A stretch of DNA of 24,292 nucleotides from a virus, in the IMG/VR virus record IMGVR_UViG_3300036045_000061, positions 1 through 24,292 of that record. One strand, 5' to 3'. Every line of letters starts with the position of its first letter. The first letter of the stretch is position 1. Of the stretch, positions 1 to 24,292 are shown in pieces. The notes beneath the pieces were generated by a model. The model did not search any database and was not told where the DNA came from. It was given only the letters and a program-made list of their open reading frames with translations. Made by a program: the position numbers and the translations under genes.

Positions 1-812
1 TCCAGCCCGTCTCCCTGGTGCTGCTGTCGGGAACTGATGACGCGAAGACGGCGACCGACGTGAGCGCCGCCGCGCCGTTGCCCGTGAGCGACGCCGGCGG
101 CACGTTGTCGATCGACGATGGCGCGGGCTCAATCACCGTGGACGGCACCGTCGCGATCAGCGGCACCGTCCCCGTCTCGGATGGCGGCGGCAGTCTGACC
201 GTGGACGGCACGGTCGCGATCAGCGGCACGGTTCCCGTGAGCGACGCTGGCGGCACGCTTACGATCGACGACGGCGGCGGCAGCTTGACCGTGGATGGCA
301 CAGTTGCGATCAGCGGCACAGTTCCAGTGAGCGACGCTGGCGGCAGCTTGACCGTGGATGGCAGCGTCAGCCTGGCGGCGGCTCTGCCCGCCGGTAGCAA
401 CAACATCGGCGACGTGGACGTGCTCACGCAGCCGGCGCGTGTTCGCACGACCGACGCGATCTCGGTGGCGCACCAGACCGACGCGATGATGGCCGGCCTC
501 AACGCGCTGACGCCTAAGTTCGCCTCGATCGCAGCCTCGTCGACCGGCGATAACACGATCGTAGCTTTGGTCGCGTCGAAGAAAATTCGCGTGCTGAGGT
601 TCATGCTGGTCGCCGCCGGCGCGGTGAGCGTGAAGTTCAAGACGGGCAGCGGCACCGACCTGACGGGCGCGATGGCGATCGCCGCGAATGGCGGCGTGGG
701 TGCGCCCTATTGCCCCATTGGAATCCTGGAGAGCGCCTCCGGCGAGGCTCTCGTCCTCAACCTCTCGGCCGCGGTCGCCGTCGCCGGCAACCTGACCTAC
801 ATCGAAGTGTGA
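1..812 (+). CDS. Phage virion-associated repeat protein, 5' end cut by window edge
   Basis: The reading frame is open from base 3 (QPVSLVLLSG...), so the true start lies to the left; the GTG at 18 is only the first start-like codon in the window. Residues 20-120 are a low-complexity array of a roughly 21-residue unit of the type VDGTVAISGTVPVSD(A/G)GGSLT, predicted to be extended beta structure. The last 100 residues (from FASIAASSTGDNTIV to LTYIEV) form a compact beta-rich domain that I recall from hypothetical proteins in phage structural clusters. It sits directly upstream of tail-completion genes with a 3-base gap, which supports a virion or neck/tail role. QPVSL-type beginnings are common in phage decoration or fibre-like proteins. 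The exact function is unknown; the phage structural assignment comes from context. Confidence 0.6.
   Translation, partial: QPVSLVLLSGTDDAKTATDVSAAAPLPVSDAGGTLSIDDGAGSITVDGTVAISGTVPVSDGGGSLTVDGTVAISGTVPVSDAGGTLTIDDGGGSLTVDGTVAISGTVPVSDAGGSLTVDGSVSLAAALPAGSNNIGDVDVLTQPARVRTTDAISVAHQTDAMMAGLNALTPKFASIAASSTGDNTIVALVASKKIRVLRFMLVAAGAVSVKFKTGSGTDLTGAMAIAANGGVGAPYCPIGILESASGEALVLNLSAAVAVAGNLTYIEV
138..371 (+). repeat. In-frame 63-bp tandem repeat in the virion protein
   Basis: Near-identical segments beginning GTGGA(C/T)GGCAC...GCGATCAGCGGCAC start at 138, 201 and 291, with a shortened copy at 354. Spacing is 63, 90 and 63 bases; the 90-base interval contains a 27-base insert (TLTIDDGGG). All copies stay in frame and encode a 21-residue unit. 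Such arrays can change copy number by slippage or recombination. Confidence 0.75.
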
Positions 813-815
813 TCG

Positions 816-1289
816 ATGCCGCTGCTGCTCCTGCTCGGCGCCTCCGGTTCGACGCCTGCGGTCGAATCTGACATCCGCGAGGCGATCGTCGCGCGGATGC
901 TGGCGACCCCATCGCTCACATCCATCGTTGGCAGCAAGCTTCGCCCGTTGTCGCGGCCGCAGTCTGACCAGCTGCCGACGATCACGTTCACTGTCTCGGC
1001 CAACCCACGCGGGCACTGGCTGTCGGGAGGCAACGGACAAGGGATCGCTCGAGTCCAGTTCGACTGCTGGGCCACAACGCTGGCTCAGTGTGTGCAAATC
1101 AAGCGAGCGATCGAAGAAGCGTTCGACGGGGGCCGCTGGTCGGCCGCGGGCGTGACGATTCAGTGGTCCAAGCAACTCGACGAACAGGACCTCGGGGATG
1201 ACCCCTCAAGTGGGGACGACGCACCGACTCGACGGATCCTAGTGGACTATGCGTTCAAGTACCTCTGCTCGATCGCGAATGTGGCTTGA
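816..1289 (+). CDS. DUF3168-like tail-completion/terminator protein
   Basis: This 157-residue protein has the layout of DUF3168 (tail terminator/tail-completion, gp17-like) proteins: an N-terminal helix with a short domain (EADIRE-type, here ESDIREAIVARM) followed by TSIVGSKLRPLSRPQSDQLPTITF, then a strand and helix containing RVQFDCWATTLAQCVQIKRAIEEAF, and a C-terminal strand (RRILVDYAFKY). The family caps the tail tube at the head-proximal end and stops its growth. It sits between a structural protein and an HK97 gp10-like gene, the usual order in siphophages. The ATG at 816 follows the previous stop closely, and its own stop overlaps the next start (TGATG). Confidence 0.72.
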   Translation: MPLLLLLGASGSTPAVESDIREAIVARMLATPSLTSIVGSKLRPLSRPQSDQLPTITFTVSANPRGHWLSGGNGQGIARVQFDCWATTLAQCVQIKRAIEEAFDGGRWSAAGVTIQWSKQLDEQDLGDDPSSGDDAPTRRILVDYAFKYLCSIANVA

Positions 1290-1735
1290 TGGCACGCACA
1301 GCCGGCGGAGGCCTGAGCCTGCGCGTGTTGGGCGTGAACCAGGTCAAGCGGGCGTTCAAGCTGCTGCCGAAAGCCGCGGCGAACAAGGTGATTCGCAAGG
1401 CCATGCGGCCGGCCATGAAGATCGTGGCCTCGCGCGTCAAGGCGCTGGTGCCCGTCGACAGCGGATTGACTCGATCATCGGTCAAGGTTCGAGCGGCGAA
1501 GCGCAGCCGCAAGGGCTTCGGGATCAACGTCCAGATCGGCGAAGGCGACTACAAGGGTGAGACGTTTTACGCCGCGTTCGTCGAGTACGGGACCATCAAG
1601 AACAAAGCCGCGCGCTTCATGCTCCGATCGTTCCTGCAGACGGGCAAGCAAGCGCGGCGCATGTGCGAGCGACTTCTCGGCGACTTGATCCTTGCAGAAC
1701 TACGTGCGCTCCGTGTGCGCGAGAACGCTGCGTGA
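1289..1735 (+). CDS. HK97 gp10-like head-tail/tail-completion protein
   Basis: The product is 148 residues and highly basic. The family signature is visible: a helix rich in Ala/Lys/Arg (AANKVIRKAMRPAMKIVASRVKALVPVDSG), the LVPVDSGLTRSS turn, then a beta core ending in YAAFVEYGT with a C-terminal helix following FMLRSFL. HK97 gp10-like proteins act at the head-tail joint or in tail completion. The ATG at 1289 overlaps the upstream stop as TGATG; a TTG one codon earlier is possible but less likely. The downstream gap of 26 bases contains a purine-rich ribosome-binding region for the tail tube gene. Confidence 0.85.
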   Translation: MARTAGGGLSLRVLGVNQVKRAFKLLPKAAANKVIRKAMRPAMKIVASRVKALVPVDSGLTRSSVKVRAAKRSRKGFGINVQIGEGDYKGETFYAAFVEYGTIKNKAARFMLRSFLQTGKQARRMCERLLGDLILAELRALRVRENAA

Positions 1736-1761
1736 TCTCTGTTTTGAAAGGGCAGTGATGA

Positions 1762-2199
1762 ATGTCTGTTATCGCGAATGAACTCACTAAACTGTTTCGA
1801 GGAACTGCCGATCCGGCGAGCACGGAGATCGCCCAAATCCTCTCCATCAAGCCACCAGGTGGTGAGGTCAAGAAGGTCCCAACCACCGTGCTCGGCGCGA
1901 CCGCGCAAACCTCGCGCCCGGGCAAGATTCCCGATTCCGGGGAAGTCACGCTGCGGATCCAGTACGACCCATCTTTGGCCGGACACATCACGCTCGCCGA
2001 TCGCGTCAAGACGCCCGTCGTCGAATGGTGGATGGTGCGTTATGACGGCGACGGCCTGACGACTCCGGCGCGGGATCGCTTTCAGGGCTACGTGCTGAAC
2101 TTCTCGCCGAATGAGAGCGAGGCCGAGGACGAGAACAACCTCGAAGCAGATCTCACGATCCAAATCACCGGCAGCGTTAACCGAGTCGCGGGATCCTAG
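1762..2199 (+). CDS. Major tail tube protein
   Basis: This 145-residue protein is of the size and type of siphophage tail tube proteins of the lambda gpV/TTP kind. It has an N-terminal arm (FRGTADPASTEIAQILSIKPPGGE), then KVPTTVLGATAQTSRPGKIPDSGEVTLRIQYDP, a pattern typical of the tube fold where the motif about separating 'tt' and 'pg' leads into strands, and a C-terminal 'LEADLTIQITGSV' strand. The subunit polymerises around the tape measure protein to form the tail tube. AAAGGG at 1747-1752 is a plausible Shine-Dalgarno. Position just before the chaperone and tape measure genes strongly supports the call. Confidence 0.82.
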   Translation: MSVIANELTKLFRGTADPASTEIAQILSIKPPGGEVKKVPTTVLGATAQTSRPGKIPDSGEVTLRIQYDPSLAGHITLADRVKTPVVEWWMVRYDGDGLTTPARDRFQGYVLNFSPNESEAEDENNLEADLTIQITGSVNRVAGS

Positions 2200-2209
2200 C
2201 GAGCAAACA

Positions 2210-2620
2210 ATGACCATTCGCGATCAAATTCTTTCCGTTACGGACCGACCGGTGCTCCAGACCGACCCCGTGCCGGTGTGGGGATTTCCTGTTTACATCC
2301 GCACGTTCAGCGCGGCTGAGAAGATCTGGCTGAAGGGACGCGTCAAAGACGACACGCTGCTCTATTCCGACGTCGCCTGCGTTGCACTGGGCGATGAGCA
2401 CGGCAACCGACTGTTCTCCAATGACGAGGTCGAGATCGTCGCCGAGAAGCACGACAAGGCGATCGAGTTCGTTGGCGCGCTCGCGCTGGAGTGGAACCAC
2501 ATGCGGCCCGAGGACGATCGGGCCGCTGAAAAAAACTCCGCGACAACCCCGAGCTCGTCTGGTTCATGCAGCTCTGCTGGGCGTGGGGCCGCACACTCGC
2601 GGATGTCGGCGACGAAATGA
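2210..2620 (+). CDS. Tail assembly chaperone, unshifted (gpG-like) product
   Basis: Zero-frame translation from the ATG at 2210 gives 136 residues. Residues 1-105 look like a genuine conserved domain (MTIRDQILSVTDRPVLQTDP, VWGFPVYIRTFSAAEKIWLK, then an acidic helix DEHGNRLFSNDEVEIVAEKH). After the A-run at 2529-2535 the frame becomes low-complexity Ser/Thr/Ala (ATTPSSSGSCSS), while the -1 frame carries the conserved-looking sequence. The gene lies between tail tube and tape measure, the standard place for lambda G/GT-type chaperones, which hold the tape measure protein during tail assembly. An in-frame start at 2111 exists but would overlap the tail tube gene. Confidence 0.82.
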   Translation: MTIRDQILSVTDRPVLQTDPVPVWGFPVYIRTFSAAEKIWLKGRVKDDTLLYSDVACVALGDEHGNRLFSNDEVEIVAEKHDKAIEFVGALALEWNHMRPEDDRAAEKNSATTPSSSGSCSSAGRGAAHSRMSATK

Positions 2621-2856
2621 GTGCTCCTGAACACGCGCTATGGCGCGCGTTGTGGCGCATTCACCCGCGCCCCGATTCGTGGTTGCAGGCGGGAGTGATC
2701 GCGGCCGGCAACGCCTGGTTGTGGGGTAACAAGTCCGTGAGACCTCAGGACTATATGCCGACAATGAAGCGCGAGCGCACCAAGCCCCAGAGCGCGGCCG
2801 AACAAATGGCTGCGCTCTCTCTATGCGCCCCCGTGAGATATTCAGATGGGCGCTGA
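2210..2856 (+). CDS. Tail assembly chaperone, -1 frameshift fusion (gpGT-like)
   Basis: The predicted product is join(2210..2536,2536..2856), about 215 residues. It contains the same N-terminal 109 residues, then the T-like domain in the -1 frame starting LRDNPELVWFMQLCWAWG and continuing TLADVGDEMSAPEHALW...PDSWLQAGVIAAGNAWLWG. The helical 'EW/ELxWxxA' character of this domain is typical of the minor shifted chaperone form. The -1 frame has no good start or ribosome-binding site of its own, and it ends 11 bases inside the tape measure gene. Synthesis at a low ratio through slippage is the known mechanism in the family; its use here is inferred from the heptamer, frame geometry and gene position. 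Confidence 0.78.
2530..2536 (+). promoter_or_regulatory. -1 ribosomal slippery heptamer A AAA AAC
   Basis: Seven A residues at 2529-2535 followed by C give A AAA AAC in exactly the phase required: zero-frame codons AAA (2531-2533) and AAC (2534-2536) can re-pair as AAA AAA after a one-base slip. The codon then read is CTC at 2536, which opens the conserved T-like extension. GC-rich sequence downstream could supply a stimulatory structure, but I did not identify a specific one. Confidence 0.82.
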
Positions 2857-4276
2857 GGCACGCGTCGGGACGATTGTCATCGGCATGCGCGTGGGCCTGG
2901 GTGGTCTCACCAAGGGACTCTCCAGCGCGGGGCAGCAGTTGTCAGGCTTCGCCGCGTTCGCGACGAGCAACATCAAGGCAGGCCTCGCGGCGCTCGGAGT
3001 GACCACGGCGGTTACCGGCTTAATGAACCTGCGCGCGTCCGCGGCAGAGTCGATGGAGTCCATCGGCGACCTGGCCGACCGAGCGGGCGCCTCGACGGAA
3101 GGCCTGACCGCGCTGAAATGGGCCGCGCACCTCGGCGGCGTCGAGTTTGAGCAGGTCAGCGCGGCCATGCTGAAGCTCGGAGTCAACTTGGCCAAGGCGA
3201 CAGCCGAAGGCAAAGGATCGGACGGCGTTTTCGCGCGGCTGGGAATATCCGCTGGCAAGCTTGCCCAGATGGACCGGGTGGAGGCCTTCAAGCAGATTGC
3301 GGAGTCTCTGAAGGGCATCCAGAACCCCGCCGAGCGTTCGGCACTGGCTGTCGAACTCTTCGGCAAGGCTGGGACCAACCTGGGGATTCTATGGTCCCAA
3401 GGCGCTGCAGGCATCGAAGCGGCGCAAGCCGAAATGGAACGCTTGGGCGTGTCGTTTTCACGAGTCGATGTGGAACGAGTCGCGATGGCGACGGACGCTT
3501 GGGACAAGATCGGCGTTGCTGTGGAAGGTGTGGGGCAGCAGCTGGCCATCGCTGTCGGACCCGCGTTCGCAGCCGTGTTTGAATCAATCGCGCAAGTGGT
3601 TGGTCAGGCGAACAGTTGGTTCAAGGCGCAGGGGGAAGGCAGCAACTTCGTGATCGGCGCGCTTGGCTTTGTGGCGAAGGCCTTCGGCGTCCTCGTCGAT
3701 GTGATCCACTCGGTCAAGCTCGGATTTCTCGCCGCTCAATCAGTGATCACGACGGGCTTGGGATTCGTCGTACAAGGCATCGCGTGGGTCGCCAAGGGAC
3801 TGCAGGAAGTCATCAACCTCATCCCCGGGGTGAAGGTCGAGTTCGGCAGCTTCCTGGAAACATACGCCGACGATCTCAAACGCCTCGGTGCCGACCAATG
3901 GGCAAAGTTCCAGAGCGAGCTCGCCAAGGAGCCGCCATCCGCCGGCGTGAACGCCTTCTTCGAGAACCTCCAGGTGAAGGCCTTCGAAGCCAAGGACGCG
4001 GCCGCGGCGGTCAAGAAGGATTGGTCCGAGATCGCCGAGGTGAGCGCGGACGTTGACGCCAACAAGGCGAAAGATCAAAAGCCATTCGCCGCCGCGATGG
4101 AGCTCGGATCAAAAGAAGCGCGATCGACCATCCTGGCGTTTCGGCGGGGAGGCGCGGACGAGACGCAGAAAAAGATCGAGCGTAACACACGCACGCAGCT
4201 CGACCGGCAAAAGGCCGTCGCCGACGCCGTCACCCAGCTCGCAGTCGCGACCGCAAACATGGTGCCGATCATCTAG
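2846..4276 (+). CDS. Tail tape measure protein (short)
   Basis: This is a 476-residue Ala/Gly-rich, mostly helical protein. It sets tail length and is held by the chaperone upstream. The N-terminal part (residues 1-250) has the familiar tape-measure pattern of alternating helices (LADRAGASTEGLTALKWAA, then LGVNLAKATAEGKG, and later RSALAVELFGKAGTNLG). Residues 265-330 are hydrophobic and could include transmembrane segments (FVIGALGFVAKAFGVLVDVI; GLGFVVQGIAWVAKG). The C-terminus is a charged helix ending in NMVPII. At 476 residues it is short for the family, so the virion tail should be short for a siphophage. The ATG overlaps the end of the frameshifted chaperone by 11 bases. Confidence 0.82.
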   Translation: MGAEARVGTIVIGMRVGLGGLTKGLSSAGQQLSGFAAFATSNIKAGLAALGVTTAVTGLMNLRASAAESMESIGDLADRAGASTEGLTALKWAAHLGGVEFEQVSAAMLKLGVNLAKATAEGKGSDGVFARLGISAGKLAQMDRVEAFKQIAESLKGIQNPAERSALAVELFGKAGTNLGILWSQGAAGIEAAQAEMERLGVSFSRVDVERVAMATDAWDKIGVAVEGVGQQLAIAVGPAFAAVFESIAQVVGQANSWFKAQGEGSNFVIGALGFVAKAFGVLVDVIHSVKLGFLAAQSVITTGLGFVVQGIAWVAKGLQEVINLIPGVKVEFGSFLETYADDLKRLGADQWAKFQSELAKEPPSAGVNAFFENLQVKAFEAKDAAAAVKKDWSEIAEVSADVDANKAKDQKPFAAAMELGSKEARSTILAFRRGGADETQKKIERNTRTQLDRQKAVADAVTQLAVATANMVPII

Positions 4277-5173
4277 GTGGCCGCTCCAGTCCTTAAGGGC
4301 GAGGTGCCCAACACGCGTAAGGCCTCGGAAGACGAGCAAGGCAACAGGACCTACACGCGCGTGTTCCAGGTCGAGGCCGAGAACGATCAGTACGGCGAGC
4401 GCCAGGTGGCCGCCGCGCTGCCGTTCGCGCGCGGCGAGCCCTACGTGAACGGAGTCCCCAGCGACGACTGGTACGAGTCTGATCCTTTCGCGATCGTCCG
4501 CGGTATCGAAGTCGCGCACGCGTCCGATTCGGATGACGGTCGCACCTGGCATTGCACGGTCACGTTTGGCTCGCCGCTGGGCGACAACGAGGACGCGGTC
4601 ACGAGCGACGACCCAACCCTTGCGATCCCGATGGAGAGCTACGACAGCGAAGACCGCGAGGTCATCGTCGATAGAGACATCAGCGACGAACCGATCGTGA
4701 ACACCGCCGGCGATCCGTTCGACCCACCGGTGACTCGTGACGTCAGTCGTCGGATTTTGGTGATTGAGTGGAACGTCACCGAGGCCTCGTTCGACGCGGG
4801 CTGGATCGATACTTACACGGACAAAAAGAACTCGACCACCTTCAAAGGTCGCTCCGCCGGCAAGATGTATTTGGCCAAGATCACTGCTCAACGCGCTTGG
4901 AGCACTGTGATTGGCCTGTACTACAAACTGCGTGGTGAGTGGCACATCGACCCAAATGGCTGGAACAAGCGGCCCCTCAACGCGGGCATGCGCGAGAAAG
5001 TCACCGCTCAGGCCGGCGTTCGGTATCGCGTGATCACCGGCGACGACGGGCAACCGGTCTCCGAGCCCGTGCCGCTGGACTTGAATGGACTGAAGCTTCC
5101 GCCCGACGGGACGCCCATCTTCGGAGACTTCGACGTGATTCTATCGATCGACTTCAACGACCTGGGCGTCTGA
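4277..5173 (+). CDS. Phage tail protein of unknown family (distal tail candidate)
   Basis: The start is GTG at 4277, with no gap after the tape measure stop. The 298-residue product is acidic and beta-rich (KASEDEQGNRTYTRVFQVEAE, WHCTVTFGSP, RRILVIEWNVTEASFD, FKGRSAGKMYLAKITAQRAW). No catalytic motif or transmembrane helix is visible. Position immediately after the tape measure is where siphophages encode distal tail and baseplate-hub proteins, so a structural tail-tip role is likely. I do not recognise the family itself. Confidence 0.6.
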   Translation: MAAPVLKGEVPNTRKASEDEQGNRTYTRVFQVEAENDQYGERQVAAALPFARGEPYVNGVPSDDWYESDPFAIVRGIEVAHASDSDDGRTWHCTVTFGSPLGDNEDAVTSDDPTLAIPMESYDSEDREVIVDRDISDEPIVNTAGDPFDPPVTRDVSRRILVIEWNVTEASFDAGWIDTYTDKKNSTTFKGRSAGKMYLAKITAQRAWSTVIGLYYKLRGEWHIDPNGWNKRPLNAGMREKVTAQAGVRYRVITGDDGQPVSEPVPLDLNGLKLPPDGTPIFGDFDVILSIDFNDLGV

Positions 5174-5174
5174 C

Positions 5175-6506
5175 GTGCCGATCTTCACGCGTCGCGGCGC
5201 TCGACTGCTGGTCGACACGATCAAGCGGGTGCAAAGCGGCGTCCTGGGTGGCGCTCATGGGACGCGCAAACGGCCCAACACGTACGCGATCCCATACTGG
5301 ATTCGTTTGACCGGCGACGCTGATGAGTACGGGCGGTACCCGTGGATCCAGCAGCTCCACGTCGAGCCGAATGGCTGGGTCGACGGTGATTTTTCGGGAG
5401 GCGCTTACGACGACGATCTCGCTTGCGAGATCAATGCGGTCACGGACGCAGACCAGTCGTCGGTCTACAGCGCCTGGCGAAACCCTGAGACCGGTCGCCT
5501 GATCTTCGCTGACAACCCCGTCGCCAAGGTTGACGCGAAGCTCGGGCCATGCGACTGCCCGACACCACCGTATCTGATCGAAGTCGACTGTCCACCCTGC
5601 GCGGTCTATGGATACCCAGCCAAGATGCCGCGCTTCTGGGACGTCAACCTCGGAACTCCGCGCGACAACCCCTACTCGGACTCTACGTGCCCGGGCACCC
5701 CATGCGGAGATATGCCCGAGCTCATTTCTATCGAGAACGAGGGGTATCGGGCGAACGAGGTTGGCAACTGCACCTGGAGCGGTCGCAAGAACTGCATCCG
5801 CGCCGAGCTCACTCTCGGGTCCGAGCACGCACAGGTCACGTTGCTGGATCCGGAAGATTGCATCCTCGCGGTCTTCCGCAAACCGATCGATGAGTTTGTT
5901 TGCTGCGGGATCAACGAGGGCTGGGAGTTGGTCGACGGCTCCGCGTGCGACATGGACCTCACGCTCAGTCCCGACCGCTGCACCTGCTGTCCGGATTGCG
6001 ACCCCAACGACAACGACGAGACCTGCGACCAGGAAGACTGCTGCGTGACGCAGTGCGACCTCTCCGTGACGGTCGAGAATCTCTGCACAGCGCCGGGCAT
6101 TCCGTGCGGTCAGTTCGACGACCCCTGCTACACCGCCTCGGGCGAGCCGTGCCCTTATCCGGTCGGCGACCCAGGTCGGCTGGGCTGCTTCAGCGTGCCC
6201 CCTGGGCCGACCCCCGAAGCTTCATGCGGCGGCATGAACGGTGGCTACTCGTTCCAGTGGATCGACACATGTGTGTGGCTGTTCGTCGGAACGCCGAGCG
6301 GAAGCGGCTCCACCCGTGTGCGAGCGCGGCTAAGCATGTCCGGCAAGACCTGGCTCCTAGTCATTCAAGGCGAGGACGGTCAAGTCGCCACCTTCCAGTC
6401 CGACGGCGCTGACTGTAACTGGCCGATCACCTTGGCGTTTGTACCCTCGGCTTCAACCTGCGCATCATGCGGCCCAACACCCGTCGCGACACTGCTGTCA
6501 TTCTAG
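5175..6506 (+). CDS. Cysteine-rich phage tail-tip protein, unknown family
   Basis: The start is GTG at 5175, one base after the previous stop. The 443-residue product contains 31 cysteines by my count, almost all after residue 75, often as pairs or CxC/CxxC clusters (GPCDCP, VDCPPCAVYG, DRCTCCPDCDP, ETCDQEDCCVTQCD, STCASCGP). The first 120 residues resemble a beta-rich structural domain (YPWIQQLHVEPNGWVDGDFSGG), and the C-terminal 90 residues look like a small beta-sandwich (FQWIDTCVWLFVG..., WLLVIQGEDGQVATFQSDG). The Cys arrangement suggests disulphide stabilisation outside the cell or metal sites. Likely a tail-tip or receptor-contact protein by position; no family recognised. Confidence 0.55.
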   Translation: MPIFTRRGARLLVDTIKRVQSGVLGGAHGTRKRPNTYAIPYWIRLTGDADEYGRYPWIQQLHVEPNGWVDGDFSGGAYDDDLACEINAVTDADQSSVYSAWRNPETGRLIFADNPVAKVDAKLGPCDCPTPPYLIEVDCPPCAVYGYPAKMPRFWDVNLGTPRDNPYSDSTCPGTPCGDMPELISIENEGYRANEVGNCTWSGRKNCIRAELTLGSEHAQVTLLDPEDCILAVFRKPIDEFVCCGINEGWELVDGSACDMDLTLSPDRCTCCPDCDPNDNDETCDQEDCCVTQCDLSVTVENLCTAPGIPCGQFDDPCYTASGEPCPYPVGDPGRLGCFSVPPGPTPEASCGGMNGGYSFQWIDTCVWLFVGTPSGSGSTRVRARLSMSGKTWLLVIQGEDGQVATFQSDGADCNWPITLAFVPSASTCASCGPTPVATLLSF

Positions 6507-7522
6507 CGCTTGACGGATGCACCTGCGATCGCGCCGGGTGGTGCGCGCCTCATGGTCGCGACGTGACGGCCCTTGGCGCGCGGATCTGGCGAAAGGGTGA
6601 CCCTCGTTCGATCCGGCTTTACTTCGACGCTGGCTTGTCAGCCACGCGCCGCGCACTCAGCGGCCGCGAACTGGATCCGGACACATTCGTCAGCACGGAG
6701 CAACTGCTGTCCGAGGCGCGCACGCTCGCATGGCGCCTGCCATCGTCGATCGACTGCGTGGTAGGCATCGCCCGTTCGGGGCTGCTGCCTGCGACCCTGA
6801 TCGCAACCGAGCGACACGTGCCTCTGTACGCGGTGTCGCCCGCTGACGGGGTGCACCAGGTTGGCAGTGGGTACAGACTGGGCAGCGATGGCCCGCAATC
6901 GCCCAATCACGTTGCATTGATCGATGATACGGTCGCCTCGGGCGGGCAGATGACGCGAGCGCGTGCCTTGGTCGCACAGGCCTTTCCGGGGGCTCGGATC
7001 ACGACGGCCGCCGTCATCGCGCACCCGCGAGGATCCGCGCGGGTTGACCTCGCCGGCGTGGTGCTCAGGGGCGGGCATTATTTGGAGTGGAACTTCTTCA
7101 ACTCGGGCCACGCGGAGCGCGCGGGCTTCGACTTCGACGGCGTGCTCTGCCACAACGAGCATCCGCACGCGCCACTTTATTTGCCCGTACGCCGGCCCAT
7201 CCCACTGATCATCACGGGGCGCAGTGAGCGACACCGAGAGAGTTCGCAGGCCTTCCTCGATCGCCACGGAGTGAGGTGCGAGCGAATGATCATGCGGCCG
7301 GATTCAGTGGCTGGCGACTCGCAATCGATCGGTCGCTGGAAAGGACAGGTGTACGCTCAAAGTTCCATTAGCCTGTTTGTCGAGAGCGAGAGCGACCAGG
7401 CCAGATTGATCGCCGCGATCGCCCACAAGCCCGTGCTTTGTATCGCATGCCGGCACGTGATCCGGCCGATCGCGCGCGGAGCGAAGGCGCGCGTGAGCAA
7501 AGGTTGTAAGTCCTGCCAATGA
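6467..7522 (+). CDS. Phosphoribosyltransferase-HAD-like fusion protein
   Basis: This is a 351-residue protein with three visible parts. Residues 17-32 contain a Cys/His knuckle (CTCDRAGWCAPHG). Residues 80-200 have a type I phosphoribosyltransferase fold, with the PRPP-binding loop VALIDDTVASGGQM (the DD..ASGG form of the DD..TGGT motif) and an upstream IARSGLLPA segment. From about residue 221 the sequence FDFDGVLCHNE gives a HAD-type DxDG motif I, followed by PLIITGRSERHRE, resembling HAD motif II. Family members transfer phosphoribosyl groups; the HAD part may be a phosphatase. Substrates are unknown. It overlaps the previous gene by 40 bases, because no other start precedes the Cys motif, and overlaps the next one by ATGA. 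Confidence 0.78.
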   Translation: MRPNTRRDTAVILALDGCTCDRAGWCAPHGRDVTALGARIWRKGDPRSIRLYFDAGLSATRRALSGRELDPDTFVSTEQLLSEARTLAWRLPSSIDCVVGIARSGLLPATLIATERHVPLYAVSPADGVHQVGSGYRLGSDGPQSPNHVALIDDTVASGGQMTRARALVAQAFPGARITTAAVIAHPRGSARVDLAGVVLRGGHYLEWNFFNSGHAERAGFDFDGVLCHNEHPHAPLYLPVRRPIPLIITGRSERHRESSQAFLDRHGVRCERMIMRPDSVAGDSQSIGRWKGQVYAQSSISLFVESESDQARLIAAIAHKPVLCIACRHVIRPIARGAKARVSKGCKSCQ

Positions 7523-8049
7523 TCCACCCAAGCACCCGCGAGGACCTGTACCAGCACTTCGAGCGCGAGGGCATCGGTGCGGAGATCGGCGTGCATGTCG
7601 GGAAGAATGCCGCGCGTCTGCTCGATATCTGCGCTCCGACCCGCCTCTACCTCGTCGATCCCTATCGCCGCGGCGACCTGGTCGTCGATGGCATCGACCT
7701 TCCGATCGACGCCGAGGAAGCGATGCGCCAATGCGCTGCGCGGTTCCGAGGCGACCGGCGCGCGCTCTTTCGGCGCACCTGGTCGCAGCTTTGGCTCGGG
7801 TCGATCGACGACGGGTCGCTCGACTGGGCGTACGTCGATAGCGACCACAAGTACGAGACCACGCGCGACGAGCTGGTGTTGCTCGCGCGCAAGGTCAAGC
7901 CGACCGGAATCATCGCCGGTCATGACTATCACGACCTCTTCGGCGGCGTGAAGCAGGCGGTCGATGAGTTTGTGGCCAAGGGGCCGTGGTCCCTGACGTA
8001 CCTCACGCTCGACGAACCCTGGCCAAGCTTCGGATTGACCTGCGCCTGA
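7519..8049 (+). CDS. Class I SAM-dependent methyltransferase (Methyltransf_24-like)
   Basis: The protein has 176 residues with a SAM-binding glycine loop near the N-terminus (GAEIGVHVGKNAARLL), an acidic strand end (RLYLVDPYRR), and a late DxxH-type segment LDWAYVDSDHKYETTRDEL, followed by IIAGHDYHD. This arrangement is characteristic of small class I methyltransferases similar to those acting on sugars or small molecules. It starts by ATGA overlap with the phosphoribosyltransferase/HAD gene, so the two are probably translated together and could act in one pathway, for example modifying a nucleotide-linked or sugar group. That pathway is inference; the substrate cannot be read from sequence. 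Confidence 0.8.
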   Translation: MIHPSTREDLYQHFEREGIGAEIGVHVGKNAARLLDICAPTRLYLVDPYRRGDLVVDGIDLPIDAEEAMRQCAARFRGDRRALFRRTWSQLWLGSIDDGSLDWAYVDSDHKYETTRDELVLLARKVKPTGIIAGHDYHDLFGGVKQAVDEFVAKGPWSLTYLTLDEPWPSFGLTCA

Positions 8050-8059
8050 TCCACCAACT

Positions 8060-9607
8060 ATGTCCCGTTTATCGTGTCCCCAGCGAATCGAGTCTCTTCC
8101 CATGCACGCCGTTTTGCTCGCACTATTGCTGTCCGTGCCGATTCAGGCTCCGACCCTCTACGTCTCCCCAGCTGGCGACGACAACACGGCGATCGTGGGC
8201 GACCCCAACCTCCCCTGGCGCACGATCGCCGGCGCGGTGGCGGCGCTAGCGGGCAAAGACAAAGCGGCGCACGGTTCGATCTTGCTGCAGCGCGGCGGGA
8301 CCTGGGATGAGCCGTTCCCGTTCCTCGCCGGGCTTTCAGCCGACCAACCGTTTAGGATCGGGTCGTACGGCGATGGGCCTCGACCCATGCTCATCGCGAC
8401 GAATGTGCGCCGAGTGGGCGTGCCGTGGGAGCACACTTCAGTCGAGTCAATCGACTTTTACGGCCGCGCGCATGATCCGTCGCTAGCGGACTTCGTGCCG
8501 CCGGCAAGAGCCACACTATGGGGCGGCAACTTCGACGAGGGCATGCGCGTGAACGCCACGGTGCGCGACTGCCGTTTCCGCTTTGTGGGCGTGGCGATGC
8601 AACAGCGCCCGCCGCACGCGGGCAACGTGATCGAGTTCGACCGCTGCGTGTTCTTGGATGCTTGGAACTCGGGCGGCGGCCACGTGTCCGGGCTGTACAC
8701 CACGGGCCTGGGCGTCTGGGTCCACGACAGCGTCTTCGATCACGGCGGTTGGTCCGAGTCCGTCGAGGGAGCGTGGGCGAACATGTTCAACCACAATCTC
8801 TATTTGAGCGCCGGGCTCGGAGTGCAGGTTGAGCGCAACGTGATCCTGCGTTCCTCGTCGATCGGCATCAAGATCCGCAATGACGAGCCAGGCGGCGGCC
8901 GAGGCGAGCACCTGGTGATACGGGACAACTTCGTGGCCGAAGGCGAAGTGGGTTTCTCCGTCGGAGGAAACACGGAATTGCCCGCTCGGTTCATTCGACC
9001 GCTGGTCGCGCACAACGTGCTCTTCGCGCTGGGACGCACGCTCGACGGGCCAGCGCTCGGGATCCACGCCTACGACTGGGTCGGTGGCGAGGTCGTCGGC
9101 AACCTCATGATCAACCCGCCCGATGGCTGGCAGGGTGGGACGACCTTTTTCATCAACTGCGGCGGAGCCGAGGACACCACTCGGGTCGCCGGCAATCAGT
9201 GCGTCGGCGTCAGGGGATCGCGCGGTGCGTTTCGCGCGTACGGAGGACCGTCGCAACGACTGGTTGTCGAAGACAACCTCTTCGACACCGACGGAATTGG
9301 CGCGGGCTTCACCGCGCCCCCTGAGCACCTGGTGTGGCGTCGCAATCGCTTCAGCGTTCCGGTCGAGCCACCGCGCGGGAAGGTGATCTTGCAGTGGCAA
9401 ACAAAGCCGGTCGACGCTGCTGTGCTGAGCGAAGCGGAAGTGATTCCAGCGGCGCGCGACCCGGCGCTTGTGTTGCCTTGCCCATGGCCTGAGTTCGTCG
9501 CGCGGGTGCGAGCCCAAGGTGAGACCGGCTGGGATGAGAGCCTGATGGCACCGGCGCTCAACGACCGAGCTCGCGCCGTCTACGGCATGGGGCGCGTCAA
9601 CCCATGA
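8060..9607 (+). CDS. Secreted right-handed beta-helix protein
   Basis: The 515-residue product begins with a hydrophobic stretch typical of a signal peptide (HAVLLALLLSVPIQA). The alternative ATG at 8102 would place this stretch right at the N-terminus; the ATG at 8060 adds 14 residues with Arg in the n-region. It is followed by LYVSPAGDD...PWRTIAGAV, the entry sequence of DUF1565/pectate-lyase-like beta-helices. Repeated coil-like rungs occur throughout (VRDCRFRFVGVAM, FDRCVFLDAW, VERNVILRSSSIGIKI, IRDNFVAEGEVGF, VEDNLFDTDG). Such proteins bind or cleave polysaccharides. Location in the tail-distal operon suggests a glycan-directed role, but a true tailspike would not normally need a signal peptide. 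It overlaps the next gene by ATGA. Confidence 0.7.
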   Translation: MSRLSCPQRIESLPMHAVLLALLLSVPIQAPTLYVSPAGDDNTAIVGDPNLPWRTIAGAVAALAGKDKAAHGSILLQRGGTWDEPFPFLAGLSADQPFRIGSYGDGPRPMLIATNVRRVGVPWEHTSVESIDFYGRAHDPSLADFVPPARATLWGGNFDEGMRVNATVRDCRFRFVGVAMQQRPPHAGNVIEFDRCVFLDAWNSGGGHVSGLYTTGLGVWVHDSVFDHGGWSESVEGAWANMFNHNLYLSAGLGVQVERNVILRSSSIGIKIRNDEPGGGRGEHLVIRDNFVAEGEVGFSVGGNTELPARFIRPLVAHNVLFALGRTLDGPALGIHAYDWVGGEVVGNLMINPPDGWQGGTTFFINCGGAEDTTRVAGNQCVGVRGSRGAFRAYGGPSQRLVVEDNLFDTDGIGAGFTAPPEHLVWRRNRFSVPVEPPRGKVILQWQTKPVDAAVLSEAEVIPAARDPALVLPCPWPEFVARVRAQGETGWDESLMAPALNDRARAVYGMGRVNP

Positions 9608-10071
9608 GCACTGCGACGAAAGCTCCCACGCGCGTCCCCGACTTTCCGACGTCACCGTCCGTCGACGTCCTCGAGGCCAAGCTCGACGACTGGGCGGAGC
9701 TGCATGAGCAGGCCCAGCGCCGGGCGGCAAAGCTAAGAGCCGAGAAGAAGGCGCTTGAGCTGAGCATCCGCGTCGAAGAGGACCTCGCCGATCGCATCGA
9801 GCAATACCTCCAGACGCAGCTGCGACGTTGCGACGTCGAGTCAATCGACGCCGAGGCCTTCCGCGCGCGCCTGCAGCAAAACAGCCGGCCGTCGTTCGAG
9901 GTCCTCGGCGACGCAAAGAAACTGCCGGCGGCGTTCCGCGTGGAGAAGTACTCGCTGAACGACAAGGCCGCGCTCGCGGCCTGGGCCGCGAAGAAGTTGC
10001 CAAAGTGCGTGAAGGCCACGCTCGGCACGCACGTGCGGATCGAGCGTGTAAACGAGCAAGACTTAAGCTAA
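9604..10071 (+). CDS. Siphovirus Gp157-like protein
   Basis: The product has 155 residues. Residues 20-75 form a charged coiled coil (LEAKLDDWAELHEQAQRRAA and KKALELSIRVEEDLADRIEQ). The C-terminal half matches the Gp157 (PF05565) pattern: an acidic/aromatic site in IDAEAFRARLQQNSRPSFEVL, then a 'P..F' segment (LPAAFRVEKYSLNDKAALAA), and a final strand ending in GTHVRIERV. Gp157 proteins are common in early or replication modules of siphophages and were linked to phage interference in Streptococcus thermophilus; their biochemical function is unsettled. The gene is last before the terminator at 10105 and starts by overlap with the beta-helix gene. Confidence 0.68.
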   Translation: MSTATKAPTRVPDFPTSPSVDVLEAKLDDWAELHEQAQRRAAKLRAEKKALELSIRVEEDLADRIEQYLQTQLRRCDVESIDAEAFRARLQQNSRPSFEVLGDAKKLPAAFRVEKYSLNDKAALAAWAAKKLPKCVKATLGTHVRIERVNEQDLS

Positions 10072-10104
10072 CCGACGCGCCGTGCCCTGCACGGCACCAT
10101 GAGG

Positions 10105-10140
10105 CCCCCGCGCTGGCACCCGTCAGCGCGGGGGATTTTT
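10105..10140 (+). terminator. Rho-independent terminator after the tail/Gp157 operon
   Basis: A perfect 11-bp stem CCCCCGCGCTG (10105-10115) / CAGCGCGGGGG (10124-10134) with loop GCACCCGT is followed by ATTTTT. It lies 34 bases after the Gp157-like stop and before the structured leader of the next operon, so it separates two transcription units. Confidence 0.88.
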
Positions 10141-10203
10141 CATGCGCGGCTCAGGCGAATCTTGGTGATCAAAGACTCCCGTCTTGCAAACTGCGCGGCG
10201 CGT

Positions 10204-10412
10204 GGTCTAGCCTCTCTCGCGATCGGGACTCTTACCCCGACGAGTTCGAGAGAGGGGACCGTGGCCGCCTGGCTGCGGTAACCAGCGCCCTCGGCCGTGG
10301 GTAAGAGCACGGTCCGAGGGCGTTGTCGTTTCAACGCAGGCTTTTCCCTGAGGTGCATCGATCGAGTAACGAGCCACAACGCGGGCCTGGCTTGCAACTA
10401 AGCCCCACGTTG
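10204..10412 (+). ncRNA. Structured 5' leader RNA with predicted kissing loops
   Basis: No convincing gene occupies 10141-10434. It folds into a series of hairpins. Hairpin A stacks GGTC/GACC (10204-10207/10257-10260), a perfect 9-bp CCTCTCTCG/CGAGAGAGG (10211-10219/10247-10255) and TCGGG/CCCGA (10223-10227/10236-10240), loop ACTCTTAC (10228-10235). Hairpin B is TGG.CCGC/GCGG.CCA (10262-10284). Hairpin C is CGCCCTCGG/CCGAGGGCG plus CCGTG/CACGG (10286-10322), loop GGTAAGAG (10300-10307). Loop C is the exact complement of CTCTTACC at 10229-10236 in hairpin A; counting the neighbouring base the match is 9 nt. CAGG/CCTG (10337-10350) and hairpin D (10377-10412) follow. The element ends just before the primase-like gene's Shine-Dalgarno. 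Likely a cis-acting leader; a free small RNA is also possible. No known class is recognised. Confidence 0.6.
10377..10412 (+). repeat. Hairpin D with the GGCCTGGCTTGCAACTA loop, copy 1
   Basis: Stem CAACG/CGTTG (10377-10381/10408-10412) and GGG/CCC enclose a loop that includes GGCCTGGCTTGCAACTA (10384-10400). The same 17 bases occupy the apex of another hairpin at 17764-17802 whose stem sequence is different. Downstream of both copies comes CCGGAGAA-ACG; in this copy that segment is the Shine-Dalgarno of the primase-like gene. The loop contains the palindrome TTGCAA. Confidence 0.6.
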
Positions 10413-10434
10413 AGGTGCAACCGGAGAAGACGAC

Positions 10435-12555
10435 ATGGAAGGTCCAATGAACGGGTCCGCGCCTGCGCGCGGATCGAATGGCCACGTCGCCGTGGCCGAA
10501 CGGCGCGGCTTGCTGGTGGTCTCACCAGACGACGCGCGAGAGCTGACTGAGGCAATGGGCGAAGTGGTTTCGGCCGTCGGTCCGCTGTCGCTTGTCGACC
10601 TACCCGAGCCGCGGGCGAGGATGGGGGAGTTCTGCGTCACTCTGCTCGTGCGCGAGGACACCAAGGTCAAAGCCGGCAGCGTGCTCGCGCGGCAGCTTCA
10701 GCGCTTTCGATTCGAGATGCAGGGCAAACGGCGAATCGTCGCGTTGCCAGGTTGGACGGAGCGCTCGTCGCTGCGTGGGTATCTCAATACGCACGCGCGC
10801 TTGCATCCCGACTTCGCCGAACCCGAGGGGTTCATCAGTTGGATCGAATTCCTGGCCGATTGGGAGCCGCCCACGGAACCCATCGGACCAGGCATGCCGG
10901 CGCAGCCTCGCGAGGATGACGACTTCGCGGAGTTCGACCAGTGGCCCAACGAGCCAGACGCGTGTGTGTACCGAGGGGTGCTCGGTGACATCGTCTCAGA
11001 GATCCAACCAAACACTGAAGCCGACCCGGTCGGGATCTTGATCCAGGCGTTGGTCGGCTTCGGCAATTTGATAGGTCGCACCGCGCACGGGCGCGTTGAA
11101 GACACCCGGCATTACCTCAACGAGTTCGCCGTGCTCGTTGGCGAATCGTCGGTCGGCGCGAAGGGAACGTCGGGCGACCGCGCGATGGCCATCCTGCGAG
11201 AGATCGATGCGACCTGGGCCGACACGCGCACCACGAATGGCATCCCCAGCGGGGAAGGGCTGATCGAGTTGGTGCGTGATGCGCGCCACGAGAAGCAGCC
11301 GATCCGCGAGAAGGGTCGAGTGGTCGATTACCAGGATGTGATGGTCGACGAGGGCGTTACCGACAAGCGCTTGCTTGTTTTCGAGTCCGAGTTTGGCGGT
11401 CTCTTGCGCATGCTCGAACGCCAGGGTAACAAGCTCTCGTCCGTGATACGCCAGGCGTTCGACGGCAAGCGCTTGCAGTCGCCTTCGAAGAATCGCCCAC
11501 TCTTCGCGACGAACGCGCACGTCTCAATCCTCGGACACGTGACACCGACGGAGCTGATCGCGCTGCTGAGTAACACGGAAGCGGCGAACGGCTTCGGCAA
11601 CCGGTTCCTGTGGATCGCGGTGCGGCGCACACAGGACCTGCCCAGCGGCGGCAAACCGCTGGTGCTTGGAAAGCTCGCGGTCAAGATCGACCGTTGTGTC
11701 ACTTACGCGAAGTCGATCCACGAGATGGAGTGGGACGACGACGCGTACGAGCTGTGGGCGTCCCGATACCGTGCGTTGGTGGCACCACCACCCGGACTTA
11801 TCGGCACGATTCTGAGTCGCGGACGGGCGCACGTGTTTCGCCTGGCGATGTTGTATTCGCTGCTCGAGCTCGACGACCGCCCCGCACAACGGCACCGGCG
11901 GATCTCGCTAACAGCGCTCGAGGCGGCATTCGCGCTTTGGGACTACGCCGAGCGGTCGGCCCGGTTCATCTTTGGCGAGGCCCTGGGCAACCGCGCCGCC
12001 GAGCGCATCTTGGATGCGATCCGCCACGCTGGCGACGAGGGGGTCTCCCGCTCGAAGATCTACGAGCTGTTCAAGGGGCGACGACCGTCGCGGGAGATCA
12101 ACCGCGACCTCGGTCTCCTGCTCAAGCATCGCCTCGTGCGGTTCGAACGAATCGAGACCGGGGGAAGGCCCACGGAGATCTGGTACGAGGGTGGGGTGGA
12201 AAGGGGTAAAAAGGGTATTAACCCCCCCGCGACCGACGAGGAAGCCGAACAATCCGGTCAAGATGGGCAAAACGGGGAACGCCAAGACGGCGTTTCGGAG
12301 GGGTTTCCACCCTTTTCACCCCTTTTTACCCCACCCCCAAACGGTTTCTCTTCCGATGGACGTGGGGCTTATTACCCCGAGCGCCCTAGTGTGCCCCAGC
12401 GGCGCGAGTGCGAGGGCGACGACGCCCAGGCCAACCCGACCAAGGCCCCGACGTTCGCCCACGTGGCGACGAACGGGTACCCCGTAGCAAACGGCCACCC
12501 CTCGGGTGGCAACGCGTCCCAAGCAAACGTGGACGCCCAGAACGAGCCTCGTTGA
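10435..12555 (+). CDS. DUF3987-type phage primase/helicase-like replication protein
   Basis: The 706-residue protein carries a P-loop-like segment at about 235-247 (VGESSVGAKGTS, the 'KGTS' variant typical of DUF3987/YfjI proteins rather than a classic GKS/T). Other family landmarks follow: ESEFGGLLRMLERQGNKLS, RQAFDGKRLQSPSKNR, then HVSILGHVTPTEL and NGFGNRFLWIAVRRTQDLP. After residue 530 there is a winged-helix-like segment (RAAERILDAIRHAGDEGVSRS), then a disordered tail of about 110 residues. DUF3987 proteins are found next to or fused with primase-polymerase domains in phage and plasmid replication modules; the first 150 residues are not recognised. GGAGAAG at 10423-10429 lies 5 bases before the ATG, which fixes the start. 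It is the first gene of its operon. Confidence 0.72.
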   Translation: MEGPMNGSAPARGSNGHVAVAERRGLLVVSPDDARELTEAMGEVVSAVGPLSLVDLPEPRARMGEFCVTLLVREDTKVKAGSVLARQLQRFRFEMQGKRRIVALPGWTERSSLRGYLNTHARLHPDFAEPEGFISWIEFLADWEPPTEPIGPGMPAQPREDDDFAEFDQWPNEPDACVYRGVLGDIVSEIQPNTEADPVGILIQALVGFGNLIGRTAHGRVEDTRHYLNEFAVLVGESSVGAKGTSGDRAMAILREIDATWADTRTTNGIPSGEGLIELVRDARHEKQPIREKGRVVDYQDVMVDEGVTDKRLLVFESEFGGLLRMLERQGNKLSSVIRQAFDGKRLQSPSKNRPLFATNAHVSILGHVTPTELIALLSNTEAANGFGNRFLWIAVRRTQDLPSGGKPLVLGKLAVKIDRCVTYAKSIHEMEWDDDAYELWASRYRALVAPPPGLIGTILSRGRAHVFRLAMLYSLLELDDRPAQRHRRISLTALEAAFALWDYAERSARFIFGEALGNRAAERILDAIRHAGDEGVSRSKIYELFKGRRPSREINRDLGLLLKHRLVRFERIETGGRPTEIWYEGGVERGKKGINPPATDEEAEQSGQDGQNGERQDGVSEGFPPFSPLFTPPPNGFSSDGRGAYYPERPSVPQRRECEGDDAQANPTKAPTFAHVATNGYPVANGHPSGGNASQANVDAQNEPR
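12203..12332. repeat. Purine/pyrimidine inverted repeat inside the primase-like gene
   Basis: GGGGTAAAAAGGG (12203-12215) is perfectly complementary to CCCTTTTTACCCC (12320-12332). The neighbouring GGGTGGAAA (12194-12202) is complementary to TTTCCACCC (12304-12312). The two pairings cross, so they cannot both form as one simple hairpin. The arms flank a low-complexity tail of the protein (GVERGKKGINPP ... FPPFSPLFTPPPN). Confidence 0.65.
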
Positions 12556-12559
12556 ACCA

Positions 12560-12578
12560 CCCCGTCGGAGCGTCGGGG
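12560..12578 (+). promoter_or_regulatory. Small hairpin with GGA in the loop, upstream of csrA
   Basis: CCCCG (12560-12564) pairs with CGGGG (12574-12578), leaving the loop TCGGAGCGT. A GGA in a hairpin loop is the generic CsrA recognition element. It sits in the 135-base gap between the primase-like gene and csrA. It is short and has no T-tract, so it is not a convincing terminator; autoregulation is speculation. Confidence 0.3.
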
Positions 12579-12690
12579 CGGGCCACCAGGCGGTTGGGTA
12601 CACCGCCGATCGATCCACCCGACCTCGGCGCTCTGGCGGAGTGACGTCCCCTGTGCGCGCCCGCGGTCTCTTACTCAGAAGGAGCAACGC

Positions 12691-12972
12691 ATGCTTGTGA
12701 TTTCACGTCGTCTGGAAGAGTCGCTCGTGATCGGCGACAACGTCGTCGTCACCGTCGTGGAGGTCCGTGGCAACCGGGTCCGCCTGGGCGTGAAGGCGCC
12801 GCCGAACGTCGAGATTGCGCGGCCGGAGCTCATGCCGGTCGGTCGTTTCGCGGCGATCCTCGATCGCCTCAAGTCTTGGGCCCGCGCTGCCGCCAAGCCA
12901 GCCGGCAAGCGCCGGCTCACGTTCGGCCGTGACGACTCGCCCGATCGCTACCTCGAGGAGGTGGCGCGATGA
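12691..12972 (+). CDS. csrA: CsrA/RsmA-family RNA-binding regulator, phage-encoded
   Basis: The first 48 residues follow CsrA throughout: MLVISRRLEESLVIGD, VVVTVVEVRGNRVRLGV, APPNVEIARPEL. The two RNA-contact regions are kept: strand 1 (LVISRR) and the C-terminal strand with Arg44 at the exact family position; His43 of E. coli CsrA is Ala here. CsrA dimers bind GGA-containing loops near ribosome-binding sites and control translation or RNA stability. At 93 residues the protein is longer than the usual 60-75, with a basic tail (KSWARAAAKPAGKRRLTFG) of unknown use. AGAAGGAG at 12677-12684 is a strong Shine-Dalgarno. Its stop overlaps the next start (ATGA). Being inside a phage operon, it could act on phage or host messages. 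Confidence 0.92.
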   Translation: MLVISRRLEESLVIGDNVVVTVVEVRGNRVRLGVKAPPNVEIARPELMPVGRFAAILDRLKSWARAAAKPAGKRRLTFGRDDSPDRYLEEVAR

Positions 12973-13196
12973 TCCCGATCCGCATCACGCGCGAGGGCAC
13001 TCGCACGCGCGTCGCTGTCGATGGGCCGTTAGATGGCACCCTCACGATCGACGCGAGCACGTCGGGCGTGCTGTTCACCGTCGACGCGCGCATCGCTCAG
13101 ATCGCCTTCGGGTTGAGCCATCACGACGCGCAGATGGTCGCGCGAGGGATCCTCGAAGCGATCGATGCCGGCGCCAGCGGAAAGGGGGGCGCATGA
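12969..13196 (+). CDS. Small hypothetical protein after csrA
   Basis: This 75-residue protein starts inside the csrA stop (ATGA). The first half is beta-rich (MIPIRITREGTRTRVAVDGP...TLTIDASTSGVLFTVDA) and the second is a short amphipathic helix region (GLSHHDAQMVARGILEAID). No family is recognised. GC-rich codon use and coupling on both ends make it likely to be a real gene. Confidence 0.6.
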   Translation: MIPIRITREGTRTRVAVDGPLDGTLTIDASTSGVLFTVDARIAQIAFGLSHHDAQMVARGILEAIDAGASGKGGA

Positions 13197-13597
13197 GGTC
13201 GCTCAAACCTCCGACGTGGCACGGCGCGTATTACGGCCTGCGACGCAACGGAAGTATCAAGGTGCAACGGGTCGAGTGCACCGGCCAATTGAGCCCGCTG
13301 CCCTTGCGGCTCGATCTCTGGAACCACTCGCCGACAGGCTTCAACTGGGGCTACGGCGGGAGCGGTCCTGCGCAGCTCGCGCTTGCGTTGCTGTGCGACG
13401 TCCTCGGCGACGACCGCGAAGCGGTTCGTTTGCACCAGGCGTTCAAGTGGGACGTCGTCGCGCGTCTTGGCGACGAGTGGATGTTGGTCGCCGACGAGAT
13501 CCGCGACTGGGTCAACACATTCGAGCAGTTGCCGGCGATGGACTTATCCACCGACGGTTCCAGCCACCCCGTCAACATTGATCGGAGCAACACATGA
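13193..13597 (+). CDS. DUF6166-like protein
   Basis: The start at 13193 overlaps the previous stop as ATGA. The 134-residue product has the DUF6166 hallmarks: an N-terminal Y-x-G-x-R segment (GAYYGLRRNG), then LWNHSPTGFNWGYGGSGPAQLALALL, and a following 'H..FK...V..L...W.L....I..W' helix pattern (LHQAFKWDVVARLGDEWMLV). The family is found in phages and bacteria with no known function. Longer starts upstream in the same frame (from 12815) would overlap csrA entirely and are rejected. Confidence 0.72.
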   Translation: MRSLKPPTWHGAYYGLRRNGSIKVQRVECTGQLSPLPLRLDLWNHSPTGFNWGYGGSGPAQLALALLCDVLGDDREAVRLHQAFKWDVVARLGDEWMLVADEIRDWVNTFEQLPAMDLSTDGSSHPVNIDRSNT

Positions 13598-14016
13598 ACA
13601 AGCGCAAAGGACAAACGCAGGAGCCGATTGGAGACGCGACCGAGGAGCTCATCCTCGCCGCAAAGCGCATCGCCGATGCGGAGGAGCTCGCCGAAGCACG
13701 CACGGCGAGCGCGTCTCAGGCACGAAACAAAGCCCGCGAGGCCCGCGTCGCCATGCGCGAGGCGAGAGCCGAGCTTCAGCAATCGCTGCACTCGATTCCG
13801 ACCGATCCAATCGCGCTGCCAGGTTATTTCGTGATGCTTCGCGAGCTGCACACGAAGTACAAAGAGCAACACGCAACGTTCCAGCGTTTGCGATCAGAAT
13901 GGAAGGCCATCCGTACCGAGGTCACGGAGGCGAACCAAGACCTCGAGAAGATAATTGACGATCACCTGTCGTTCTTGCCGCTCTTCGACCGGGAACCGGC
14001 GGAGGTGAGAGCGTGA
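13594..14016 (+). CDS. Coiled-coil hypothetical protein
   Basis: This 140-residue charged, almost wholly helical protein has a long Ala/Arg/Glu coiled coil (about residues 15-70: EELILAAKRIADAEELAEAR, then NKAREARVAMREARAELQQS) and a second helical stretch at 90-130 (LHTKYKEQHATFQRLRSEWK). A proline/glycine break lies between them (ALPGYF). ATGA overlap with the DUF6166-like gene and GTGA overlap with the next. Function unknown. Confidence 0.6.
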   Translation: MNKRKGQTQEPIGDATEELILAAKRIADAEELAEARTASASQARNKAREARVAMREARAELQQSLHSIPTDPIALPGYFVMLRELHTKYKEQHATFQRLRSEWKAIRTEVTEANQDLEKIIDDHLSFLPLFDREPAEVRA

Positions 14017-14297
14017 AGACGCCTCACAGCTTTAGGGGCGCGCACCGTCAATGCCGTTGCCTCTGGTGTGGCAAGCGCCGAGGCACTCCGTGTTGCCCCG
14101 TCACGGGCGATATGCGCGTTGCCTTGTCGCGGTTCGTTTTCACATTGGACGGCGGACATCGCTGGCGGTGGCGGCTCAGCCTCGCCTGGCTGACTGGGGA
14201 GGACTTGGGCGACGAGCTGCGCCAGCTCCGCAACATCGTCGGACCATTTGGGCTCCGAACGATCACGCTGGGCATGCTCAGGGAGGCGCGAGGATGA
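14013..14297 (+). CDS. Zinc-knuckle hypothetical protein A
   Basis: The GTG at 14013 overlaps the upstream stop as GTGA. The 94-residue product has a Cys cluster near the N-terminus, CRCLWCGKRRGTPCCP, i.e. C-x2-C-x4-G-x-P-C, the small zinc-binding pattern found in many phage proteins. The same pattern occurs in the following gene. The rest is helical (LSLAWLTGEDLGDELRQLRN). Function unknown; nucleic-acid binding is plausible. Confidence 0.5.
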   Translation: MKTPHSFRGAHRQCRCLWCGKRRGTPCCPVTGDMRVALSRFVFTLDGGHRWRWRLSLAWLTGEDLGDELRQLRNIVGPFGLRTITLGMLREARG

Positions 14298-14533
14298 AAA
14301 AGTCCAGCCAACCCAAGGGCACCGTTGGCCACAAGCTCGGGGCGCTGAGCAGCCTGACTCTCGACGCGCTCGGAACACTGTTCGTGCGCTCGCTCGAGAT
14401 CGCGTGCCCAATCTGCAAAGTCAGGGCCGGCGTGCCTTGTCGTGTTCCCCCGAGCCGAGACCCGGGGCCGTTTTGGTTTCACAAACCGCGCTTGCGGTTG
14501 GCCTTCAAACGCCGCGGCTGGCGAGGAAGGTGA
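14294..14533 (+). CDS. Zinc-knuckle hypothetical protein B
   Basis: The product has 79 residues, starting at the ATGA overlap at 14294. It contains a C-x2-C-x4-G-x-P-C cluster (CPICKVRAGVPC), then FWFHKPRLRLAF, i.e. the 'CPxC...G.PC...H..R' arrangement known from small phage zinc-binding proteins. The C-terminus is strongly basic (FKRRGWRGR). Likely binds nucleic acid or a protein partner through the zinc site; no precise role can be given. Confidence 0.55.
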   Translation: MKKSSQPKGTVGHKLGALSSLTLDALGTLFVRSLEIACPICKVRAGVPCRVPPSRDPGPFWFHKPRLRLAFKRRGWRGR

Positions 14534-14537
14534 GGTG

Positions 14538-14930
14538 ATGCCCATTCGACCCGAGAACCGTCACCGATACCCGAGAGATTGGCATCTTCGCCGCAAGCTC
14601 GTCCTGCAGCGAGCGCGATTCCGCTGCGAGTGGTGCGGCGTGCCCAACGGCGCACCCATCATGCCGCGATGTCGGTGGTGCGTGCGGACGCATGATCTTT
14701 CCGGTGTTGCACCCGGGGCGCACGCGCGTCAATTCGCCTGCCCGGGGTGCGGGGGCGCTTGCCCAATAGTGGTCTTGACCATCGCCCACGTGCACGACCA
14801 TCGACCCGAGGCCGCGTCACTACTCAACCTCGCGGCGCTGTGCCAACGTTGCCACAACAACCACGACCAGGCCGATCGCCGGCGACGTCGGCAAGAGAGG
14901 CTGGAGCGAGATCAGTTGCTCTTATTCTGA
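14538..14930 (+). CDS. HNH endonuclease-like protein
   Basis: The start at 14538 follows GGAAGGTGAGG; the product has 130 residues. It has two zinc-binding Cys pairs around the nuclease core (FRCEWCGVPNG... and LAALCQRCHNNHD), an extra Cys pair (CPGCGGACP) in between, and the catalytic-type segment TIAHVHDHRPEAASLLNLAAL, in which the H-x-HDH arrangement followed by N and H fits HNH. The family cuts DNA. Longer starts in the same frame are rejected because they overlap the preceding gene. The N-terminus (NRHRYPRDWHLRRKLV) is typical for phage HNH proteins. Confidence 0.8.
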   Translation: MPIRPENRHRYPRDWHLRRKLVLQRARFRCEWCGVPNGAPIMPRCRWCVRTHDLSGVAPGAHARQFACPGCGGACPIVVLTIAHVHDHRPEAASLLNLAALCQRCHNNHDQADRRRRRQERLERDQLLLF

Positions 14931-14946
14931 GGAGGCACACAAGCCC

Positions 14947-14991
14947 ATGAGGGAACTCACGATCGCCATCACACGGGGAGCGTGCGCATGA
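14947..14991 (+). CDS. Possible 14-residue ORF coupled to the next gene
   Basis: ATG at 14947 follows GAGGAGG (14931-14937) at a normal distance and reads MRELTIAITRGACA before stopping in an ATGA overlap with the next start at 14988. The next gene has no clear Shine-Dalgarno of its own, so this peptide could serve to deliver ribosomes. Too short to support by composition. Confidence 0.3.
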   Translation: MRELTIAITRGACA

Positions 14992-15185
14992 GCGATATCG
15001 CCAACCTCTTTCTCGTCTCGATGCTCGCGCCCGAGCGCGTCGCGATCTTGAATCCTCCGCGACACCCGATGACTCGGGCCGAGGCGCTCAACCTGGCCGC
15101 TTGGCTCGTGGCGATCGCCGACAACAAGGGCGGCGCACCTGGCGGCGATTTCGATCGTTCACTGAGGCAAGTCCTCAAAACATGA
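14988..15185 (+). CDS. Small hypothetical protein
   Basis: This 65-residue protein (MSDIANLFLVSMLAPERVAI...TRAEALNLAAWLVAIAD) has an amphipathic N-terminal helix and a GGAPGGDFD turn. A GTG two codons upstream (14982) is a possible alternative. The N-terminal part is similar in style to small phage proteins with a 'TRaEALnLAAWLv' helix, but no family is recognised. It overlaps the following reading frame if that one starts at 15182. Confidence 0.55.
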   Translation: MSDIANLFLVSMLAPERVAILNPPRHPMTRAEALNLAAWLVAIADNKGGAPGGDFDRSLRQVLKT

Positions 15186-15196
15186 AAGGGTCAATC

Positions 15197-15565
15197 ATGC
15201 TTGATGTTACCGATATGAGCCATCGCGCACTGATCATGCACGCCGAGACGAGCCCGTGTCCGGAACACACGTTCGACGTCTACGACTGGGCGATCAGAGT
15301 CGCCCGGCCAATGATTTGCGAACTGGTGAAGCGGTTGGAAATCAACAAAGTGCTCGTCGACAAAGCTCCGATCGCGGGCGACCAGGACGACGAGGCCTGG
15401 ATCAACGAGCTGCTCGCCGACAAGCAGCGGATGGACTTCCTAGCGTCCAGTCCTTTGACGTTCACCTTGGCGGCGCTCGACCGTCAGTGGACGGAAGGTT
15501 CGCTACGCGACCTCATTGACCAGGCCATGCGCAACGCAGGAATCGAGGTGAACCTTGGCGCGTGA
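15197..15565 (+). CDS. Hypothetical phage protein with C-terminal 'DKQRMDFL' segment
   Basis: I choose the ATG at 15197 because GAAAGGG (15184-15190) lies at the right distance; the ATG at 15182 would make an ATGA overlap and is an equal possibility. The product has 122 residues and is acidic and helical. The C-terminal region DKQRMDFLASSPLTFTLAAL followed by WTEGSLRDLIDQAMR resembles the small phage/bacterial proteins of the 'DxxRLDWL...LR..ID.A' type, whose role is unknown. The stop overlaps the next start. Confidence 0.6.
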   Translation: MLDVTDMSHRALIMHAETSPCPEHTFDVYDWAIRVARPMICELVKRLEINKVLVDKAPIAGDQDDEAWINELLADKQRMDFLASSPLTFTLAALDRQWTEGSLRDLIDQAMRNAGIEVNLGA

Positions 15566-15947
15566 ACTCTACGAGCTCTGCCCCACCTGCGACGGGGAAG
15601 GGGCGGTCACGATCAGCGAATCGCGCGACCCCGTCGCCTGCCCGGTCTGCAAGCCGCTGCGAGTGGTGCCGACGGGACACACTATCGGCGCATTAGATTA
15701 CGAGCAGTCGAGGCGCGGTCGCGACCGCCTACTGCGCGACTGGCTGAACTCGACGTTTCGCGACGCGGCGAATGACGACGCGCGCATCGATGCCGCGGCG
15801 ACGATTCTTAAGGTTGGACTCAACCAAGGCGAGGCGTCGCGAGATGTGTTTCGCAAAGCCATCGCCTACTTCGTAAAGACGTTGATTGATCCCGAAACGA
15901 AGGATATCGAGATTCTCGCGCTCCTCCAGAGGGGCTATCGAGATTGA
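15555..15947 (+). CDS. Zinc-ribbon hypothetical protein
   Basis: The start appears to be TTG at 15555, preceded by GAGGTGA. The 130-residue product begins with a DnaJ-type zinc ribbon, CPTCDGEGAVTISESRDPVAC followed by PVC (two CxxC pairs). The rest is helical: LLRDWLNSTFRDAANDDAR, ILKVGLNQGEASRDVFRK, ETKDIEILALLQRGYRD. No family recognised. It is the last convincing gene of the primase-csrA operon. Confidence 0.55.
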   Translation: MARELYELCPTCDGEGAVTISESRDPVACPVCKPLRVVPTGHTIGALDYEQSRRGRDRLLRDWLNSTFRDAANDDARIDAAATILKVGLNQGEASRDVFRKAIAYFVKTLIDPETKDIEILALLQRGYRD

Positions 15948-16150
15948 TGCGTACCACGCGACGGGCCGGGGAGGGAGCGCCTCGACCGAGTCGAGGCACC
16001 CGAATCGGACTGACCCCGGGCCCGTCCATCCTCCACCCAAATCGAGCACAACGTGCCAGATCCCAAAGTGTGGTGGAGAAAGTCGCGCGGGAAGTGGTAA
16101 GGGCAAAGAAATCCACGCATCGTTGGTTTAGGGCGGGAAGTAGGGCTTGC
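15948..16150 (+). other. Operon end: strong hairpin and possible relic reading frame
   Basis: This stretch between convergent genes holds a perfect 8-bp hairpin GCCTCGAC/GTCGAGGC with loop CGA (15979-15997), lacking a T-tract. A frame from ATG 15947 to 16228 is open but has a much weaker GC-rich third-position bias, uses codons such as AGG, CTA and GTA, and runs into the opposite-strand gene, so I do not call it. Another frame reads VPDPKVWWRKSRGKW then stops (GTG at 16051), with GKEIHASLV in a shifted frame shortly after; this resembles the N-terminus of phage recombinases and could be a relic. Confidence 0.4.
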
Positions 16151-16678
16151 CTACGGGGGCGGTCCGTGCTTGACGAGCCAATCCCGACCGTCGTTTGTGA
16201 TCAACAATCGTGGGTTGGCCTTTTTTGACTTCGGGTCGAGCGCGATGAAGCCGAGGTCAAACAACAGGTCGAGTGTTTCCGCGAGTTCCTTGTGTGAGAG
16301 ATTCAAATGCGGCTCAATTTCCACATAGGACACCGCGTTGCTAAACCGCAACACGTAGAGAACCTGCCAAGGAGGCCATCTCAATCCGCGCTCCCTGCGA
16401 ATCTTCTCCTTGTCGGATTCGCACGCGTCCAGCATGCGGCGCAGGCGCTTGGTGTGATCTCTGAGAATCTCTATCTGTGCTGTAAGCTCGCTTGTGCTCG
16501 CGCTCACCTCGCCCTGTTGCGCTGCAGCGTCGCGCGACGGCACGCGCGGTCGCGGCGGCTCTTTGCGCGCCGAGTGCGGAAATGGCTTGCGACGCGGCCG
16601 CCGGCCAGGCCCTGAGTCGCTTTTGTCATCCTTGCCAGCCATATCGGGGTGGTTTCCTGATGACGTACTAGCCGTCAA
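16151..16678 (-). CDS. Small winged-helix-like DNA-binding protein candidate
   Basis: The 175-residue product reads from TTG 16678 (its TTGA overlaps the upstream HIRAN gene's stop); an ATG at 16642 is the alternative. The N-terminal 60 residues are basic and proline-rich, likely disordered (GPGRRPRRKPFPHSARKEPP). A coiled coil follows (ELTAQIEILRDHTKRLRRML). Residues 100-165 have helices and a wing consistent with a winged-helix domain: PWQVLYVLRFSNAVSYVEIE, LNLSHKELAETLDLLFDLG, then LLITNDGRDWL. A regulator of the adjacent HIRAN gene or of lysogeny is plausible by position beside the integrase; direct evidence is absent. Confidence 0.55.
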   Translation of the reverse strand: MTASTSSGNHPDMAGKDDKSDSGPGRRPRRKPFPHSARKEPPRPRVPSRDAAAQQGEVSASTSELTAQIEILRDHTKRLRRMLDACESDKEKIRRERGLRWPPWQVLYVLRFSNAVSYVEIEPHLNLSHKELAETLDLLFDLGFIALDPKSKKANPRLLITNDGRDWLVKHGPPP

Positions 16679-17742
16679 ATTAAGTTTGACTGCTTCGCGG
16701 ACCTCTTAAGCGAAGGAAGGGAAGCCCGCTTGATCGCGGTGTCATTCCTCGCGAACGAGAAGTCAAGTTTCACACCGAAGTGGCCCTCGCTATCACGATC
16801 CTTCCAACCGCCGGTGATCAACGCGGCGAGACGCACGGTTCCCTCGGGGATACGGGCGTCGCCTTGTGCTCGCTTCCAACGCACCGCGTCCTCAGCGCTC
16901 AAATAGCCGATGCACTTCCCACGGATCAGCACGCGCACGGCGTTGCGGTCGTACTTGTTGCTGGGCTCAGCGATCAGATCGGCCTGGACTAATTTGTTTG
17001 CGGACTCTTTCCGCTTCTTCCCGCCAGCCAGGTGGAGAAGCTCGCGCTGGTATTTGGACTCGCCGACCACGTCAAGACACCAGATGTCTCGCAGCGACCA
17101 TGTGGGCAGACCATCGGGATCAAGCGGCCAGACGGCCTGAAGCGGCGCGCTGCGTTGCGCGGCCAGGGCACGCGCGGCCTCGATCTCGGTTTGCCGTTGA
17201 GCCTCTCGCGCCGCGCGTTGCTCGGCTTTCTCCTTTTGACGGGCTTCGTTCGCTGCGCGCCTCGCTTCTCGCTCTACTTCCTCTTCGGCCTGCCGAGCGT
17301 GCAACGCTTCGAGGTTGAACGCCCGTTCGGCTTCGTCGCGAAGACGCTGCTCACGCAATTGTTGCTCGGCATTGTGCATCCACTCGCGCGTCTCGTCGTC
17401 GATCTGAAGCGCCGAAGCGATCGCGTCGAGCGTGTGCTGCTCGGCGGGTGTCACAACGCCGTCGTCGAGCGCGGCACGGATTGTCTCACGGTAGAGATTC
17501 GCCGCTTCAAATGGTGCGCCCTCGGGGTCGAAGCCCCATTGATGGGCGACTTCTGCGACCTCAAGCTCGGCGTCGGGGTTTGCCACGATGGTCTCGCGGA
17601 GATGGTCACGAAAGGAGCGCGCGTGCTCATCCCGGAGTTCGGCCTGCCGGCGATTGTGCCAGAACAGCCAACCCAGGAATGCGGCGGGGGTGCCGAGAAT
17701 GACGGCGAGGACAACAAGCGTCTGCCACACGGCCCCCTCCAT
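16675..17742 (-). CDS. Membrane-anchored TerB-like/HIRAN protein
   Basis: The ATG at 17742 gives 355 residues; longer starts (17814) run into the hairpin and are less likely. One transmembrane helix at about 6-28 (QTLVVLAVILGTPAAFLGWL) is followed by a TerB-like helical region at 40-120 (AALDDGVVTPAEQHTLDAIA), then a long charged coiled coil at 125-195. Residues 222-315 show HIRAN landmarks: VVGESKYQ (225-232), EPSNKYDRNAVRV (259-271), IGYLSAEDA (278-286). HIRAN domains bind DNA ends or damage structures in helicases. This arrangement on a membrane anchor suggests a surveillance or exclusion role, but that is inference. It is first in a two-gene minus-strand unit, next to the integrase region. 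Confidence 0.72.
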   Translation of the reverse strand: MEGAVWQTLVVLAVILGTPAAFLGWLFWHNRRQAELRDEHARSFRDHLRETIVANPDAELEVAEVAHQWGFDPEGAPFEAANLYRETIRAALDDGVVTPAEQHTLDAIASALQIDDETREWMHNAEQQLREQRLRDEAERAFNLEALHARQAEEEVEREARRAANEARQKEKAEQRAAREAQRQTEIEAARALAAQRSAPLQAVWPLDPDGLPTWSLRDIWCLDVVGESKYQRELLHLAGGKKRKESANKLVQADLIAEPSNKYDRNAVRVLIRGKCIGYLSAEDAVRWKRAQGDARIPEGTVRLAALITGGWKDRDSEGHFGVKLDFSFARNDTAIKRASLPSLKRSAKQSNLI

Positions 17743-17763
17743 CTCGACGTCGAGGGAAGGAAA

Positions 17764-17802
17764 CCGCCCGCAGGCCTGGCTTGCAACTAGCCCTGCGGGC
17801 GG
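17764..17802 (+). repeat. Hairpin with the GGCCTGGCTTGCAACTA loop, copy 2
   Basis: A perfect 11-bp stem CCGCCCGCAGG (17764-17774) / CCTGCGGGCGG (17792-17802) carries the loop CCTGGCTTGCAACTAGC. The 17 bases 17773-17789 are identical to 10384-10400 in the primase leader, in the same orientation, although the stems differ. CCCGGAGAACACG follows, matching the Shine-Dalgarno-containing CCGGAGAAGACG at copy 1. Here no recognisable + gene follows (GTG 17815 opens only seven codons). The segment lies in the 5' untranslated region of the minus-strand HIRAN gene. Confidence 0.65.
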
Positions 17803-17869
17803 CCCGGAGAACACGTGCCGTCGGCCCTGGAATTATAAGAAATCCCAGGTCTTCGGCCCGGTCCAATGC

Positions 17870-17935
17870 GGCTGAGGGATTCGCACCCGACCACCTCTCG
17901 CGCTACCCCATCCCGCGAGGGACAAGGCAGGCCAG
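17870..17935 (-). other. Weak tRNA-like segment
   Basis: On the minus strand the sequence GGGTGCGAATCCC (complement of 17877-17889) looks like a T-arm, and GTGGCTG/CAGCCGC could form a 7-bp acceptor-like stem. The T-stem pairs only 3 of 5 bases and no proper anticodon arm is found (a 6-bp stem has an 11-base loop). Probably not a functional tRNA. Confidence 0.2.
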
Positions 17936-18000
17936 GCCAGCCACCCGAACGCCCTCGAAACGTCACGCCTCCACGAAAACCACGGTCAGCAAACGGAAAA

Positions 18001-18068
18001 CGAGGATGACGGGGCTCGAACCCGCAACCTCCGGCGTGACAGGCCGGTGCTCCGGTCGGGCGGAGCCA
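18001..18068 (-). other. tRNA-Asp(GTC) 3' portion, likely attP core
   Basis: Reading the minus strand, nt 18047-18031 form an anticodon arm CCGGC-CTGTCAC-GCCGG with anticodon GTC. A five-base variable region AGGTT and a T-arm GCGGG-TTCGAGC-CCCGT follow, ending in CATCCTC plus discriminator G. A D-arm-like GCTC/GAGC stem precedes it, but its loop lacks the usual GG pair, and the sequence where the 5' acceptor strand should be does not pair with CATCCTC. The 3' half therefore matches a tRNA-Asp while the 5' part does not. A tRNA 3' end carried beside an integrase is the usual form of a phage attachment site; the host tRNA would be restored on integration. Confidence 0.65.
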
Positions 18069-18112
18069 TGCAGACAGACACAAGCGAATGACTCGCGTGC
18101 GATTCACGGTCC

Positions 18113-18142
18113 AACCTCCGGCTATGCAAGCCGAAGGTTTTT
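18113..18142 (+). terminator. Hairpin with T-tract between attP region and integrase
   Basis: AACCTcCGGCT (18113-18123) pairs with AGCCGaAGGTT (18129-18139) with one C-A mismatch, loop ATGCA, followed by TTT. It could stop transcription from the left before the integrase. CAACCTCCGGC at 18112-18122 repeats the sequence at 18025-18035 in the tRNA fragment, so this may alternatively be part of the attachment site. Confidence 0.45.
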
Positions 18143-18226
18143 GGTATTTAGTGGCCGCTCGCACCCCATGGCGCAAGCTTCCGAAGCGGTGAAACCCTGT
18201 TTTTCAACCCATTCGGAGCGGTGGCC

Positions 18227-19213
18227 ATGCCTCGAGTCACTTACACCCAGTTCATGGACGAGGTGCTGACAATATACGGAGCGCATCGCCCAAAAACGCG
18301 GGCCAAGATGCGCCAGGTTTTGCGAGAGATCGGCGAGACCGTGGACGACAACGGGAAACGCCTCGTCCGAAGAACCAGTGATTTACGCCCAGTGGTGATC
18401 GCGCACTGGAAGGCCGCTCACGAGGATCGATCGCCAGCGACAGTCCACAGTTTGCTCCGGAGCTTTGTCACCGCTTGCGCGATCGGCGTCGAGTCAGGAT
18501 ATTTCCGCGCGTCGCCGGTGGGTCGCCTCTCCCGCTGGGCCAAGCTTCCGAAAAAGGGCAAAACCAAGCTGGCGATCCCACCGGATCAGCTCAATGCGTT
18601 CCTCGATCGCCTCGACGAGGAGGCGTCGCGCGGCGGGTTCATTGAGCGACGGACTTGTGCACTCGGATATACGTATGCGTACACCGGCATGCGTAAGTTA
18701 GAAGCGCTTGGACTGCGTTGGGAAGACGCTGACTTGCGCGCAAATCCTCCGAAGGTCAGGATCGTCGGTCATGCCACGCGGCCGCTGAAGACCGACGACT
18801 CGGAGGGGGAACTTGCACTCCACCCAATCCTCGCACGGATATTGGTGCAATGGCGCGCGTGGCTACACAGGTCAGGCAACGAGTGGCTACGCTCGACTCC
18901 GTGGATATTCCCGAACGTCAACGGAGCTGGGAAGGGCTGGTGGGAGGCTGGCCCGGTTGGCCACAAGCCTCTCGATCGGATTAAGGCCGTGGGCGAACGT
19001 TGCGGCGTCAACAACCTGACGATCGCGGCCTTCCGCAAAACGATAGGCACGTTCGCGAGGCGGTGGGACCTGACGCCTGAGGAAATCCGAGACTGGTTTC
19101 GGCATACGCGTCTTGAAACGCAACAGTGGTACGACGAAGGCGACGCAGAGTTCACCCAGCAGCGACTCAAGCAGATCGCCGACAAACTCTCGTTCCGCGT
19201 TGCGACGGCGTGA
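18227..19213 (+). CDS. Tyrosine recombinase (phage integrase)
   Basis: I use the ATG at 18227 (GGAG 18215-18218, spacing 8); GTG 18221 is in frame. The 328-residue product has an N-terminal SAM-like core-binding domain (about 10-100) and a catalytic domain from 115. Catalytic residues by position: Arg156 in TGMRKLEALGLRW, Lys189 (LKTDDSEG), Arg270 in TIAAFRKT, His293 in WFRHTRLETQ and the nucleophile Tyr302 in QQWYDEG. The box II His (HxxR) is replaced by Ala267. The protein would recombine attP and attB; the neighbouring tRNA-Asp fragment is its probable site. Confidence 0.88.
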   Translation: MPRVTYTQFMDEVLTIYGAHRPKTRAKMRQVLREIGETVDDNGKRLVRRTSDLRPVVIAHWKAAHEDRSPATVHSLLRSFVTACAIGVESGYFRASPVGRLSRWAKLPKKGKTKLAIPPDQLNAFLDRLDEEASRGGFIERRTCALGYTYAYTGMRKLEALGLRWEDADLRANPPKVRIVGHATRPLKTDDSEGELALHPILARILVQWRAWLHRSGNEWLRSTPWIFPNVNGAGKGWWEAGPVGHKPLDRIKAVGERCGVNNLTIAAFRKTIGTFARRWDLTPEEIRDWFRHTRLETQQWYDEGDAEFTQQRLKQIADKLSFRVATA

Positions 19214-19423
19214 TTGGCAAGCGCGCGTCCGTGCGCTGGGCGGTCGAAGTCCAATGACCAGCTTGCCGGCGGCAATCTAGCTGGTGAAGTGCATCGTGAA
19301 CAGGGCAGTGGCTCACCCCCCTACCCTTTACGCGGGCGTCAAAGTTTATCTGGCCGACTGGGCAATCTTTGCCGATACCTGAAGTGGGCGTCCCGAAGCG
19401 TGAGCGGGGCGTTTGCCTTCCTG

Positions 19424-19463
19424 CGCCCGGCCGGAATACTCGCCCGGCCGGGCGATTTAATTT
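19424..19463 (+). terminator. Strong hairpin after the integrase, T-rich 3' side
   Basis: A perfect 11-bp stem CGCCCGGCCGG (19424-19434) / CCGGCCGGGCG (19444-19454), loop AATACTCGC, followed by ATTTAATTT. It resembles an imperfect rho-independent terminator and sits just before the Shine-Dalgarno GGAGAGG of the next gene, so it may also act as a leader structure. The rest of 19214-19473 has no gene that I can support. Confidence 0.5.
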
Positions 19464-19473
19464 GGAGAGGACC

Positions 19474-19911
19474 ATGCGAGCTCGTGTGTTCCTGGCGGCG
19501 ATCGTGCTCGGCGCGCCGTCGGCGGTCGCGCAGGACCCGCCTAGTTGGTGGCCCTATCCCGTCCAGCCGACGCCGCAGGCTGCGGCGGTCGCTCAGGCAC
19601 AGGTGCAGGCGATCGCGTTGCCGGCGCTGCCTGCCTACGGTCAGTCGGCGCCTGCGGTCAGGATGCGTTATGTCGGGCCTGGACCGATCCGCCGGGCGTT
19701 GGGGGACGTCGGGGAGCGCCTCGCTGGGCTGAAGCGCGGGCACTACGTGGCGGAGCCAGCCCCCGCGGCAGCGACGGTGCCGCCACAGGGGCCAATCGTG
19801 TTGTTGGTGACGATGCCTGCGCAGCCGGTGCAACCGAGTGTTGCACAGCCCTCGGCGCAGGCGATTCGGGGGGACGCGGCCCCCCCGCCGCCACAAGCAC
19901 CCTTGAAATGA
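19474..19911 (+). CDS. Exported Pro/Ala-rich protein
   Basis: The ATG at 19474 follows TTTGGAGAGG and opens with a classic signal peptide (MRARVFLAAIVLGAPSAVAQ, cleavage probably after AVAQ or APSAVA). The remaining 125 residues are rich in Pro, Ala, Gln and Val with no recognised domain (PPSWWPYPVQPTPQAAAVAQ; AEPAPAAATVPPQGPIVLLV). Likely lies in the periplasm or outside the cell. Longer in-frame starts (19369) lack a ribosome site. A lysogenic-conversion or host-interaction protein is possible but unproved. Confidence 0.6.
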   Translation: MRARVFLAAIVLGAPSAVAQDPPSWWPYPVQPTPQAAAVAQAQVQAIALPALPAYGQSAPAVRMRYVGPGPIRRALGDVGERLAGLKRGHYVAEPAPAAATVPPQGPIVLLVTMPAQPVQPSVAQPSAQAIRGDAAPPPPQAPLK

Positions 19912-19919
19912 CTGGCGTG

Positions 19920-20282
19920 CTAGGCGGCTTGATCGGCAACTGGGGTCTGATCGTCGCCGAGCTCGATGTCGATCGAGGGGTTGGCGCGGAACTCCTCGGC
20001 GGACCGTCCGCTGCCGTACCGGATCAGCCAGGGCCGGAGGATGTGCTGGGCGGCGACGCCCAGGTCAAGGCCTCGAAACGCCGCGTGAGTCTTGAGGCGC
20101 TGCGCCGTGTCGTTGTCGAGCGTGACAGTCACCTTGGTCTTTGGCGCGGACTTGGCAGTCTTGCGTCGCGCGGGTGGTGTGACCGATCGGCCGCGCGACG
20201 GGGTGATGTGGATTGAAGGCTGCATGGGGGTGACTCCGTTCATGCGACGTGGTGGCGCGGCGACGTGCTGAGGCGCCGTCAT
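19920..20282 (-). CDS. Ribbon-helix-helix-like small protein
   Basis: The start ATG at 20282 overlaps the upstream stop as ATGA. The 120-residue product has a flexible basic N-terminus (SRGRSVTPPARRKTAKSAPK) and a strand-helix-helix stretch KVTVTLDNDTAQRLKTHAAF followed by GLDLGVAAQHILRPWLIRYG, which looks like an RHH DNA-binding domain. RHH proteins in phages often act as repressors or antitoxin-like regulators. It is translated with the larger minus-strand gene at 20279-21028. Confidence 0.55.
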   Translation of the reverse strand: MTAPQHVAAPPRRMNGVTPMQPSIHITPSRGRSVTPPARRKTAKSAPKTKVTVTLDNDTAQRLKTHAAFRGLDLGVAAQHILRPWLIRYGSGRSAEEFRANPSIDIELGDDQTPVADQAA

Positions 20283-21028
20283 TCTGGATCGGTTCGCGGC
20301 GGAGATGCGATCGCGACGAAGTGATGCTCTGCCCCGCCGTCGAGCGGTGAGATCGGCGTGTCCGGCAGGATTTGTCGCCTAGCGCGCCAAGCGTCCGCGA
20401 GTCGTACGGCTTGGTCGGCGGCTGGTGGGTTCAGCTCGCGCAGCCACTTGGGCTCGTTGAATTTGCGTTCGCGTTGTTCAAATTCCGCGTACCATTGATT
20501 GACGAGCTGCCGCTGTTCCGCTGTAAGTTTCGCGTGGGCCGCTTTCGCCTCTTTTGTGGCATCTTCCTTTGGCTTGGTCCGCAGGATTCGTCTCTCAGCG
20601 TCAACGACGCGCTTGGGCACACGCGCGGGGCGGAGCTGCCTGACGCGCGCCTGATCGGATTGCACGTTGATGCGCGCCCATCTGGGCGCCTCGACGAGCA
20701 GCTCGTGTGTGTCCTTGTCGGTGCGCGTTTGCTCAACCAGATGTAAGCCACGCTCGGCCGCGGCCAGGGCTGTGAAAGTGACGGCATGACCCTGAGCGAG
20801 TCGCCAGCGGAGGAGCACGCCGGCGTCGCACAGGGCTAGGATCTTGCGACGCACCGCATCCGGGTGGTGGGTGGTGATGCGGCGCGCGAGAGCTTCGATT
20901 CGGGACCACGCGAGTGGGCCGTTGCGTACCTCGAGGCAGATCCGCCGGCCGAGGCGAGACTGGACGCGCGTGAAGATTGAGCGCTCGCTTCGCACGGACT
21001 GCCCCCACCCGAGGCGGACGCGATCCAT
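20279..21028 (-). CDS. Winged-helix-like hypothetical protein
   Basis: I use the ATG at 21028, preceded by GAGAAAGG; upstream starts at 21055 and 21130 lack a ribosome site. The product has 249 residues. The N-terminal third carries a putative winged-helix (PLAWSRIEALARRITTHHPD, AVRRKILALCDAGVLLRWRL, then a wing AQGHAVTFTALAAAERGLHL). The C-terminal half is charged and helical with a coiled coil (KEDATKEAKAAHAKLTAEQR). The domain order recalls plasmid or phage replication/transcription regulators, but I do not recognise a family. It lies divergently from the HTH gene at 21259. Confidence 0.5.
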   Translation of the reverse strand: MDRVRLGWGQSVRSERSIFTRVQSRLGRRICLEVRNGPLAWSRIEALARRITTHHPDAVRRKILALCDAGVLLRWRLAQGHAVTFTALAAAERGLHLVEQTRTDKDTHELLVEAPRWARINVQSDQARVRQLRPARVPKRVVDAERRILRTKPKEDATKEAKAAHAKLTAEQRQLVNQWYAEFEQRERKFNEPKWLRELNPPAADQAVRLADAWRARRQILPDTPISPLDGGAEHHFVAIASPPRTDPE

Positions 21029-21184
21029 GCACCTTTCTCGTCCCTGCCGAAACATAGCATTGCGCCGGTTTTGTCGGATTTGATTGCGCGGCAGGCGAAA
21101 AAAATGAGGCGCGCAATCGCCTGAAATCAAGTGGAACGCATGCTGGTAAGGTCAACGAAGATTGCGCGACCCGTGTATTAGGTG

Positions 21185-21212
21185 GAGTCATTGATTGACT
21201 CGCCCAGTGGGC
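21185..21212. promoter_or_regulatory. Tandem palindromes in a divergent promoter region
   Basis: GAGTCA-TTGAT-TGACTC (21185-21201) is immediately followed by GCCC-AGT-GGGC (21202-21212). They sit 47 bases before the + gene at 21259 and well upstream of the minus gene at 21028, in the gap between divergent genes. Such palindromes fit repressor operators; either flanking HTH protein could be the binder. Binding itself is not shown. Confidence 0.4.
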
Positions 21213-21258
21213 AAATGACGGTCCGCACCCGAGAGTTTTTGCAACCTGAGAAACCGGC

Positions 21259-21516
21259 ATGGGCATTCGTCGCGGCCGCCCCGTTGCGGGGCGGTCGGAG
21301 ACAGAGCGAGACACGCGCATCAAGGTCTTGATGGAGCGTGCGCTGGATGTGCCCGTGGCGTTGATTGCCGAGCGTTATCAGATCAGCCGGCGGACAGTTC
21401 AGCTGTGGGTGCGCGACGCGAAACGCAACAGGCAACTCGCTCGGGTTGCGGAAACACTTCCTTATGTGATCCGATGTGCGAAAGAACACACCGAGAATGA
21501 ACGGGTTACTGCATAG
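21259..21516 (+). CDS. Small helix-turn-helix protein
   Basis: The 85-residue basic product has a compact HTH, ALDVPVALIAERYQISRRTV followed by QLWVRDAKRNRQL, similar to homeodomain-like or resolvase-type HTH segments and to the N-terminal domains of phage small terminase proteins. A very short C-terminal tail rules out a full small terminase. It starts a + run of overlapping genes: holin candidates, HNH and methyltransferase. Possible DNA-binding regulator or packaging accessory. Confidence 0.55.
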   Translation: MGIRRGRPVAGRSETERDTRIKVLMERALDVPVALIAERYQISRRTVQLWVRDAKRNRQLARVAETLPYVIRCAKEHTENERVTA

Positions 21517-21700
21517 TCGAGCCACTCAAGACGCGGCGGTCGGTGGCGGGACGCTGTTGCTCGCAGCGGCCGACGCGGCCGCGGGCTGGTCGAACCCCGC
21601 GACGGTGATGGCGATCCTCGGATCTCTGTTGCTGGTGATCCGCGCGGCGACCGAGCTCGTGCGCGTCTGGCGTGGGAAGGACGCGCCCAATGGCCAGTAG
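21497..21700 (+). CDS. Small membrane protein, holin candidate 1
   Basis: This 67-residue protein has two predicted hydrophobic segments (AAVGGGTLLLAAADAAAG and ATVMAILGSLLLVIRAATEL) and a basic C-terminus (RVWRGKDAPNGQ), the usual shape of class II holins. ATG 21497 overlaps the previous gene by 20 bases. No lysin gene is recognised beside it, so a holin role is tentative. Confidence 0.5.
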   Translation: MNGLLHSRATQDAAVGGGTLLLAAADAAAGWSNPATVMAILGSLLLVIRAATELVRVWRGKDAPNGQ

Positions 21701-21872
21701 CAACCTGGGCAAGGCGACGATCGACGTGGAGGTGCGGAATGCCACATCCCTATTGCGTGTGGTGTTCGGGCCATTCCTTGGTGGATTGGTCGAGGCCGTG
21801 TGCGCGGTGAGTGCGCTCGGTCTGTTGGTGTATGCGTTTCGATGGCTCTGGTCGCTGTTGCTCAATGCCTAA
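21690..21872 (+). CDS. Small membrane protein, holin or spanin candidate 2
   Basis: The 60-residue product begins at ATG 21690, overlapping the previous gene by 11 bases. It is polar at the N-terminus (ASSNLGKATIDVEVRNATSL), with one long hydrophobic segment (LVEAVCAVSALGLLVYAFRW) ending in LWSLLLNA. A single-span membrane protein that may work with the preceding one. Its stop overlaps the HNH gene start. Confidence 0.45.
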   Translation: MASSNLGKATIDVEVRNATSLLRVVFGPFLGGLVEAVCAVSALGLLVYAFRWLWSLLLNA

Positions 21873-22257
21873 GGCGATTCCGACCTATAAGGCGCCGCAA
21901 GTGGGATCGACAATTCCACGCGCGGACAAAGATCAGAAGCCACGCGGCCGCTTCCACGGCACGGCGCGTTGGCAGCGCGCGCGAGCTATGTACCTGTCAT
22001 CGCATCCTTTGTGTGAACGATGTCTCGGAGAGAGTCGGACCGAAGCGGCCACGATCGTGCACCATCGGCTGGACGTGCGCGATCGTCCGGACCTCGCATT
22101 AGATGCAGATAATTTCGAATCTTTATGCAAGCGCCATCACGATCAAGAGACGCTACGACGGCAGAACGCAGCCCGCTCTGTCACGCATGCACATAGCCAG
22201 ATAGGTATTGACCCACCCCCTGGGGGGGGTGGATTTGCTGGGGGTCGTCAGCCCTAG
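21865..22257 (+). CDS. HNH endonuclease (packaging-type)
   Basis: This 130-residue protein has the phage packaging-associated HNH layout: a basic N-terminus (PRGRFHGTARWQRARAMYL), HPLCERCLGESRTEAATIVHHRLDVRD, then LDADNFESLCKRHHDQET. The Cys pairs bind a structural zinc, the HH and N/H residues form the nuclease centre. In many siphophages such HNH proteins are next to terminase genes and are needed for genome cutting. The C-terminus passes through a C/G-run hairpin (CCACCCCC/GGGGGTGG, 22213-22232). Confidence 0.85.
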   Translation: MPKAIPTYKAPQVGSTIPRADKDQKPRGRFHGTARWQRARAMYLSSHPLCERCLGESRTEAATIVHHRLDVRDRPDLALDADNFESLCKRHHDQETLRRQNAARSVTHAHSQIGIDPPPGGGGFAGGRQP

Positions 22258-22305
22258 ACCGCCACGCACGGCGCGCACATTTTTTGACGAGTTTTGAATT
22301 TCGAA

Positions 22306-23688
22306 ATGCGACGTTCCACGAACACCGCTGAAAACAAGGCGCCCGCGCGTCGGGCCCGATTGACGGTTGAGCGCGTAGGGATCGAGGAGTTGTTGCTCGA
22401 TCCGGGCAATGTTCGGGTCCATCCCGAAGAGAATCTCGACGCGATCCGCGCTTCGCTCGCGCGGTTCGAGCAATACAAACCGATCGTCGTCGATCGCGAT
22501 GGGATCGTCCGCGCCGGCAACGGAACCCTGATGGCGGCGAAGCGACTCGGTTGGACGGAGATCGACGTCGTTCGCAGCGACCTTTCAAAGACCGAGCTCG
22601 CGGCGCTGTCGATCGCGGACAATCGCACGACAGACCTCTCGCACTTCGACGAACCTGGTCTCCACAAGATGCTGGTCGCGCTCCAGGAGGATGGCTTCTC
22701 TCTAGAGGACCTCGGGTTCGACGAGTTCGATCTTCAGGAGCTGATTGACGAGGACCTGATCGGCGGGTTGAGCGATCCGGACGACGTGCCCGAGCCGCCG
22801 GACGAGGCGACCACCAAGCTCGGAGATCTCTGGAAGCTTGGTGATCACCGGTTGCTATGCGGCGATTCGAGCAAGGTCGAGGACCTCGACCGTTTACTCG
22901 GCGGCGCGAAGATTCAGCTGGTGAACACAGACCCGCCGTACAACGTGAAGGTCGAACCGCGTTCGAACAACGCGATCGCCGCGGGCCTGAGCTCTTTCGC
23001 GAACGACGCCGCGGCGAAGCGCCTGCGGTCGGGCCAAGGCAACGCGGCGATGGACGTCGCACTCGGCAAAAGCGCGAAGCCGACGAACAAGAAGCTCCGC
23101 GCGAAAGACCGGCCGCTCGCCAACGACTTCGTCACCGATGGTGAGTTCGACCGATTGCTCGGTGCGTGGTTTGGGAACATCTCGCGCGTGCTCGAGCCAG
23201 GCCGATCGTTTTACATCTGGGGCGGGTATGCCAACTGCGGCAACTATCCACCGGTGTTGAAACGATCACGCTTGTACTTTTCGCAAGCGATTATCTGGGT
23301 GAAGGAGCATCCAGTGCTCACGCGCAAGGACTTCATGGGCAACCACGAGTGGTGCTTCTACGGTTGGCGCGAGGGCGCTGGCCATGACTTCTTCGGCCCG
23401 AACAACGCGACCGATGTTTGGCACGTGAAGAAGGTCAACCCGCAGTCGATGGTGCATTTGACGGAGAAGCCCGTCGAGCTCGCGGTGCGTGCGATGCAAT
23501 TCAGCTCGCGAGCCGGGGAACGCGTGCTGGATCTCTTTGGCGGATCCGGATCGACGTTGATCGCGGCCGAACAGACGGGTCGGCGCGGCTACCTGGTCGA
23601 GCTCGACCCGCTCTACTGCGACGTCATCATCGAGCGCTGGGAGAAGTTCTCAGGGCGGAAAGCAGAGCGACTCAACCAACCGAAGTGA
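22306..23688 (+). CDS. ParB/Srx-like domain fused to a DNA N6-adenine methyltransferase
   Basis: ATG 22306 is preferred over the TTG at 22294. The 460-residue product has a ParB-like N-terminal domain at about 20-110 (LLLDPGNVRVHPEENLDAIR; RAGNGTLMAAKRLG; ADNRTTDLSHF). A methyltransferase domain follows, with DPPY at 209-212 and the SAM-binding FGGSGST at 411-417. Motif order DPPY before FxGxG is the beta class (N6-adenine or N4-cytosine). The ParB-like part in such fusions is common in phages and may help target recognition. The product probably methylates phage DNA, shielding it from host restriction. No restriction enzyme is next to it. Confidence 0.88.
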   Translation: MRRSTNTAENKAPARRARLTVERVGIEELLLDPGNVRVHPEENLDAIRASLARFEQYKPIVVDRDGIVRAGNGTLMAAKRLGWTEIDVVRSDLSKTELAALSIADNRTTDLSHFDEPGLHKMLVALQEDGFSLEDLGFDEFDLQELIDEDLIGGLSDPDDVPEPPDEATTKLGDLWKLGDHRLLCGDSSKVEDLDRLLGGAKIQLVNTDPPYNVKVEPRSNNAIAAGLSSFANDAAAKRLRSGQGNAAMDVALGKSAKPTNKKLRAKDRPLANDFVTDGEFDRLLGAWFGNISRVLEPGRSFYIWGGYANCGNYPPVLKRSRLYFSQAIIWVKEHPVLTRKDFMGNHEWCFYGWREGAGHDFFGPNNATDVWHVKKVNPQSMVHLTEKPVELAVRAMQFSSRAGERVLDLFGGSGSTLIAAEQTGRRGYLVELDPLYCDVIIERWEKFSGRKAERLNQPK

Positions 23689-23697
23689 CCAAATGCC

Positions 23698-23946
23698 ATG
23701 CAGCTCGAAACGATCAACAAACTCTTTTTGGAACTATCGCAGGTCGCGACGGCAAAGACCGAACGCGAACTGTTGCTTGAGGACTTGCTGGTTTCCGCGC
23801 GGTGCATCGCACAGCGGAAGGGCGAAGACACGGCTTGGGAGGTGTTTGACCGCCGTCTCGCCAGCGTCGGGATCGGCTGCGTGACATGGAGGGTGTTCAA
23901 GGTGCCGGTGTTTTTTGTCGACCCTCAGGGCAACCACGTTCGCTAG
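23698..23946 (+). CDS. Small hypothetical phage protein
   Basis: The 82-residue product starts MQLETINKLFLELSQVATAK, followed by TERELLLEDLLVSARCIAQR, a helical leader that I recall from small proteins near replication or methyltransferase genes in phages. The C-terminal half is different (VFDRRLASVGIGCVTWRVFK then VPVFFVDPQGNHVR), probably beta-rich. No role can be assigned. Confidence 0.55.
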   Translation: MQLETINKLFLELSQVATAKTERELLLEDLLVSARCIAQRKGEDTAWEVFDRRLASVGIGCVTWRVFKVPVFFVDPQGNHVR

Positions 23947-24020
23947 GCCGGCGACGTCGCCCGAGGTTGGCCCACATCGCGTCACCGGCGGTGGGCCGCC
24001 CAAACCTACCACCAACGCGA

Positions 24021-24050
24021 AACGCCCCGCGTGGGCGAACGTGGGGCGTT
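24021..24050. terminator. Hairpin between convergent genes
   Basis: AACGCCCCGCG (24021-24031) pairs with CGTGGGGCGTT (24040-24050) over 11 positions with one G-T wobble, loop TGGGCGAA. It lies between the + gene ending at 23946 and the minus gene ending at 24074. On the minus strand it is followed by TTTCGCGTT. Probably a shared terminator for both directions, although its T-tracts are weak. Confidence 0.55.
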
Positions 24051-24073
24051 GGGTGGCGTTGTCGTGCGTGATA

Positions 24074-24292
24074 TCACCTGGCGGCGAAGAGGCCGCGGTC
24101 GGTTTTCCGAAAACGGGCGTCGTTGCCCTTTGTGGCGATCTCTCGCAAGATCGCCGAGTACAGCGTGGCGTGGGGCGTCTTCCCCGCAGGGGAGGCCCAG
24201 AGGCCCTTGGCGGCGATCGCCTCGACGATCGCCTTGCAGCCCATGGGCTCCTTCGCCGCGGCGCACCAGATCCTCGCCGCGGCGAAGGAGCC
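24074..24292 (-). CDS. HARE-HTH domain protein, 5' end cut by window edge
   Basis: The minus frame is open from the right edge to TGA at 24074-24076 (72 codons seen). It matches the HARE-HTH (HB1/ASXL, restriction endonuclease HTH) domain: EPMGCKAIVEAIAAKGLWAS, then GKTPHATLYSAILREIATKG and DARFRKTDRGLFAAR at the C-terminus. HARE-HTH domains bind DNA and are frequent as small free-standing proteins in planctomycetes and other bacteria. The part before the domain lies outside the window. An alternative internal start is the ATG at 24244 (MGCKAIVEAI). Host or phage origin is undecided. Confidence 0.78.
   Translation of the reverse strand, partial: GSFAAARIWCAAAKEPMGCKAIVEAIAAKGLWASPAGKTPHATLYSAILREIATKGNDARFRKTDRGLFAAR

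What the first reader, a model, noticed from the sequence alone, without database searches (positions are those of the whole stretch)
10204..10322. Two leader hairpins with fully complementary loops: predicted kissing-loop RNA before the primase-csrA operon
Hairpin A (10204-10260) presents ACTCTTAC and hairpin C (10286-10322) presents GGTAAGAG. The entire loop of C is the reverse complement of CTCTTACC at 10229-10236, extended to 9 nt with the closing base. Both stems are long (perfect 9 bp plus inner 5 bp; 9 bp plus inner 5 bp), and a third hairpin (10262-10284) fits between them. Long stable stems together with exact loop complementarity are unlikely by chance. The element lies just downstream of a strong terminator, in the leader of the replication operon. 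I recognise no known RNA class.
Basis: seen in the sequence. Interest (0 to 1): 0.8.

Follow-up and report, generated by a model that had tools for sequence, protein, structure and literature searches.

The report
Orphan phage leader with complementary hairpin loops
Just upstream of a phage's DNA-replication gene the transcript can fold into two very strong hairpins whose exposed loops match each other base for base, which chance rarely produces, but no relative of the element could be found, so whether the loops really bind and what they control remains unproven.

Summary
Hairpin A spans 10195-10268 (27 bp, loop 10228-10235 ACUCUUAC) and hairpin C spans 10283-10325 (17 bp, loop 10300-10307 GGUAAGAG). 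Folding is far better than shuffles (z -5.3), and both loops are unpaired with probability 1.0. Seven loop nucleotides can pair (10229-10235 with 10301-10307); the DNA complementarity is 9 nt. Of 3,000 resamples of the window, 4 held such a loop pair between hairpins of at least 17 bp and 1 at at least 20 bp; 3.2 Mb strand-nt of other real DNA held none. The 'third hairpin' is not supported.

The kissing-loop reading is plausible but untested by evolution. No homologous leader was found in phages, plasmids, IMG/VR patterns, about 400 genomes of one bacterial phylum, Rfam, or upstream of DUF3987 relatives, so there is no covariation evidence either way. Best explanation: a transcribed 5'-leader module, two rigid hairpins clasped by a 7-bp loop-loop helix, acting in cis on the DUF3987-csrA operon. 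Rivals: stable hairpins with chance complementarity; inverted protein-binding sites in DNA; loop C as an antisense seed (CTCTTAC recurs only once more in the window, directly upstream of the csrA ribosome-binding site). An interesting but unconfirmed orphan.

The parts
10105..10134 (+). Strong intrinsic-terminator-like hairpin that closes the upstream operon
   Evidence: 13-pair stem followed by ATTTTT
10195..10268 (+). Hairpin A: 27-bp bulged stem with loop ACUCUUAC
   Evidence: MFE fold -44.8 kcal/mol, z -4.0; pair table
10228..10235 (+). Loop A; 10229-10235 (CUCUUAC) is the predicted kissing partner of loop C
   Evidence: P(unpaired) = 1.0 at every position
10283..10325 (+). Hairpin C: 17-bp stem (one bulged U) with loop GGUAAGAG
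   Evidence: Core 10286-10322 folds at -28.9 kcal/mol, z -6.1; pair table
10300..10307 (+). Loop C; 10301-10307 (GUAAGAG) complements loop A
   Evidence: P(unpaired) = 1.0; exact 9-nt reverse complement 10229-10237/10299-10307
10269..10282 (+).
   Evidence: Mixed pairing probabilities; 10262-10284 alone z -0.4
10435..12555 (+). DUF3987 gene (helicase/primase-like), first gene after the leader
   Evidence: PF13148 E 5e-15; PHROG helicase/primase
12668..12675 (+). CUCUUACU: only other CTCTTAC in the window, just upstream of the csrA Shine-Dalgarno; candidate second target of loop C
12691..12972 (+). csrA-like gene
   Evidence: PF02599 E 1.3e-19

Best explanation
The segment is a structured 5'-leader of the DUF3987-csrA transcript. 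Two long, rigid hairpins present 8-nt loops that clasp each other through a 7-bp loop-loop (kissing) helix, giving a compact knob about 110 nt upstream of the DUF3987 start codon. Its most likely job is in cis: setting the stability of the replication-operon mRNA, or the folding of the downstream leader during transcription or translation. Shown by computation: the hairpins, the open loops, complementarity in excess of chance, and the position. Inferred: that the segment is transcribed, that the loops actually kiss, that the action is in cis, and the regulatory effect.
For: Fold far more stable than shuffles, z -5.3 and z -6.1 for the core of C; loops open with P = 1.0; 7 loop-only complementary nucleotides are rare under two null models; loop-loop duplex energy -6.9 kcal/mol for 7 bp; lies between a strong terminator and the replication gene with no protein-family match in the overlapping ORFs; among the 107 IMG/VR stretches with the same two octamers none scored better than the window except inverted repeats whose octamers pair in one stem rather than in two loops.
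Against: No homologous leader, hence no covariation; no sigma-70-like promoter found; the fold is equally strong on the minus strand and as DNA; null thresholds chosen post hoc; the linker may be too short for an in-line stack of both full-length hairpins, so a bend at A's 4-nt bulge would be needed (geometric inference).
Confidence: 0.4

Rival explanations
1. Two independent stable hairpins (mRNA-stabilising, processing or terminator-like) whose loop complementarity is a chance match picked out of a 24-kb window.
For: 49 of 3,000 resamples hold such a pair at a looser stem limit of 12 bp, and other real loci hold 4 cases in 3.24 Mb strand-nt; no comparative evidence for the pairing; the window was scanned by eye for anything unusual.
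Against: At the stem lengths seen here only 1-4 of 3,000 resamples hold a case, and no other real locus does.
Confidence: 0.3
2. DNA element: CTCTTACCC and its inverted copy GGGTAAGAG, 61 nt apart, are operator or origin sites for a phage protein, with the hairpins as cruciform or single-strand structures, possibly part of a replication origin next to the helicase gene.
For: Exact 9-bp inverted repeat; a one-mismatch third copy before csrA; strong folding as DNA and on the other strand; position next to a replication gene.
Against: No iteron array, no AT-rich stretch and no GC-skew switch at the site; an operator does not require that the sites sit exactly in hairpin loops.
Confidence: 0.15
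3. Antisense device: loop C pairs with CUCUUACU (12668-12675) at the csrA ribosome-binding site, in the same mRNA or in trans, and loop A is an internal decoy that holds loop C back.
For: CTCTTAC occurs three times on both strands of the window: loop A, complement of loop C, and before the csrA Shine-Dalgarno; of 32 listed gene starts csrA is the best partner of loop C, -12.7 kcal/mol.
Against: 1.7% of plus-strand windows pair as well; the csrA site is partly paired locally; found post hoc; the intramolecular partner should win; no terminator-like site follows hairpin C.
Confidence: 0.1

Closest known systems
ColE1 RNAI/RNAII loop-loop kissing (PMC9458437; details from own knowledge)
   Same: Stem-loops with 7-nt complementary loop sequences, stable enough for loop-loop helices
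   Different: Those are two antisense transcripts acting in trans; here both hairpins lie on one strand in one leader, without an antisense gene
phi29 prohead RNA (PMC7357161)
   Same: A phage RNA with two different stem-loops whose loops complement each other and can join molecules
   Different: phi29 pairs 4 nt and works in the DNA-packaging motor; this element has 7 nt and precedes a replication gene, with no Rfam match
HIV-1 dimerisation initiation site (PMC7357161)
   Same: Kissing loops with unpaired flanking purines in a 5' leader
   Different: A palindromic loop that pairs with its own copy; here two different loops, so an intramolecular contact is possible
Purine-riboswitch-type parallel hairpins locked by loop-loop contacts (own knowledge)
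   Same: Two hairpins of one leader held side by side by their loops
   Different: No three-way junction or conserved ligand core seen; no Rfam riboswitch match

Membership tests
Any Rfam 15 family | Covariance-model match to the element | tested here: not met
   None at gathering score; with E up to 10 only two chance-level matches, both on the upstream terminator
Evolutionarily conserved kissing-loop leader RNA | Covariation in stems and loops across homologues | not testable with these tools
   No homologue found
Kissing-loop RNA (works like) | Two stable hairpins with open loops that have at least 6-7 complementary loop nucleotides | tested here: met
   (prediction only; the contact itself was not observed)
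phi29-type pRNA | Rfam pRNA match and packaging-module context | tested here: not met
   No Rfam match; neighbours are replication genes
CsrB/RsmZ-type CsrA sponge | Several GGA motifs in apical loops | tested here: not met
   Loops are ACUCUUAC and GGUAAGAG; the GGA triplets of the leader lie in stems or at the ribosome-binding site
Intrinsic terminator | GC-rich stem followed directly by a T run | tested here: not met
   Neither hairpin A nor C is listed; only 10105-10134 and a sub-stem of it
REPIN-like inverted duplicated hairpin | Hairpin C is an inverted copy of hairpin A, stems included | tested here: inconclusive
   Stem flanks align no better than about 10% of structure-preserving shuffles

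The most novel reading that the evidence does not exclude
A phage replication-operon leader that works as a self-restrained antisense device: loop C targets the ribosome-binding site of the phage's own csrA (12668-12675), loop A is an internal decoy of that site, and opening of the kissing contact couples transcription of the replication gene to control of a CsrA-type regulator.
Probability: 0.06. Interest if true: 0.75.

Novelty: new member of a known kind. Interest (0 to 1): 0.35.

Why it matters
Kissing-loop leaders in front of DNA-phage replication operons are, as far as I know, rarely described, so a confirmed one in an operon that also carries csrA would be a compact test case for RNA control of phage replication genes. 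As it stands it is a single orphan sequence; its value is that compensatory loop mutants could settle it quickly.

Tried and rejected
Rfam at gathering and permissive thresholds: nothing in the element. HDV-like ribozyme: considered because UGGUCNNAGCCUC looked familiar from memory; no Rfam match, not pursued. Blastn against phages and plasmids: nothing significant. IMG/VR scans for both loop sequences at similar spacing: 4 and 107 stretches; the best were folded and are inverted repeats or do not present both octamers in loops. DUF3987 relatives in Streptomyces and Thermobifida phages, a Pseudonocardiales MAG and 11 of 296 genomes of that phylum: no comparable leader in those examined. Relatives through csrA: none. 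Relatives through the ParB/methyltransferase: 80 loci, but 50 of their records show no DUF3987 match. A covariance model from the single sequence found only the element (its own reverse strand E 0.07, other loci E 0.57 or worse) and nothing in 20 more viral records. Host not identified; integrase matches in that phylum are distant. Alternative 8-bp helix 10256-10263/10308-10315: forcing it costs about 18 kcal/mol. Inverted duplication of the hairpins: not supported.

Full report
WHAT IS THERE. The window is a 24,292-base IMG/VR virus record with siphovirus-like tail genes, a Gp157-like gene, a DUF3987 gene, csrA, an integrase and a ParB/methyltransferase gene. Between the Gp157-like ORF, closed by a strong terminator at 10105-10134, and the DUF3987 start at 10435 lies a 300-nt stretch whose overlapping ORFs match no Pfam or PHROG family.

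THE HAIRPINS. Folding 10195-10330 as RNA gives -81.2 kcal/mol against -59.8 +/- 4.1 for dinucleotide shuffles (z -5.3). Hairpin A is a 27-bp stem over 10195-10268 with a 4-nt and a 1-nt bulge and the 8-nt loop ACUCUUAC at 10228-10235. Hairpin C is a 17-bp stem over 10283-10325 with one bulge and the 8-nt loop GGUAAGAG at 10300-10307. All loop positions are unpaired with probability 1.0, also in the wider 10135-10520 context.

THE COMPLEMENTARITY. CTCTTACCC (10229-10237) and GGGTAAGAG (10299-10307) are exact reverse complements. With both hairpins intact, seven loop-only pairs can form (10229-10235 with 10301-10307), leaving one 5' purine in each loop. To measure chance I enumerated neighbouring hairpins with complementary loops in Markov resamples of the window and in other fetched DNA. 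For hairpins of at least 12, 14, 17 and 20 bp, 49, 19, 4 and 1 of 3,000 resamples contain a case; 3.24 Mb strand-nt of other loci contain 4, 1, 0 and 0. The thresholds were set after the fact, so I read this as unusual, roughly one in a thousand windows, and not as proof.

NO RELATIVES. DNA queries covering the leader found nothing convincing in phages, plasmids or 396 genomes of one phylum; the matches are scraps of 21-50 nt at E about 0.001-0.01. Two IMG/VR scans for the paired octamers gave 4 and 107 stretches; a screen for stems around both octamers, and folding of the best cases, showed inverted repeats or octamers not held in two loops. DUF3987 relatives exist in actinobacterial phages and genomes (about 24-44% identity), but the upstream regions examined do not show this element. 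One identical contig (L008) ends at window position 9425, before the leader. A covariance model from the single sequence found nothing else of note, and Rfam has nothing. Covariation, the test that would separate kissing from coincidence, therefore could not be made.

WHAT IT MIGHT DO. The position after a terminator and before a replication gene favours a 5' leader (inference; no sigma-70-like promoter was found). The two-hairpin knob lies about 110 nt upstream of the start codon, so it does not mask the ribosome-binding site directly; control of mRNA stability or of leader folding in cis is the most economical reading (inference). A second thread is csrA: the heptamer CTCTTAC occurs three times on both strands of the window, the third at 12668-12674 immediately before the csrA Shine-Dalgarno. 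Of 32 listed gene starts csrA is loop C's best partner, but 1.7% of all plus-strand 40-nt windows do as well. This is a lead, not a result. [quoted passage not shown] A DNA reading (inverted operator or origin sites) is also compatible with the 9-bp inverted repeat and with the strong folding as DNA and on the minus strand, though no iteron array, AT-rich stretch or skew switch marks an origin.

COMPARISON. If it works, it works like known kissing-loop RNAs (ColE1 RNAI/RNAII, HIV-1 DIS, phi29 pRNA; PMC9458437, PMC7357161), but by the features tested it belongs to none of these families. It is not CsrB-like (no GGA in the loops) and not an intrinsic terminator, and an inverted duplication of one hairpin is not supported.

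VERDICT. The hairpins and complementary loops are there and uncommon. The kissing interaction and any function are unproven, and the element is an orphan in everything searched.

Noticed in passing
window 10376-10416 and 17764-17802: The 17-mer GGCCTGGCTTGCAACTA (10384-10400 and 17773-17789) is duplicated; each copy sits in a hairpin whose outer stem differs in sequence but still pairs, and each is followed by CCGGAGAA. The first copy lies just before the DUF3987 start. The exact 17-mer is absent from the other IMG/VR contigs.
   Followed up: partly
window 18009-18068 (-) and 18221-19213 (+): tRNA-like stretch with an Asp-type anticodon loop, not a complete tRNA by ARAGORN, next to a tyrosine-type integrase gene: a probable attP site.
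   Followed up: partly
window 10349-10357 and 10411-10419: TGAGGTGCA is directly repeated 62 nt apart in the leader, each copy downstream of a CAACGC(A/G)GGC string.
   Followed up: no
window 12667-12690: CUCUUACU lies directly upstream of the csrA Shine-Dalgarno AGAAGGAG and complements loop C.
   Followed up: partly
window 76-368: Imperfect direct repeats (units spaced 63 and 90 nt) inside the first ORF, possibly a repetitive structural protein.
   Followed up: no
L060:7049-7211: Another neighbouring hairpin pair with complementary loops (CGCCTGGC / CGCCAGGCGC), the best other case in the control DNA.
   Followed up: no
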